A DNA stretch of 58,995 bases from an uncultured Acidimicrobiales bacterium (GTDB lineage: Bacteria > Actinomycetota > Acidimicrobiia > Acidimicrobiales > SHLQ01): positions 1 through 58,995 of the forward strand of contig CALHTF010000083.1 in assembly GCA_938038815.1 (NCBI GenBank). The letters are read 5' to 3'. A model generated the notes under the pieces. It ran no database searches, had not been told where the DNA came from, and was given only the letters and a program-made list of their open reading frames with translations. Shown here one piece after another: positions 1 through 58,995 of this stretch (the first letter of the stretch is position 1; each line of letters opens with the position of its first letter). Made by a program: the position numbers and the translations under genes.

Positions 1-1929
1 GACAAAATCCTCATCAACAACACCCCCTACGAAACCGAAGATCCCCTCGTCACCGGCAAAGGCATCTGGAACAACGGCGCATGTCGAACCGGCAACTTCC
101 AAACCGACACCCTCACCTGCAAAGGCCACTTCCAATACCAAGGCGGACCCACTACCCCACAGGACCAGGCGCCGATAGCGAATGCGGGACCGGCGCAGGA
201 GTTGGTCGATGATGACGGCGACGGCGTCGAGATTGTTGATCTTGATGGTTCGGCCAGCGCGGACCCCGACGGCCTCATCGTTGAGTTCGAGTGGCTCCAA
301 GGCCAACAGATAATCGCGACCGGAGCGCAACCAACGGTCGATCTGCCGATCGGTAACCACGAGCTAGCTCTTCGGGTCACCGATGATGACGGTCTCATCG
401 GTGAAGCGAGCGTAATGATTACGGTCGAAGAGCCGAGCATCGCTTCGATATTGCGAGTCCGGGCGGTTGGGTCTACGGGCCAGGAACGCATCGAGATCCA
501 AATCGACGGCGAGTCGGTACACACCTTCTCACCGCCAAGGGCCTCAGGCTTGTTCCGGGCCGCCGACCCTGGCTGGGGCACAACCACCTATACCCATCCC
601 ACCCAACTGCATCCCGAGCAGGTTCGACTCGTCTACTCCAACGATTCCTACACCTCGGCTGGCGACCGAAACATTCGGGTCGACCGCATCGAGATCGACG
701 GCACACTCTTCGAAACCGAAGGACCCGACGTGATAACTCGCGGGTCGTGGGGCAACGGTTCGATGTGCTCAACCGGGACCTTTCGTAACGACAACCTGGT
801 CTGCAACGGGTTCATTCAGTATGCGAGCGCAGGCGAGTTTGAAATCTCTGAAGTCGCGACCAACATCAGTACCCCCTGGGGTGTCGACTTCCTACCCGGT
901 GGCGACATGATCTTCACCGAGCGCGTCGGCCGGATCAACGTTGTCGACGCTGAAACCGGGGTCCAGCGCCAAATCGCCGCCGACATGACTGCCCTTCGCG
1001 TCACGGGGACCTCCGGGTTGCTCGGCCTTGCCGTCGACCCCGACTATGAATCCAACCGACGCTTCTACACCTGCCAGACCCGCTCAAACCCCGATGCGGT
1101 CGAACTCATTGTCTGGGAGATGAACGGCTCAGCCACCGCTGCCCAGCGCGTTGGACAGCCGTTGTTCTCCGAAGGAACCAACTATGGCCATGTCGGGTGC
1201 CAGGTTCGTATCGACGACAGCGGATTTCTTTGGATCAGCATCGGCGACGACTTTGTGGGCACCAACCCACAAGACCTCACAAAACACCACGGCAAGGTTT
1301 TGCGGATCGACCGGTTCACCGGCGACGGTGCGCCCGACAACCCGTTCATCGACTCGTTGAACATCACAACCCGCCGGATCTTCTCGTACGGCCACCGCAA
1401 CGTGCAGGGCATTGCCTTCCGTGGCGGTAGCGACCAGGTGTGGTCGATTGGCCACGGTTCCGATGTCGATGATGAGATCAATCTGCTGCTTCCCGGCGGC
1501 AACTACGGCTGGGATCCGGTGCCCGAATTATTCCCCGTGCCCGATGCCCGCTACCCGACCTACGACGAGCACAACAATCCAATGACCGACCTGACCAAAT
1601 TCCCTGACGCTATCGAAGCAGCATGGTCATCTGGTCCTACGGTCGCCCCAGGCGGCGGCGACTTCTTGGCCGGTAGCGAATGGGGCGAGCACGAAGGTGC
1701 ACTCGCGGTTGCCATCCTAAAGGGCGCCAAGCTCACGTTGTTTCACTTTGACGCAGAAGGGAACTACATCAGCGACAGTTCACCAGTTCAGCTCGACGGC
1801 ACCTACGACCGGCTCCGGTCGGCAACCCTTGGGCCCGATGGTGCTCTCTACGTGACCACGACGAACTCCGGATTCGGCCCCGTCGATCCCCGAGTCGACA
1901 AAATCCTCCGAGTGGTGCCCGCTCGGTAG
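1..1929 (+). CDS. Secreted modular CBM60-like/PKD/PQQ-type sugar dehydrogenase, 5' end outside window
   Basis: The frame is open from base 1, so the start lies upstream; a TTG at 202 is only an internal codon. In order: the C-terminal half of a Ca-dependent xylan-binding type module (CBM60-like, bases 1-141, ending with the Cys pair of GACRTGNF…LTCKG); a PKD domain (about 160-430); a complete second CBM60-like module (about 445-830, with DRNIRVDRIEIDG and the Cys pair of GSMCSTG…LVCNG); and a beta-propeller of the glucose/sorbosone dehydrogenase family (about 840-1926). The propeller shows PWGVDFLPGG, GLLGLAVDP, GHRNVQGIAF and DEINLLLPGGNYGW. Known members oxidise sugars with PQQ, usually outside the cytoplasm. 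The binding modules suggest the enzyme is held on a polysaccharide. I infer secretion; the signal peptide is not in view. Substrate unknown. Confidence 0.85.
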   Translation, partial: DKILINNTPYETEDPLVTGKGIWNNGACRTGNFQTDTLTCKGHFQYQGGPTTPQDQAPIANAGPAQELVDDDGDGVEIVDLDGSASADPDGLIVEFEWLQGQQIIATGAQPTVDLPIGNHELALRVTDDDGLIGEASVMITVEEPSIASILRVRAVGSTGQERIEIQIDGESVHTFSPPRASGLFRAADPGWGTTTYTHPTQLHPEQVRLVYSNDSYTSAGDRNIRVDRIEIDGTLFETEGPDVITRGSWGNGSMCSTGTFRNDNLVCNGFIQYASAGEFEISEVATNISTPWGVDFLPGGDMIFTERVGRINVVDAETGVQRQIAADMTALRVTGTSGLLGLAVDPDYESNRRFYTCQTRSNPDAVELIVWEMNGSATAAQRVGQPLFSEGTNYGHVGCQVRIDDSGFLWISIGDDFVGTNPQDLTKHHGKVLRIDRFTGDGAPDNPFIDSLNITTRRIFSYGHRNVQGIAFRGGSDQVWSIGHGSDVDDEINLLLPGGNYGWDPVPELFPVPDARYPTYDEHNNPMTDLTKFPDAIEAAWSSGPTVAPGGGDFLAGSEWGEHEGALAVAILKGAKLTLFHFDAEGNYISDSSPVQLDGTYDRLRSATLGPDGALYVTTTNSGFGPVDPRVDKILRVVPAR

Positions 1930-1948
1930 CTATCGCCAAACCCGCAAA

Positions 1949-2707
1949 CTATTCGCGGGCAGCTGGTAGCAGCAGTTCCGACGTCGTCGCCGAAGAAGCC
2001 GCGCCGTCTTGACGGAGCTGGCGTCCACGGCGGTGGTCGTCGAGGGCCTGACCGGTGACGTTGAGGAGCGGGCCGATCGTTAGCGCAAAGCCAACGGTGG
2101 CGAGCCCGGCGGTTCCGCCAGCGGCGACACCACCGATGATTACCGCCGCTTCCAGCACGGTACGAACCCGTGCGGGACGCAGGCCACGGTCGCCACCCGC
2201 TTCCATCAGGAGTTCGAAGGCACCACCGGTGGTACCTGATGAGATGACTAGAGAGATTCCAGCGGCGATACCCGTCGTGCCGAGCACCACAAACAGAATC
2301 CGCATCGCCATCGACTCTGGGTCGACGAGTAACGAACTGGCAAGGTCGACCGAGAACCCGTTGAGGAACGCCAGCACCAGACCAGCCGGCTTTGGTGGCC
2401 GGCCGAGCAGCGCGGCAACGGAGAACAAGACCGCAGCGGCAACCCAGGCCGCCTGGCCGTGACTCATGCCGGTGTGAATTTTGATAGCCGACAACATGAC
2501 GTCGTAGGGCGGCAAGCCGAGGCGGGCGTGCACCAAAAAGCTCACGCCCAGCCCGATCAACAGCGACCCGCTGAACAGATAGGCCGCCATGCGGATCGGC
2601 GAAAGTAGGTTCGAGCGCGGCAAACGTTGCGCCCGGGCAATCGCACCCTGGCGGGTGTACGAGCGGCGTTTGGTGCGGCGCACCAGAGGGGGAAAGGTCT
2701 TCGCCAT
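1949..2707 (-). CDS. YczE/YitT-like integral membrane protein
   Basis: 252 residues from the ATG at 2707; a TTG at 2740 in the same frame would add 11 residues. A basic N-terminus (RRTKRR) is followed by about five hydrophobic segments. The stretch ARLGLPPYDVML resembles the GLGPWDVL motif of the YczE/YyaS/YitT family (COG2364), whose role is unknown. The C-terminal tail is hydrophilic. It converges with the dehydrogenase gene (19-base gap) and is divergent from the DUF218 gene. No further function can be inferred. Confidence 0.65.
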   Translation of the reverse strand: MAKTFPPLVRRTKRRSYTRQGAIARAQRLPRSNLLSPIRMAAYLFSGSLLIGLGVSFLVHARLGLPPYDVMLSAIKIHTGMSHGQAAWVAAAVLFSVAALLGRPPKPAGLVLAFLNGFSVDLASSLLVDPESMAMRILFVVLGTTGIAAGISLVISSGTTGGAFELLMEAGGDRGLRPARVRTVLEAAVIIGGVAAGGTAGLATVGFALTIGPLLNVTGQALDDHRRGRQLRQDGAASSATTSELLLPAARE

Positions 2708-2822
2708 AGCCGTCCATTCTGAACCCTCGGGTGCCAACAATGACAGCGAGAATCGGGGTCAGCGGTCACAGCGAACCTGACGACTGGTCAACCCTGAGGC
2801 TCGCGGTGCCGATTACCGAAGG

Positions 2823-3416
2823 GTGACGTCGACCGAAACACTTGAGGCCTCAGCCGAAGCTTCGCCAGCCCGCCGTTCGCGTCGGGGCTCGGTCATGGCC
2901 ATCTCCGTGCTTTTGGCGGTGGCGGGTTTCGGTTGGTTGACCTGGAGCTGGTTCTTGTCGCCGGCCGTCGCCGAGGACCTCACGGCGGCCGACGCAATCG
3001 TTGTCCTCGCAGGCGGTGGCGACCGGACCGAGATGGGGGCCGACCTCGCCAACCAAGGGCTGGCGCCCGTGGTGGTGTTTGCCGACCCGGGACGCGACTC
3101 GTCGGCCATCACCGCCAACCCGTACTGCAATGGCCGATCCGCTCTTGAGGCCGATGTGGTGTGCTTCGATCCGCACCCGGCCAAGACTCAGGGCGAAGCC
3201 CGCATGGCGGCACTGCTCGCCGACGAGCGCGGTTGGGACAACATCATCGTTGTTGCCTCGACCGACCAGGTGACCCGGGCCCAGCGGCTACTCGGCCGCT
3301 GCTACGACGGCGCCGCCCAAATGGTGGGGGTCGATCACGACAGTTGGCCGCTGGTGCGGGCCGCCTACGAATGGGGCGCAACGGCGAAGGCCCACACCAT
3401 CAAACGGGGCTGTTAA
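2823..3416 (+). CDS. DUF218 / YdcF-SanA-like membrane-anchored protein
   Basis: 197 residues with a GTG start at 2823; an ATG at 2895 would remove the first 24 residues. A basic stretch (ARRSRRG) precedes one membrane segment (about residues 26-45), followed by a DUF218 fold. That fold shows DAIVVLAGGGDR at its start and NIIVVASTDQVTRAQ near the middle, where the family usually has VTSxxHxxRA; the histidine is missing here. DUF218 proteins include SanA and YdcF, linked to envelope barrier function, with no settled reaction. The globular part is probably outside the membrane. Confidence 0.7.
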   Translation: MTSTETLEASAEASPARRSRRGSVMAISVLLAVAGFGWLTWSWFLSPAVAEDLTAADAIVVLAGGGDRTEMGADLANQGLAPVVVFADPGRDSSAITANPYCNGRSALEADVVCFDPHPAKTQGEARMAALLADERGWDNIIVVASTDQVTRAQRLLGRCYDGAAQMVGVDHDSWPLVRAAYEWGATAKAHTIKRGC

Positions 3417-3462
3417 GCCACTACCCATAAAGTTCGGGCGCCAGCCTGTCGATCCTTTAGAG

Positions 3463-4530
3463 ATGCAGGCAGAGACTACCCACGCACCGACGCCGAGCGC
3501 TCCGAACCCGGCCCCGGAGTTCAAACGACCCGAAGCACCCGACGACCAGGCAAAAGCCGGTCAAGGCCTCGCGGTGGCGGTTCACAACGTGCACCGTTCG
3601 TTCGGCGACGTAAAGGCCCTCAACGACCTCACGATCGAGGTTCCCGAAGGACGCATCACCGTGCTTCTCGGCCCCAACGGCGCCGGAAAGACCACCGCCA
3701 TTCGCACCATTACCGGCGCCCTCGCCCCCCACGAAGGCCACGTGCGGGTCTTTGGACTCGACCCGATCGTCGAAGGCGAAAATGTGCGATCGCGTTGTGG
3801 CATCGTGTCGGCCAAACCAGCGCTGTACGACCGGCTCTCTGGCTGGCACAACCTCGAGTACGCCGCCGAGCTGTACGAAGTACACGACGACCAAGAAGCC
3901 AAGATCCGCAGCGCCGCCGCCCGATTCGGGATCGAACACGCCCTCGACCAACCGGTCGGCGGGTTCTCGACCGGCATGAAGACCCGCCTGGCGCTCGCCC
4001 GGTCGGTTCTGCACGAACCCGAACTGCTGCTGTTCGACGAACCCACCTCGGGCCTCGACCCAGAATCGGCCCAAGCCGTGCTGTCGCTCATCCGAGAGAT
4101 GACCGCCAACGGTTCGACCGTCGTGATGTGCACCCACCACCTCGCCGAAGCCGAAGGCCTGGCCGACCGCATCGTCATGCTCGAAGCCGGCCGCGACCTG
4201 ATCGCCGGCGAACCCGCCCACCTCACCGAGCGCTACTGGCCCCAAGCTACCCTCACCATGACCGCCGAAGAAGAGAACAGCCTCGAGCCAGCCCGCAACC
4301 TGCCCGGCGTGCTGTCGTTCACCGACCAGTCGCCCACCACCGCCGAGCTCAAACTCGACGACTTCGTGCGGGTGCCCGACCTCGTCGCCGCCCTCACCGC
4401 CGAGGGGGTCCGCCTCACGAGCGTCGAACCCTTCCAGCCCAGCCTCGAAGACCTGTACTTCGCAGTGCGCAAAGAAGCTCGCGATAACAACGAAATCGGC
4501 GAAATCCAAGAACAGGGAGTAGCCCAATGA
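3463..4530 (+). CDS. ABC transporter ATP-binding protein
   Basis: 355 residues. After a 30-residue Pro/Ala-rich leader comes a full ABC ATPase: Walker A GPNGAGKTT, signature region GGFSTGMKTRLALA, Walker B LLLFDEPTSGLD and switch histidine in MCTHH. A C-terminal extension of about 95 residues is typical of CcmA/NatA-like exporters. Its last codons overlap the permease start (ATGA at 4527-4530), so the two are translationally coupled. The cargo cannot be told from sequence. Confidence 0.92.
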   Translation: MQAETTHAPTPSAPNPAPEFKRPEAPDDQAKAGQGLAVAVHNVHRSFGDVKALNDLTIEVPEGRITVLLGPNGAGKTTAIRTITGALAPHEGHVRVFGLDPIVEGENVRSRCGIVSAKPALYDRLSGWHNLEYAAELYEVHDDQEAKIRSAAARFGIEHALDQPVGGFSTGMKTRLALARSVLHEPELLLFDEPTSGLDPESAQAVLSLIREMTANGSTVVMCTHHLAEAEGLADRIVMLEAGRDLIAGEPAHLTERYWPQATLTMTAEEENSLEPARNLPGVLSFTDQSPTTAELKLDDFVRVPDLVAALTAEGVRLTSVEPFQPSLEDLYFAVRKEARDNNEIGEIQEQGVAQ

Positions 4531-5351
4531 ATTGGCATCACGTAAGGACCGTCGCCAAAACCGATCTGCGCCAGCTCATTGGCGCCAAGGACTTCTGGAT
4601 CCCGATGGCGATCCTCGGCTCGATGTTCTTCCTGGTGATCCCCGCCGTCCTTTTGGTGTCGATCACCAGCCTCGGCGAGGTTGAAGCCGTCGCCCAGATC
4701 TCCCAGGCGATCGAGGTCTTGCCCTCGACCGCCCAAGAACAGATCGTGGGCGACACCAGCGCAGGCCGTACGTCCTATGCCCTCGCCGTCTTCCTGTTCG
4801 CCCCGGTAGCCATCGTCGTGCCACTCACCATCTCGACCGCCGTCGGCTCGTCGACCATCGTGGGCGAACGCGAGCGCGGTACCGGTGAGTTCCTCGCCCA
4901 CTCCCCCGCGGGAGCGAAAGAGATCTACATGGGCAAGCTGCTCGCCAGCTTCGTACCCGGCTACGCCACCACCCTGGTGGGCTTCGGCGCCTACTCGCTG
5001 CTGGTCAATACCGTTGTTGGCCCCGAAGTCGGCGGCTGGTTCTTCCCTACCGCCCAGTGGTGGGCCCTCATGTTGTGGGTCATGCCACCATTCCTCGCCC
5101 TCACACTTTCGCTGGTTCTGCGATTGTCGGGCCGGGTCAAGAGCACCGCAGCCGCCCACCAGGCATCGGGGCTGGTTACCCTGCCGCTCATCGGTGTCGC
5201 CTACAGCCAGAGCACCGGCGCCCTTTTCGGCGCCGGCGTATCGTCGCTGTGGATCGGCTTGGTCGCCTGGGTCATCGCCCTCGTCAGCCTCAACCGAGGC
5301 ATGAAGTCGATCAGCCGAGGCCGCCTCCTAGGCGTAGCCATCGATACGTAA
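4527..5351 (+). CDS. ABC-2 type transporter permease
   Basis: 274 residues with about six membrane segments, the first near residues 25-47. The cytoplasmic segment GERERGTGEFLAHSP lies where ABC-2 permeases contact their ATPase. It overlaps the ATPase gene by four bases and forms a two-gene export unit; a homodimer of this subunit would complete the channel. The following 115 bases to the convergent polymerase gene hold no gene that I can see. Confidence 0.9.
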   Translation: MNWHHVRTVAKTDLRQLIGAKDFWIPMAILGSMFFLVIPAVLLVSITSLGEVEAVAQISQAIEVLPSTAQEQIVGDTSAGRTSYALAVFLFAPVAIVVPLTISTAVGSSTIVGERERGTGEFLAHSPAGAKEIYMGKLLASFVPGYATTLVGFGAYSLLVNTVVGPEVGGWFFPTAQWWALMLWVMPPFLALTLSLVLRLSGRVKSTAAAHQASGLVTLPLIGVAYSQSTGALFGAGVSSLWIGLVAWVIALVSLNRGMKSISRGRLLGVAIDT

Positions 5352-5466
5352 TACTTTTTCTCCGCCTCTGGCTCCGGCGCTTCGCTATGCCCCTCAACCG
5401 GCACACTCGCCCTCCGCTGGCTCCGGGCTCTTTGGCCGACTTCTGCTTGCTCCTTTTTGGGGCGAG

Positions 5467-6690
5467 TTACGAAGCGTTGGTACGTACCGCGAGAACTCCC
5501 GCTATCAGTAGCCAATAGGTTGACGGTGATCGCACCACCAGCACTTCGGTCACGGTTCCGATAATCACCAGCCACACCAATGGGCTGAGGCGCCGGTCGC
5601 GATGTTTGTACCCGAACCATCGGGCGACGCTGGCGATAAGCAGCGCCAAACCAACAACGCCGCCGCTCAACATCATCTGCAACACCGCGTTGTGGGCATG
5701 CAATGCGGGCCAGGTGACCCGACCGTCTCGGATGAGCCCACTGAGCACCTCGGGCGACGACCCAGCGCCGTAACCAATGATCGGCCGCTCAGGAACCTCG
5801 TCGAGTACCGCCGTCCATACTCTGGTGCGGCCGGTAAAGGTAGCCACCTCCTGGGGGTCCCCACTACGGGTGAGTTCGTCAACCGCGAACGAAACCGCTC
5901 CGGGCAGCGTTGCCACAAGTGCGGCCACCACCATCAGGCCACCAACACCGATGGCCCGTGCCGTTCTGCTGCGCACGATGGTCAAAGCCAACGCCACCAC
6001 CACCCCGCCAGCCGCTGTTCGTGACTGACTGGCCACTAATCCAACAAGGCAGATCGCACCAGAGATGGCGGCCAGGTCACCCCGCTTGAAATGGGTCAAC
6101 AACAGCAAGGCTGCCAGCGCGCCTACCGCGGCCGTCTGCCCCAGGGTGTTGGGGTCGGTAAAGACCCCGGCAACCCGGTCGAAACCGAACAGCCCATCGA
6201 TGCCCAGGGCATTCTGTACCGACCGTTCAAACCATCGCTCCACTGCGAAACCAGCAATCACGAGGGCGGCCGAAGACGACGACAACGCTCGCAACAGCCG
6301 CTCCGTACCAACGTCGCTGGCGAGTACACCAACGGCGACTGTCGAGCCGAGCAACAATCCCGCGTCCGGAATCGAAATCGCGGGGTTTAACGCGAAGGGT
6401 GCCGCGACCAGAAGAAACCCGGCGAGCGTCACCAAGATCCACCACGGTCGCGCTGCGGGCCACCGGCCTTTGCCGTAGAGGGCCACCAAAAGCAGTGCGC
6501 TCAGAACTGCCGCAATCTTCACACCCACTTCGGCCGCACTGGGGTTGCCGATTTCTCCGCGGCCGATCGATGCGCCAGCAACGGGCAGAACGATCAGAAG
6601 CCCACCAAGCACCAACTCGAGAAGCAGCGGCCGCTTCGACTCGCGTGAACCCGCCGTAGCGATTGGTGCCGTCGATGACAGCGTTCCCAT
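5467..6690 (-). CDS. O-antigen ligase / Wzy-type polymerase-like membrane protein
   Basis: 407 residues, about 11-12 hydrophobic segments. The large external loop and following helix carry the Wzy_C/WaaL hallmarks: FTGRTRVWTAVLDEVPERP, IGYGAGSSP and HAHNAVLQMML. Such proteins polymerise or ligate lipid-linked glycans on the outer face of the membrane. The upstream gene is a Wzz-like protein whose stop codon abuts this start (TAG then ATG at 6691/6690), so the two are almost certainly co-translated. Whether it is a polymerase or a ligase cannot be decided from sequence. Confidence 0.82.
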   Translation of the reverse strand: MGTLSSTAPIATAGSRESKRPLLLELVLGGLLIVLPVAGASIGRGEIGNPSAAEVGVKIAAVLSALLLVALYGKGRWPAARPWWILVTLAGFLLVAAPFALNPAISIPDAGLLLGSTVAVGVLASDVGTERLLRALSSSSAALVIAGFAVERWFERSVQNALGIDGLFGFDRVAGVFTDPNTLGQTAAVGALAALLLLTHFKRGDLAAISGAICLVGLVASQSRTAAGGVVVALALTIVRSRTARAIGVGGLMVVAALVATLPGAVSFAVDELTRSGDPQEVATFTGRTRVWTAVLDEVPERPIIGYGAGSSPEVLSGLIRDGRVTWPALHAHNAVLQMMLSGGVVGLALLIASVARWFGYKHRDRRLSPLVWLVIIGTVTEVLVVRSPSTYWLLIAGVLAVRTNAS

Positions 6691-7947
6691 CTACGCCTCC
6701 GCTGAGGACACAGGGTCGGTAATCAATACCGCATGCAGGTCGACGCCCAAGGCCGAGAATTCGGCGATAAGTCCTTCGAGATCGCTGGTCTGCGCCCGGC
6801 CGCTCCCCACCAGTAGCACCGCGCCGTCGGCCTGTAGGGCCTCCTCGGCCACGCGCGCCGTTACCTGCCCACCATCGATGAGGGTGACCACGTCGCCCAA
6901 AGGCATCGCGCTATCGGGCGTCACCACTTCAGCGGGGGTTTCCAGCGTGGTTAAAAGTCGTTCAATCCGTGTCGCGGTGTCCGAGGTAGCCATACCGACG
7001 CCTGCGAGCAGTATCCGGTCGCCGACCGAAGCCTTTCGCCGCAGCATCAAGGCCACCGAACGGACCGAGCCATCGACAAGCAATGTCTCCTCGCCGATTC
7101 GTAGCGGCTCAAGATCGGCCGACTCGCGAATGGGGAGAAGATCGCGATCTCGGGCCAGAACCACCAGGGCACCGAGGATCGCCCCAACAACGGCGGCGAT
7201 CGGCCACACCGGGCGATCGGCAGAGCCGTCGTCGAGCGTCGCCTCCCGAAGCACCTCGAACCCGCCATCGGGCGGGGTACGGTCGAGGCCCGCCAGGTCG
7301 AGTTCGGCCTCGGAGCGTTGACGCAACAGCGTGTCGATTTCGACGCGAATTCGATCGAGGGCGATGCCTGCATCGCCGTACTGCTGGAACGCGACCTCAT
7401 CTTCAAAGCGGGTTACGACCCGGGCAGCCTGAACGTCGATCAACCGACCGCGCTCGTCCTCGAGCGCTGGAAGTTCCGCATCGACGAAGGCCAATTGTGC
7501 CTCCAGTGTTTCGCGTGCGGCCGCCCCTGACGCGGCGAACAGCGAGTTCATATGGTCGGCCACCAGGCCTGCAGCAGCGTTTGCCGCATCGACCGCTTCG
7601 GCATCGGTTGCTGCGCCGCTCACGTCCAAGTCGAGGAAGGCGAGAATTCCGTTTGGCGGGTTCGGAACAACCTCTAACCCATCGGATCCGGTCGAGTCGG
7701 CTAGGGCAACCTGGAACTCTTCACCCGCCACGTAGGCGTTGATGCGATCGATGTTGGGGAGGATGTCGAAAAATTCGGGGTCGGGGCCAAACCCAACCCG
7801 CGCTGTCGCTTCGCCGTCGTCGGCTGCCACCGTCGAGGACCAAAGAAATCCGAGCGCCGCAGCTATCACCCCGCAGCCCAGTACAAACCACCAACGACGG
7901 GCCAACAACCGGACACCATCGAAAAACCGACCCGCGAGCTCAACCAC
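6691..7947 (-). CDS. Wzz/CpsC-like polysaccharide co-polymerase with degenerate kinase-like tail
   Basis: 418 residues from a GTG at 7947. Layout: short cytoplasmic N-terminus, membrane segment 20-37, a long outside region with helical, coiled-coil-prone sequence (about 140-225), second membrane segment 248-264, then a cytoplasmic tail of about 150 residues. The two-helix layout fits chain-length determinants. The tail begins RILLAGVGMATSD where BY-kinases of the CpsD/Wzc type have VTSxxPGEGKST, so the Walker A lysine is absent and the domain is probably not a kinase. It is coupled to the polymerase-like gene and likely sets glycan chain length. Confidence 0.72.
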   Translation of the reverse strand: MVELAGRFFDGVRLLARRWWFVLGCGVIAAALGFLWSSTVAADDGEATARVGFGPDPEFFDILPNIDRINAYVAGEEFQVALADSTGSDGLEVVPNPPNGILAFLDLDVSGAATDAEAVDAANAAAGLVADHMNSLFAASGAAARETLEAQLAFVDAELPALEDERGRLIDVQAARVVTRFEDEVAFQQYGDAGIALDRIRVEIDTLLRQRSEAELDLAGLDRTPPDGGFEVLREATLDDGSADRPVWPIAAVVGAILGALVVLARDRDLLPIRESADLEPLRIGEETLLVDGSVRSVALMLRRKASVGDRILLAGVGMATSDTATRIERLLTTLETPAEVVTPDSAMPLGDVVTLIDGGQVTARVAEEALQADGAVLLVGSGRAQTSDLEGLIAEFSALGVDLHAVLITDPVSSAEA

Positions 7948-8046
7948 CCGCTAACTGCCAAAACTCATGTCGCGCCACATGGCAGATGGTACGTGTCAGC
8001 TGCCAAACACGCACTTTGGGCATACCCACGTTCGCCGATCTGACCA

Positions 8047-8109
8047 ACAACCCCAGTTTCTGATCGCGTTTGACCCGCTCTGGGCGGGTTCCACGCGAAA
8101 ATTTCGGGG
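8047..8109. repeat. Dispersed palindromic intergenic element, copy 1
   Basis: About 60 bases nearly identical to 38905-38965. The core is a long hairpin: left arm CGCGTTTGACCCGC, five-base loop, right arm GCGGGTTCCACGCG, followed on the plus strand by AAAATTTCGG. It begins 7 bases past the yebC stop codon on the minus strand, so it may act as that gene's terminator although no U-run follows. The remaining intergenic bases (7948-8046) show nothing recognisable. Confidence 0.75.
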
Positions 8110-8116
8110 TTTGGGG

Positions 8117-8866
8117 TTAGGCGCCTAGGGATTCCATTACTTCGGAGGGGATATCGAAGTTGGAGTAGACGTCTTGGACATCGTCGTGATCGTCGAGCAG
8201 GTCGATCATGTTGAGCACCGCTTGGGCCTGGCCCGCGTCGGTGAGCTCGACCGTCTGGGTCGGCAACATCGTGACGTCGGCCGACTCAAAGGCCACACCC
8301 GCCGACTCGAGCGCCTCGCGCAGCGTTGGCAGGTCGGTGGCCTCGCACGTGAGCTGCCACATATCGCCCTCGTCGGTCAGATCTTCGGCACCCGCGTCGA
8401 GCGCCACGAGCATCAACTCGTCTTCATCGAGGGTCCGAGGTAACAACACAACACCTTTGCGCTCGAACTGCCAGGCCACCGCACCCGGCTCGGCCAACGA
8501 TCCACCGTTCTTGGACAGCAGGCTTCGGATATCGCTTCCGGTACGGTTGCGGTTATCGCTCAACACCTCGAGGTAGAGCGCCACACCGTGGGGTGCGTAA
8601 CCCTCATAGGTGATCTGTTCGTAGTTGACGCCCTCGAGTTCGCCGGTGCCCCGTTTGACAGCCCGGTCGATCGTATCGAGAGGCACCGAGGCATCGCGAG
8701 CCTTCTGGTACATCGTGCGCAGGGTGGGGTTGGCGTCGAGATCGCCACCGCCGGTCCGGGCCGCAACCTCAACCTGTTTGATCAGCTTGGCGAAGAGCTT
8801 GCCCCGCTTCGCGTCGGCGGCGCCCTTCTTATGTTTGATTGTTGCCCATTTGGAGTGGCCGGACAT
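8117..8866 (-). CDS. yebC: YebC/PmpR family protein
   Basis: 249 residues, full length. It starts with the family signature SGHSKWATIKHKKGAADA and contains NPTLR and GYAPHGVALYLEVLSDNRNR. YebC proteins were long annotated as transcription regulators; newer work on relatives links them to ribosome rescue at proline-rich sequences. It follows pdxT by 12 bases in the conserved actinobacterial order, usually upstream of ruvC, which is absent here: the next gene is the polysaccharide pair. Confidence 0.96.
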   Translation of the reverse strand: MSGHSKWATIKHKKGAADAKRGKLFAKLIKQVEVAARTGGGDLDANPTLRTMYQKARDASVPLDTIDRAVKRGTGELEGVNYEQITYEGYAPHGVALYLEVLSDNRNRTGSDIRSLLSKNGGSLAEPGAVAWQFERKGVVLLPRTLDEDELMLVALDAGAEDLTDEGDMWQLTCEATDLPTLREALESAGVAFESADVTMLPTQTVELTDAGQAQAVLNMIDLLDDHDDVQDVYSNFDIPSEVMESLGA

Positions 8867-8878
8867 CAGGTGCGCCCC

Positions 8879-9460
8879 TTACGAGAGTAAATCGAGAAAC
8901 AGTTGGTGCAATCGGTCGTCGCCGGTGAGTTCGGGATGAAACGACGACGCCATAACAGCGCCAGTACGGCACAGCACCGGTTCTTGTTGATGGGTCGATA
9001 GTACTTCGACATCGTCACCCAGCGCCTCTACCGCTGGCGCCCGAATGAAAACCGCATGAAACGGTTCGTCGAGCCCGGTGACTTCCAGGTCGGTCTCGAA
9101 CGATTCGGTTTGGCGGCCATAGGCGTTGCGGCGAGCCTGGTAGTCGAGCGCTCCGAAACACCGTTGATCCGAGCGCCCATCGGCCACCTCGGAGGCGAGC
9201 AGAATCATGCCGGCACAGGTGCCGAATGCCGCAAGTCCACCGTCGAGCGCCGCTTTGAGCGGATCGAAGAGGTTCTGCGATTCGAGCAGCATCGACATGG
9301 TGGTCGACTCACCGCCCGGCAAAATGAGGCCGTCGCACCGATCGAGATCGGCGGCGGTTCGAACTTCAAATCCCTCGACGCCGAGGCGGTCTAGGGCTTG
9401 TAGATGGAGCCGAAAGGCGCCCTGCATTGCGAGGACGCCAACGGCCGGACCAGCTACCAA
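8879..9460 (-). CDS. pdxT: Pyridoxal 5'-phosphate synthase glutaminase subunit
   Basis: 193 residues. Class I glutaminase fold with GVLAMQGAF, the oxyanion strand LPGGESTTM, nucleophile Cys82 in FGTCAGM, and the His175/Glu177 pair in SFHPEL. It releases ammonia from glutamine for PdxS. The start is taken as a TTG at 9460, overlapping the pdxS stop by seven bases; the nearest ATG (9427) would cut into the first beta strand. A GAGG lies directly before the TTG, closer than usual. Confidence 0.95.
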
Positions 9461-10350
9461 CCTCGTTCGGCCATCTTGGTTTCGAGGTTTGCCATCTCGA
9501 GACCCTTCATCGCCGGACCAAGACCACGGCTTACCTTGGCCAAGATATCGGCGTCGGTGTAGTTGAGGGTCGCCTGAACAATCGCCTCCGCCATCTGGGC
9601 AGGCTCAGAACTCTTGAAGATGCCCGAACCAACAAAGACCGACTGAGCCCCAAGCTGCATGGTCATCGCCGCATCGGCCGGAGTAGCGATACCGCCGGCG
9701 CAGAACATCGGCACCGGAAGTTCGCCCGTCTCGGCGATCTCTTGCACGAGCGGCAACGGCGCCTGAAGCTGCTTGGCCCACTCGAACAGTTCGGCCTGGT
9801 CGGCCTTGGTGATCTTGCCAATGTCGCCCAGGATCGAACGCAGGTGACGAGTGGCCTCGACGATGTTGCCGGTTCCGGCTTCGCCCTTGGAGCGGATCAT
9901 GCAGGCACCTTCGCTGATACGGCGAAGCGCTTCACCCAGGTTGGTTGCCCCACAAACGAACGGAACGGTGAACGCCCACTTGTCGATGTGGTGGGTTTCG
10001 TCGGCCGGGGTGAGGACCTCGGACTCGTCGATGTAGTCGACGTCGAGGCTCTGGAGGATCTGCGCCTCGACGAAGTGGCCAATGCGAGCCTTGGCCATCA
10101 CCGGGATGGTCACGGTCTCTTGGATGCCCTGAATCATCTCGGGATCCGACATCCGCGAAACGCCACCGTCGCGGCGGATATCGGACGGGACTCGTTCGAG
10201 AGCCATAACGGCGACGGCGCCGGCGTCCTCGGCGATCTTTGCCTGCTCAGGGTTGACAACGTCCATGATGACGCCGCCCTTCAGCATTTCGGCAAGGCCA
10301 CGCTTTACAAGCGGCGAGCCGGTCTCACGAGAGGTCGAAGTTTCAGACAT
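9454..10350 (-). CDS. pdxS: Pyridoxal 5'-phosphate synthase subunit PdxS
   Basis: 298 residues from the ATG at 10350; the longer open frame upstream is not conserved in character. TIM-barrel synthase that makes PLP from ribose 5-phosphate, glyceraldehyde 3-phosphate and ammonia from PdxT. Seen: [46 protein letters not shown] with catalytic lysine, and [14 protein letters not shown] in the phosphate-binding part. It overlaps pdxT. PLP made here would feed enzymes such as metB and cbs elsewhere in the window. Confidence 0.97.
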
Positions 10351-10379
10351 GGAGTCAGCATAGGACTGGATTTGCCTAG

Positions 10380-10406
10380 TAGCCCACCCGTTTATGGGGT
10401 GGGTTA
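10380..10406. promoter_or_regulatory. Strong hairpin between DUF3048 gene and pdxS
   Basis: A ten-pair stem (TAGCCCACCC with GGGTGGGTTA, one G-T pair) and a seven-base loop. The right arm contains the stop codon of the DUF3048 gene; pdxS starts 30 bases further on in the transcript. No U-run follows, so it could be an intrinsic terminator of the type common in actinobacteria, or a processing or attenuation structure ahead of pdxS. Confidence 0.5.
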
Positions 10407-11564
10407 TTCGTTCACCGATGCCGGGTCGGCAGCCGCATCTGCTTGGTCCTGGTCGAGAAGCGCCATATCGCCCTCGCGCATCAGCTGGACAAAGGTCTGA
10501 CCGGCCGCCAAGCGCACCGGATCCCCGCCCAGATCGAGAATATCGAACCCGTTGCGGGGGTTGTCGCGACGCCATACTCCCTCGACCCGACCGCCTTCGG
10601 TGAACACGACCGCCCGGCCGGTTCCACTCGTGATCGCTTGGGGCGACGCGGCGTCGGCCGCGCTGATCTTGTAGTCGATTTCAAGCGCTACCACGTTGGC
10701 GGGCGCAATCTGGTCGCCCGACCCAGCGAGGTGCGGAACCAAACCTTGGTACCGCTTCCAGACGCCCATATCGTCGTCCCATGCGTAGGTGACGGGGGTG
10801 CGTTGGTTGGTGGTAAATCGCATGCCGGGGTTCGGTGCACCTTCGGTCGATTCACCTTCGGCGTTGTAACGAAAGACCGGTTGAACCGTGGCTTCGGCGG
10901 TGGTGAGGCGATCCTCGATTACCCGCTCGGGGAACAGCATCCGCTGATGCGGACGAGGCCGGTCGCCCACGTCCTCGTAGGCCGCGGTGATGTCGTCAAA
11001 GCTGGCTCGAACCAACAGGCCGGCGTTCTCGCCGCCCCGCACCTCTTGGCCGACGATGTCGTTGCTGCCCGAGTAGGCGAACAGTGGGTTGCCGAGCGGA
11101 GCGAGCAGGTCGATGTCGCTGCTGCGAGCCGAGCGGACTGGCCCCACGACCTCGGGGGCAGTCGAGTGAAACACCGCAAGGAACCGGGTGAGCTGGTTCT
11201 CGATGGCGATCTCGTACACGATGTCGGCCTCGTCGAGTCCGTCCTGCGGCCACGCCTTTTCGTCGTTGTCGATCTTGGCCACGATGGCCCGCTTCGACAG
11301 CAAGGCTTCGTCGCCGAGCGGGCGTCCGGTGAACGGTTCGATGTCGCCGTTTTCTTTGGTGAAGGTCAGATCGAGGACAAAGTCCTCGCCGGCGTCGGCA
11401 CCGGCAACGTCGGATTCGTCTTCGCTGGCATCTTCGTCTTGTGCATCGGTCACACCGATCGCCGAGCCGGCATCGGGTGGCTCATTGTCGCTGCACGACA
11501 CAAAAACGAGCACGGCAAAGACCACGGCCAGCAGCCGCAGAACGTCGCGGAGGTGGTGTGGCAT
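10404..11564 (-). CDS. DUF3048 lipoprotein (YerB-like)
   Basis: 386 residues. Lipoprotein signal with lipobox LVFVSC at the N-terminus, an acidic linker (about residues 25-60), then a full DUF3048 domain: [52 protein letters not shown] and AYSGSN. The family is an envelope lipoprotein of unknown activity; in Bacillus it is YerB. It overlaps the HtpX-like gene by one base (TAATG), placing it in one transcript with that gene and lemA. Confidence 0.9.
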
Positions 11565-12313
11565 TAGAGCTCCCGGAGAACGCTTATTCGTAAGTCGATC
11601 GGCGGATGGATCCGCTCTGTAACGACCGACGGGTCTCCTATTGGATCGGCTAACCAGAGGTGAGCATTAGAGGTACGGGCCATCGGTACCGTGGTCTCGG
11701 ACGCTCGGAGTTTCTCGAGTCCAGACAGAAAGCCTGGTGGGTACCGGGTATACCCCACCGCATCGAGGTCGGCGTCGAGGCGAAAATGTTCCGGATACAT
11801 CCACTCGATGGCCTTCCGCTTCAACCCCGCGCTGGGCAGAATCGACAACACAGCGGCCGCCAAGGTGCTACCACCGAGGTCGGTGTTGCTCGCCACGGTC
11901 AGCAGGTGGGCAAGCATGCCCTCGATCTCGAGCCGTTCGAGGCGATCGATCAAACCGGTGGTGAGCACGATCTTGGACGACTTGTTGTCGGCGCCCACCA
12001 CACAGGCGTTGGCACCCGAGCAGTTGAGCAGCTGCATCTCGGGCCGCTCGAAGCCGTGGGCGGTTACCAATACATCGAGCAGGTTCGGCACGTGGGGGTT
12101 GTCGGACGGGTCGAGCTGGCGAGGCGCCATGCCGGCGACGGCCAACTGTTCACGGCGCAGGTACACACCAGCGACGACCACCGCCCACACGATCAATCCA
12201 ACGATCAGGGCGATCCACCAATTGGTCAGCAGCCAGACGATGGCGAACACCACCAGGGCGACGATGTCGGCCACGATGGCGAGCAGCAGAAATGCTTGTT
12301 GACGAATATTCAT
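11564..12313 (-). CDS. HtpX/M48-like membrane protein with lost zinc motif
   Basis: 249 residues. Two membrane segments (about 8-29 and 33-51) then an M48-like domain. The fold is recognisable from GANACVVGADN (usually the NAFATG region) and from LDADLDAVGYTRYPPGFLSGLEKL near the C-terminus. The position of HExxH reads H136-L-L-T-V140 within EGMLAHLLTV, so the catalytic Glu and the second His ligand are gone and the protein should be inactive as a protease. It is preceded by lemA, a known partner of M48 proteins. I infer a scaffold or regulatory pseudo-protease. Confidence 0.72.
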   Translation of the reverse strand: MNIRQQAFLLLAIVADIVALVVFAIVWLLTNWWIALIVGLIVWAVVVAGVYLRREQLAVAGMAPRQLDPSDNPHVPNLLDVLVTAHGFERPEMQLLNCSGANACVVGADNKSSKIVLTTGLIDRLERLEIEGMLAHLLTVASNTDLGGSTLAAAVLSILPSAGLKRKAIEWMYPEHFRLDADLDAVGYTRYPPGFLSGLEKLRASETTVPMARTSNAHLWLADPIGDPSVVTERIHPPIDLRISVLREL

Positions 12314-12358
12314 GGGATCCCGACGAGGAGTTTGGTCCGCCGAGACGGATCAGGTTCG

Positions 12359-12928
12359 TTAGTTGTTGAAGTCGACCTGAACGTTCTCTCGAGAACCTTC
12401 GTCGGTCTCGAAGTACTCGCGCTCGGTGAAGTTGAACGAGTTGGCGATAACCGACGACGGGAAGACTTCAATCTTGGTGTTATAGCGCAAGACGCTGTCG
12501 TTGTAGTACTGGCGGGCGTACGCAATCCGGTCCTCGGTGCCGCGCAGTTCCTCTTGCAACTGCATGAAGTTCTCGTTGGCTTTGAGGTCGGGATAGGCCT
12601 CCGAAACCGCAAACAGCGACTTCAACGCACCGGTGAGGATGTTTTCGTTCTTAGCTTGGGACGCTGGACCATCGGCCGACACCGCCATGTTGCGGGCCTG
12701 GATAACGGCCTCGAGGGTTTCCTTTTCATGAGAGGCATAACCCTTAACCGTCTCGACCAAGTTCGGGATGAGGTCATAACGACGCTTGAGTTGCACGTCG
12801 ATCTGCGCCCAGGCGCCTTCGATCTTGTTACGCAGTTTGACCAGCGAGTTGTACTGGCCGATCACCCAAGCGATCAAGACGAGTACCAGAACGATCGCGA
12901 TGATCAAGATAAGAGCTATTGCTGACAT
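12359..12928 (-). CDS. lemA: LemA family protein
   Basis: 189 residues. One N-terminal membrane segment (about 4-24), then the helical LemA core: YNSLVKLRNKIEGAWAQIDV, QLKRRYDLIPNLVETVKGYA and YNDSVLRYNT. The family sits in membranes, often beside M48/HtpX peptidases or TPM-domain proteins; its role is unclear. A good ribosome site (GGAGG) lies upstream of the ATG at 12928. It is first in the minus-strand group lemA – HtpX-like – DUF3048. Confidence 0.94.
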   Translation of the reverse strand: MSAIALILIIAIVLVLVLIAWVIGQYNSLVKLRNKIEGAWAQIDVQLKRRYDLIPNLVETVKGYASHEKETLEAVIQARNMAVSADGPASQAKNENILTGALKSLFAVSEAYPDLKANENFMQLQEELRGTEDRIAYARQYYNDSVLRYNTKIEVFPSSVIANSFNFTEREYFETDEGSRENVQVDFNN

Positions 12929-13054
12929 TTCGTGGGGCCTCCGAATTGGTCCGCCAGGCGGTTCAACCAGTCTAGCCAGTAGGGGCTGAAATCGGCATCG
13001 GCGGAGGTCATACGCCTTTCGATCGGCGAAAGAGCCGACGATTTCAGTGCTCGG

Positions 13055-14143
13055 TTACCTGCGACGAGCGCCGGCGACCTCTTCGTAGGCGGCCAAGTAG
13101 GTCCGGGCGAGTCGCCGCATGGCGAAATCGTCGGCTCGCCGCTCCCCCGCTTCGCTGAGCTGCTTTTGGCGACGCTCACTCGTGAGCACGTCGTTCAGCG
13201 CGGCCCCAAGAGCCGCCGCGTCGCCCGGCGGAACCAGTGCGGCGGCTTCTCCTTGCAGGGCGACCGCCGCATAACCCGGCAAATCGCTCGCCACGACCGG
13301 AGTGCCAGCCGCCATGGCCTCGATCAGCACGACCCCGAACGATTCCCCCCGAAGCGACGGGGCACAAAATACGGTCGCACCGCGCATGCGCCGCAGCTTT
13401 TCGGTTTCGGATATCCGGCCGAGCCATTCGATCCGGTCGATCCCGAATCGGGCCGCTCGCAGCTCGTTCGTTTCTGGCCCGTCGCCGGCAACCCAAAGTC
13501 GGGTGTTGTCGGGGAGCGACTCGAACGCCTCGAGGAGCACCGCCAAACCCTTTCGCGGTTCGTGACGGCCGACGAAGAACACGGTGGGGCCGGTGGCGGG
13601 TTCGGGCTCGGCGGTTCGGGCTCGTTCGATCTCGACCCCGTTGAACACGACCTCGTAGTCGCCGCCTAGAGCATCCGATGCCATCTGTAGGGCATCTTCG
13701 GACACAGCGAAATTGCGGTCGATGCGCCGGGCCATCCACGCCACACCCGGTTTGAGGTAGTCGTAAGCGCGGCTACCGCCGGCGGCGTGGTAGGTCGCGA
13801 CGAGCGGGGCCGGCTTCAGCAGTACGGCGGTCATCGTTGGGCCCGGGGCCATTGGTTCGTGCAGATGCAGCACGTCGAAGTCCTCGTCGCGCAAGGCCCG
13901 GATCGTGCGCAGCTGAGCCGCAGGGTCGGGCGCCACCGGCGCAACCGAACCGTTGGCCACCGCAGGCAGGCTGTTGCCGAGCGGCGTGACGTCGGAGTCC
14001 GGGGGCGGCCCGTCGCAGGGAGCCAACACCCGAGCGTTGCAACCTTCGGCCCGCAGGGCGCGGGCCAAGGCAAGCACTTGGCCTTGCACGCCGCCGGGCA
14101 TGGTCAGGCTGTAAGGGCAGATGATGCCGACGCGAAGACTCAC
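13055..14143 (-). CDS. pimA: GT4 phosphatidylinositol alpha-mannosyltransferase (PimA-like)
   Basis: 362 residues from the GTG at 14143, which overlaps the acyltransferase stop (GTGA). N-terminal acceptor-binding half begins RVGIICPYSLTMPGGVQ, the PimA glycine-rich loop. C-terminal half carries VFFVGRHEPRKGLAVLLEAF and LRGESFGVVLIEAMAAGTPVV, the GDP-mannose site with the E-x7-E motif. PimA adds the first mannose to phosphatidylinositol at the inner face of the membrane. The neighbours (pgsA, PIM acyltransferase) strongly support the call. Confidence 0.9.
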   Translation of the reverse strand: MSLRVGIICPYSLTMPGGVQGQVLALARALRAEGCNARVLAPCDGPPPDSDVTPLGNSLPAVANGSVAPVAPDPAAQLRTIRALRDEDFDVLHLHEPMAPGPTMTAVLLKPAPLVATYHAAGGSRAYDYLKPGVAWMARRIDRNFAVSEDALQMASDALGGDYEVVFNGVEIERARTAEPEPATGPTVFFVGRHEPRKGLAVLLEAFESLPDNTRLWVAGDGPETNELRAARFGIDRIEWLGRISETEKLRRMRGATVFCAPSLRGESFGVVLIEAMAAGTPVVASDLPGYAAVALQGEAAALVPPGDAAALGAALNDVLTSERRQKQLSEAGERRADDFAMRRLARTYLAAYEEVAGARRR

Positions 14144-15045
14144 TGGGGCATCGGCAAGCCAAGCGCCTCGAAGTCGCTTGGCCAGTTGGGTTGCAGCAGG
14201 TGCCATTGTTCGGGGGCCCGGCGGATTTGTTCTTCAAACACGTAGGCCAACTCTTGGGTGAGCCGTACGACATCCTCGCGGAACTTGCCCTGACGGGTGG
14301 TGTCGATGGGCGGCCCGGCGATGGCGTACACGCCCTCGCCCTCGAAGTAACACACGGTGGGGATCAGCGCAGCGCCGGTGCGTAATGCCAAGGTCGCCGG
14401 CCCGGCGGGAAGGGTGGTGCGCTCGCCGAAGAACTCGACCTCCACGCCGTTGTTCTCGATATCGCGGTCGGCCAACAGACAGATCACATGGTTGGCCTTG
14501 AGGGCATTCATCACTCCGGCGCCGGCCTCGGGGCCGAGCGGAATCATGTTCATGCCGAGCGATTCGCGGAACTCGAGGAACCATTCGAAGAGTTCCTCGC
14601 TGTCGATCTGCTCGACTACCCCGGTCACCTTGTAGTGCGGAACAAGGGCCAGCCAGAACGCGGCCCACTCCCATCCGCCAAGGTGCGGTAACGCCAGGAT
14701 CGGCCCAGGTGAATCGGGGTCCTCGACCGCCCCAACAATGTGCTCAAACCCGACATACCGGAAACCGGCCGACACCCGGGCCGCACCCATGTCGGGCAAC
14801 CGGAAACTCTGCACCCAGTAGGCGGCGTAGTTGGCGAAGCTGGCGTTCACCCGCTCGGCCATTAGCTCTTTCGGCATCGGTCCGTAGACGCGTTCGAGGT
14901 TACGTTCGACGATCAGTCGGCGATCACCAGCGAACCGAGCGGCGATCGCGCCGAGCGCCTTGTTGACCGGGTCGACCGCCTCGGTGGGCAGCATGCGGGC
15001 CAAACGAGCGCCGAGTTTGTACGCCTTGGCGGCTTTGTCGACCAC
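14140..15045 (-). CDS. PIM acyltransferase (PatA/HtrB-like)
   Basis: 301 residues from a GTG at 15045. Lauroyl/myristoyl acyltransferase family: the active-site motif LPHLGGWEWAA (H-x4-E) around residue 120 and LLADRDIENNG in the second block. In actinobacteria with this gene order, the enzyme acylates a mannose of phosphatidylinositol mannoside. It starts five bases after pgsA and overlaps pimA by four bases, so the three are one operon. Confidence 0.9.
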   Translation of the reverse strand: MVDKAAKAYKLGARLARMLPTEAVDPVNKALGAIAARFAGDRRLIVERNLERVYGPMPKELMAERVNASFANYAAYWVQSFRLPDMGAARVSAGFRYVGFEHIVGAVEDPDSPGPILALPHLGGWEWAAFWLALVPHYKVTGVVEQIDSEELFEWFLEFRESLGMNMIPLGPEAGAGVMNALKANHVICLLADRDIENNGVEVEFFGERTTLPAGPATLALRTGAALIPTVCYFEGEGVYAIAGPPIDTTRQGKFREDVVRLTQELAYVFEEQIRRAPEQWHLLQPNWPSDFEALGLPMPQ

Positions 15046-15050
15046 GTTGG

Positions 15051-15731
15051 TCAGCGGCGGCCGCGTTTGATCGACGACTTGTTGGGGCGTCGTTCGCTAC
15101 GAGCCCGACGGCGCCGAGCGATGCCGTCGGGCGAGTCGACCGCTGGGGGCTGCACACTCGCCTGGCGCCAAACCTTCGCAAAGCGTTGCAGGGCAGTGAA
15201 TGCCGTGAGCGCAAACATCACCCACAGGATCGGAATCAACACTTCGTTGAACAACAAACCAATGCCGAGCACGATGAACCGCTCGGCGCGTTCCATGATG
15301 CCGCCTTTGGCATCGAAGCCGAGCGACTCGGCCTTGGCTCGTTGATACGACACCATCATGGCGGCCGCCATGATGGCCACGGGCAGCATCATGATCCGGC
15401 CAGGTTCGTTTGATGCCAGGTACCACGCGACACCACCAAACAAGATGGCGTCGGTGAGCCGGTCAGATACCGAATCGAAGAATGCGCCACGATCCGACAC
15501 GGTTCCCGATGCTTTGGCCACCGCGCCGTCAAGCGCGTCGGGCACACCGGTAAGCGCGAGGAACAGCACGCCCCAGCGGAACCAACCTTGGCCGATGAAG
15601 TAGGCCGCGGCGCCCGCCATGGCAATGCCGGTGATGGTGACCGCGTCGGCCGAAATTCCGGTGCGGCGAAGGCTTACTCCGATTGGAATGAGCGCTCGGT
15701 CAACCGCGGTACGCCAGTTACCGTCGAACAT
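15051..15731 (-). CDS. pgsA: Phosphatidylinositol phosphate synthase (CDP-alcohol phosphatidyltransferase)
   Basis: 226 residues, about six membrane helices. CDP-alcohol phosphotransferase signature at about 65-95: DALDGAVAKASG … DRGAFFDSVSDR, with a Lys where many members have Arg after the DG-x2-A motif. It would join CDP-diacylglycerol to inositol phosphate, the first step of PIM synthesis. The C-terminal 40 residues are rich in Arg/Lys, perhaps for membrane contact. Operon with the acyltransferase and pimA. Confidence 0.9.
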   Translation of the reverse strand: MFDGNWRTAVDRALIPIGVSLRRTGISADAVTITGIAMAGAAAYFIGQGWFRWGVLFLALTGVPDALDGAVAKASGTVSDRGAFFDSVSDRLTDAILFGGVAWYLASNEPGRIMMLPVAIMAAAMMVSYQRAKAESLGFDAKGGIMERAERFIVLGIGLLFNEVLIPILWVMFALTAFTALQRFAKVWRQASVQPPAVDSPDGIARRRRARSERRPNKSSIKRGRR

Positions 15732-15825
15732 GGTTACTCCCCTGGAAGCGGTCCTTTTACGGTAGCAGGACCCACTCGGGCCAAGCCTTCACGGGCGAGA
15801 CGCGCCCGCTGGCTATCCTGCGGCC

Positions 15826-16317
15826 ATGGCCGACCATTTCGACAAGCTTCGCCCCAAGACCATCATTGCGACGATCGCCGCGGTGCCGGCCCGAATGCGA
15901 GCGTCGTTCAGCCACAATCCCCAGCTCAACCCCGACGAGGTGAGCAATCTGGTGGGCGACGACGGGCAAACGATGCTCGACATCGTGGCCACCGCCACCA
16001 AGATCCTCACCGAAACCCGCTACGAAATTTCGGCGGCAGCCAACCGCGACAACGTGGTGCTCAAGCCTCGAGCGGTCGACCCGTCGGCGATTGGATTGGC
16101 GAAGGCAATGGGCGACCGCAACGACGAACTTGAAAAGCTCGAGGACGCCACCAACAAGCTGGTCGAGGTGATGGAGGTTATGTCGGCGACCGATTGGGGC
16201 CGGGTGAACCCGGTCGAGGGGATGTACTCGGTGTCGGTGGAAGAGATTGGGCGCAACATTGCCCGGATGGTGTTTGTTCACGTGAACACGGCCGAGAAGC
16301 TCGGCGTGACGAACTAG
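15826..16317 (+). CDS. 163-residue protein of unknown function, tandem paralogue 1
   Basis: I do not recognise this family with certainty. It is mostly helical and soluble, with no signal peptide. It shares with the next gene the blocks FDKLRP, LVGDDG, MLDIVATATKILTE, AANRDN, KLE and DWGRV. The helix pattern with a late DWGRV and a final helix containing His (VFVHVNTAEKLG) is reminiscent of DinB/maleylpyruvate-isomerase-type bundles, but this is weak. The ten-base spacing to the second copy implies co-transcription. It is divergent from pgsA. Confidence 0.75.
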   Translation: MADHFDKLRPKTIIATIAAVPARMRASFSHNPQLNPDEVSNLVGDDGQTMLDIVATATKILTETRYEISAAANRDNVVLKPRAVDPSAIGLAKAMGDRNDELEKLEDATNKLVEVMEVMSATDWGRVNPVEGMYSVSVEEIGRNIARMVFVHVNTAEKLGVTN

Positions 16318-16326
16318 CCTTGGGGT

Positions 16327-16818
16327 ATGGCTCAACGCTTCGACAAACTTCGTCCACCAGCGATCATCAGCACCGTCGGCTCGCTTCGCCGACGGTTCGA
16401 ATCGACCTTCACCCCGACCCCGACCGCCGAACCCGACGACGTCGCCAAACTCGTCGGCGACGACGGCCGGTCGATGCTCGACATCGTGGCCACCGCCACC
16501 AAGATCCTCACCGAGGCTCGCCACGAGATCTCGGTCGCCGCGAACCGCGATAACCCCTCGGTCAGCGCCAAAGCGATCGACCCGTCGTTGCATGGCCCAG
16601 GTCGGGCGTCGGGCAGCCGCGAAGAAGAACTCGACAAGCTCGAAGCGGCAGCCGACCAGATGGGCGAGGTTCTGTCGGTGATGTCGGGCAAGGACTGGGG
16701 TCGAGTCGCCAGTATCGATGGCGGCGGCGAGGCCACCGTCGAAAAGCTCGGACAGTGCCTGGCCAAAGCGGCCATCGCCGAACTCGACACCGCCGACGCG
16801 CTGGGCAAGACCTACTAA
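16327..16818 (+). CDS. 163-residue protein of unknown function, tandem paralogue 2
   Basis: Same length as the preceding gene and roughly half identical, so the pair arose by tandem duplication. It keeps FDKLRP, LVGDDG, LDIVATATKILTEARHEIS, AANRDN and DWGRV. It differs in the middle (a Gly/Arg-rich HGPGRASGSREEE stretch) and at the end, where the HVN of copy 1 is replaced by ALAKAAIAELDTADALG. If copy 1 binds metal through that His, copy 2 does not. Function unknown. Confidence 0.75.
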   Translation: MAQRFDKLRPPAIISTVGSLRRRFESTFTPTPTAEPDDVAKLVGDDGRSMLDIVATATKILTEARHEISVAANRDNPSVSAKAIDPSLHGPGRASGSREEELDKLEAAADQMGEVLSVMSGKDWGRVASIDGGGEATVEKLGQCLAKAAIAELDTADALGKTY

Positions 16819-16870
16819 GGCTCACCCAGCGCCCGCTTAGTTGGGCGCCGCCGCCGCCGATTGAACAGAG

Positions 16871-18670
16871 ATGGTTATTGGTCTTGGCGTCGTGTTCGTC
16901 AACTATCGCTGCGCGCCTGCGATAGCGGAGCGAGCCGCGCTTCGAATCGCCGAAGGCCACCATGTCGTCGTCGTGGATAACAGCGGCGACTACACCGGAC
17001 CGGGTGTGGTGATCGACGCGGGCGGCAACGTTGGCTTTGGCCCCGCCTGCAATCTTGGGGCCGCCGCAATGCCCTCGGAGGTCTCGGTACTGTGCCTGCA
17101 CAATCCCGACCTCGACATTTCGACCACCGACCTCGACGCGCTGGTTCAACGCTTGGTAGCCGACCCGGATTCCGGGGCGATCGTCCCAGCGCTGCATACA
17201 CCCAACGGGGTGATCGAAAGCGGCTACCACGAACCACAAATCGCCCGCACCGTCGCCCAAGCCGCGATGACGAGATCTCGGTCGGCGAAACCTCCGGCAT
17301 TCACCGACCAGCAACGACCGAATACTCGTCGGCGGCCGCCCTCCACCCCCGGTCACCGGTTTGGGTCTGGGGCACTGCTGGTGATGCGTCGTGAGGCATT
17401 CGAGTCGATCGGCGGATTCGACGAGCGGTTCCTTCTGTACGCCGAAGACCTCGACCTCTGGTACCGGCTCCGCAACGCCGGCTACTCGATGATCTTTGCC
17501 AACGATCTCGTGGCGAGTCACGACCAGGCGTCGGGTGCTCCGACCTCGTCATCGTGGCGACAGGTTCTGCGGTTCGTCGGGGTCGAGTTGTTTCTCGAAC
17601 TCCATCGGCCGCAAAGCTGGCGAGCCTTCCGACGGGTGCACCGGACCGCACTCCCCCGAGTCCCGGGCTCGCCGCTGCACCGCCTGGTCGCCGACTCGTG
17701 GCGTCGTGGCGAGTCGCCGATCGAGGTGAGCGCCAAGGTCGCCGAAGCCTTCGCCGAAGGAATCATGGACCTCGACCAGGCGGCACCCGAGGACCTCGAA
17801 CGGACCGAACTGGCCTCGTTGATCGTCACCCGCGACCCTGACCTCGCCAACATCGAACGCCTCGTCGAAGTACTGGTCGACGTGGGTATCGAGCCGGTTC
17901 TGGCCGACAACGCCTCGACCAATGCGCACGCCATCGAAGCGCTCAGCAAACGCTTGGGGGCGACCTTTTGGAGGTCCGAGCAGAACCATGGGCTCCCCCA
18001 CCATCTCAATCGAGCGCTCGACCCCGATCCGCCTCGGTGGCTGCTGTATCTCGATCAGGACTCAGGAGTCGAAGCCGAACAACTCAAGCGGCTCGCCGAT
18101 GCGGCACGTACTGCGGCGACCAAGGTTGGCATCGTGAGCCCGCAATATCGCCAGATCTCGACGGGAAGCCTCGGGTACAGCGGCCGTACGCTCGCCCGGC
18201 CGACGATCACCCCGATTGGTTCGGGGAGCCTCTACCGAACCGCCGCATGTCGGGCGGTAGGCGGGTTCGACCCTCGACTTCCCCTCGACCTGTGCGATCA
18301 CGACATGGCGCTGGCGCTACAAAGTGCTGGCTACCAGGTACTGGTCGAGCCCGACATCGTGGTCGAACACCAGGTCGGCGACCGGGCGCCCTCGGTCGTG
18401 GCTCGCGCCGCGCCGGGCAACCATCGCCCCTGGCGCTACTACACCAAGGCCGCCGGACTCCGAGTCGTCGTAGCAAAGCACTGGCGAGACCAACCGGCTT
18501 GGGTTGCGCGCAACGTGGTTGGCCGGGTGGTCGAAACCGCACGGTCGGCCTGGTCGTCGCGGGATCTGCGCATCGTTGGTGAAGCTCTACGCGGTGCACT
18601 CGCACGCTCGAGCAAACTCGTACCGCCCGAGCTACTCGATGCCACACGAGGCACCGGCGCTCGTCCTTAA
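16871..18670 (+). CDS. Two-domain family 2 glycosyltransferase (rhamnosyltransferase-like)
   Basis: 599 residues made of two GT-A domains. Domain 1 (about 1-260): LGVVFVNYR, VVVVDNSG, NVGFGPACNLG, LHNPDLD, FGSGALLVMRREAFESIGGF and LYAEDLDLWYRLR, as in WbbL-type enzymes. Domain 2 (about 310-530): LADNASTN, LLYLDQDSG, GSGSLYRTAACRAVGGF and DHDMALALQSAGY, closer to rhamnan-type enzymes. Both keep metal and acceptor motifs, so both may be active and add two sugars in turn. It starts the glycan cassette and converges on the next GT with interlocked stop codons. Confidence 0.85.
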   Translation: MVIGLGVVFVNYRCAPAIAERAALRIAEGHHVVVVDNSGDYTGPGVVIDAGGNVGFGPACNLGAAAMPSEVSVLCLHNPDLDISTTDLDALVQRLVADPDSGAIVPALHTPNGVIESGYHEPQIARTVAQAAMTRSRSAKPPAFTDQQRPNTRRRPPSTPGHRFGSGALLVMRREAFESIGGFDERFLLYAEDLDLWYRLRNAGYSMIFANDLVASHDQASGAPTSSSWRQVLRFVGVELFLELHRPQSWRAFRRVHRTALPRVPGSPLHRLVADSWRRGESPIEVSAKVAEAFAEGIMDLDQAAPEDLERTELASLIVTRDPDLANIERLVEVLVDVGIEPVLADNASTNAHAIEALSKRLGATFWRSEQNHGLPHHLNRALDPDPPRWLLYLDQDSGVEAEQLKRLADAARTAATKVGIVSPQYRQISTGSLGYSGRTLARPTITPIGSGSLYRTAACRAVGGFDPRLPLDLCDHDMALALQSAGYQVLVEPDIVVEHQVGDRAPSVVARAAPGNHRPWRYYTKAAGLRVVVAKHWRDQPAWVARNVVGRVVETARSAWSSRDLRIVGEALRGALARSSKLVPPELLDATRGTGARP

Positions 18671-19632
18671 CCGACGTAGGTGTGCGGCGCCGACACGCCC
18701 AAAAGGTCGCCGATCACGCTACGCCATGAGGCAAAGGTTCCGTATTGGCCCGACCGGATCGCGGCGAGCACCGGCGCCACCCGGGTAACACCACGTTCGG
18801 CGGCATCGGCTCGGCGCTGGAGAAACGACGCTTTGTCGGCTACATGACGAGCTGCCCACGGGGCCTGGTCGTACCGTTCCAACTCGGCGGCGAGCAACCG
18901 TGCCCGTTCGGCTCCTGCTGCGAACCGGGTCGCCCGTTCCTGCGACGACAACCGCTCGGCTTCGCCCGGCGTCGTCTGTTGGTCGCCGTGAATCCGGTAG
19001 TCGACGAGGCACTCGGTCAACAGCACAACCCGGCCATGTAACGGAGCTTGGGCGGCGAGCCAACCGTCGTGATGCCAACCCTCGCCGACCGGTAGGCAAG
19101 CTTGGGCAACGCGGGTTCGCATCAGCATCGTCATACCGGCGATCGAACCCGACGAGCTAAGCGCCACGAACGACCGTTGCGTCGGGGCGTCGATCGGGGG
19201 CGGCGTGAACCCGACCGAGTGCCAGAGCGAACCGGCGAGTCGCTGGCCAGCGTGGTCGATAAGCGCAGCGTCGCTCGCCGCAAGCACCACCGAGTCGTCG
19301 AACTGGGCCAGTAGATGGGCGAGCTTTTCCGGGCGCCATACGTCGTCCTGGTCGCACAACGCCACACAGTCGGCGGTTGCGAGAGAGATTCCTCGAGCGA
19401 AGGCGGCGGCCGAGCCGCTGTTGGCCTCGTTCGCCACGACCACGACCTCGAACGGGGCCGACTCGGCGAAGTTCTGAACGATCTCGACGGTCGCATCGGT
19501 CGACCCGTCGTCGATGACGATGAGGCGATCCGCCACCTTGGTTTGCTGGGCCAGGCTGGCCAACAACTCGTCGAGGTAACGAGCACCGTCATATGTGGCA
19601 AGCACAACATCGATCGACAACCGGTTTGTCAT
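18667..19632 (-). CDS. Family 2 glycosyltransferase (rhamnosyltransferase-like)
   Basis: 321 residues from the ATG at 19632; the upstream extension of the frame lies inside the flippase gene. GT-A motifs: VVLATYDGARYLDELLASL, VIDDGSTDAT and ALCDQDDVWRPEKL, the last typical of rhamnosyltransferases. His-rich VGEGWHHDGWLA near residue 195 is in the acceptor region. It overlaps the Wzx-like gene by four bases (ATGA) and belongs to the minus-strand group methyltransferase – flippase – GT. Confidence 0.88.
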   Translation of the reverse strand: MTNRLSIDVVLATYDGARYLDELLASLAQQTKVADRLIVIDDGSTDATVEIVQNFAESAPFEVVVVANEANSGSAAAFARGISLATADCVALCDQDDVWRPEKLAHLLAQFDDSVVLAASDAALIDHAGQRLAGSLWHSVGFTPPPIDAPTQRSFVALSSSGSIAGMTMLMRTRVAQACLPVGEGWHHDGWLAAQAPLHGRVVLLTECLVDYRIHGDQQTTPGEAERLSSQERATRFAAGAERARLLAAELERYDQAPWAARHVADKASFLQRRADAAERGVTRVAPVLAAIRSGQYGTFASWRSVIGDLLGVSAPHTYVG

Positions 19633-20906
19633 AGCGCGCCGCCAACGGTTCGGCGCCACAACACCAGAGCTCCGACAAAGTGCGCCACGTAGGCCCACAA
19701 GAACGCTTCGGCCACGCTTTGGGCTCGTAACTCGGTCACCGCCAGCACCACGGCAAACACCACAACCCACAGCACCACCAGGGGCACGGTGGCCCAAGCC
19801 CGACCGGCACCACGCAGGGCGGTTTCGAGCACGGTGGTCGGTGCGGCGATAGCCGCGCCGATCATAGTGGTCACGATCACGCTGGCGCTGGCCTCAAAGC
19901 CGTCGCCATACAACGAGGCGACCACGTTCGACAACAACCCGATTGCGGCGACGAGCGGCAAAACAGCAGCCATGGTGGTCAACAGACCCTGGCGCATCGC
20001 CCGACGCAACGCGGCGCTGTCGTGGTTCCCGTACGCCTCCGCGAAACGAGCCAGCAAGGGGGCGGCAAGAACGGTAGGAACGAACAACACGATGGTCCGC
20101 CACTGCACCGCAACGTTGAGCAACGCAACCTCGGCGCGTCCGCCCTCGACCGCATCGAGTTGGAAATAGGCGATCGTGTTGGCGGCCACGAACAACACCG
20201 GCCCAACGATCACCGGCAGCGAGAAGTCCCGCAGAATCCGGGCCGAGGGTAGCGGCTGGTCAGGCACCGTCGTGTCGGTTGGTTCGTGAGCGGCTACCAC
20301 CGTTTGCCCGTAGACGATCACGATCAACCATCCGAGCAACGAGCCGCCAAGCGCACCCTCGATCGAGGCCACCGCCGCACCGATCCAAACGAGCGGCAAC
20401 TGCAAAAGCGCCCGGGCGGCACCGAGGCGAGCGACGGGGCGAAATTGGCCCAACCCGGCCAAGGTTCCGGTCTGGGCCGAGGCGGTACCGATCGCGCCGA
20501 TCGTTACCCCGGCGAGTCCAAAGGCCACGGCGAGATCGGGCTCGCCTCGAATGATGATCGCGAACGCTGGCCCCAACACCGCAAGGGCAGCACCCATCCA
20601 TAGGGCGACCTTGATACCAAGGGCCTGAAGGTCGCGCACCCGCTGTCGGGTTCGGGCACCCGCCCCGGCGATATACCGAGTCGACGTTGCACCGATCGCC
20701 GCCGGAGCGTGCAGCGACGCCAAGGCGACCGTGGTCTGCACCAGCGCAAGCGCACCGAACCGTTCGACGCCGACGATGCGGGCAACGATGAACCCCTGAA
20801 GGATCGTCGAAGCAGCCGGAAGGGCACGGGCGACCAGGTTCCACAGCCCATCGTGGACCAACGACTGGGCTTCGTTCGGCGCCCGAACCGCGGTATCGAC
20901 CGTCAC
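19629..20906 (-). CDS. Wzx-like polysaccharide flippase (MOP superfamily)
   Basis: 425 residues from a GTG at 20906, which overlaps the methyltransferase stop (GTGA). About 12-14 hydrophobic segments. The N-terminal LWNLVARALPAASTILQGFI and RFGALALVQTTVALA match the first helices of oligosaccharide flippases. It would move a lipid-linked repeat unit across the membrane; the polymerase candidate is at 5467-6690, outside this cassette. Confidence 0.82.
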   Translation of the reverse strand: MTVDTAVRAPNEAQSLVHDGLWNLVARALPAASTILQGFIVARIVGVERFGALALVQTTVALASLHAPAAIGATSTRYIAGAGARTRQRVRDLQALGIKVALWMGAALAVLGPAFAIIIRGEPDLAVAFGLAGVTIGAIGTASAQTGTLAGLGQFRPVARLGAARALLQLPLVWIGAAVASIEGALGGSLLGWLIVIVYGQTVVAAHEPTDTTVPDQPLPSARILRDFSLPVIVGPVLFVAANTIAYFQLDAVEGGRAEVALLNVAVQWRTIVLFVPTVLAAPLLARFAEAYGNHDSAALRRAMRQGLLTTMAAVLPLVAAIGLLSNVVASLYGDGFEASASVIVTTMIGAAIAAPTTVLETALRGAGRAWATVPLVVLWVVVFAVVLAVTELRAQSVAEAFLWAYVAHFVGALVLWRRTVGGAL

Positions 20907-21793
20907 GGCTCGACCGGCATCTGCCCGACAAACACGGTGAGCGTTGAATCCTCCGGGTCGCGTACAATCTCGTAGTCGATCGCTCCGGTTGCGATCAGAT
21001 CGGCAATATCGGCACCGAACTCCATAAAGACCAGGCTGTCGGGCACCGCTCCCCGAAGGGGTACCCCGTGGAAACTCGGCGGGTGGAGGTGAACGATCTC
21101 GCCGTTCTCGAGCGCCGCCCGACGCAGCGAGGTCGGCCGATTCCACAACACCGGAACCGTAAAGATGTGGGTACCGCCGGGCCGAAGGACCCGTTCGACC
21201 TCCGCTAGGGCGCCGACGAAGTCGGGCACGTGTTCGAGGGTGTCCGACGACAACACGAGGTCGAATGAATCGTCGTCGTAGCTCAGCGCCTGAACATCCT
21301 CGTGCGGCACTGCCGGGTCCTCGCTCAGGTATTCGCTGTAGCGAAGACCGGCGAGCTTCGCGAGATATGGATGAAGCTCGCCACAGCTGTTCAGTTCAGC
21401 GACCCGTAGAGAGGCGAGGTCGGCGACCACCGGTTCGAGACCGAGGTCGGCCATCGACGAGATCGGGCTCGAGGTGAACTGCTGGAGGTGCTCGAGTAGT
21501 GCCGTGGCGAGATGGTGCGACCGCAAGGAGGCGTCGCACGAGACGCATTGGGAGCCCTCTCGGCGTTCGATGGCCACGTGTTCGGCCGGAGTCAGCGCCC
21601 AGGCATCGATCAATGAGTCCCAAAGGACCTGGCGTTGGTACCGCAAGGTGGTGTCGCCACACACCCGGCACAATGAGCCGATCGAACCCTTGACCGACGA
21701 CACCGCCTGGAGGGCTCGACGGCGAGCGAGTTCGAGGGCGCGACGGCGCCGAATAGGTGAAGGATCACGCACGAAGTCCAGCACTCGACTCAT
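20903..21793 (-). CDS. SAM-dependent methyltransferase with N-terminal Cys4 module
   Basis: 296 residues. N-terminal part has two Cys-x2-Cys pairs (SLCRVCGD near 42 and SQCVSCDA near 82), a likely zinc site. A class I methyltransferase domain follows (about 110-240): DVQALSYDDDSFDLVLSSDTLEHVPD and EVERVLRPGGTHIFTVPV. The glycine-rich motif I is weak (VAELNSCGEL). First gene of the cassette with flippase and GT, so a sugar or glycan-terminal methylation is plausible but not shown. Confidence 0.8.
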   Translation of the reverse strand: MSRVLDFVRDPSPIRRRRALELARRRALQAVSSVKGSIGSLCRVCGDTTLRYQRQVLWDSLIDAWALTPAEHVAIERREGSQCVSCDASLRSHHLATALLEHLQQFTSSPISSMADLGLEPVVADLASLRVAELNSCGELHPYLAKLAGLRYSEYLSEDPAVPHEDVQALSYDDDSFDLVLSSDTLEHVPDFVGALAEVERVLRPGGTHIFTVPVLWNRPTSLRRAALENGEIVHLHPPSFHGVPLRGAVPDSLVFMEFGADIADLIATGAIDYEIVRDPEDSTLTVFVGQMPVEP

Positions 21794-21886
21794 GGGTATC
21801 CATCGGTCAAAGCGAGGGTGAAATGAGGCCCGACAAGGCCGCCGATCGCTGTGTTTGCAACCGTTGTGGGGGTTTTGCGACGCCGT

Positions 21887-22459
21887 CTAGGCGTCGTACG
21901 CCGACCAGTCTTCGGGGTTCTGTTCGACCAACTTGTCGACGATGTGGCCGTCGACGCCGTCGACGAACACCAACGACCGTTGTTTGGGCGGTGACTCGGC
22001 CGAATACAACAAGATGCGCCAGGTCGGGCGGCTACGCAGGCCTCGCCAACCCATCTGGGCCGACGCGTGGCCTACGGGGAAGCCAACCGCGCCACCGGCG
22101 TTGGCGAGGGCGTCGCGTTCGTCGATCGCTAAATCCCACCCGCCCTGGAGCGAGTAGATGCCGATAGCGGCCATGCCGATAGCCGCCCAGAGCACGCCGG
22201 TGTTGACCATGACCGGGTCGCCGCCCCGGGTCAGGATCCAAAAGCCTAAACAGATTGCCGACAGCACCAGGTACAACACGCCCGGAATGCGGCGTCGGTT
22301 GTTGTTGGGGAAGACGTAGTCGCTCTCGAGTTGGGTGAGATCGAGGTCGGCGGGCAATACGTCGGTTACCTGCTCGTCGCCCAGCGCCTCAGCTTCTGCG
22401 GCGCGCCGAGCTTTGGTTTCGGCGATGGTTTCTTTTGCGCCTTGCGAGTCGTCGGCCAT
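21887..22459 (-). CDS. Conserved-type membrane protein of unknown function
   Basis: 190 residues from the ATG at 22459 (a TTG two codons upstream is possible). A charged N-terminal part (KETIAETKARRAAEAEA) precedes two hydrophobic segments, about residues 60-78 and 88-105, then a C-terminal globular part containing SRPTWRILLYSAESPPKQRSL and ending NPEDWSAYDA. I recognise no domain. It lies between HIT and the glycan cassette on the same strand. Confidence 0.7.
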   Translation of the reverse strand: MADDSQGAKETIAETKARRAAEAEALGDEQVTDVLPADLDLTQLESDYVFPNNNRRRIPGVLYLVLSAICLGFWILTRGGDPVMVNTGVLWAAIGMAAIGIYSLQGGWDLAIDERDALANAGGAVGFPVGHASAQMGWRGLRSRPTWRILLYSAESPPKQRSLVFVDGVDGHIVDKLVEQNPEDWSAYDA

Positions 22460-22504
22460 GCCCAAACGCTACGGCACCCACCAGCCCAACGCGCATCCGG
22501 ACCG

Positions 22505-23032
22505 CTAGTTAGGCCAGGAAGCTTTGAGTCGGGTCCAGCTGTCGGTGAGCGTTTCGGGAATGACGCGGGTTTCGGCGACCGTGGTGGCGAAGTTCGTGTC
22601 GCCCGTCCAGCGGGGAAGTACGTGGACGTGTAGGTGGTTGGGCACGCCAGCGCCCGATCCGGGTCCGATGTTTATGCCCACGTTCATGCCGTGGGGCGCG
22701 TACGCAGCCTTTACTGCCGTGGTTGCCTTGTTCACGCCAAGCCACAACTCGGTCGACTCGGCGTCGGACAGTTCGTCGAGCCCGACCACCGCCCGTTTGG
22801 GTAACACCATGATGTGGCCGTTGGTATACGGGTAGGCGTTGAGCAGCGAGAAGCAGTGTTCGCCCCGCCACAGGATGTAGGTGATCTCGTCGTCGAGGCC
22901 GCTTTGTTCGATCCCTTCAAAGAGCGACAAGCCCTCGGGAATCGACGAGGCTCGAACGTCGTCCTTGGCCGCTAGGCCAGGTATGCGCCAACCAGCCCAC
23001 AGCCGAGCCAGTTGATCGACCGGTTTAGTCAC
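22505..23032 (-). CDS. HIT family hydrolase (Ap4A phosphorylase type)
   Basis: 175 residues from a GTG at 23032, overlapping the thrS stop by eight bases; the longer frame runs into thrS. Histidine triad H133-x-H135-x-H137 in NHLHVHVLPRW, with WRGEHCFSLLNAYPYTNGH and LPKR upstream, matching actinobacterial HIT proteins always found after thrS (Rv2613c type, which has diadenosine tetraphosphate phosphorylase activity). It may clear Ap4A made by aminoacyl-tRNA synthetases. Confidence 0.92.
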   Translation of the reverse strand: MTKPVDQLARLWAGWRIPGLAAKDDVRASSIPEGLSLFEGIEQSGLDDEITYILWRGEHCFSLLNAYPYTNGHIMVLPKRAVVGLDELSDAESTELWLGVNKATTAVKAAYAPHGMNVGINIGPGSGAGVPNHLHVHVLPRWTGDTNFATTVAETRVIPETLTDSWTRLKASWPN

Positions 23033-25037
23033 CTTGGGCGCCGTCGGCCTCGGCCTTGGGAAGGTCGAGGACCCGGTCGGCCACCTCTTGTTGGAGTCGG
23101 GCGATGAAGTCGGCAACCGTCACGTCGCGTTCGGGGTCGTTCTGGCCGCGCTTGTTCACCCCGACGGTTCCCGAGGCAACATCGTCGTCGCCCACCACCA
23201 AGATGTAGGGCAGCTTCTCGATCTTTGACTTGCGGATTCGTTTGCCGAGCGGTTCGGCCGCCTCACCGGTATCGGCCCGGAGTCCGGCCGCTTTCAGCTG
23301 AGCAACAACCTCGTGGGCGTAGTCGGCGTGGTCCGCGCCCACCGGAAGAACCCGGGCCTGGATCGGTGCCAGCCACGCGGGGAAGTTCCCGGCATAGTGC
23401 TCGATGAGCACCCCGAAGAACCGTTCGATCGAACCCATCAGGGCCCGGTGGATCATCACCGGCTGCTGGCGCGACCCGTCGCTCGCCACGTACTCGAGGT
23501 CGAAGCGGTCGGGAAGCTGGAAGTCGACCTGAATGGTGCTGAGCTGCCAGGCACGACCGATCGCGTCGCGCACGTCGACATCGATCTTGGGTCCGTAGAA
23601 CGCACCACCACCTTCATCGACCACGTAGTCGAGGTCGGCCGCTTCGAGCGCAAGGCGCAAACCTTCGGTCGCCTCTTCCCACAGTTCGTCAGCACCGACC
23701 GACTTCTCCGGTGGACGGGTCGAAAGCTTGGCCTGAAAGTCCTCAAAGCCAAAGGCCCGAAGCACCGACAGGACAAACGAAAGCAGCGACGCCAACTCGT
23801 CTTGAAGTTGCTCGCGGGTGGCGAAGATGTGGCTGTCGTCTTGGGTGAAGCCCCGGCTACGCATCAGGCCATGGATGGCGCCCGACAGCTCGTAGCGGTA
23901 CACGGTTCCGAGCTCGAACATCCGGATCGGCAGGTCGCGGTACGACCGTTGCCCCTCGCGAAAGATCATCACGTGGAACGGGCAGTTCATCGGCTTCGGG
24001 TAGTAGGTGGCGCCGTCCATCTCCATGGGCGGGTACATACCGTCGGCGTAGAAGTCGAGGTGGCCGCTGGTCTCCCAAAGCACCGACTTGGCGATGTGGG
24101 GGCTGTACACAAACTCGTAGCCGCCGTTCTCGTGGCGTTCGCGGCTGTAGTCCTCCATCAGCCGGCGCACGGTTGCGCCCTTGGGGTGCCACACGGCGAG
24201 TCCGGGGCCAAGCTCTTCGGGCCACGAAACCAAGCCGAGCTCTTGGGCGAGGCGGCGGTGGTCGCGCTTTTCGGCCTCGACCAGGCGGTTGAGGTGCGCC
24301 TTGAGAGCCTTCTTGTTGTTCCAGGCCGTGCCGTACACCCGCTGGAGCATTGGACGGTCGGTGTCGCCGCGCCAGTAGGCCCCGGCAACCTTCATCAACT
24401 TGAAGTGGCCGAGTCGTCCGGTGCTCGGTACGTGCGGGCCGGTGCACATGTCGAGGAACTCCTCGGAGTTCTTGTAGTAGCTGATCGTCTCGGCTGCGCC
24501 GCCGAGTTCGTCAGCGAGTTCTTGGTCGGCCGCCCCACCGGTCACCTGGTCGATAATCTCGGCCTTAAAGATGTGGTCGGCGAAGAATGCTTTGGCTTCG
24601 TCGACCGGAAGTTCGTGCCGCTCAAACGCTTGGTTGGCTTTGATGATCTCTTTCATCTTGGCTTCGATCGCGGCGAGGTCGTCGTCGCTCAGGGTTTTGC
24701 CCTCGGGCAGCTCGAAGTCGTAATAGAAGCCGTCGTCGATCGGCGGGCCGATCGCCAGTTGCGTACCGGGGTAGATCTCCTGCACCGCCTGGGCCATGAC
24801 GTGGGCGGTCGAGTGCCGGATGGTGTGGAGGGCCTCGTCGCTCTGTTCGGTGATGAGTTCGACCGACGCTCCCGCGGTTAGCGGAACGTTGAGGTCGAGT
24901 TCGACCCCATCGACTCGGGCCAACAATGCGGCCTTGGCTAAACCAGGGCCGATCTCGGCTGCAAGGTCGTACGCGGAAGATCCCTCGGGGAGGGCCCGCT
25001 CGGAGCCATCGGGAAGGGAGATCGTGATCTCTGCCAT
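23025..25037 (-). CDS. thrS: Threonyl-tRNA synthetase
   Basis: 670 residues, full length. TGS domain (about 1-65), editing domain with HSTAHVMAQ and CTGPHVPSTG, class II core with MNCPFHVMIF (zinc Cys), FELGTVYRYELSGAIHGLMR and FTQDDSHIF, and anticodon domain with VLPVGADHADYAHEV and GVNKRG. It is the first gene of the conserved thrS – HIT group. The 134-base upstream region to the divergent DUF4173 gene is too short for a T-box and I see no such element. Confidence 0.97.
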   Translation of the reverse strand: MAEITISLPDGSERALPEGSSAYDLAAEIGPGLAKAALLARVDGVELDLNVPLTAGASVELITEQSDEALHTIRHSTAHVMAQAVQEIYPGTQLAIGPPIDDGFYYDFELPEGKTLSDDDLAAIEAKMKEIIKANQAFERHELPVDEAKAFFADHIFKAEIIDQVTGGAADQELADELGGAAETISYYKNSEEFLDMCTGPHVPSTGRLGHFKLMKVAGAYWRGDTDRPMLQRVYGTAWNNKKALKAHLNRLVEAEKRDHRRLAQELGLVSWPEELGPGLAVWHPKGATVRRLMEDYSRERHENGGYEFVYSPHIAKSVLWETSGHLDFYADGMYPPMEMDGATYYPKPMNCPFHVMIFREGQRSYRDLPIRMFELGTVYRYELSGAIHGLMRSRGFTQDDSHIFATREQLQDELASLLSFVLSVLRAFGFEDFQAKLSTRPPEKSVGADELWEEATEGLRLALEAADLDYVVDEGGGAFYGPKIDVDVRDAIGRAWQLSTIQVDFQLPDRFDLEYVASDGSRQQPVMIHRALMGSIERFFGVLIEHYAGNFPAWLAPIQARVLPVGADHADYAHEVVAQLKAAGLRADTGEAAEPLGKRIRKSKIEKLPYILVVGDDDVASGTVGVNKRGQNDPERDVTVADFIARLQQEVADRVLDLPKAEADGAQGD

Positions 25038-25171
25038 AGCCCTTCAGGCTACCGGCGTCGAGGGGCGCCACGGACACGAATTACCGACCGGGGCCGAGCG
25101 TTCACAAAAGCCACACAGAATCGGCGTGGGGCCCTCATCACCAGCGGCTACCTGATTCGTACCTTTGGCCT

Positions 25172-26725
25172 ATGTCGGAAAACGAATCAGACCCCGCTCC
25201 AGTCAGCAGCCCAGCCGAGAATGTCACCCCTCGTCCGGCCGGCGGCACCAAAACCCTGCCTCCTCCCCCGTCGGAGCACCCCGCGCCCGATGAGTCCTTC
25301 GCTCGCACCAAGGCCCGATTCGCCGCCATTGGCACCCCCAGCCATCGAACCCTGATCGGGGTGGCGATCGTTGGCCTCGCCGTCGATCAATCGGTGCGCC
25401 GCCACCCCAACAGCCTCATTGGCGCCGTCACCGTGTTGTTGTTCTCGCTGGTTCTGCTGACCAGCGGATCGCTCGAATCGCGAGCCTCAAAGACCCTGGT
25501 CGGATTGGCGCCGATGTTTGGGATCTGGCTCGCGATTCGGGCAAGTACTTCGCTGACCACGTTCAACATTTTGGCGATCATCGCCGTGTGGATGATCGGC
25601 ACCGGCGTGGCGAAACGGGGCCGGTTCTTCGACTACCGCCTCACCTGGTTGGCCGGATCAACCATCGCCGTGGTCGAAGACTCGATCTTCGCTGGCCCCT
25701 ACGCGGTGAGTGGCCTGACCAGCGCAACCAAGAACCTCGACGCCAAGACGCTGCGAGAAGTTCTGTCGGGGTTGTTTGTTGCCGCGCCGATTCTGTTGAT
25801 CGTCGGAGCGTTGCTCGCCGAGGCCGACGAACAGTTCGAGGCGTTGTTTGGTTGGCTCGGCAACGTCGGGTTGTTCACCCACATCCTCGGCGCCGCGGTG
25901 GGCTCCTACCTTGCGCTCGTGTTGGTCCGGCGGTCGAACAACCACCTGACCGACACCGAGATCCCCGGGACGAAAATATTCACCCCGGTCACGTCGCTCA
26001 CCATCGTGGCGTCGTTCGTGTTGCTGTACGCCGCCTTTGTCGGCGTGCAGTTGGCCGATGTCCTCCAGACCACGTTCTCCCACGCCGAGATTCGCGACTA
26101 CGCCCGCAGCGGGTTCTTTCAGCTGTTGGCCGTTTCGGTGATCACCCTGGCCACGTTCATGCTGGTGCCCACGATCACCCAGGAGGCATCGCCGTCGATC
26201 ACGAAGAAGCTGCGATGGGGGTCGGTGACGGCGATCGGCCTGACCTTGGTCATTACCGCCATGGCCGCCCGCCGTCTCGTGTTGTTTGTTCAGATCGACG
26301 AGCTCACCGTGCTCCGGTACCTGTGCTTGGTCGCGTCGGCCGCGATCGCCGCCATCTTCGTGCTGTTGGCTCTGCGGCTCTGGGGAGTGCGCGCCGACCG
26401 CGACTGGTTCCTCGGCGCCACGATCTCGGTGGTGCTGCTCGTGGTGTTCGGGTTGAACATCGCCAACCCGGAAGCTCATGTCGCCCGGTACAACCTCGAT
26501 GCCATCGGCCGGGCCAACGAGATCGATCTCGACTATCTGGGTCGGCTCTCGGCCGATGCCGTAGGCGATGTGGCCGGCTCGTTCGCCGAACTCGACCCCG
26601 ACGACGCCCAACGGTTGAAGGCGGCCGTGTGTGGCCGTCACGACCCGAGCACCCGGGACGGGCTGGACTACAACCGGGCGGTGGCGGATGCCGACCGGTT
26701 TATCGTCGAGCTCTGCACGAACTAA
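25172..26725 (+). CDS. DUF4173/DUF4153-type membrane protein
   Basis: 517 residues. A Pro-rich cytoplasmic N-terminus (about 60 residues) is followed by roughly twelve hydrophobic segments. The segment DYARSGFFQLLAVSVI is the family signature, and the C-terminal region NIANPEAHVARYNLDAIGR … LDYLGRLSADAV is typical. Function unknown; some relatives sit beside two-component regulators. Its stop codon interlocks with the convergent GGDEF-EAL-like gene. Confidence 0.85.
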   Translation: MSENESDPAPVSSPAENVTPRPAGGTKTLPPPPSEHPAPDESFARTKARFAAIGTPSHRTLIGVAIVGLAVDQSVRRHPNSLIGAVTVLLFSLVLLTSGSLESRASKTLVGLAPMFGIWLAIRASTSLTTFNILAIIAVWMIGTGVAKRGRFFDYRLTWLAGSTIAVVEDSIFAGPYAVSGLTSATKNLDAKTLREVLSGLFVAAPILLIVGALLAEADEQFEALFGWLGNVGLFTHILGAAVGSYLALVLVRRSNNHLTDTEIPGTKIFTPVTSLTIVASFVLLYAAFVGVQLADVLQTTFSHAEIRDYARSGFFQLLAVSVITLATFMLVPTITQEASPSITKKLRWGSVTAIGLTLVITAMAARRLVLFVQIDELTVLRYLCLVASAAIAAIFVLLALRLWGVRADRDWFLGATISVVLLVVFGLNIANPEAHVARYNLDAIGRANEIDLDYLGRLSADAVGDVAGSFAELDPDDAQRLKAAVCGRHDPSTRDGLDYNRAVADADRFIVELCTN

Positions 26726-27972
26726 GCCGCCCGGTCCGTTGACCGGAGCGGCACATACGAGCTCGCGCTCGCACCGCCGCCAGAGATAAAGCGGGCGCCC
26801 GCCCCTCGGGCCAACTCGACCACCTTGGGGCTGCGACCTGCCTCGACCAACACCTCGACATCGTGGGCCGCCGCGATCTGCATTGGACCGTCGGCCATCA
26901 CCGCAGCCGGGTTCGACCGCAGCAGAAGGTCCTTGGCGGCGTCTTCGCTCACCCGAAGGATCGTGGCGTCTTGCATCCCGTGACGGAACCGGTGGTCGTA
27001 GTCGATCACTCGCTCGACCCGGGCTCCCGACTCGCGAATCGGCACCAGGAGCTCCTGTACAACCTCGAACATCTCAGCGCCGCCGGCACCGGTGAGCATC
27101 AGGTTCAAGCGCTCGGGTCGCTGCATCTCCTCCATAACCGACTCGACGACTCGAGGGGTCGTGTTCGAGGCCCGGAGCACGGCGAGCGGAAGTTCGAAGT
27201 ACAGGTTCTCCCAGCCGGGGTTCGGTTCGGCCAACAGGCCTGCGACCGAATTGATACCGACCATCAGGCGGTCGACCATGCTGGCGCCAGGGTGGGTGAA
27301 GTAGTCCGACCGGCGCCGACGTCGCGAGCAGAGCACGAGGCGGCCACTCACGTTCTGCGATTCGGGTTCGAGCCGGTCGTGAAGCGTGGAAACCGCAACC
27401 TCGATGTTCGACCGGTCGTCGATCCGGTGATCGGCCACCGGGTCGGCGCCGTAGACCAGGAACCGTTTTGCCGACCAACGCGCCTGGGCTACCGCGCGGG
27501 TGCTGGCCGACACCACCTCACTGGCGTTGGTGCCCGGTCGGGCGATCGAGACCCCGATGATCGACGGCGGAACCGATGCTGCCCCCTCGTGATCGCCTTG
27601 GATCCGGTGGGCGACGCTTCGCATCAATCCCTCATCTGCGGTGACTCCCCACATCACGATGACCACCGACCAGTTCCAGATACCGACCTGGTCGTAGCCG
27701 CGAACCATCGCCCGACAATGTTCGGCCAACGCCTTGAGTCGCGCCTCGGCGGTCTTGCGGGCCGATGAACTCTTGAGGTTGGGCTGCTGGATCGGCACAA
27801 CCTGAACAACCGCCACCGCTTCGGCCACCGACGACGACTCGAGGCGCGTCTCCACCGTCCGCTGGAGATCGGCACTGTTCCAGGCGTGGATCTTTTGGCT
27901 CTCGGAGACCTCCGTTCGGTGAAGTCGGAGAATCCGAGAGGTGAACGAAGAAACAAGTGGTGTGTCGCGCAT
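26722..27972 (-). CDS. Degenerate GGDEF-EAL-like protein, tandem paralogue A
   Basis: 416 residues from the ATG at 27972 (GGGGAA upstream); the 100-residue extension is not shared by its paralogue. The N-terminal half resembles GGDEF: the strand around residue 93 reads QVGIWNWSVVIVMWGV where GGDEF is expected, and IGVSIARPGTNASEVVS … ARWSAKRFLVY matches the SIGIA/AK end. The C-terminal half resembles EAL: LYFELPLAVLRASNTTP for the LSVNLS helix, PERLNLMLTG for the ELEITE strand, and DVEVLVEAGRSPKVVELAR for the AEGVE strand. All catalytic residues are lost, so I infer a non-enzymatic sensor or binding protein. No membrane segment. Confidence 0.6.
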   Translation of the reverse strand: MRDTPLVSSFTSRILRLHRTEVSESQKIHAWNSADLQRTVETRLESSSVAEAVAVVQVVPIQQPNLKSSSARKTAEARLKALAEHCRAMVRGYDQVGIWNWSVVIVMWGVTADEGLMRSVAHRIQGDHEGAASVPPSIIGVSIARPGTNASEVVSASTRAVAQARWSAKRFLVYGADPVADHRIDDRSNIEVAVSTLHDRLEPESQNVSGRLVLCSRRRRRSDYFTHPGASMVDRLMVGINSVAGLLAEPNPGWENLYFELPLAVLRASNTTPRVVESVMEEMQRPERLNLMLTGAGGAEMFEVVQELLVPIRESGARVERVIDYDHRFRHGMQDATILRVSEDAAKDLLLRSNPAAVMADGPMQIAAAHDVEVLVEAGRSPKVVELARGAGARFISGGGASASSYVPLRSTDRAA

Positions 27973-28129
27973 TGATTCCCCATCGAGAGGAATCGCCGAA
28001 ACCTTGAGCGATTTCTTAGGCCTTTCAGCCCATGTAGCTAGTTCCGAATGCCCAGTTGACCGCGCCGGTCGGGGGGTCGGGTCCTGCGTTGGATCTTCGG
28101 TGTCCGCCACGACCAAATGATCGCCGGCG

Positions 28130-29389
28130 TTACGCCGCTCGGGCTTTTGCGTCGCGCAACGGCACGTACCGGGCCTCGCCGATTGCTTCGCCGGTGACGA
28201 AACGAATGCCAGCGGCGAGGGCCACTTCGGATGTCTTGAGGTCGGATCCGCCGTCGATGAGCACTTCGACACCCAGCTTCTTCGCCAAGCTCAAGGGGCC
28301 AAGGTTGAGGGCGTCGACCGGGGAGTCGTGCTGCACGAATCGGGCGGTGGCATCGGCACCGAGGCGGATCAGCGACGCGTTACACGCTTCGGCCCGGTCG
28401 AAGCGGCGGGGGTCGTATTCCCACACTCGTGCAATGACCGCGCCGGTCTCTCGGATCGGCGCCAGCATGTGGCTTACCTCGTCCAAGGTGTTGGCATCGC
28501 CTGGGCCGGTGAGCAGCACGGCGAGTCGTTCTGGCCGATGCAACTCGGCCATCACCGAGGCCACCACCTTGGGGGTCGTATTTGACGCTCGAAGTACTGA
28601 GAGCGGTACTTCGAGCGCCAACTCGTCCCAACCCGGACGTGGTTGGACGAGTAGTGCAGCCAACGACTCAATCGCGACAAGGAGTCGGTCGACCACACTT
28701 GGGCCTGGATGGGAGAAGAAGTCGACTCTTCCTCCCCCGGGAGAGGCCAGCACAATGCGGCCTACCGTTTTGTTGACATTTGGTTCGACGAGGTCTCGGA
28801 CCGGCGTGAGCGCTAACTCGAGCCCGGCCAAGCGATCGATCGAGCGCTCGGCGGTCGGTTCGGTTCCGACCACCGTCAGCAGCTTCGACTCCGAGCGGGC
28901 ATCGGTCACCGCTTGGCTTGCCGAGCGGACCAGCTCGATGGCGTCGGCACCGGGTTGGGCGAGCACGGCGCCAACCGCAAACGCTGGTGCACCGTTGGAC
29001 TGCATGGCGTCGCCCAGCACCCGCTCGACCACACTCTCTACCGCCCGCCCGTTTGAGGACACACCCCACATCACAATGACGATCGACCAGTTCCAGATGC
29101 CGACCTCGTCGTAGGATCGAACCCGCTGACGACACCGCTGGGCCAAATCCTGAAGGCGGGCGGTGGCCTCTTGTCGGCCATCGGATGAGCCAACATCGGC
29201 GAGTGGCATCGGCACGATTTGCAGCACCGCAACCGACTCGGCAACCGACGTTTTGGCCAACACCTCATCGACCTTGTCGACCAATTCGCCGCTGGTCCAC
29301 GACGAAATCGTCGGGGTTCCAGCCAGCTCAGATCGGTGCAAACGCAGGATTCGAGCGGTAAATGATGACACTGGTGATGCTTCCTGCAT
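28130..29389 (-). CDS. Degenerate GGDEF-EAL-like protein, tandem paralogue B
   Basis: 419 residues from the ATG at 29389; ribosome site weak. Clear paralogue of the next gene: shared SSFTARILRLHRSEL at the start, YDEVGIWNWSIVIVMWGV, HPGPSVVDRLLVAIESLA, PLSVLRASNTTPKVV and RPERLAVLLTG, ending YVPLRDAK. GGDEF, EAL, DDFG and KID residues are absent here too. The 157 bases between the two genes contain a short GC-rich inverted repeat (GACC…GGTC) but no gene. Upstream is the divergent MFS gene. Function unknown; the pair may form a heterodimer. Confidence 0.6.
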   Translation of the reverse strand: MQEASPVSSFTARILRLHRSELAGTPTISSWTSGELVDKVDEVLAKTSVAESVAVLQIVPMPLADVGSSDGRQEATARLQDLAQRCRQRVRSYDEVGIWNWSIVIVMWGVSSNGRAVESVVERVLGDAMQSNGAPAFAVGAVLAQPGADAIELVRSASQAVTDARSESKLLTVVGTEPTAERSIDRLAGLELALTPVRDLVEPNVNKTVGRIVLASPGGGRVDFFSHPGPSVVDRLLVAIESLAALLVQPRPGWDELALEVPLSVLRASNTTPKVVASVMAELHRPERLAVLLTGPGDANTLDEVSHMLAPIRETGAVIARVWEYDPRRFDRAEACNASLIRLGADATARFVQHDSPVDALNLGPLSLAKKLGVEVLIDGGSDLKTSEVALAAGIRFVTGEAIGEARYVPLRDAKARAA

Positions 29390-29479
29390 GGTTAATATGT
29401 CGTTCGATTGGCAATCGAAATGAAGCGAACAGTGTTGACACTCATATGAGCAGGGCCGAACGGCCTAGTCGCTGACTAA

Positions 29480-29520
29480 CCAGCGGAGCGAGCCCGAATG
29501 CGGTTCGCTCGGGACGCTGG
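29480..29520. promoter_or_regulatory. Imperfect hairpin in leader of MFS gene
   Basis: Outer arms CCAGCG and CGCTGG, inner arms GAGCGA and TCGCTC, with a four-base bulge on the right. It ends 18 bases before the GTG start of the MFS gene, so it would lie in its 5' untranslated region. No known riboswitch fold recognised. Confidence 0.35.
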
Positions 29521-29538
29521 TTTCTGCAACTCTGTGGC

Positions 29539-30795
29539 GTGCCCACCCACCCGCCGGCCGCCAATCCAAGCGACACAGCAAACAACACCAGCGCCGGCCA
29601 TCGGTACCGCTGGATCATGTGGGCATCGATGGTCGGCGTGTACGCAGCGTTCGGCATGGTGCTCGCGGCGATCCCCCCAATGATCACCGAAGTTCGCACC
29701 GACCTCGATATGGGCCGAGGAGCGATGGGCCTGGCGCTCGGCGCCTGGACGGCGATCTACATCGTCACCGCGTCGCCCGCGGGCCGGATCGTCGACCGAC
29801 TCGGCATCAAGACCGCCCTCACCCTCGGTGGGCTCAGCCTGGTTGCGAGTTCGCTGTTGCGATCCTTTGCGGTCGGGCCGATCTCGTTGTGGCTCACCAT
29901 CGCCATCATGGGCATCGGAGGTCCGCTGGTGTCGGCATCGGCACCCACCTTGTGCGGTCAGTGGTTCGTGGCCGACAACGAACGAGAGTTGGCCATGAGC
30001 ACCTACAACCTCGGGCCGGGTATCGGCTCGCTGCTCACGTTGTTTGCCACCAACTCGATTCTGCTGCCCTGGCTTGGCGACTGGCGGACGGTGCTTCGCT
30101 TCGAGGCCGGGGTGGCGCTTGCTGCGACGTTGATCTGGTTTGTGGTCGCCCAACGCGCCCCCGAGCAACCGGCCAAACGCCCCGAGCGCTCGACGGTGTC
30201 GATGGTCGAAACATCGAAGGCGCTACTCGCCAGCGCCGATGTCCGCCACGTATTGATCCTCGGCGCACTCACGTTCTTTGTCGGGCACAGCCTCAACAAC
30301 TGGCTGATCGACGCGGTGACCGAACGGGCGTCGGTGACCGCAACGGCGGCATCGAATTGGGTCTCGATCGTCGGCGTTGCGGGCATGGGCTTGTTGTTCT
30401 TGCTCCCCAGGCTTACCAATCGATTTGGCCGCCCCGCCTTGCTAATTGCAGCCTGGGCCGCCGTGATCACCGGAATCTTGATGGTCGGATTCGGGTCGGG
30501 AGCGGTCGCCATCGGTGGGATCATCCCCACCGCCCTGCGCAGCGTGATGATCCCGTTGATCTTGATCACCTTGATGGAGGCCGACGGCGTCGACGAGTCA
30601 AACATTGGCGCCGCCAACGGCCTCTGGTTCTCGTGCGCGCAGGTCGGGGCGGTAGCCGGACCATTCTTGGTCGGCGTCCTGGCCGACTCGTCGGCCGGGT
30701 TCACCGGCGCTATGACGATGTTGGCGATCGTGGCCGGCGTAGCGGCATTGAAGATCAACCGCCACCAGCCAGCAGCGACCTTGCAATCGCGTTAA
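29539..30795 (+). CDS. MFS transporter (CynX/NarK-like)
   Basis: 418 residues from a GTG at 29539. Twelve predicted helices. Loop 2-3 motif GRIVDRLGIK and the helix-4/5 stretch GPLVSASAPTLCGQWF fit cyanate/nitrate-type MFS members. Substrate unknown. Its TAA stop interlocks with the TAA of the convergent hexapeptide-repeat gene. Confidence 0.88.
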   Translation: MPTHPPAANPSDTANNTSAGHRYRWIMWASMVGVYAAFGMVLAAIPPMITEVRTDLDMGRGAMGLALGAWTAIYIVTASPAGRIVDRLGIKTALTLGGLSLVASSLLRSFAVGPISLWLTIAIMGIGGPLVSASAPTLCGQWFVADNERELAMSTYNLGPGIGSLLTLFATNSILLPWLGDWRTVLRFEAGVALAATLIWFVVAQRAPEQPAKRPERSTVSMVETSKALLASADVRHVLILGALTFFVGHSLNNWLIDAVTERASVTATAASNWVSIVGVAGMGLLFLLPRLTNRFGRPALLIAAWAAVITGILMVGFGSGAVAIGGIIPTALRSVMIPLILITLMEADGVDESNIGAANGLWFSCAQVGAVAGPFLVGVLADSSAGFTGAMTMLAIVAGVAALKINRHQPAATLQSR

Positions 30796-31310
30796 TCGAT
30801 CCGACGCATGTTCTCTCGGTAGAAGTGCCCCCGCTCGACGTACACCGCCGCGTTGAGCATGGTGGTTCCGGGCGTCACTTTGTCTTCGCGCACCTTGGCC
30901 GGAATACCGAGCGCCATGGCGCGAGGCGGTACCTGAAGACCTTGGGTGACCACCGCGTTGGCGCCGACGATCGCTTCTTCGCCCACCACGGCATACGGCA
31001 AGACGATCGACCCCGAACCAATCAGGGCCTTGTTGTGAATGTCGCAACCTTCCATGTGCACGTTGTGCCCAATGGTGCAGTCGTCGCCGATAACCGTTGC
31101 TTTGTCGGCGAGACAATGAATAACCGACCCGTCCTGGATCGAGGTTCGGGCGCCGACGATGATCCCGCCGTCGTCGCCGCGCAACACCGCCGAGGGCCAA
31201 ACGGTCGACTCGGGACCGATCGTGACTTCGCCGATCAAGATGGCGTCGGGGTGAACAAAGGCTTCCGGGTCGATCTGAGGTTCGCGATCGCCCAGGGCGT
31301 ACAGCGGCAT
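30792..31310 (-). CDS. Gamma-carbonic-anhydrase-like hexapeptide protein
   Basis: 172 residues from the ATG at 31310, overlapping the flavin reductase stop by one base (TGATG). Left-handed beta-helix of the gamma-CA/YrdA type: DGSVIHCLADKATVIGDDC then IGHNVHMEGCDIHNKALIG. His65 and His82 occupy ligand positions; the third ligand, His in the usual GHNAxLHGC, is Glu here (MEGC), with an extra His85 nearby. Carbonic anhydrase activity is therefore uncertain; related proteins act in CoA or acyl metabolism. Confidence 0.82.
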   Translation of the reverse strand: MPLYALGDREPQIDPEAFVHPDAILIGEVTIGPESTVWPSAVLRGDDGGIIVGARTSIQDGSVIHCLADKATVIGDDCTIGHNVHMEGCDIHNKALIGSGSIVLPYAVVGEEAIVGANAVVTQGLQVPPRAMALGIPAKVREDKVTPGTTMLNAAVYVERGHFYRENMRRID

Positions 31311-31792
31311 CAGATGGCCTCGAACGTTCCGTAGCCACCACGGAAGAACACCAGCGGCTTGCCCTCGTCGGCGGCGCCCATTTCGACAATGCGGCCGAGA
31401 ACGATCCAGTGGTCGCCGCCGTCGACAACCTCGTGAATGTCGCAGTCCATATACGCCAGGCAGTCGGCGATCTTGGGCGAACCGTTGTCGGTGGTGGTCC
31501 ACTCGACGGTGGTGAACGGATCGACGTCTTTCTTGAAGAACGAGTTGCACACATCGACCTGAGCGTCGGTGAGCACGTTCACACAGAACTTGCGGGCCTT
31601 TTCGATGTGGGCCCAGGTAGCTGAGCTCTTGCCGGGCATGAACTGAACGAGCGGCGGGTCGAGCGAGACCGAACCGAACGAACCGATCACCATCGCCTGA
31701 GGAGCCTCATCGGCGATCGACGCAACCACGGTCACGCAGGTAGGCACCGCTCCCATCACCTGTCGAAACATTCCACTGTCGATGTCGGCCAT
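31310..31792 (-). CDS. Flavin reductase-domain protein (DIM6/NTAB family)
   Basis: 160 residues with a strong ribosome site (GAGGAGG) before the ATG. FMN-binding split-barrel: VMGAVPTCVTVVASI, GSFGSVSLDPPLVQF, WAHIEKARKFCVNVL and GDHWIVLGRIVEM. Such proteins reduce flavin with NAD(P)H for a partner monooxygenase, or use bound FMN directly. Coupled to the hexapeptide-repeat gene; no monooxygenase adjoins, though an LLM enzyme is at 38008-38904. Confidence 0.9.
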   Translation of the reverse strand: MADIDSGMFRQVMGAVPTCVTVVASIADEAPQAMVIGSFGSVSLDPPLVQFMPGKSSATWAHIEKARKFCVNVLTDAQVDVCNSFFKKDVDPFTTVEWTTTDNGSPKIADCLAYMDCDIHEVVDGGDHWIVLGRIVEMGAADEGKPLVFFRGGYGTFEAI

Positions 31793-31845
31793 CGATCCTC
31801 CTCGTTTGGTCGTGCGCCAACCGTAGGAGTGCCAGCGGTGCGCCG

Positions 31846-32694
31846 CTAGTCGAGCGTGAGTTTGAGGCCTTCGGACGCCGCCACAACCGACCCGACGTTG
31901 AGGCCTTTGGCCACCTGCTGAGCGTCGGCCAAAAGGTCATCGATGATCTCGTCGGTGTGACACGGATCGTGGTGGAACAGCACCAGCTGGCGAACCTTGG
32001 CCTGATGGGCCACCTCGAGCGCGTAGCGGATACTGCAGTGACCCCAGTCGGGATGCGCCTCGAACTCTTCGTCGGTGAACTGCGCATCGTGGATCAATAC
32101 GTCGGCGCCCTGGGCGAGCTCAAGGACTTCGGGGGCGACGTGGTTGGGCTGGCCAACCGGTTGTTGATGGTCGCTGATGTAGGTGATGGCGCGACCATCG
32201 AGCTCGACCCGGTAACCATTGGTCACCCCGACGTGAGGCACCGGCCGGCAACGTACGGTTGCGTCGCCAATCGTGAGATCGCTGTTCGAGACATCGTGGA
32301 ACCGGATCTCACCCTCGAGCTGGGAGTAGTGGATCGGGAAGAAGGGCGGGTTAACAAACGTGCTGAACGACTCGGCGAGCGACTCGCCCTCCTCGCCCGG
32401 CCCGAAGACGTCGAGCGATGCGCCGGGTACGTGAATCGGGACAAAGAACGGGAGACCTTGCACATGATCCCAGTGCAGATGGGTGAGCAGCACCGACCCG
32501 TTGAACGGGGTGTCGTTCGACAACGAATTGCCCCATGCCCGCAGACCGGTACCGAGATCGAACACGATGGGATCACCGTCGGTGGGCTCGAGGACAACGC
32601 ACGATGTGTTGCCGCCGTAACGATGAATCGCCGGTGACGAACAGGGCGTCGAACCGCGCACGCCATAGAACGAAATCGTGATCAGGTGACTCAC
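31846..32694 (-). CDS. MBL-fold metallohydrolase
   Basis: 282 residues from a GTG at 32694. Metallo-beta-lactamase fold: FYGVRGSTPCSSP at the start, HLHWDHVQGLP as the H-x-H-x-D-H motif, VPHVGVTNGYR, YISDHQ and a terminal His in LVLFHHDPCHTDEI. The VRGS(T)P start is typical of the group fused or adjacent to sensory domains, of unsettled substrate. Stand-alone gene with 53- and 70-base flanks. Confidence 0.9.
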   Translation of the reverse strand: MSHLITISFYGVRGSTPCSSPAIHRYGGNTSCVVLEPTDGDPIVFDLGTGLRAWGNSLSNDTPFNGSVLLTHLHWDHVQGLPFFVPIHVPGASLDVFGPGEEGESLAESFSTFVNPPFFPIHYSQLEGEIRFHDVSNSDLTIGDATVRCRPVPHVGVTNGYRVELDGRAITYISDHQQPVGQPNHVAPEVLELAQGADVLIHDAQFTDEEFEAHPDWGHCSIRYALEVAHQAKVRQLVLFHHDPCHTDEIIDDLLADAQQVAKGLNVGSVVAASEGLKLTLD

Positions 32695-32764
32695 CCCCGG
32701 GTCGACGTGATTGAGCTAAAGCGTAACGGCAACTACCGCATGGCCAAAGCAGCCTTCGTCGAGA

Positions 32765-33610
32765 CTAAACGCTGGTAACCGGGAGGCGAAAACCGTCGGC
32801 GGCGATTATCGCTAGGCCATCGGTCACAAGGGTGTCGGCAACTCGGCGAGCTCGATCGGGGTCGCCGGCCCAGCCCATGACTGCCGCCAGGTCGTCAAAC
32901 GCAACCGGGCCAACGCGCAGTGCATCGACTAACCGGCCCCGCCCTTGGCGGTCAGAACCAGCAAATCGCGACTGCGGAGTGCTGACCGCCGACGACCCCA
33001 CCGCCGGATCTTCGCCGACGCCTTGCCACACGCACGTCGGAGCGACCGCGCACTCACCACACTGCGGATTGCGCTTGGTGCAGACCAGCGCACCGTGGTC
33101 GAGCATGGCCTGATTCCACGCCCACCCTTGCCCGGCCGGCACGAGATCGTCGGCCAATGCCTGCACCTCGGCGGATCGAAGTTGGCGCCCGAGCTGGCGG
33201 GCCAACACTCGCCCGACGTTGGTATCGACCACCGCAACGTCGCGTTCGAACGCAAACGCCAAGATCGCTCGAGCCGTGTACGGGCCTATCCCTGGAAGAT
33301 CGAGCAACTGATCGAGCGAATCGGGAATCGATCCGCCGTGGCCGGCCACCACCCGGGTGGCGCAGCGGTGCAGGTTCACCGCCCGACGGTTGTAACCCAA
33401 CCCTTTCCATAGGGTCACCACTTCACCTACCGAACCTTCGGCACAGGACGCAACGGTGGGAAACCGGTCGAGGAAGGCGGCGTACTTGGGCAGCACGCGA
33501 GCCACCTGGGTCTGCTGAAGCATCAGCTCCGACACCAAGATCTCCCACGGGTCGCGGCTACGGCGCCACGGCAGGTCGCGCTGCACCGTCGGCAGGCCTT
33601 CGAGGATCAC
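32765..33610 (-). CDS. mutY: A/G-specific adenine glycosylase, short form
   Basis: 281 residues from a GTG at 33610 that overlaps the CapA-like stop (GTGA). Endonuclease III fold: catalytic Glu28 in VSELMLQQTQVARVLPKY, helix-hairpin-helix LLDLPGIGPYTARAI, catalytic Asp129 in VVDTNVGR, and a 4Fe-4S cluster from C177-x6-C184-x2-C187-x5-C193. It removes adenine opposite 8-oxoguanine. After the cluster there are only about 85 residues, resembling a winged helix rather than the usual Nudix-like 8-oxoG reader domain, so lesion recognition may differ. Confidence 0.9.
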   Translation of the reverse strand: MILEGLPTVQRDLPWRRSRDPWEILVSELMLQQTQVARVLPKYAAFLDRFPTVASCAEGSVGEVVTLWKGLGYNRRAVNLHRCATRVVAGHGGSIPDSLDQLLDLPGIGPYTARAILAFAFERDVAVVDTNVGRVLARQLGRQLRSAEVQALADDLVPAGQGWAWNQAMLDHGALVCTKRNPQCGECAVAPTCVWQGVGEDPAVGSSAVSTPQSRFAGSDRQGRGRLVDALRVGPVAFDDLAAVMGWAGDPDRARRVADTLVTDGLAIIAADGFRLPVTSV

Positions 33611-34893
33611 CGGGCGCAGGTCGAGGCAAAGCCTTGGTCGAACGCGCCCGCCGAACCCATCGTCGAACGGGTGCGGGCCACCGAGGCTTCCGGCGCTGCT
33701 CGGTCGGGGCCACTGGCCGGAAGGATCGTGTAGTCGGACCGGTCGACCCAGGTTGGTTCGATACAACCCGACGTGAACTCGAACTGGCCGCGTTTGGTCT
33801 CGGTGAACGTGACCATGACGATCACCCCGTCTTGGGTCGCCGTGATGCAACAGGCCGACGACTGGTTCGACAAGAAGTTCCCCATGCCAAACACCACGAC
33901 CCCGGGGTCGTTTGCTCGGCCTCGCTTTTCGATCGGCTGCACAACGTGGGCATGGTGCCCAACGATGAGGTCGATATCGGGGTGCGCCATGAGTCGGTTG
34001 GCAAGATCGTCCTGATAGCGCGAGGGCGTCGATCGATACTCGTCGCCCCAATGCATGCTGACCACGACGATCTGGGCGCCAGCGCTGCGGGCCTCGGCCG
34101 CCCGCTGCTCGATGACGTCAGGATCGATGAGGTCGACCAGATAGTCCTTGCCGGCCGGCAATCGGAAACCGTTGAGCGAATACGTGAACGACAGATGCGC
34201 AACGCTGATGCCGTTTGCTTGGTAGATCTGGGGATCGGCCGCTTCGTCTGGGGTGCGCGACATGCCCGCCGATCCGAGGCCAGAGTCTTCCATCACATCG
34301 ACCGTCTCGATCACGCCCGACTCGCGACGGTCAAAGGAGTGGTTCGAGGCCAAAGAACAGCCGTCGTACCCAATGGCCGCTACGCCTTCGGCGAGTTCGC
34401 GCGGGGCGTTGAACTGTGGGTAGCCGCTGAGGTTCGAACTGGTGGCCGACAATGGCGACTCGAGATGACAGATCGCCAGATCGGCCCGCTCGATAAAGGG
34501 CGCGATGTGTTCGAGCATGGGCAGATAGTCATACCCGCTCCCCCCGGCGTTGGCCTGGGCCTGCCGGGTTACCGCCCCGTGGGGAATCATGTCGCCACTA
34601 AAGGCCATCGTGACCCGCCGGACCGGTGCAATCTTGGGGACGAGGCGTTCGGGAAGCGGAGGCACGATCCGGCCGAGCCGAGGTGGACGTTTGCGAAGCG
34701 CGAACGATTGTGGTGGCGTGTCGACCTTTGCCCACTCGTTCGTTGCGAGCGCTTCGTCCGAGGCGCTGGTCGTTTCGGCCTCGGTTGCCCGAAGCACGCC
34801 ACCCTCATCGTCGCCCGGGCTGGCGACTGCCCCGGGGCCGACCGCGATCGCCCCAACCAGTACCAACACCAAGAGTGCACGGACCGCCGACAT
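33607..34893 (-). CDS. CapA-family (poly-gamma-glutamate synthesis type) phosphoesterase-like protein
   Basis: 428 residues from the ATG at 34893 (GTG at 34899 also possible). Signal peptide (about 1-25), low-complexity linker, then the PGA_cap metallophosphatase-like domain from about residue 90: TMAFSGDMIPHG, CHLESPLS, SLASNHSFDRRESGV, VVSMHWGDEY and VGHHAHVVQP. Metal ligands D, H, N and H are present. The family is associated with capsule or cell-wall peptide export; activity unproven. No capB/capC genes are nearby. Confidence 0.85.
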   Translation of the reverse strand: MSAVRALLVLVLVGAIAVGPGAVASPGDDEGGVLRATEAETTSASDEALATNEWAKVDTPPQSFALRKRPPRLGRIVPPLPERLVPKIAPVRRVTMAFSGDMIPHGAVTRQAQANAGGSGYDYLPMLEHIAPFIERADLAICHLESPLSATSSNLSGYPQFNAPRELAEGVAAIGYDGCSLASNHSFDRRESGVIETVDVMEDSGLGSAGMSRTPDEAADPQIYQANGISVAHLSFTYSLNGFRLPAGKDYLVDLIDPDVIEQRAAEARSAGAQIVVVSMHWGDEYRSTPSRYQDDLANRLMAHPDIDLIVGHHAHVVQPIEKRGRANDPGVVVFGMGNFLSNQSSACCITATQDGVIVMVTFTETKRGQFEFTSGCIEPTWVDRSDYTILPASGPDRAAPEASVARTRSTMGSAGAFDQGFASTCAR

Positions 34894-34956
34894 CGACACC
34901 AGTCTAGATTCCAACCGACACCATTTCCCCGGCATCTTGGCTTTTCGGCTGAGGAA

Positions 34957-35622
34957 CTAGGTGAGTTCGGCGGCGAGCGGACACTCCGATGGCAACGGCC
35001 GCGGCGTGACCTTCAACATTCCGTCGGGGCAGATCACCCGGTCGAAATCCGACAACTCGAGCACTTCATGGGTCGACGCCGACCGCGACGCTGCTGCATC
35101 GAACAACGGCTTGGGAAGAATCGAGCCGAACGCGGCGATGGCCCAGCGCTGGACTCCGGCGTCGCGAGCTTGATGTACCTGCTCGCCGATACCGCGTTCG
35201 GCCAAGAACCAGTGGGGCCCGCCTGCACACGTGTCGACCAACATGATGTCGGCCTCCTCAACCTCATGCACCAGCGCCAGGTCGGGCCGCTCGTACGCCG
35301 CAGTTTCGATGTGCTCGGACCAGCCGTCGATAAACACGTTGGTCGGCGACGGCAGCGAGTTGACCAGGTGTTCGGTGGTGCAGTCCGAGCGCACCTCATC
35401 GACAACCTCCCATGCCTCTTGGCGCGGATCGGGCGACGTCAGTAAGCGACAAGCCAACGACGTCAGCGGCCCGGAACTTGGATGATGAGCCAGCATTTGG
35501 CGGCACGCCATGACGAGCGAGTGGTGTTCGTCGGCAAACGACGCGAGCGAACCAGCCGCTTCTTCCACCAGCAACTGCTGGGGGACATGACTGCTTCGCG
35601 CCAGATAGCGCAGTCGTTCCAT
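34957..35622 (-). CDS. eIF2B/MtnA-like conserved actinobacterial protein
   Basis: 221 residues from the ATG at 35622; a GTG at 35652 would add ten. The pattern ERLRYLARS … HHPSSGPLTSLACRLL … EAWEVVDEVRSD … ADIMLVDTCAGGP … GVQRWAIAAFGSILPKPLFDA … FDRVICPDG resembles a widespread actinobacterial family with the fold of eIF2B/methylthioribose-phosphate isomerase. The isomerase catalytic Cys/Asp are not evident, so it is probably not MtnA. No function assigned. Divergent from the thioredoxin-fold gene. Confidence 0.6.
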   Translation of the reverse strand: MERLRYLARSSHVPQQLLVEEAAGSLASFADEHHSLVMACRQMLAHHPSSGPLTSLACRLLTSPDPRQEAWEVVDEVRSDCTTEHLVNSLPSPTNVFIDGWSEHIETAAYERPDLALVHEVEEADIMLVDTCAGGPHWFLAERGIGEQVHQARDAGVQRWAIAAFGSILPKPLFDAAASRSASTHEVLELSDFDRVICPDGMLKVTPRPLPSECPLAAELT

Positions 35623-35770
35623 AGGGTGCACAGGCCAACAGTAGCGGTCCACTTTGAATGCGAAGACTCAAACGGGGCGCAAACCCTGCGGTTTTGGCGC
35701 CCATTGGTCCAGAAATTTTTCGAAATCCGGTGGCGCTGAAACCCCGCCGATTGCGTTAGCGTTGTTAGCC

Positions 35771-36256
35771 GTGGCTACAGCCCCTTCACAAGACATCGAA
35801 CTTACGCCCCTCGGCGGCGAATCTCGCCCGCTCGAGAACTGGCTCACCACCTTCCCGCTCGTGCTCGGGGTCATCGACCCCTACACGCACGAAAGTGGCT
35901 GGATCCTCGACACCATGCGTCGGATCTTCCATCACTTCGCTGGCGCCGACTGCCGAGTTGGTTGGCTGGTCACCTCAGCCGAGGGCGGTGCACGAGAGTT
36001 TCTTGGCCCACTTGCCGAGGAATACCTGACGTTCACCGATGCCGATCGGGCATTGGTCAAGGCGATGGATCTCCAAACGCTCCCTGCCCTGGTTGTGCTG
36101 AAGCAAGACGGATCGATCGTCGCCAGCGCCGAGTCGTGGGACCCCGAAACCTGGCGCCCGGTGACCGAGATGCTCGCCACCCTTACCAGCTGGAGCCGGC
36201 CGACGATTCCGGCCAACGGAGATCCCATCCCGTACGCAGGTACACCAGCCAGCTAG
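35771..36256 (+). CDS. Thioredoxin-fold protein without CxxC
   Basis: 161 residues from a GTG at 35771. Pattern NWLTTFPLVLGVID … ILDTMRRIFHHFAGADCRVGWLV … MDLQTLPALVVLKQDGSIVASAESWDPE is that of a thioredoxin fold, with the cis-Pro in TLPALVVL. The CxxC site is absent; only one Cys is present. No signal peptide. It lies 15 bases before the fumarase gene, suggesting co-transcription. Confidence 0.65.
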   Translation: MATAPSQDIELTPLGGESRPLENWLTTFPLVLGVIDPYTHESGWILDTMRRIFHHFAGADCRVGWLVTSAEGGAREFLGPLAEEYLTFTDADRALVKAMDLQTLPALVVLKQDGSIVASAESWDPETWRPVTEMLATLTSWSRPTIPANGDPIPYAGTPAS

Positions 36257-36271
36257 CGCTAAGTTCGGTGG

Positions 36272-37900
36272 ATGGCTGAATTCACCTACACCGATCTTCT
36301 CCCCCTCGGCGAAGACACCACCACCTACCGACTCGTTTCGACCGAGGGTGTCTCGACCGTCGATGTCGATGGCCAAACCTTCGTCAAGGTCGAGCCCGAA
36401 GCGCTGCAACTACTGACCAGCGAAGCCATGCGCGACATCGCGCATTACCTGCGTACCTCACACCTCGAAAAGCTGGCGGCCATCCTCGACGATGACGAGG
36501 CTTCGCCCAACGATCGCTTTGTCGCGACCGAGTTGCTGAAGAATGCCTCGATCGCCGCCGCCGGTGTGCTGCCGATGTGCCAGGACACCGGCACCGCAAT
36601 CGTTATGGGCAAGAAGGGCCAGAACGTCATCACCGGTTTCGACGACGCCGAGGAAATCTCACGCGGGGTCTACAACACCTACCAAACGTCGAACCTGCGG
36701 TACTCCCAGCTGTCGCCGGTGTCGATGTTTGAGGAGAAGAACACCGCCAACAACCTGCCCGCCCAAATCGAGCTGTACGCCGACCAAGGCGACGCCTACA
36801 AGTTCTTGTTTATGGCCAAAGGCGGCGGCTCGGCGAACAAGAGCTTCTTGTTTCAAGAGACCAAGGCGCTGTTGAACCACGACAGCTTGATGACGTTCCT
36901 CGACGAGAAGATGCGCAAGCTAGGCACGGCAGCCTGCCCGCCATATCACCTCGGTGTCGTCGTTGGCGGAACCTCGGGCGAGTACACACTCAAGACCGCA
37001 AAGTACGCGTCGGCCCACTACCTCGACTCGCTGCCGACCACCGGCGGCGAGGCCGGCAACGGTTACCGCGACGTCGAGTGGGAGCAGAAGATCCTCGACC
37101 ACAGCCGTGAGATCGGCATCGGCGCCCAGTTCGGCGGCAAGTACTTCTTGCACGATGTACGGGTGATTCGCCTCCCCCGCCACGGCGCCTCCAACCCGGT
37201 CGGCATCGCGGTGTCGTGCTCGGCCGACCGCCAAGCCAAGGCCAAGATCACCGCCGAGGGCATCTTCCTCGAGCAACTCGAGACCGACCCGGCCCGCTTC
37301 CTTCCGGAGCCAACCGAGGCCGACCTCAGCAGCAAGGTTGTGCAGATCGACCTCAACATGCCGATGGACGAGATCCGCAACACCCTTACCAACTACCCGG
37401 TGAAGACCCGGGTGTCGCTTACCGGCACCGTAGTCGTGGCCCGCGACATCGCCCACGCCAAGATCAAGGACCTGATCGACTCGGGCCAGCCAATGCCCGA
37501 GTACTTCAAGGAATTCCCGGTCTATTACGCCGGCCCGGCCAAGACCCCCGAGGGTTACGCGTCGGGGTCGTTCGGTCCGACCACCGCATCTCGCATGGAC
37601 CCCTATGTCGATCCGTTCCAGGCGGTAGGCGGTTCGATGGTGATGCTCGCCAAGGGCAACCGTTCGAAGCAGGTCACCGACGCGTGCGCCAAGCACGGCG
37701 GGTTCTACCTCGGCAGCATCGGCGGCCCAGCGGCTCGCCTCGCCCTCGACTCGATCCGCAAAGTCGAGGTACTCGACTACCCCGAACTTGGCATGGAAGC
37801 GGTCTGGAAGATCGACGTTGAAGACTTCCCGGCGTTCATTGTCGTCGACGACAAAGGCAACGACTTCTTCGCCGAAGTGAGCACCCCAGTAACGCTGTAA
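36272..37900 (+). CDS. fumA: Fumarate hydratase, class I (4Fe-4S)
   Basis: 542 residues, full length for the single-chain class I enzyme. Cluster cysteines: Cys103 in [18 protein letters not shown], one in [15 protein letters not shown], and one in [11 protein letters not shown]. The beta part ends [37 protein letters not shown], typical of the tartrate/fumarate group. It interconverts fumarate and malate in the TCA cycle; the cluster makes it oxygen-sensitive compared with class II FumC. Confidence 0.93.
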
Positions 37901-38007
37901 CAACCAGCGAACCCGAACTCGGTGCGATAGTCGCGTCTATTGGCGCGGGTACCGCTCCTGGTTCGTGGTGGCGGCGTCGGTTCGGCCTCCTGCTACGGTC
38001 CGCCTCT

Positions 38008-38904
38008 ATGAAGGTACGGATCGGTTATGGACTTGGTGGCCTAGCAGCGGTGAACGAACAGGAGTCGTTCGCTCACGTTGTCGACGAGCTGGAGCGGCTC
38101 CGGTTCGACTCGTTGTGGGTCAGCGAGCGGGTGTCGAACGAAACGCTCGACCCGATCGTGGCGATGACCTTCGCCGCGGCTCGAACCAAGAAGCTCAAAT
38201 TCGGGCCGGCCGTGATGGTGCTCCCGGGCCGTAACCCGGTGCTGGTGGCGAAAGCGATCGCCAGCCTCGACCGGGTTTCGAACGGCCGCTGCCTTCCGGC
38301 GTTCGGTTTGGGCAGCCCGCAACTCGCCGAGTTCCAATCGTTCGGGGTCGAGCGAGGCGACCGTGCCCCCTGGTTCGACGAGGCATTGCCGCTCATGCGA
38401 CGACTGTGGTCCGAAGACTCGGTGACTCATCATGGCGACCGCTTCCACCTCGAAGACGTCACCGTCCGCCCGCGGCCGGTCCAGGACCCCATCGAGGTTT
38501 GGTTGGGTGGCGCCGCCAAGTCCGAGCTTCGCCGGTGTGGCCGGTTAGGCGATGGCTGGATGCCGTCGTTCTGCACCCCCGAAGTGGTGGCCGAGGGTTT
38601 ACCGGTGGTGAACCAAGCCGCCGAGGAGGCCGGGCGAGAGATCGACGACGAACACTTCGGGGTTCTGATCCCCTATGTTCACGGCGAGATCCCCGATCTG
38701 ATTACCGCAGCAGCTCAGGCCCGCCAGCCCGACTCCCCCATCGACGATATCGTCGCCAACAGCCCAGCAAAGCTCGAGGAATTGGTGCACCGCTATGTCG
38801 ATGTCGGGTTCTCGAAGTTCATCGTGTTCGCCGTGAACGAACCACCGAACTGGACCGAAGAGCTCGAAGAACTCGCCCAAAAGCTCCTCCCCCTCCAAAC
38901 CTGA
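38008..38904 (+). CDS. LLM-class flavin/F420-dependent oxidoreductase
   Basis: 298 residues. Luciferase-like TIM barrel: RFDSLWVSERV near residue 30, AARTKKLKFGPAVMVLPGRNP, SLDRVSNGRCLPAFGLGS, DRFHLEDVTVRPRPVQ and IEVWLGGAAKSELRRCGRLGDGWMP. The last block is typical of F420-dependent members, common in actinobacteria; FMN use is not excluded. Substrate unknown. A palindromic repeat element begins right after its stop. Confidence 0.88.
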   Translation: MKVRIGYGLGGLAAVNEQESFAHVVDELERLRFDSLWVSERVSNETLDPIVAMTFAAARTKKLKFGPAVMVLPGRNPVLVAKAIASLDRVSNGRCLPAFGLGSPQLAEFQSFGVERGDRAPWFDEALPLMRRLWSEDSVTHHGDRFHLEDVTVRPRPVQDPIEVWLGGAAKSELRRCGRLGDGWMPSFCTPEVVAEGLPVVNQAAEEAGREIDDEHFGVLIPYVHGEIPDLITAAAQARQPDSPIDDIVANSPAKLEELVHRYVDVGFSKFIVFAVNEPPNWTEELEELAQKLLPLQT

Positions 38905-38965
38905 CAACCCCCAGTTCTGATCGCGTTTGACCCGCTCTGGGCGGGTTGAACGCGAAAATTTCGGT
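38905..38965. repeat. Dispersed palindromic intergenic element, copy 2
   Basis: Same element as at 8047-8109. Arms CGCGTTTGACCCGC and GCGGGTTGAACGCG around a five-base loop, then AAAATTTCGG. It fills the space between the LLM stop and the convergent metallopeptidase stop. As in copy 1, its AAAATTTCGG side lies a few bases from the stop codon of a minus-strand gene. Confidence 0.75.
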
Positions 38966-38968
38966 GGT

Positions 38969-40372
38969 CTAGTTGCAGGCGGTTAGGCGGGCGGAGTTGT
39001 CGCTTAGCTTTTCGGCTTCGCCGCCGCTCGGGACCTTGACCCGAATAAAGTTCTCGAGAGCTCGAACAAACTTGTCAACATCGCCCGAGTCGTCGAACTC
39101 GGTGTCGACTCGTACGCAGCTGGTATCACCGTCTTGCCAGCTGACGAACCAGTCGCCTTCCCAGCCTTGGGTGGCCTCAACGGCATCGCTTTCGCCCGAG
39201 GTTTGCTCGAACAGGATCTGCCAAAGCGCCTGACCAAACACGCCAGCCTCTTGCACATCGCCGTCGGCGGGCGGTGGGTCGATCAACACCAAGGGATCGT
39301 CGCCGCTCAGGTAGGCATCGGGGTTGAGTACCTGCTCGCTGGTTCTGGGTGGGGTTTCGAGTGCCTCGTTTACCTTGGCTTCTCCGCCTTCGCGGTCGAG
39401 GCGGTTGGCGAGGGTTTCACCAGCCTCATATGGCGCCAGCTGAAGCGAGATGTATTCGAAGGTGATCTTGGAGAAGTCGACACCGACACCAGCCGACAGA
39501 GCCAACTCATCGGCGGTCAACTGGACCTGCTCGGCGGGGCTGAGGGTGTCGCGGTAGATGTTTTCGATGCGGCGAGCATTGCCTTCCACAACCGCTCGAA
39601 AGCCAAACCCGATCTCGTCCTCGGCGTCGTCGTACTCGGGCCGGTCGAGGTCGAACCACTGATCGTCGATGGCATGCACCAACTCATGGGCGATGATCGT
39701 CTTGAGCAACACGGTCATCTCGCCACCGCGAACCACGAGTTCCTGGGTTTCGGGGTCGTAGTACCCCAACACGCCGGCGGCGCCGAACGCATAGGTAGCT
39801 TCTTCGAGCGTGACGCCCGGGTTCAAGATGCCCAACGCTTGATAGATACCCGTGTAGTGAGCGATCAGTTCGGCATCTTCGGAGATGCCCTCGTCGACCA
39901 AGGAGTTGTAGCGCTCGATGAACGCATCGTCGTCGAGCGCCTGCACCACAACCGGCTCTTTGAACTCGAGTTCGCGTTCGCGCTCGACAAATTCGATCAG
40001 CTCGTCGATCACGGCGTCGAAGTCTTCGGTCGAATCGAGTGGTGCGCTTTCCTCAGCTTCGCCTTGTTCGGCCTCTGAGTCGTCGCTGCCGGATTCTTCC
40101 TCGGCGACCTCGGGCTCGGGAACCGGAACAACGCCCGGATCAACCGTGCCGGGTTCAGGAGCGGTGGTTGCTCCGTCATCGGCGGCGATGATCGCCGGGG
40201 TTCGGTCGGCGGCCAGGCCCCACAACAACAACGCCAAAAGACCGGCGGCCACTGCAGTACCGAGGCCCGCGCCCCACATCTTGGACTTCGACGGACCGGC
40301 CGGCGCGGCGGCGACGGGCGCGGGAGCCCACGAATCAGCGTCGGGGGATGGCGGCGGCCACTGCTCTGACAT
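38969..40372 (-). CDS. Membrane-anchored zinc metallopeptidase-like protein
   Basis: 467 residues. Pro/Ala-rich cytoplasmic N-terminus, one membrane segment (about 33-54), an acidic linker (70-115), then an outside domain with HELVH (His229, Glu230, His233) in IIAHELVHAIDDQWFD and a likely third ligand Glu263 in AVVEGNARRIE. This H-E-x2-H…E-G-x-A layout is that of gluzincin-type peptidases. The C-terminal part (VSWQDGDTSCVRVDTEFDDS) has one Cys pair. Target unknown; extracellular protein processing is plausible. Confidence 0.72.
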   Translation of the reverse strand: MSEQWPPPSPDADSWAPAPVAAAPAGPSKSKMWGAGLGTAVAAGLLALLLWGLAADRTPAIIAADDGATTAPEPGTVDPGVVPVPEPEVAEEESGSDDSEAEQGEAEESAPLDSTEDFDAVIDELIEFVERERELEFKEPVVVQALDDDAFIERYNSLVDEGISEDAELIAHYTGIYQALGILNPGVTLEEATYAFGAAGVLGYYDPETQELVVRGGEMTVLLKTIIAHELVHAIDDQWFDLDRPEYDDAEDEIGFGFRAVVEGNARRIENIYRDTLSPAEQVQLTADELALSAGVGVDFSKITFEYISLQLAPYEAGETLANRLDREGGEAKVNEALETPPRTSEQVLNPDAYLSGDDPLVLIDPPPADGDVQEAGVFGQALWQILFEQTSGESDAVEATQGWEGDWFVSWQDGDTSCVRVDTEFDDSGDVDKFVRALENFIRVKVPSGGEAEKLSDNSARLTACN

Positions 40373-40436
40373 AGGAGCCTTACGGTATCGGCCCCGGCGT
40401 CCAATCGACGGTCGCCACGGGCATTACCCGAACGAT

Positions 40437-41606
40437 TTACAGCCCGTCGAGGGCCGTGGAGAGGTCGTTGAGCAGGTCTTCGGTCGTCTCGATTCCCACC
40501 GACAAGCGCAACAACGAGTCGGGGACCTCAAGCGGCGAGCCGGCCGCCGAAAGGTGGGTCATGGCGCCCGGATGTTCGATCAGCGACTCGACGGCGCCAA
40601 GCGACTCGGCGAGGGTGAAGACCGTGGTCTCAGTGGCCATCTTCATCGCCACGTCGCGTCCGCCTGCCAACTCAAACGAAACCATGCCCCCGAAGCGGGT
40701 CATCTGCTTGGCAGCCGCCGCGTGGCCGGGGTGGTCGGCGAGGCCCGGGTACCGGACTCGAGAAACTGCCGGATGCCCCTGGAGCAGTTCGACGATTGCC
40801 TCGGCGTTGTCGCACGCCCGGTCCATCCGCACGGCGAGGGTTTTGATTCCACGCAGCGTGAGGAAACAGTCCATCGGGCCGGGCACGGCACCGGCGCCGT
40901 TCTGAATGAAACCGAGCCGGTCATCGACCTCTTCGCTGTTGGTGGCTACAAAGCCGCCGACGACGTCGCTATGGCCGCCGAGATACTTGGTTACCGAGTG
41001 GGTGACGATGTCGGCGCCGTGGCGCAGCGGCTGCTGCAGGTACGGGGTGGCGAAGGTGTTGTCGACCACGCAGAGCCCGCCCTTGTTGTGGGCGACCTCA
41101 GCGATCGCCGCGATATCGATCACGGTGAGCAGCGGGTTGGTAGGCGTTTCGAGCCACACCAGTTTGGTGTTGGGCTGCCACGCCGCTTCGAGGGCCGCCG
41201 GGTCGGTGAGATCGGCCGCGGAATATTCGATTCCGGCTTCGCCGTACACCCGCGAAATCAACCGGAAGGTTCCGCCGTAGGCGTCGTCGCCCAGGATCAG
41301 GTGATCGCCCGGACGAAGGTGACGCAAGATGGCGTCGGTGGCTGCCATACCGCTGGCGAACGACCGCCCGTAGCGAGCCTCTTCGAGCGACGCGAGGCAC
41401 TGCTCGAGGGCGCTCCGGGTGGGGTTTCCGGTGCGCGAGTACTCAAATCCCTTGTGTTCGCCAACCGCCTCTTGGGCGAAGGTGGTCGCCTGGTGGATCG
41501 GCATGGTGACCGCTCCGGTTTGAGGGTCGTGGGGTTGCCCGGCGCGTATTGCGCGGGTCTCAAATCCATAACCTTCAGGGTTTGCGAACGGGTCGACGTC
41601 AGCCAC
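40437..41606 (-). CDS. metB: Cystathionine gamma-synthase/lyase
   Basis: 389 residues from a GTG with a good ribosome site (AGAGGAG). Cys/Met metabolism PLP fold: FEYSRTGNPTR, FASGMAATDAIL, VVDNTFATPYLQQPL, and the PLP lysine 207 in HSVTKYLGGHSDV. It follows cbs in the same direction, as in Mycobacterium (cbs/metB). Synthase and lyase cannot be split by sequence alone; with cbs beside it, a role in reverse transsulfuration is likely. Confidence 0.9.
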   Translation of the reverse strand: MADVDPFANPEGYGFETRAIRAGQPHDPQTGAVTMPIHQATTFAQEAVGEHKGFEYSRTGNPTRSALEQCLASLEEARYGRSFASGMAATDAILRHLRPGDHLILGDDAYGGTFRLISRVYGEAGIEYSAADLTDPAALEAAWQPNTKLVWLETPTNPLLTVIDIAAIAEVAHNKGGLCVVDNTFATPYLQQPLRHGADIVTHSVTKYLGGHSDVVGGFVATNSEEVDDRLGFIQNGAGAVPGPMDCFLTLRGIKTLAVRMDRACDNAEAIVELLQGHPAVSRVRYPGLADHPGHAAAAKQMTRFGGMVSFELAGGRDVAMKMATETTVFTLAESLGAVESLIEHPGAMTHLSAAGSPLEVPDSLLRLSVGIETTEDLLNDLSTALDGL

Positions 41607-41660
41607 AGCGACGGTCTCCTCTTAGGTAGATAGTGAAATTGGGGCGAAAGACGGTCGGGG

Positions 41661-43043
41661 CTAGATCTGGTCGATGTCTTCGCCCGGCGAAAGGAACGAC
41701 AACACATCGGTTCGGCTCACCACGTGAGCGGGTCGACCGCCGTCGAGCACCAGAAGGGCGGGGCAGGTTTCCATCATCTCGACCACTCGCTTGAGCGGCT
41801 GACCAATGCCGATGGTCGGTAACTTTGGATCCATCACCTCTTCGACCGTGCGGTCGAGGGCATCGGGTTCCTGGAACGCCAGCTCCATGAGTTGTAGTTC
41901 GCTTACTGCGCCCATCACCTCGGCTGCGGCAAGGGGCATGTCGCCCTTGGCAACCGGAAGCTGCGACACGCCGTTCTCGCGCATCGTGGCGATGGCCTTG
42001 CGGGCGGTCATCTCGGGGAACACATAGATGAGGTTGGCAACGTTGTTGCGCTTCCCGGCGATGATGTCGGCCACCACGGGGCCCTCTTCGGCAGTAACGA
42101 AACCAAAGTTCGCCAGGTATTCGTCGTTGAAGACCTTCGAGAGGTATCCCCGGCCACTATCGGGAATAAGGACAACGACCAAGTCACCCTCTTTGCCCTC
42201 TTGGGCAACCTCAAGTGCCGCTTTCACGGCGGTTCCGCCCGACCCGCCGATGTGGATACCTTCGGCCTGGGTAACTTTGCGAGCCATCAAGAACGAGTCG
42301 ATGTCGGGCACGGCGATCGTGCGATCGACCAGGTCGGGGTGATAGGTGGTTGGCCAGAAATCCTCGCCGACCCCTTCGACCAAGTACGGACGCCCCGATC
42401 CGCCTGAGTAGACCGATCCTTCCGGGTCGGCGGCGATGATCTGGATGTCGGGGTTCTGTTCTTTGAGGAACTTGCCGACCCCGCTGATCGTGCCGCCGGT
42501 TCCGGCGCCGGCCACGAAGTGAGTGATCTTGCCATCGGTTTGGCGCCAGATCTCGGGGCCAGTCGTCTCGTAGTGCGCCCGCGGGTTGTGCTGGTTGTCG
42601 TACTGGTTCGGACGGTAGGCGCCGGGGGTTTCGGCGACGAGGCGTTCGGCAGTCGAGTAGTACGAATCCGGGTCGTCGGGCGGAACCGCAACCGGGCAGA
42701 CCACAACCTCGGCGCCGTAGGCCCGGAGCAAGTCGACCTTCTCCGGGCTTACTTTGTCGGTCATAACAAAGATGCACTTGTACCCGCGCTGGGCGGCGAC
42801 GATGGCCAGACCGACACCGGTGTTTCCCGACGTTGGTTCGATGATCGTGCCGCCGGGCTTGAGCAGTCCGGCTTCTTCCGCGGCGTCGATCATGGTGACC
42901 GCCGGTCGATCCTTTGAGCTACCACCGGGGTTCGTGAACTCGAGCTTGAGGACCACGTCGGCCGCGAGTCCGTTACCGATGTGGGGCAGTCGGACGAGCG
43001 GTGTGTTACCGATCAGGTCGAGTGCCGAATCTGCGATCTCCAC
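41661..43043 (-). CDS. cbs: Cystathionine beta-synthase with C-terminal CBS pair
   Basis: 460 residues from a GTG, ribosome site AAGGAG five bases before it. PLP domain: IGNTPLVRL, PLP Lys44 in PGGSSKDRPAV, PTSGNTGVGLAI and GTGGTISGVGKFLKEQNP. The last 125 residues form two CBS motifs (MRENGVSQLPVAKGD and ALLVLDGGRPAHVVSRTDVLSFL), which in this family often bind adenosyl ligands. It condenses homocysteine with serine. The haem-binding N-terminal extension of animal CBS is absent. Confidence 0.92.
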   Translation of the reverse strand: MEIADSALDLIGNTPLVRLPHIGNGLAADVVLKLEFTNPGGSSKDRPAVTMIDAAEEAGLLKPGGTIIEPTSGNTGVGLAIVAAQRGYKCIFVMTDKVSPEKVDLLRAYGAEVVVCPVAVPPDDPDSYYSTAERLVAETPGAYRPNQYDNQHNPRAHYETTGPEIWRQTDGKITHFVAGAGTGGTISGVGKFLKEQNPDIQIIAADPEGSVYSGGSGRPYLVEGVGEDFWPTTYHPDLVDRTIAVPDIDSFLMARKVTQAEGIHIGGSGGTAVKAALEVAQEGKEGDLVVVLIPDSGRGYLSKVFNDEYLANFGFVTAEEGPVVADIIAGKRNNVANLIYVFPEMTARKAIATMRENGVSQLPVAKGDMPLAAAEVMGAVSELQLMELAFQEPDALDRTVEEVMDPKLPTIGIGQPLKRVVEMMETCPALLVLDGGRPAHVVSRTDVLSFLSPGEDIDQI

Positions 43044-43052
43044 TGCTGCTCC

Positions 43053-43082
43053 TTGATTCGATGATTTCGAACGATTTCGAAT
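43053..43082. promoter_or_regulatory. Three phased TTCGA repeats upstream of cbs
   Basis: Three near-copies of GATTTCGAAY at about ten-base spacing (TTCGA cores at 43057, 43066 and 43076), ending directly upstream of the cbs ribosome site. One-turn spacing on the same DNA face suggests a regulator-binding array or 5' leader element. No known motif recognised. Confidence 0.4.
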
Positions 43083-43096
43083 GGTCGTGATGTCCT

Positions 43097-43118
43097 GACC
43101 GGTGGCGACCTACCGGTC
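43097..43118. promoter_or_regulatory. Inverted repeat between cbs and binding-lipoprotein gene
   Basis: Perfect seven-base arms GACCGGT and ACCGGTC, eight-base loop, lying 70 bases past the stop of the minus-strand lipoprotein gene and 54 bases before the cbs start. It may be a weak terminator of the lipoprotein gene or an operator for cbs. Confidence 0.35.
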
Positions 43119-43187
43119 GCTCTTGATTCTTGCACTAAGGCCGGTTGGGAACCACCACAAGGGGGGATCCATTCCGGCTCGCCCGAA

Positions 43188-44495
43188 TTAGCCGGTGGTC
43201 GGCGGCGTGGTTTCGTCGGGGGCGAGGGTGGTCGGCGGGGGTGGTGGCGGCTCGGCGGGCGCCGCAGGGTCGAGAACAACCGACAGTTCGGGGAAGCCGT
43301 TGGTGACCTTTACCAGGCCGAGTCCGCGGGGCGTAAAGATGTTGCCCTTGGAGAAGATCGCGTCTTCGAGCACCAATTCGTCGAGTGTCCGCCCCGACAG
43401 CGCAGCGGCGAGGTCTACCCCTTCGAGGGAGCCGGTTTCGGTGGCGACCGCTTCCAAGAGTCCGATGATCGAGATTGAGGCAATGTCGGCACCACCGCGG
43501 AATGCAATGTCGAGATCGTCGAGGATCTGATTCTCCGACGCGGTGCGAGGCCCATAGAGACCCGTCCAGGAGACAAAGGTCAGTTCGGACAGGCCGTCGA
43601 TCTTTTCCACCCAGAACAAGTTGTCGCCCTCGGTTCCGGTGAAGATGGGGGTGTCGGGATCAACTTCGCGGATCTGGGTTACGACGGCGACGAGATCGTT
43701 GACCGGCGCACAAACCACGAACACGTCGGGCGCTTCAAACTGGGCAACCGACGACCCCACCTCGGCCCGACCGATCCCACCCAAGCCGTACTCGACAGTG
43801 GCCGTGATCTGGCCTCCCGAGAATTGGAATCGGTCCGAGAACGACGAGCACTGCTCAAATGACGACTCGCCGGCAAGCGAGCTAACGGTGAGCGCAGTCG
43901 ATGCTTCGTTGTCGATGGCGTGATCGGCCAAGACGATGCCCTGGGCCATATCGGGGGCCTCGAGCGCAAACGCCAGATCGCCAGCGTCGGTGCCAAAGGT
44001 CGAGTTCGACAGGCACGGCGACATGACGAGCACCCCTTGGTCGACCGCCAGTTCAGCAGCCGGGATCACCGTCTCGGGTTCGCAGCCCACAATGATGAGC
44101 CGGGCGCCGCGCCGCAGTTGATCCTCGACAGCATCGAGCGTGATGTCGACATCGTTGGCGCCATCGACCACTTCGAGCCCTACCGGTTCGCCGAGCAGGC
44201 CACCCCGGCCGTTCAGGTTGTTCACCGCTGCGATCACATATGGAACGAGATCGGCTTCTGTGTCGCGAGCCGTCGTCGTGAGGTCGACCACCATCGCCAC
44301 CCGAACCGAACCGGGGATCTCGGGGAACTCGATCTCGGCCAACACCGATGCGGGAGGAGCGTCGGACCCAATCCCCGCTTCATCGTCGTTGCCAACTACC
44401 GAACAACCCGCAACAACCAACACCAGCGCAAGGAGCCGAACGGCAGCGATTGCGGTCCTATGGCCGATAAACGGCCGATTCCGATCAGAAACCAT
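43188..44495 (-). CDS. ABC-type amino-acid/amide binding lipoprotein (Peripla_BP_6)
   Basis: 435 residues. Lipoprotein signal with lipobox VVAGC (about residue 31). Type I periplasmic-binding fold as in LivJ-like proteins: VPYVIAAVNNLNGRGGLLGEPV, LIIVGCEPETVIPAAELA, LVMSPCLSNSTFG and TPIFTGTEGDNLFW. Ends in a Pro/Thr-rich tail. No permease or ATPase genes of a Liv system adjoin, so it is an orphan receptor or works with a distant transporter. Divergent from the giant surface-protein gene. Confidence 0.85.
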   Translation of the reverse strand: MVSDRNRPFIGHRTAIAAVRLLALVLVVAGCSVVGNDDEAGIGSDAPPASVLAEIEFPEIPGSVRVAMVVDLTTTARDTEADLVPYVIAAVNNLNGRGGLLGEPVGLEVVDGANDVDITLDAVEDQLRRGARLIIVGCEPETVIPAAELAVDQGVLVMSPCLSNSTFGTDAGDLAFALEAPDMAQGIVLADHAIDNEASTALTVSSLAGESSFEQCSSFSDRFQFSGGQITATVEYGLGGIGRAEVGSSVAQFEAPDVFVVCAPVNDLVAVVTQIREVDPDTPIFTGTEGDNLFWVEKIDGLSELTFVSWTGLYGPRTASENQILDDLDIAFRGGADIASISIIGLLEAVATETGSLEGVDLAAALSGRTLDELVLEDAIFSKGNIFTPRGLGLVKVTNGFPELSVVLDPAAPAEPPPPPPTTLAPDETTPPTTG

Positions 44496-44506
44496 GAACG
44501 ATCAAC

Positions 44507-44520
44507 GTTACCGGTGTAAC
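44507..44520. promoter_or_regulatory. Small palindrome in divergent promoter region of the giant gene
   Basis: Perfect GTTAC-CGGT-GTAAC inverted repeat inside the 151-base region between the lipoprotein gene and the giant gene. It could be an operator acting on either promoter. Evidence is only the symmetry and the position. Confidence 0.3.
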
Positions 44521-44646
44521 CAGCGGACCGGTCTCGGACATGCGACCACAGGACGGACCCTTATTTGGGGGCTTCGCCCATTCGATCGCCGTTCGAGTTC
44601 AATTTTCGCTCGAGATGTCGAAGGAGTCCTGAGGTTTCGACCTCCG

Positions 44647-47600
44647 ATGTACTACCGCCGCCCCGCTACGAAATCTGAGTTTATGTCGTATCGACCTTTC
44701 GCCTCCCTGCGTCACCTTGCGGTCGCGCTGCTCGCTGTGCTTGCCGTTCTGGCTTCGACCCTGGTCATCGCGGCCCCTCTTCCGGCGGAGCTCGGCCTCT
44801 TTTTGAACCCAGCGGCTGCCCAAAGTGGCGGAGGCTCATGCCCGCCGAACAGCACCTTTCTGACCGAGTTCAACTGGTCGTCCGCTCCTGGCGGAAGCGA
44901 CAACCCCGCAGGAGCCGACGGCGCGACGTGGCCAGCGAACACCACGAACAAATCGTGGACCAACGTTGGCGGCAGCGGACTCGATGTAACCATCGGCCTC
45001 ACCGGCACCGTGATCGACGGCAACAACGGCGGAACGGTCGGACCAGGCGCGGTTGGTACAATCGACGGGTTCCCAACCGGAACCAACGAAGGTGGAACCC
45101 AGGGCGGCAATGACGGAGCGTATGGCTCGGACTACTTCACCTTGGCGATGTACTCCGAGTCCAGCGATGCACCGGTGGAGATGAGCTTCGACTTCTCGCG
45201 GCCGGTTTTCTTCGCCTCGGACTTCACCGTCGATGACGTCGACTGGATCGGTCACCTCAGCAATAACCCGATCCCGGCAAACGGTTTCCAAGACGAGGTT
45301 GCCTTTACGGCAACCGGTCCAACCGGCGACGTTCCGGTTGGGCTCGCAATCGTCAGCCAGACCAACCAGAACTTCATCACCATCACCGGCCAGTCGGCCA
45401 AGGCCGACCCGTACGACCAAAACGGCGGCACCAACCTGCAACCTACGGATCCGGCTGGCCAGGTACTGATCTCCACACCCAAGCCATTCACGAACCTCAC
45501 CATCGACTACTCCAATGGCCCCGAGGATCAAGCCGCAGAGATTGCCGATGCCAACAACCCCGGCACGTGGGATGGCGTAAGCAACGGCCATGCGGTTCGA
45601 CTCGGCGGATTTACCCTCTGTGAGCCATTCGATGCCAGCTTGACTCTCGACAAGACCGCCTATCTTGGCCATGACTCCGGCGCCGCGTGTACCGGCGCTG
45701 ACTTGGTGACCGGCGCCATCCCGGGCGAAGCCATCACCTACTGCTTCGACGTGACCAACACTGGCCAGGTTGCCCTCGACACCTTCTCCATCACCGATGC
45801 TGCGCTTGGCCTAACCAATGCCGTCCCGCCCGAGGTTCAAGTCGTGAGCGGCACAACACCTGTCGCCCCCGGTGCGACCATTTCGTTCTACTACGAGGCA
45901 TCGGCGCCACTCACCGACCTGGTGAACAGCGCAACCGCGGAAGCGATTCCCGTCGACGCGGCCGGAGATCCCATTACCTTCCTCGACCCCGTTACCCACA
46001 CTGACACCGCAACCGTTGAGACGATGTCGCCGGCCGTGTCACTCACCAAAGATGTTGTGCTCGGCCATCAGTCAGGAGCCAACTGCGGCTCGGCCACCGA
46101 TTCGGCGGCGATCGTGTCCGGCACGGCGGTGACCTACTGCTTCACGGTGACCAACACTGGCGACCTTCCCCTCGCCAACATCGATATCCAAGATGCAACC
46201 CTCGGCAGTCCCGCCATCACCCAGACCGTTGCACCCGTCGCGCTGCCACTCGCCCCCGGTGCGTCGGTGGTCTACTACTTCGAGGCCACCGCTACCGGAA
46301 CCCTTACCAACACGGCTGCGGTATCGGCCGACCCAACCAACCCCGACGGGTCGCCAGTGCCGGGCGCGACGCCGGTAACTGACTCCGACACCGCAGTGGT
46401 GACCGAAGAGGCTCCTGCGATCGAATTGCAGAAATCGGCCTCGACCGACGGCACGTGCCCGGGCGGCGAACTGGTGAACCAGATCAACGGAGCAACGCTG
46501 AGCTACTGCTTCGAAGTATCCAACACCGGAACAACCCACCTCGCCAACGTTTCGATCGCCGATGCCGATATCTCGGGCTTCAATCCGGCAAACCTTGTAC
46601 CGGTGACCGGGTCGCTCGCGCTGATCGCCCCGGCCGAAACCGTCGTGGTGCGCTACGACACAACCGCCACCGTCGACGTCATCCCAAACACCGCAACCGC
46701 AACCGGTGACCCCGCCGACCCGGCAGGAGATTCCCTCGGGCTAAACGCGGTCTCTGATGACGACACCGCAGCCGTCGATGTTGTTGCCCCCTCGATCTCG
46801 CTCGTCAAAACGGTGGTTCCGGCTGGTTCGACCTGTCCGGGCATCGATGCCACCACGTTGGTCGTCGCAACCGGTTCGAGCGTCATCTACTGCTTCACCG
46901 TCACCAACACCGGCGACACCGACCTCACCGGCGTGGTGGTCGATGACCCTGGCCTGGGAATTGCCGGTCTCGCCGTCGCTGACCTTGCCGTCGGTGCTGC
47001 TGCAACGGTTGCGGCGCCCTCCAGCGTTGCCACCGATACGACGAATATCGCAACGGCGACCGGAACGCCGGCCAACGGGACCACACCTCTCGCAGGCATC
47101 GCGGCGGTAAGTGACACTGAGGAAGCAATCGTCGATGTCGTGACCCCCGCTGTCGCGCTCGACAAGACCGTCGTCGGCGGTTCCGACGTCACGCTTTGCC
47201 CTGGCTCGGAAACCTTGGCCGCCGGATTCGGCGTAGCGATCACCTACTGCTTCGCGGTAACCAACACCGGCCAGACGCACCTCGACATGGGCAACTTTGC
47301 CTTTAACGACGCAACGCTCGGCATCACCGCCGCCGATCTGGTTCCCGTGGGTGCGCCGACCGACCCGTTGGCTCCCGGCGGCACGAACACCTACGCGTTC
47401 ACGACAACGATGGACGTCACGGAAACAAACACTGCCGACATCGCAGCCGACCCCGTGGACGCCGCCGGCAACCCTATAAGCGGAGCATCGCCGGTCACCG
47501 ATAACGACATCGCCGATGTTGTTCTTGCCTCCCCGGCAATCGGCATCGTCAAGACGGCCTATGCGGGCACCGATGGCGGAGCCAGCTGCCCCGGAACCGA

Positions 47601-50600
47601 TACGACCACCGTCGAAGCCGGAGCGGCGATCACCTACTGCTTTGTGGTCACCAACACCAGCACGGACACCGCCCTCGCCAACGTCACGATCGATGACACG
47701 ACGCTCGGCGAAACCTACCCCGGCAACATCACGTTGCTTGCCGGCAACCCCGCACTTCTGCAGACCGGCGAAGCCGCCACCTTCTACCTCGACGCGACCG
47801 CGACGGGCGACATCACCAACACCGCCGAAGCCACCGGTGCCCCTTCCGACGCATCAGGAAACCCCGTTGCCGCTCCGGCCCCGACCGCCTCCGACCCAAC
47901 AACGGTCGATGTCACCGCACCGGCGATCGAACTCGCGAAGACCGTGTACCCAGGTCACGATGCTGGCGCATCGTGTAGTGGCACCGAGATCGTCAACGGC
48001 ATTGCGGCAGCAGCGGTTACGTATTGCTTTACCGTCACCAACACCGGTGACACCGCGCTGAGTGGCGTGAGTGTGAGCGATCCTGCGCTGGGGATCTCGT
48101 TGCCGATTCCGGGAGTACTTCTCGTCGGGGATTCGGTCACGGTCTTCTCCGAGTCGACCATCACTGGCGATTTGACCAATACGGCAACCACGTCGGGCGT
48201 ACCCTCGACGGCCGCCGGTACCCCACTTGGTCTCACGAACCCGACCGACGTCGACGATGCCCAGGTGAATGAGATCGCCCCATCGGTCTCGATAGACAAG
48301 ACCATCTATGTCGGGTCCGATGCAGGCGCATCGTGCGGTTCGGCCACCAACTCTGCGCTCACCGTCGCAGGGAGCACGGTCACCTACTGCTTCCTGGTAA
48401 CCAACACCGGCGACACGTACCTTTCCGACCTGACTATCGACGACCCAACCCTCGGTGTTTCGATCGGTAGCGCCAACGAAGCCGCGGTCAGTGGAACGTT
48501 GGCCACCATTGCGCCGGGAGCCTCGGCGGTCGTGTACCTCGAGGTCGTCGCCGGGGCGACCGATGTCGCCAACATTGCGTCGGTTACCGGTAACCCAACC
48601 AACGCGATCGGCGCCGATCTCACCGGTGCTCCCGATCCGACCGACACCGATGACGCTCTGATGAACGTCCTCGCACCGAGCGTCGAGATCGCCAAGACCG
48701 TTTCGGTCGATGGCACGTGCCCGGGAGTCGAGACGGTCTCGCTGCAGCCAGGTACCGCCGTGTCGTTCTGTTTCGCACTAACCAACACTGGCGATACGTA
48801 CCTCGCTGATCTCACGATCGACGATGACATCTATGGCGTTCTTGATTCGGCGAGCACGTCCGCCGTCGCCGGCAGCCTCGCTCTGGTCGCGCCGAGCGAA
48901 ACCATCGTGGTCCGGTACGACACGACCAGCCCTGCAGCCGACCAGGTCAACACCGCATCCACCACCGGCACACTATCAAACAGCGCTGGTTCGCCGCTCG
49001 GCATTGGAGACGTAACTTCTCCCGACGACACCGCCGAGATCCTAGTGATCGGCCCAGGTTTGACCCTTACCAAGACGGCAGTCGCGGCGGGTGCTGCGTG
49101 TACCGGCGTCGACGGCGCCACTCTTGAGGTGGCGGCGGGAACCGATGTTACCTACTGCTTTGAAGTCACCAATACCGGCGACACCTACCTCACCGATGTC
49201 ACCGTTGACGACCCAACCCTCGGCGTCACTGGTCTCGCCGTGGCTGACCTCCCCGCCAACGGCGACAGCAACGTTGTGAGCTTCGGTCCGGTGGCCGCGA
49301 CGAATGTCGTCAACACCGCCCAAGCCATCGCTACTGCTGCCGACCCAACCGGTACCCCGCTGCCGGGCGTACCCTCGGTCGACGACACCGACCCAGCACA
49401 GGTCGATGTCTTGACTCCCGCGATCACTCTCGAGAAGACGGTTGTGCCGGGATCCAACGTGAACGACTGCCCTGGCGCAGAACTTGTCAACGCCCAAAAC
49501 GGCGTGGCGGTGGTCTACTGCTTCGTCGTGACCAACACTGGCGATGCGCCGCTCGCCAATATCAGCGTCACCGACCCCGACCTCGCCTTCGGAGCTACCG
49601 ACCCGACACTGGTTAGCGGGACGATTCCGCTCGCGCCGGGCGCAAGCGCTACGTACGGCTTCGCAACCACGATCACGGGCGATCTGGTCAATACCGCCAA
49701 CGTATCCGGCGACCCGCTCACTTCTGGCGGCGCCCCCCTTCCCGGCGCTGGGCCGGTTAGCGACACCGACACGGCCGAGGTCACCGAAGCAGAGGCGTCG
49801 CTCAGCTTGGTAAAGACTGTCTACGCCGGCCATGACGCTGGCACTTCTTGTGGTGGCACCAACTCGTACTCCGGCCTCGTCGGCGACGCGGTTACCTACT
49901 GTTTTGTGGTCACCAACACCAGCGCGACGACAACGATGTCGAGCACCTCGGTCGACGATCCGAACCTGAACCCAATCACCCTGGTTGCGTCGGGTGCCAC
50001 GACCCTTGCGCCTGGCGAATCGGTTGTGTTCTACGCCGAAGACAACCTCACCGCCGACCTGGTTAACATCGCAACCGCGTCGGGGATTCCATCGGCCGCC
50101 GACGGTACGCCGTTGCCCGACGCGACGGCGATCGATTCACCACCCGACACCGCCACCGTCGACGTGAATGCACCGGCTATCGCCCTGTCGAAGACCGTCT
50201 ACGCCGGCCACGACGCGGGAGCGTCTTGCGCAGGTGCAGAACTCGCTTCAGGCCTCGTGGGCGCTGCGATCACCTACTGCTTCGAGGTCACCAACACCGG
50301 CGACATCGACCTGACCGACATCTCGGTGAACGACCCAACGCTTGGTATCAACCTTGCGGTTCCCGGCCCGATTGCCCCCGGCAATTCGGCCACGGTGATC
50401 TTTGAATCGACGATCACGAGCAACCTCGTGAACACCGCAACCACGAGCGGAACCCCTTCGACACCGGCAGGTGCTCCTCTCCCCGGTCAACCACCGGTCG
50501 TCTCGGCTCCCGATGATGCCGAGGTCGTTACCGTCGACCCGGCCATAACCTTTGACAAGTCGGTATACGCGGGCCACGACGCTGGCGCTTCGTGCAGTGG

Positions 50601-53600
50601 CTCGGCGCAGATATCAGGACTCGCTGGCGACCTGGCAACCTACTGCTTCGAGGTCACCAACACCGGCGACACTGCGCTCGCCATCGAAATCGACGACGCC
50701 ACGTTGGGTCTTGACGCAAGTAACCCGCCAACCGTTGTTTCGGCGCCGGCGAGCTCGCCGCTGCTCGGCGCCGGCGAGTCGATCGTGTACTTCGCCCAAA
50801 CGGTACTCAGTGGCGACCTGGTCAACACCGCCACGGCAACCGCCACGCCGGTCGACCCCTCAGGCGACCCTCTGCCTGGCGTTCCGTCTATCGACGAAAC
50901 CGACTCGGCAATTGTCGACGTCGTCGATCCAGCGATCCAGGTCGACAAGACGGTTTCGTCGACCGGTAGCTGCCCCGGCACCGAACTTGTGTCCGGCAAC
51001 CTTGGCGACCCGGTCATCTATTGCTTCACCGTCACCAACACCGGTGACACTGCTCTGGCCACCGTGTCGCTTAACGACACCACGCTGGGCATCACCGACG
51101 CCGACATGGTTCTCACTTCGGGTTCGCTAGCGCTGCTCACCGTCGGCGAATCGGCGACTCTGCAGTTCGCTTCGACCATCACCGGCGATCTTCTCAACAC
51201 CGTCACCGCGACCGGAACCCCGTCGTCGCCCGGTGGAGCTCCGCTCGGCCTAGCCGACGTGGCCGACGACGACACCGCGGAAGTTGATGCGATCGCACCC
51301 GACGTCACGTTGGTGAAGACCGTGTCGGTCGACGGCACGTGCGCTGGACAAGCCAGCGCCCTTGTCGGCAGCGCTGCACCGATCATCTACTGCTTTGAAG
51401 TTACCAACAGTGGCGACACCCACCTCTCGGGCCTGACCCTTACCGACCCAACACTCGGTCTGTCGCTCAGTGATCCGACCGTCCTCGCGCCGAGCGAGTC
51501 GATCATGTTGTCGGCTCCGGCCACCGCAACGCTCGACGTGGTGAATATTGCGTCGGTTGCGGCAACCCCGTCTGCCCCCGGCGGTGCGCCTCTTGCTGAT
51601 GTCGACCCGGTGGCCGACACCGACCAGGCGACGGTTGATGTCGTCTCGCCAAGCATCGAACTGACCAAGACGGTCACGGCCGGAACCTCGTGCCCTGGCC
51701 TTGGCCAACTAACCGGCGGCGAAGGCGTGGCCCTCACCTATTGCTTTGAGGTCACCAACAACGGCACCACCCACCTCGACCTTTCCACCATGGTGTTCGA
51801 CGATCCAACCCTTGGCATCACCGCTGCGGACCTCACCACCGTCACCAGCGCAAGTTCGCCACTCGCTCCCGGCGATTCGGCCATGTTCTCCTACAGCGGG
51901 GCAACGATCCCCGCCGGCGGACAGCTCAACACCGCGACCGTCGCTGCCGATCCCGTCGATGCAACCGGCGTCCCCATCGCTGGCCCATCGGGCCCGCTGG
52001 GACCAGTTGACGACCTTGATACTGCTGAGGTGCTCGAAGCCGAAACAGCGATTGCACTCACGAAGACGGTGTATGTCGGTAACGACGGCGGCAGCAACTG
52101 TCCCGGGATAAACGACGCAGTGGTCGAGGTTGGCGACTCGCTCACCTACTGCTTTGTCGTCACCAACACCAGCGCGACGGCATCGTTGGCGAACGTCACG
52201 ATCGACGACACCACCCTCGGCGAGACGTACCCAGGAAACATCACGTTGCTCACCGGTGATCCGACGCTGTTGGCCCCGGGCGAATCGGCAATCTTGTACC
52301 TTGACGCCACTGCGTCGGGCGACCAGACGAATACCGCTTCGACAACGGGCGAACCAGCAGACGCGGCGGGAACCGCACTACCAAGCCTGACCGACCCGAC
52401 CGCATCTGACACCGCCTTGGTCACCACCGCTGCACCAGGTATCACCATCGACAAGACCGTGTACGAGGGGCACAACGCGGGCGCCCTTTGCGGTACCGCA
52501 AGTGCGGATGATTTGGCCTACGGCGTTGCCGGCCAGCCCGCAACGTATTGCTTTACGGTCACCAACACGGGCGATACCCACCTCTCCGGAATTACGGTGG
52601 CCGACCCGACCCTCGGCATCACGTTGTCCGATCCGGCGCTGCTCGCTCCTGGCGCAAGCGTCACCGTGTTCGCCGAGTCGACGATTTCCTCCGACCTGGT
52701 AAATAGCGCCACCGCTACCGGCCTACCCACCGATCCGAGCGGTACCCCGTTCGCCGATCTCGATGCGCCGCTGTCGGCCCCCGACGACGCTGAGGTGGTT
52801 GTAGTAACTCCCGACCTCACGCTGGAGAAGTCGGTCTACGCCGGCGCACACGACGGTGGAGCTCGATGCGCTACCGCAGCGACCGAACTTGCAAGCGGCC
52901 TGAGCAGCGAGCCCGCTACCTGGTGTTTCACCGTGACCAATAGCGGCGACGTCGATATGGCATCGGTCGAGATCAGTGACCCCTTGCTCGGCCTCGATGC
53001 CTCGACAACCCTGCTTGTCGTCGCAGGTACCATGCCGCTCGCGCCGGGTGACACGATCACCTACGCTTTTGAGGGCACCATCGATAGCGATCTCACCAAC
53101 GTCGCCACGGCGGTTGGTAGCCCACTCGACCCCAACGGCAACCCGCTGCCCGACACGGTGTCGGATCCGACCGACCTTGACGGTGCACAGATCGAACTGA
53201 TCGATCCGCAGATCGAACTGGTCAAAACAGTCAGCGTCGACGCAACCTGTCCAGGCGCATCGTCCGCCTACGGAGAAAACGGCGACGGGTTGACCTACTG
53301 CTTTGCGGTCACCAACACCGGCGATACCGAGCTGGTCAATGTGACGCTCGACGATTCGCCCCTTGGAATTACCGATGCCGACATGACCGTCGTGTCAGGT
53401 TCGCTCAGCCAAATCCCGGCCGGAGAAACCGTCGTGCTGAGCTACGACACGACCCTTGCGGGCAACCTGGAGAACATTGCCACCACCGAAGGTCAGCCCG
53501 GAGACGGCTCGGGTGCGCCCCTGCCCGACGTCGACCCGGTCATCGCCGCAGCACAGGCGAACGTCTACGAAAGCGCTCCGCAGATCAGTTTGACCAAAAC

Positions 53601-56040
53601 CGCTTCAACCTCCGGCGTATGCCCTGGAAGCGGACGGGTTGAGACATCGGTCGATGCGCCGATCACGTGGTGCCTCACGGTCGCCAACACCGGAGATACC
53701 CATCTGAGCAACCTGGTGCTCATCGACGCTCAACTGGGCCTCGACGGAACCAACCAGTCTGTACTTCTCACTCCCGATCCCGCAGGCGTGATCCTTGCTC
53801 CCGTAACTGACCCGTCAGCGTTCACCGGCGAGACGATCACCTTCGCGATCACCGCAACCGCCGACGCGGACACCACCAACTCGGCCCAGGTCTCCGCCTC
53901 AGCCGTTGCGCCTGATGGTTCCCCGCTTCCCGGTTCGGTCGAAAACGTTGCCGCCCCCGATACCGCAGAGATCGATGTTCTTACCCCGGCCATCGAGCTA
54001 GAAAAGACCGTGTCCGCCAACGGCACCTGCCCCGGCGCCGACACGCTTGCCGCAGGTGCAGGCTTTGGTGTGACGTACTGCTTTGTCATAACCAACACCG
54101 GCGAAACCCCACTAGACGCCTTGACCATCGACGATGCCGATCTTGGCGTCACCACCAGTGACCTCACGCTGGTCGGCATTGCCGACGACGACGATGCACT
54201 TCCCCTGTCAGTTGGCGGTACCGCCACCTACTCGGTGGAAGCGACCGTCACGACCGACCTCGTGAACACCGCAACCGCTACGGGTGCACCGTTAACCTCG
54301 TCCGGCGACCCGTTGCCGGGCCCCGACGGGAACCCAACACCTCCAGTTGAGAGTACCGACATCGCAACCGTTGTCGCTGCCGACTCCGCCATCGCCATCA
54401 TCAAGACCGCCTACGTTGGCCATGACGCCGGCGCCAACTGCCCCGGAGTCGCTACGACTTCGGTCGATTCAGGGGCCGACATCACCTATTGCTTCAACGT
54501 GGTCAATACCGACCCCACGAATCATCTTGCGGACATCACGATTGACGATCCGAGCTTGGCTGCTTCTTTCCCCGGAGACCTGGTTCTTCTGTCGGGCGAT
54601 CCGACCGACCTCGCTCCGGGCGAAACGGCGACGTTCTTCTATGAAACAACGGCGACCGGTGATCTCGTGAACACGGCCTCGACCACCGGCACCCCCACCG
54701 ACCCGAGCGGTACCCCGTTGCCCGGCGTTGAGCCGCCGACCGATGAAGGATCGGCCACTATCGACGTTGTCGGACCCGCAATCGATATCACCAAAGCGGG
54801 TTATCTTGCCCAGGATCAAGGCGCTCAGTGTCCCGGAACCGACCCGATCGTCGGCGTAACCGGCACGGCGATGACCTGGTGCTTCTTCGTCACCAACACC
54901 GGCGATACCGCGCTGTCCGACGTCACGGTAACCGACCCCGACCTTGGAATCACCCTCACCGAACCAGGCGTACTTCTGCCTGGTGCGAGTGTCACGCTGT
55001 GGCACGAGGCCACCCTCGACCAGGAGTACACCAACACCGCACAAGCGACCGGCGTACCCTCATCGCCAAACGCTATCCCCCTCGCAAATGTGTCGGCGCC
55101 AACTGCGACCGATACCGCGGTTGTCGACCTCGTAGCGCCTCAGATCTTCGTGGAGAAAGCGCTCTACGAAGGCAATGACGGCGGTGCTGGGTGCCCCGGC
55201 GAGAACCAGATCGTCGCCGATCACGGCGTAGACGTGACCTGGTGCTTCCGAGTCAGCAACATCGGCGATACCTATTTGTCCGACATCGAGATCGAAGACG
55301 AACCGCTCGGCCTTACCACCGAAGACTTCACCGTCGCCTCGGGTTCGACTCCCCTTGCTCCTAGGGAGGCGATCTACTACTTCGCCGTCACCGAGGTCGA
55401 TGATTCGATGATCAACGATGTTCTCGTGACCGCGACGCCCTACGCTGACCCGGCCGGCACACCGATCCCGGTCACCGAACCGGTAGAGGAAACCGACACC
55501 GCCATTCTGGAACGCACCCCGTTCGATCTGGAGATCATCAAGACCCTCGATTCGGTCGATGCAAGTCGACGAACCGCCCGGTGGAAGCTCGTTGTGACCA
55601 ACAACGGCCCAGGAACAGCCGCTGGTCCGCTGACGGTGACCGATCCCCTTCCGTCTCAACTTGGCTTCGTCGACACCAGCAGTACCGCGTTCTCTTGTGG
55701 TGCGAGTGGCCAGCTGGTCCGCTGTGTTTCGCCGGGAGATCTTGCGGTGGACCAGAGCATCGAGCTGTTTGTCGATACGTCAATTTCTTCGTCGGCCTCG
55801 GGCACCATCAACAACGCGGCCACGGTGTCGTCTCCGCTCTCTACCGACGCCCTGCTCGGTGAGACAACACTCGACAACAACGAGTCCGCGGCCCCGGTCG
55901 AAATCGGTCCGAGCGGTAACCCTCAGGTTGCCTTTACCGGGTCGAGTACCGACGTATTGGTCCAAATTGCCTTGATCCTGATCACCATTGGTGCCTTGTT
56001 CATGGGCATCATGGCCAGCCGGCGGCGCCGAGATTCCTAG
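44647..56040 (+). CDS. Giant DUF11-repeat cell-surface protein with sortase-like tail
   Basis: About 3,797 residues from the ATG at 44647 (GAGG 12 bases upstream); a second ATG at 44683 is possible, and the frame before 44647 reads as non-coding. Parts: signal peptide (AVALLAVLAVLASTLVIAAP) ending near NPAAAQS; an N-terminal beta-rich domain of about 270 residues with a Cys at each end (GGSCPP … TLCEP); 26 repeats of 117-137 residues, each with KTV, a Cys-Pro/Ser-Gly, TYCFxVTNTG, D-x2-LG and NTATxxG; a final DUF11 domain without the TYCF Cys; then VAFTG (55927-55941), a membrane helix and RRRRDS. This is the layout of a wall- or membrane-anchored adhesin or stalk. The repeat region is rich in Asp, Thr and Ala and very poor in Lys and Arg. 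Ligand unknown. Confidence 0.9.
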   Translation: MYYRRPATKSEFMSYRPFASLRHLAVALLAVLAVLASTLVIAAPLPAELGLFLNPAAAQSGGGSCPPNSTFLTEFNWSSAPGGSDNPAGADGATWPANTTNKSWTNVGGSGLDVTIGLTGTVIDGNNGGTVGPGAVGTIDGFPTGTNEGGTQGGNDGAYGSDYFTLAMYSESSDAPVEMSFDFSRPVFFASDFTVDDVDWIGHLSNNPIPANGFQDEVAFTATGPTGDVPVGLAIVSQTNQNFITITGQSAKADPYDQNGGTNLQPTDPAGQVLISTPKPFTNLTIDYSNGPEDQAAEIADANNPGTWDGVSNGHAVRLGGFTLCEPFDASLTLDKTAYLGHDSGAACTGADLVTGAIPGEAITYCFDVTNTGQVALDTFSITDAALGLTNAVPPEVQVVSGTTPVAPGATISFYYEASAPLTDLVNSATAEAIPVDAAGDPITFLDPVTHTDTATVETMSPAVSLTKDVVLGHQSGANCGSATDSAAIVSGTAVTYCFTVTNTGDLPLANIDIQDATLGSPAITQTVAPVALPLAPGASVVYYFEATATGTLTNTAAVSADPTNPDGSPVPGATPVTDSDTAVVTEEAPAIELQKSASTDGTCPGGELVNQINGATLSYCFEVSNTGTTHLANVSIADADISGFNPANLVPVTGSLALIAPAETVVVRYDTTATVDVIPNTATATGDPADPAGDSLGLNAVSDDDTAAVDVVAPSISLVKTVVPAGSTCPGIDATTLVVATGSSVIYCFTVTNTGDTDLTGVVVDDPGLGIAGLAVADLAVGAAATVAAPSSVATDTTNIATATGTPANGTTPLAGIAAVSDTEEAIVDVVTPAVALDKTVVGGSDVTLCPGSETLAAGFGVAITYCFAVTNTGQTHLDMGNFAFNDATLGITAADLVPVGAPTDPLAPGGTNTYAFTTTMDVTETNTADIAADPVDAAGNPISGASPVTDNDIADVVLASPAIGIVKTAYAGTDGGASCPGTDTTTVEAGAAITYCFVVTNTSTDTALANVTIDDTTLGETYPGNITLLAGNPALLQTGEAATFYLDATATGDITNTAEATGAPSDASGNPVAAPAPTASDPTTVDVTAPAIELAKTVYPGHDAGASCSGTEIVNGIAAAAVTYCFTVTNTGDTALSGVSVSDPALGISLPIPGVLLVGDSVTVFSESTITGDLTNTATTSGVPSTAAGTPLGLTNPTDVDDAQVNEIAPSVSIDKTIYVGSDAGASCGSATNSALTVAGSTVTYCFLVTNTGDTYLSDLTIDDPTLGVSIGSANEAAVSGTLATIAPGASAVVYLEVVAGATDVANIASVTGNPTNAIGADLTGAPDPTDTDDALMNVLAPSVEIAKTVSVDGTCPGVETVSLQPGTAVSFCFALTNTGDTYLADLTIDDDIYGVLDSASTSAVAGSLALVAPSETIVVRYDTTSPAADQVNTASTTGTLSNSAGSPLGIGDVTSPDDTAEILVIGPGLTLTKTAVAAGAACTGVDGATLEVAAGTDVTYCFEVTNTGDTYLTDVTVDDPTLGVTGLAVADLPANGDSNVVSFGPVAATNVVNTAQAIATAADPTGTPLPGVPSVDDTDPAQVDVLTPAITLEKTVVPGSNVNDCPGAELVNAQNGVAVVYCFVVTNTGDAPLANISVTDPDLAFGATDPTLVSGTIPLAPGASATYGFATTITGDLVNTANVSGDPLTSGGAPLPGAGPVSDTDTAEVTEAEASLSLVKTVYAGHDAGTSCGGTNSYSGLVGDAVTYCFVVTNTSATTTMSSTSVDDPNLNPITLVASGATTLAPGESVVFYAEDNLTADLVNIATASGIPSAADGTPLPDATAIDSPPDTATVDVNAPAIALSKTVYAGHDAGASCAGAELASGLVGAAITYCFEVTNTGDIDLTDISVNDPTLGINLAVPGPIAPGNSATVIFESTITSNLVNTATTSGTPSTPAGAPLPGQPPVVSAPDDAEVVTVDPAITFDKSVYAGHDAGASCSGSAQISGLAGDLATYCFEVTNTGDTALAIEIDDATLGLDASNPPTVVSAPASSPLLGAGESIVYFAQTVLSGDLVNTATATATPVDPSGDPLPGVPSIDETDSAIVDVVDPAIQVDKTVSSTGSCPGTELVSGNLGDPVIYCFTVTNTGDTALATVSLNDTTLGITDADMVLTSGSLALLTVGESATLQFASTITGDLLNTVTATGTPSSPGGAPLGLADVADDDTAEVDAIAPDVTLVKTVSVDGTCAGQASALVGSAAPIIYCFEVTNSGDTHLSGLTLTDPTLGLSLSDPTVLAPSESIMLSAPATATLDVVNIASVAATPSAPGGAPLADVDPVADTDQATVDVVSPSIELTKTVTAGTSCPGLGQLTGGEGVALTYCFEVTNNGTTHLDLSTMVFDDPTLGITAADLTTVTSASSPLAPGDSAMFSYSGATIPAGGQLNTATVAADPVDATGVPIAGPSGPLGPVDDLDTAEVLEAETAIALTKTVYVGNDGGSNCPGINDAVVEVGDSLTYCFVVTNTSATASLANVTIDDTTLGETYPGNITLLTGDPTLLAPGESAILYLDATASGDQTNTASTTGEPADAAGTALPSLTDPTASDTALVTTAAPGITIDKTVYEGHNAGALCGTASADDLAYGVAGQPATYCFTVTNTGDTHLSGITVADPTLGITLSDPALLAPGASVTVFAESTISSDLVNSATATGLPTDPSGTPFADLDAPLSAPDDAEVVVVTPDLTLEKSVYAGAHDGGARCATAATELASGLSSEPATWCFTVTNSGDVDMASVEISDPLLGLDASTTLLVVAGTMPLAPGDTITYAFEGTIDSDLTNVATAVGSPLDPNGNPLPDTVSDPTDLDGAQIELIDPQIELVKTVSVDATCPGASSAYGENGDGLTYCFAVTNTGDTELVNVTLDDSPLGITDADMTVVSGSLSQIPAGETVVLSYDTTLAGNLENIATTEGQPGDGSGAPLPDVDPVIAAAQANVYESAPQISLTKTASTSGVCPGSGRVETSVDAPITWCLTVANTGDTHLSNLVLIDAQLGLDGTNQSVLLTPDPAGVILAPVTDPSAFTGETITFAITATADADTTNSAQVSASAVAPDGSPLPGSVENVAAPDTAEIDVLTPAIELEKTVSANGTCPGADTLAAGAGFGVTYCFVITNTGETPLDALTIDDADLGVTTSDLTLVGIADDDDALPLSVGGTATYSVEATVTTDLVNTATATGAPLTSSGDPLPGPDGNPTPPVESTDIATVVAADSAIAIIKTAYVGHDAGANCPGVATTSVDSGADITYCFNVVNTDPTNHLADITIDDPSLAASFPGDLVLLSGDPTDLAPGETATFFYETTATGDLVNTASTTGTPTDPSGTPLPGVEPPTDEGSATIDVVGPAIDITKAGYLAQDQGAQCPGTDPIVGVTGTAMTWCFFVTNTGDTALSDVTVTDPDLGITLTEPGVLLPGASVTLWHEATLDQEYTNTAQATGVPSSPNAIPLANVSAPTATDTAVVDLVAPQIFVEKALYEGNDGGAGCPGENQIVADHGVDVTWCFRVSNIGDTYLSDIEIEDEPLGLTTEDFTVASGSTPLAPREAIYYFAVTEVDDSMINDVLVTATPYADPAGTPIPVTEPVEETDTAILERTPFDLEIIKTLDSVDASRRTARWKLVVTNNGPGTAAGPLTVTDPLPSQLGFVDTSSTAFSCGASGQLVRCVSPGDLAVDQSIELFVDTSISSSASGTINNAATVSSPLSTDALLGETTLDNNESAAPVEIGPSGNPQVAFTGSSTDVLVQIALILITIGALFMGIMASRRRRDS
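45640..47925 (+). repeat. Super-repeat unit 1 (repeats 1-6)
   Basis: First six-repeat block, 2286 bases. Its third repeat has TDGTCPG and SLALIAPAETVVVRYDTT, its fourth GLAVADL, its sixth VTNTSTDTALANVTIDD and YPGNITLL; these class marks recur at the same places in later blocks. Confidence 0.75.
47926..50178 (+). repeat. Super-repeat unit 2 (repeats 7-12)
   Basis: Second block, 2253 bases. Repeat 7 begins the class KTVYPGHDAGASCSG with GISLPIPGVL; repeat 9 carries SVDGTCPG and VVRYDTT, repeat 10 GLAVADL, and repeat 12 VTNTSATTT, matching repeats 3, 4 and 6. Confidence 0.75.
50179..52440 (+). repeat. Super-repeat unit 3 (repeats 13-18)
   Basis: Third block, 2262 bases. Repeat 13 matches repeat 7 (GHDAGASCAG, GINLAVPG, ATTSGTPST); repeat 17 matches repeat 5 (THLD … GITAADL); repeat 18 matches repeat 6 almost word for word (LANVTIDDTTLGETYPGNI). 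Confidence 0.75.
52441..54780 (+). repeat. Super-repeat unit 4 (repeats 19-24)
   Basis: Fourth block, 2340 bases. Repeat 19 shares SAPDDAEV with repeat 13, repeat 21 shares GITDADM and SGSL with repeat 15, and repeat 24 has the NTDPTNHLADITIDD variant of the class-6 repeats. Confidence 0.75.
54781..55506 (+). repeat. Partial super-repeat unit 5 (repeats 25-26)
   Basis: Two repeats only. Repeat 25 matches class 1 (GITLTEPGVLLPGASV), repeat 26 class 2 (GLTTEDF). The most diverged pair: Trp replaces Tyr in TYCF (TWCF) and Ala replaces Thr after the lysine. It borders the final DUF11 domain. Confidence 0.7.
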
Positions 56041-56096
56041 GCCGTTGCGATGATCACCCCGGCGGGCGTGCAGCGGGCATTCCTGGACCCGGTCTT

Positions 56097-57479
56097 TTAG
56101 CTCCGCCCCTCCCAGAGGGGGCCGAACAGCTCGGCTTCGGTCGGGCGATCTTCGGCAATCGTGCGCACCAGATGCGTGCGGTTCAAGAAGTGGCTCAGGT
56201 TCAGGTTCTCGCTAATCGAGTTCCCGGCCCATGTGCCACAACCCATGGTGAGCGTAAAGGGCAGCCCATTGGTAAATGATCCACCATTACCGAATGTGTG
56301 CGCCTGGTTCACCAACACCCGCACTACGGGCAGTCGTTCGGCGAGAGCCGACGGCTGCTGGTGGTCGGCGGTGTGAATGCCGACCGAGTGTCCAATGCCT
56401 TGGAAGTCAAGAACCCGACTCACCAGTTCGGTTGCGTGCTCGAAGTCCGAGGCCCGGTAGACCGTGAGCACCAACGAGAGCTTCTCGCCGGTTAGTGGCC
56501 GATCGGCGCCGGGTTCCGGTTCGGCAACCAGGAAGAACCGGGTGTCGTCTGGGGCGTCGAGTTCAAAGGCTTCGGTGAGCACCGAGGCGTCCTTGGCGAT
56601 CAGGTCTCGCGACAACGCCCCGTTGGGAAAGAGCCGGTCAACGACTCGTGCGGAATCGGCGGGGTCGACGAGGAAACCTCCCTCGGACGCGAGGGCGGCG
56701 ATCGCTTGGTCGTAGACCTCATCGAGGATCACCAACGAGTTCTCTGACGAACATGACGTTGCGTTATCGAAGGTCTTTGAGACAGCGATCTTGGCGGCTG
56801 CATCGGCGAGGTCGGCGCTCGAGTCGATGATCACCGGCACGTTCCCGGCGCCGACGCCAATGGCGGGTGTGCCGCTGCGGTACGACGCTCGCACGTTGTT
56901 CTGCGAGCCGGTGGTGACGACGAGGTCGACCAGTTCGAGCAACTCGTAGGTCGCTTCGCGGGTCACCGGGTTTGCCAGAACCTGCACGAGGTCGACCGGT
57001 GCGCCGATCGCAGCCAGTTCGGCCCGGGCATAGTCGGCGGCCTTGGCGGTGGTGGTCCATCCAGCGGGCGACGGGGCCAGCACGATGGCGTTCGCCCCCT
57101 TGATCGCCATCATGGCCTTGTTGATCGGGGTGGCGGCCGGGTTGGTCGATGGGGTCACCGCGCCGACAACCCCGACGGGCTTTGCGTACACGGTCATTCC
57201 GGTGGCCGGGTCGTCGCTCAAAATGCCCACCGAGGGCTGCCGCAGCAAATCGCGCAGCGTGCCCTCGGTTTTGCGTTGGTTCTTGATGACCTTGTCGGCC
57301 ACGTTGCCCAGGCCGGTATCGGCAACGGCAAGTTCCGCGAGCTCGGTCGCCCGGCCCGGTTCGTACAACGACCACGCTATGGCTCGAACCGCGTTGTCGA
57401 CCTCGTCTTGCGATGCCGACGCAAAGCTCTTTTGAGCAGCTCGCGCTCGCTCGACAATCGCCGATACCGGTTCGGCCAT
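56097..57479 (-). CDS. sauS: Sulfoacetaldehyde dehydrogenase (CoA-acylating)
   Basis: 460 residues. CoA-acylating aldehyde dehydrogenase of the EutE/AdhE-N type: GVVGAVTPSTNPAATPINKAM, IKGANAIVLAPSPAG, VGAGNVPVIID and catalytic Cys in KTFDNATSCSSENS. These features and its place 12 bases after xsc in one operon fit SauS, which links sulfoacetyl-CoA and sulfoacetaldehyde. A plain acetaldehyde or other acylating dehydrogenase is the main alternative. Confidence 0.82.
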   Translation of the reverse strand: MAEPVSAIVERARAAQKSFASASQDEVDNAVRAIAWSLYEPGRATELAELAVADTGLGNVADKVIKNQRKTEGTLRDLLRQPSVGILSDDPATGMTVYAKPVGVVGAVTPSTNPAATPINKAMMAIKGANAIVLAPSPAGWTTTAKAADYARAELAAIGAPVDLVQVLANPVTREATYELLELVDLVVTTGSQNNVRASYRSGTPAIGVGAGNVPVIIDSSADLADAAAKIAVSKTFDNATSCSSENSLVILDEVYDQAIAALASEGGFLVDPADSARVVDRLFPNGALSRDLIAKDASVLTEAFELDAPDDTRFFLVAEPEPGADRPLTGEKLSLVLTVYRASDFEHATELVSRVLDFQGIGHSVGIHTADHQQPSALAERLPVVRVLVNQAHTFGNGGSFTNGLPFTLTMGCGTWAGNSISENLNLSHFLNRTHLVRTIAEDRPTEAELFGPLWEGRS

Positions 57480-57491
57480 GGTGGATTCGCC

Positions 57492-58995
57492 TTATACGTA
57501 GTCTTTGTATTGCGGAAGGTGACGTACCGGGGTGGAGAGTGCGTCTTTGCGGAACGGGTCGCCCAGTTCTTTGGTGCACATGATCTCGATAACGGTGGTC
57601 TTGCCTTCATTCATCTGGGCATTGATCGCGTCGGTGAGCGCCGCTCCCACGTTGTCGATCTTGTCGACCCGGATGCCCTCGGCACCCATGGCGATAGCGA
57701 TCTCGGCGTAGTTCTCGCCGCCATCGAGTTCGCCCGCCACATAACGACGACCATAGAAGTCGACCTGGTTCTTCTTCTCGGCGCCCCATTGGCGGTTGTG
57801 GAACACCACGGCCGTAACCGGAATGTCGTGACGAACGGCGGTCATGACCTCGGTCATGCTCATCGCCCACGCGCCGTCGCCCGCATACGCGACCGCCGGG
57901 CGGTCGGGGGCGGCAGCTTTGGCGCCGATGATGGTCGGCAACGCATACCCGCAGTTACCCCACGACATCGCCGCGAAGAAGCTGCGTGGTTCTTCGAACC
58001 GAAGATAGGAGTTCGAGACCGAGTTGATGTTGCCGATGTCGGTCGAGACCATCACGCGCTCGGGCATAGCCTTTTCGAGTTCGCGAAGAACCTGGCGAGG
58101 ATGCAGCCAGTCGCCGGGTTCAGCTTCGGCTTCGGCGATCATCTCCATCGAGAAGTCGTCGGTTTCGTGGGTCCATGCGTCGAGCTCGTCTTCCCACGCC
58201 TTTTGTTCCGCAGCGATGGTCGCAGCCCGCTCATCGCGGTTGGCGAGACACGCAATGGTGTCCTTCTCGCCGAGGCGACGAAGCAGTTCGCGAGCAGCGG
58301 CGCCGGCGTCGCCGTGGATGCCGACCGAAACCTTCTTCACGAGGCCGAGCATCTTGTGGTCGGCGTCGACCTGAATGATCTTTGCGTCGGCGGGCCAGTA
58401 ATCCATGTCGTGCTGGGGCAAGGTGCCGAACGGGCCAAGCCGAGTACCCAGGGCCAACACCACGTCGGCTTTGTTGATCAGCTTCATCGCCGCCTTCGAA
58501 CCCTGATAACCCAACGGGCCACACCACATCGGGTGCGAGGCGGGGAACGAGTCGTTGTGCAGGTACGAGTTCACGACCGGAGCGCCAAGCAGGTCCGAAA
58601 GCGCAACGCACTCATCGACCGCGTCGCCCATAACAACACCGCCACCGGAAAGGATTACCGGGAACTCAGCGGCGGCGAGCAGGTCCGCTGCTTCGGTGAG
58701 CGACTTTTCGCCGCCGGCGCCGCGGTCGAGCGGCATCGGCGCAGGAATCTCCACATCAATATCGCCATAGAACCGGTCACGCGGAATGTTCAACTGCGTC
58801 GGACCCATCTCCGACAACGCCCGATCAAAACACCGAGCCGTCAACTCAGCCATCCGACGCTCGTTATTCACATGCCCCTGATACTTCGTGAACTCCTCAA
58901 ACATCGGAAGCTGATTCGCCTCCTGGAACCCACCCAAACCAATACCCATCGTGCCCGTCTGGGGCGTAATGATCACCACCGGCGAATGCGCCCAA
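57492..58995 (-). CDS. xsc: Sulfoacetaldehyde acetyltransferase, N-terminus outside window
   Basis: About 500 residues visible; the frame runs off the window end (…WAHSP before VVIITP), so some 90 N-terminal residues are missing. ThDP-dependent enzyme: TPQTGTMGIGLGGFQEANQLPMF, NIPRDRFYGDIDVEIP, STDIGNINSVSNSYLRFE and the ThDP motif GDGAWAMSMTEV … NRQWGAEKKNQVDFY, characteristic of Xsc. It turns sulfoacetaldehyde and phosphate into acetyl phosphate and sulfite. Codon use changes sharply near 58735: the visible 5' part is rich in G/T-ending codons, the rest in C-ending codons. Confidence 0.93.
   Translation of the reverse strand, partial: WAHSPVVIITPQTGTMGIGLGGFQEANQLPMFEEFTKYQGHVNNERRMAELTARCFDRALSEMGPTQLNIPRDRFYGDIDVEIPAPMPLDRGAGGEKSLTEAADLLAAAEFPVILSGGGVVMGDAVDECVALSDLLGAPVVNSYLHNDSFPASHPMWCGPLGYQGSKAAMKLINKADVVLALGTRLGPFGTLPQHDMDYWPADAKIIQVDADHKMLGLVKKVSVGIHGDAGAAARELLRRLGEKDTIACLANRDERAATIAAEQKAWEDELDAWTHETDDFSMEMIAEAEAEPGDWLHPRQVLRELEKAMPERVMVSTDIGNINSVSNSYLRFEEPRSFFAAMSWGNCGYALPTIIGAKAAAPDRPAVAYAGDGAWAMSMTEVMTAVRHDIPVTAVVFHNRQWGAEKKNQVDFYGRRYVAGELDGGENYAEIAIAMGAEGIRVDKIDNVGAALTDAINAQMNEGKTTVIEIMCTKELGDPFRKDALSTPVRHLPQYKDYV

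Follow-up and report, generated by a model that had tools for sequence, protein, structure and literature searches.

The window, by which we mean the whole stretch of DNA analyzed here, is an entire contig of 58,995 bases from a 168-contig genome rated 92% complete. Its forward strand carries an open reading frame (ORF) at 44140-56040, within which the gene for a giant stalk protein likely starts at MSYRPF (44683-56040; 3,785 residues if the start is at 44683); the database version of the same protein, P0002, has 3,797 residues and would start at 44647. From the N to the C terminus, the protein consists of a hydrophobic leader, an N-terminal domain, 26 DUF7507 repeats, one DUF11 domain and a terminal VAFTG motif with a hydrophobic stretch and RRRR. 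The leader, in which basic residues are followed by a hydrophobic stretch to about AAAQS, is a predicted signal peptide region (44683-44820, the end being approximate). The N-terminal domain (44821-45627) is beta-rich in a low-confidence model and likely an adhesive head. The 26 repeats at 45628-55515 bear out the description of a giant 26-repeat surface protein in the first-pass annotation of this DNA, and they are followed by the DUF11 (CLIPPER) domain (Pfam PF01345; 55525-55893, residues 3796-3918 of P0001) and by the sorting-signal-like VAFTG motif, hydrophobic stretch and basic tail (55927-56037). Eight neighboring ORFs were tested, of which six match enzyme or binding-protein families and two gave no family match.

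The repeats match DUF7507 (CLIPPER_2, PF24346) over 25 stretches, scoring 646 bits against a curated cut-off of 27. Lys9, Cys21, Cys38, Asn43, Asp56 and Asn89 occur without variation in all 77 repeats taken from three genomes, and across 138 repeats of five proteins the sole exception is one lysine of P0005; the Lys, Asp and Asn set is present in every one of the 26 window repeats. For DUF7507, the available text of PMC12617251 predicts an isopeptide set of Lys, Asp and Asn, and it puts the share of CLIPPER_2 domains with disulfides at 34.9%. With the same residue types, K9, D56 and N89 are predicted to form a Lys-Asn isopeptide bond, and the two invariant cysteines a disulfide. An AlphaFold model of the repeat is all-beta (pLDDT 97.6), and its hits in structural comparison are Ig-like folds of a generic kind, including pilin and ester-bond domains; the solved CLIPPER structure is not among the matches listed, and a sequence search of the PDB with the repeat profile returned nothing at E ≤ 0.1. 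Taking approximately 4 nm per Ig domain, as given for titin in the accessible part of PMC7427331, we estimate that the chain of 27 domains would form a covalently braced rod of approximately 110 nm.

The genome contains one sortase match (contig C43), for which the best NCBIfam model is class E, although the score of 148 bits falls short of the cut-off of 160. According to the sections of PMC5148588 at hand, sortases of class E use LAXTG signals, and the sorting end of the stalk protein, VAFTG rather than LAXTG, is a near match only; from these features the protein is a possible class E sortase substrate. Three more large DUF7507-containing ORFs of the same genome (L032 and L033, contigs C124 and C99 of G000) end in PLAFSG followed by a hydrophobic stretch and a basic tail, possibly a shared variant of the sorting signal. 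The N-terminal domain is much rarer than the repeats: of 397 genomes in the order it was found in only nine, which belong to two families and include the window's own. Its model has a pLDDT of 59.7 and its PDB matches all lie above an E value of 0.001; CBM32 and the heads of staphylococcal and streptococcal adhesins are among the first, a resemblance that is a lead only.

The first-pass annotation had proposed, from motifs recurring at every sixth repeat, that the array follows a six-repeat super-period. We aligned the 26 repeats, compared them all against all and permuted their order, and found that pairs separated by a multiple of six are indeed more alike (mod-6 z = 8.0, 0/1000 shuffles). 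Mean identity is 0.455, 0.447 and 0.426 at lags 6, 12 and 18, and 0.358-0.406 at all remaining lags up to 23; the two pairs at lag 24 give 0.33 and the single pair at lag 25 gives 0.354. Periods of five and seven score negatively (z = -1.6 and -3.0), and periods 2, 3 and 12, which have multiples in common with six, score 3.6-3.9. A triad as the base unit was rejected, since repeats three apart show no elevated identity (0.38) and the mod-3 score of 3.9 hence stems from the multiples of six. The nearest relative of a repeat lies in its own modulo-6 class in 17 of 26 cases (3.5 expected) and is its neighbor in the array in only one of 26, adjacent repeats being 40% identical on average. The period also appears in the indel patterns by themselves (z = 6.7, 0/5000) and in the 115 near-gap-free columns by themselves (z = 7.8, 0/5000).

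The individual motifs fared unevenly. Distances between equivalent lysine codons are exactly as annotated (2286, 2253, 2262 and 2340 bases), and NTS or NTD occurs in repeats 6, 12, 18 and 24 and in none of the other 22. Among the start marks assigned to repeats 3, 9, 15 and 21, GSL is found in all four and in no other repeat, but RYDTT occurs at 3 and 9 only, and the GTCPG-like start is not exclusive, as it is also in repeat 23 and has variants in repeats 15 and 21. The GI-x-L-xx-PG loop attributed to repeats 1, 7, 13, 19 and 25 is present in 7, 13 and 25, takes a longer form in 19 and is absent from 1. The pairs 5/17 and 6/18 had been named as the closest; 6/18 is the best pair (0.62), but 7/13, 13/19 and 7/19 all exceed 5/17 (0.52).

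A further class feature is the length of the loop from the conserved lysine to the first cysteine, counted in residues. This runs 12 12 8 9 11 12 both in hexad 1 (repeats 1-6, 45628-47913) and in hexad 2 (repeats 7-12, 47914-50166), 12 12 8 8 8 12 in hexad 3 (repeats 13-18, 50167-52428), 12 13 8 8 8 12 in hexad 4 (repeats 19-24, 52429-54768) and 12 12 in the partial fifth hexad (repeats 25-26, 54769-55515). The lengths are equal in 72.7% of the 44 multiple-of-six pairs (null 33%, 0/20000), and part of the class signal is located in the cysteine loop. The pattern suggests two block types, A (hexads 1 and 2) and B (hexads 3 and 4), in the order A-A-B-B plus two repeats.

In a phylogeny of the 26 repeats the modulo-6 classes group together, as the first-pass annotation had anticipated, with eight class changes where the minimum is five and the shuffled mean 17.5 (0/200). 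Class 3 forms one group, while 141 of 500 shuffles give an equally low count for class 1, whose clustering is thus no better than chance. Of the 23 inner forks, 13 are open. The classes disagree on which hexads are sisters, classes 3 and 4 giving 1+2 and 3+4 and classes 5 and 6 giving 1+3; the history of the blocks is therefore probably mosaic. A 12-repeat block, which had been offered as an alternative unit, is not supported: the mod-12 score is 3.6 against 8.0 for mod 6, identity at lag 12 is not above that at lag 6, and loop lengths pair hexads 1+2 and 3+4. A unit of 12 survives only as a minority signal in classes 5 and 6.

Relatives of the protein show how such arrays differ. P0004, from a genome of the same genus (G003), has 26 repeats that align 26:26 with those of the window without gaps, at 0.48-0.74 identity, and loop lengths are identical at all 26 positions. 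Matched individually, 23 of the 26 P0004 repeats are closest to the window repeat at their own position, with 7, 14 and 18 slightly closer to another. P0003 has 32 repeats, and differs from P0004 by three mismatches in 3,805 aligned residues and one gap of 753 residues, which equals six repeats. Identity in register between its repeats 8-13 and 14-19 is 0.74-0.90, but between repeats 7 and 13 only 0.62, which makes repeats 8-13 the best placement for the duplicated block. The loop string of the additional block is 12 12 8 9 11 12, each of the five longest runs shared within P0003 lies at lag 6, and repeats 13 and 19 share an identical tract of 42 residues. The two copies are nearer each other than either is to the window; judged by these identities, the duplication likely took place after the split from the window's lineage. 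P0004 has likely either lost one copy or had the two merged during assembly at the 42 identical residues of repeats 13 and 19; it comes from a metagenome assembly, and its missing block may be such an assembly collapse. A further same-genus orthologue (L012, contig C22 of G001) has nine repeats at nearly the spacing of the window, and its frame stops approximately 120 bases before the contig end, likely at an assembly edge.

P0006, from another genus of the family (genome G006), has 25 repeats and, as its loop lengths suggest, is without position 14. In P0005, which has 29, triads have been amplified around repeats 14-22, and identity at lag 3 reaches 0.84. No hexad is significant within P0005 (mod-6 z 0.0) or P0006 (z 1.9) taken singly. 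In a tree of 83 repeats from the window, P0003 and P0006, which was quick, used few columns and took the P0006 class labels from our own mapping, there are again eight class changes (shuffled mean 54.2, 0/200); that mapping disagrees with the array alignment at repeats 18-19. Since the classes cohere in a tree that includes P0006, the block duplications that built the hexads are likely older than the split of these genera.

To place the window array within its domain family, we scored 1,659 candidates from a protein search and listed 120 homologues, P0002 included; these were gathered by similarity to the window protein and are not a census. A run of at least 14 repeats is present in 101 of the 120 (window included), and 39 of these 101 arrays have a significant super-period (0/1000 shuffles each, maximum over periods 2-12): period three in 19, two in ten, six in four, four in four and ten in two. 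Three of the four period-6 arrays are the window's protein, P0003 and P0004, and one further array has period seven at p 0.004. Many of the arrays are orthologous, forming 15 families at 38% identity, six of them with a period. A lag-1 z above 3 occurs in one of the 39 super-period arrays versus 31 of the 62 arrays that have none.

Constancy of repeat number is seen in two sets of these proteins. Seventeen of approximately 6,040-6,140 residues (P0044, P0047, P0051, P0054, P0057, P0060-P0062, P0065, P0069-P0071, P0079, P0082 and P0084-P0086), some of which bear Microbacterium, Salinibacterium or Schumannella names, carry exactly 48 repeats each, with period three, a fixed count despite much divergence; in P0086 six scores marginally above three. 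P0043, P0049, P0056, P0058, P0063, P0074 and P0076, Frigoribacterium names included, have 39 repeats each and period two. The window's own genome has a second giant array (L031, contig C134 of G000), whose ORF runs from approximately 3402 to the contig end with 27-28 DUF11-like repeats; its mod-6 score is 5.6 with 28 repeats and 5.4 with 27, mainly from one block, repeats 10-14 versus 16-20. Homology between the hexad classes and this array was considered and rejected, as no cyclic shift stands out (0.231-0.245).

Taken together, the trees, the loop-length pattern, the repeat-by-repeat orthology and the six-repeat difference between P0003 and P0004 support growth by duplication of whole six-repeat blocks, as first proposed. 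We consider it highly likely that the array is a six-domain super-repeat produced by tandem duplication of whole CLIPPER_2 (DUF7507) blocks through recombination between equivalent repeats, probably before the genera split. The mechanism would be unequal homologous recombination between equivalent repeats, copying six domains of the stalk at a time, with these events probably preceding the separation of the present genera. Each domain is predicted to adopt an Ig-like beta-sandwich fold secured by a disulfide and by an isopeptide bond between Lys and Asn. The resulting rod of 27 domains, putatively anchored by a class E sortase, would hold the N-terminal head away from the cell. In this lineage, duplication by blocks would have lengthened the stalk without placing near-identical domains side by side.

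The hexad could instead be a functional register, as in titin, in which each class contributes its own loop or partner once per six domains and the order is kept by selection. The class marks do persist although third codon positions are saturated at every lag, loop length agrees with the same-genus relative at each of the 26 positions, and the cysteine loop holds some of the class signal. The surviving marks are explained equally well, however, if the protein evolved slowly after an old duplication. P0006, with 25 repeats, has apparently lost position 14 and P0005, with 29, has amplified triads. Homologous arrays have periods of 2, 3, 4 and 10, and such different lengths within one domain family argue against a structural unit fixed at six domains. 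Six repeats do not make up an obligatory unit, and the suggestion that the hexad may be a structural one is disfavored. We know of no partner or ligand of the stalk, and regard a functional register as quite improbable.

In codon alignments the excess at lags 6 and 12 is confined to codon positions 1 and 2. The matching fraction at third positions is 0.37-0.41 for each of the lags 1-24 (chance 0.35), which indicates saturation of the silent sites. Within the gene, exact DNA matches reach at most 34 nt, in a pair at lag 1, and at multiples of six they reach at most 21 nt; Tandem Repeats Finder reported no array here. On these three grounds the copies in the window are old, and we looked for and found no sign of recent duplication or DNA-level instability in it. 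Copy-number change by simple homologous recombination should therefore be rare in the window's own lineage. The proposal that the hexad is a recombination unit is supported historically and in a relative, but the blocks of the window itself are too diverged for easy changes in copy number.

These data also bear on whether similarity within the classes is being maintained, in the lineage of the window itself, by continuing gene conversion or recombination between repeats that lie six apart. Conversion would cause the kind of conflict over sister hexads seen among the classes, 9 of the 38 exact DNA matches of at least 15 nt in the array lie at multiples of six where approximately five are expected from their share of pairs, and repeats 13 and 19 of P0003 carry the 42-residue identical tract. 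Against this, the longest match at a multiple of six in the window is shorter than that at lag 1 and third positions show no lag-6 excess; already disfavored for the window, this explanation is very unlikely. That the period is an artefact of motifs chosen by eye has a next to negligible chance, for although some of the cited marks fail (the loop missing from repeat 1, GTCPG in repeat 23, RYDTT in two of four), the motif-free statistics on whole repeats, indels and near-gap-free columns all yield it and the permutation tests already refute such an origin.

Growth of the window stalk by duplicated blocks of domains is most likely akin, by analogy, to that thought for the giant muscle proteins titin and nebulin. 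Nebulin is built from a different domain family, and its repeats are not Ig-like. What the window array has in common with such super-repeats is a significant period above the level of the single domain (z 8.0 at six, 0/1000). Titin likewise consists of tandem Ig-like domains with a higher-order period, in 7- and 11-domain super-repeats, but the available text describes an intracellular eukaryotic protein of mixed Ig and Fn types, with a period matched to the thick filament (PMC7427331). Nebulin likewise grew by several domains per step, often in mid-array, and has a seven-domain period detected by autocorrelation of domain similarity; the same excerpted survey finds domain repeats far commoner in eukaryotes than in prokaryotes and proposes that selection against aggregation may favor multi-domain growth (PMC1553488). 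A bolder reading, which we hold to be unlikely, would make these proteins bacterial titins, isopeptide-locked stalks built on clade-specific super-repeats of 2, 3, 4, 6 or 10 domains, in which a six-domain register would space distinct surface loops and fix the length of the rod.

Among bacterial proteins, the closest counterparts are the CLIPPER_2 (DUF7507, PF24346) fibrillar adhesin stalks, with which the window protein has in common the Pfam match, the Lys-Asp-Asn set, the cysteine pair, a long tandem array and predicted secretion; the accessible portion of that study presents tandem and alternating CLIPPER/CLIPPER_2 domains and describes no super-period, unlike that of the window array (PMC12617251). 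Periscope proteins are likewise bacterial surface stalks of tandem domains in changeable number, their length changing by way of highly identical repeats, but in the excerpt at hand they were detected by repeats at least 80% identical, whereas the best pair of the window reaches 62% and adjacent repeats average 40% (PMC8201768). The giant adhesin of Mobiluncus mulieris, with 51 Ig-like domains, is similarly a Gram-positive giant stalk with per-domain cross-links and presumed domain duplication; it differs in mixing ester and isopeptide domains, and a super-period is not mentioned in the text available (PMC10619420). BadA of Bartonella is described, in the part of the report at hand, as reshuffled within a repetitive gene island (PMC8859334). 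Among the open-access papers listed, judged by titles and the starts of abstracts, we found no description of a super-period in DUF7507 stalks or bacterial adhesins.

Block-wise growth, known from titin and nebulin, is indicated here in a bacterial cross-linked stalk. The DUF7507-type arrays suggest two modes of growth, one with a super-period and neighbors that are rarely more alike, the other with no super-period and neighbors that often are, and the two make it testable across one domain family whether block duplication avoids the misfolding of like neighbors. The repeat numbers of P0003 and P0004, 32 versus 26, offer a possible natural experiment on how such arrays change, although the 26 of P0004 may reflect assembly collapse.
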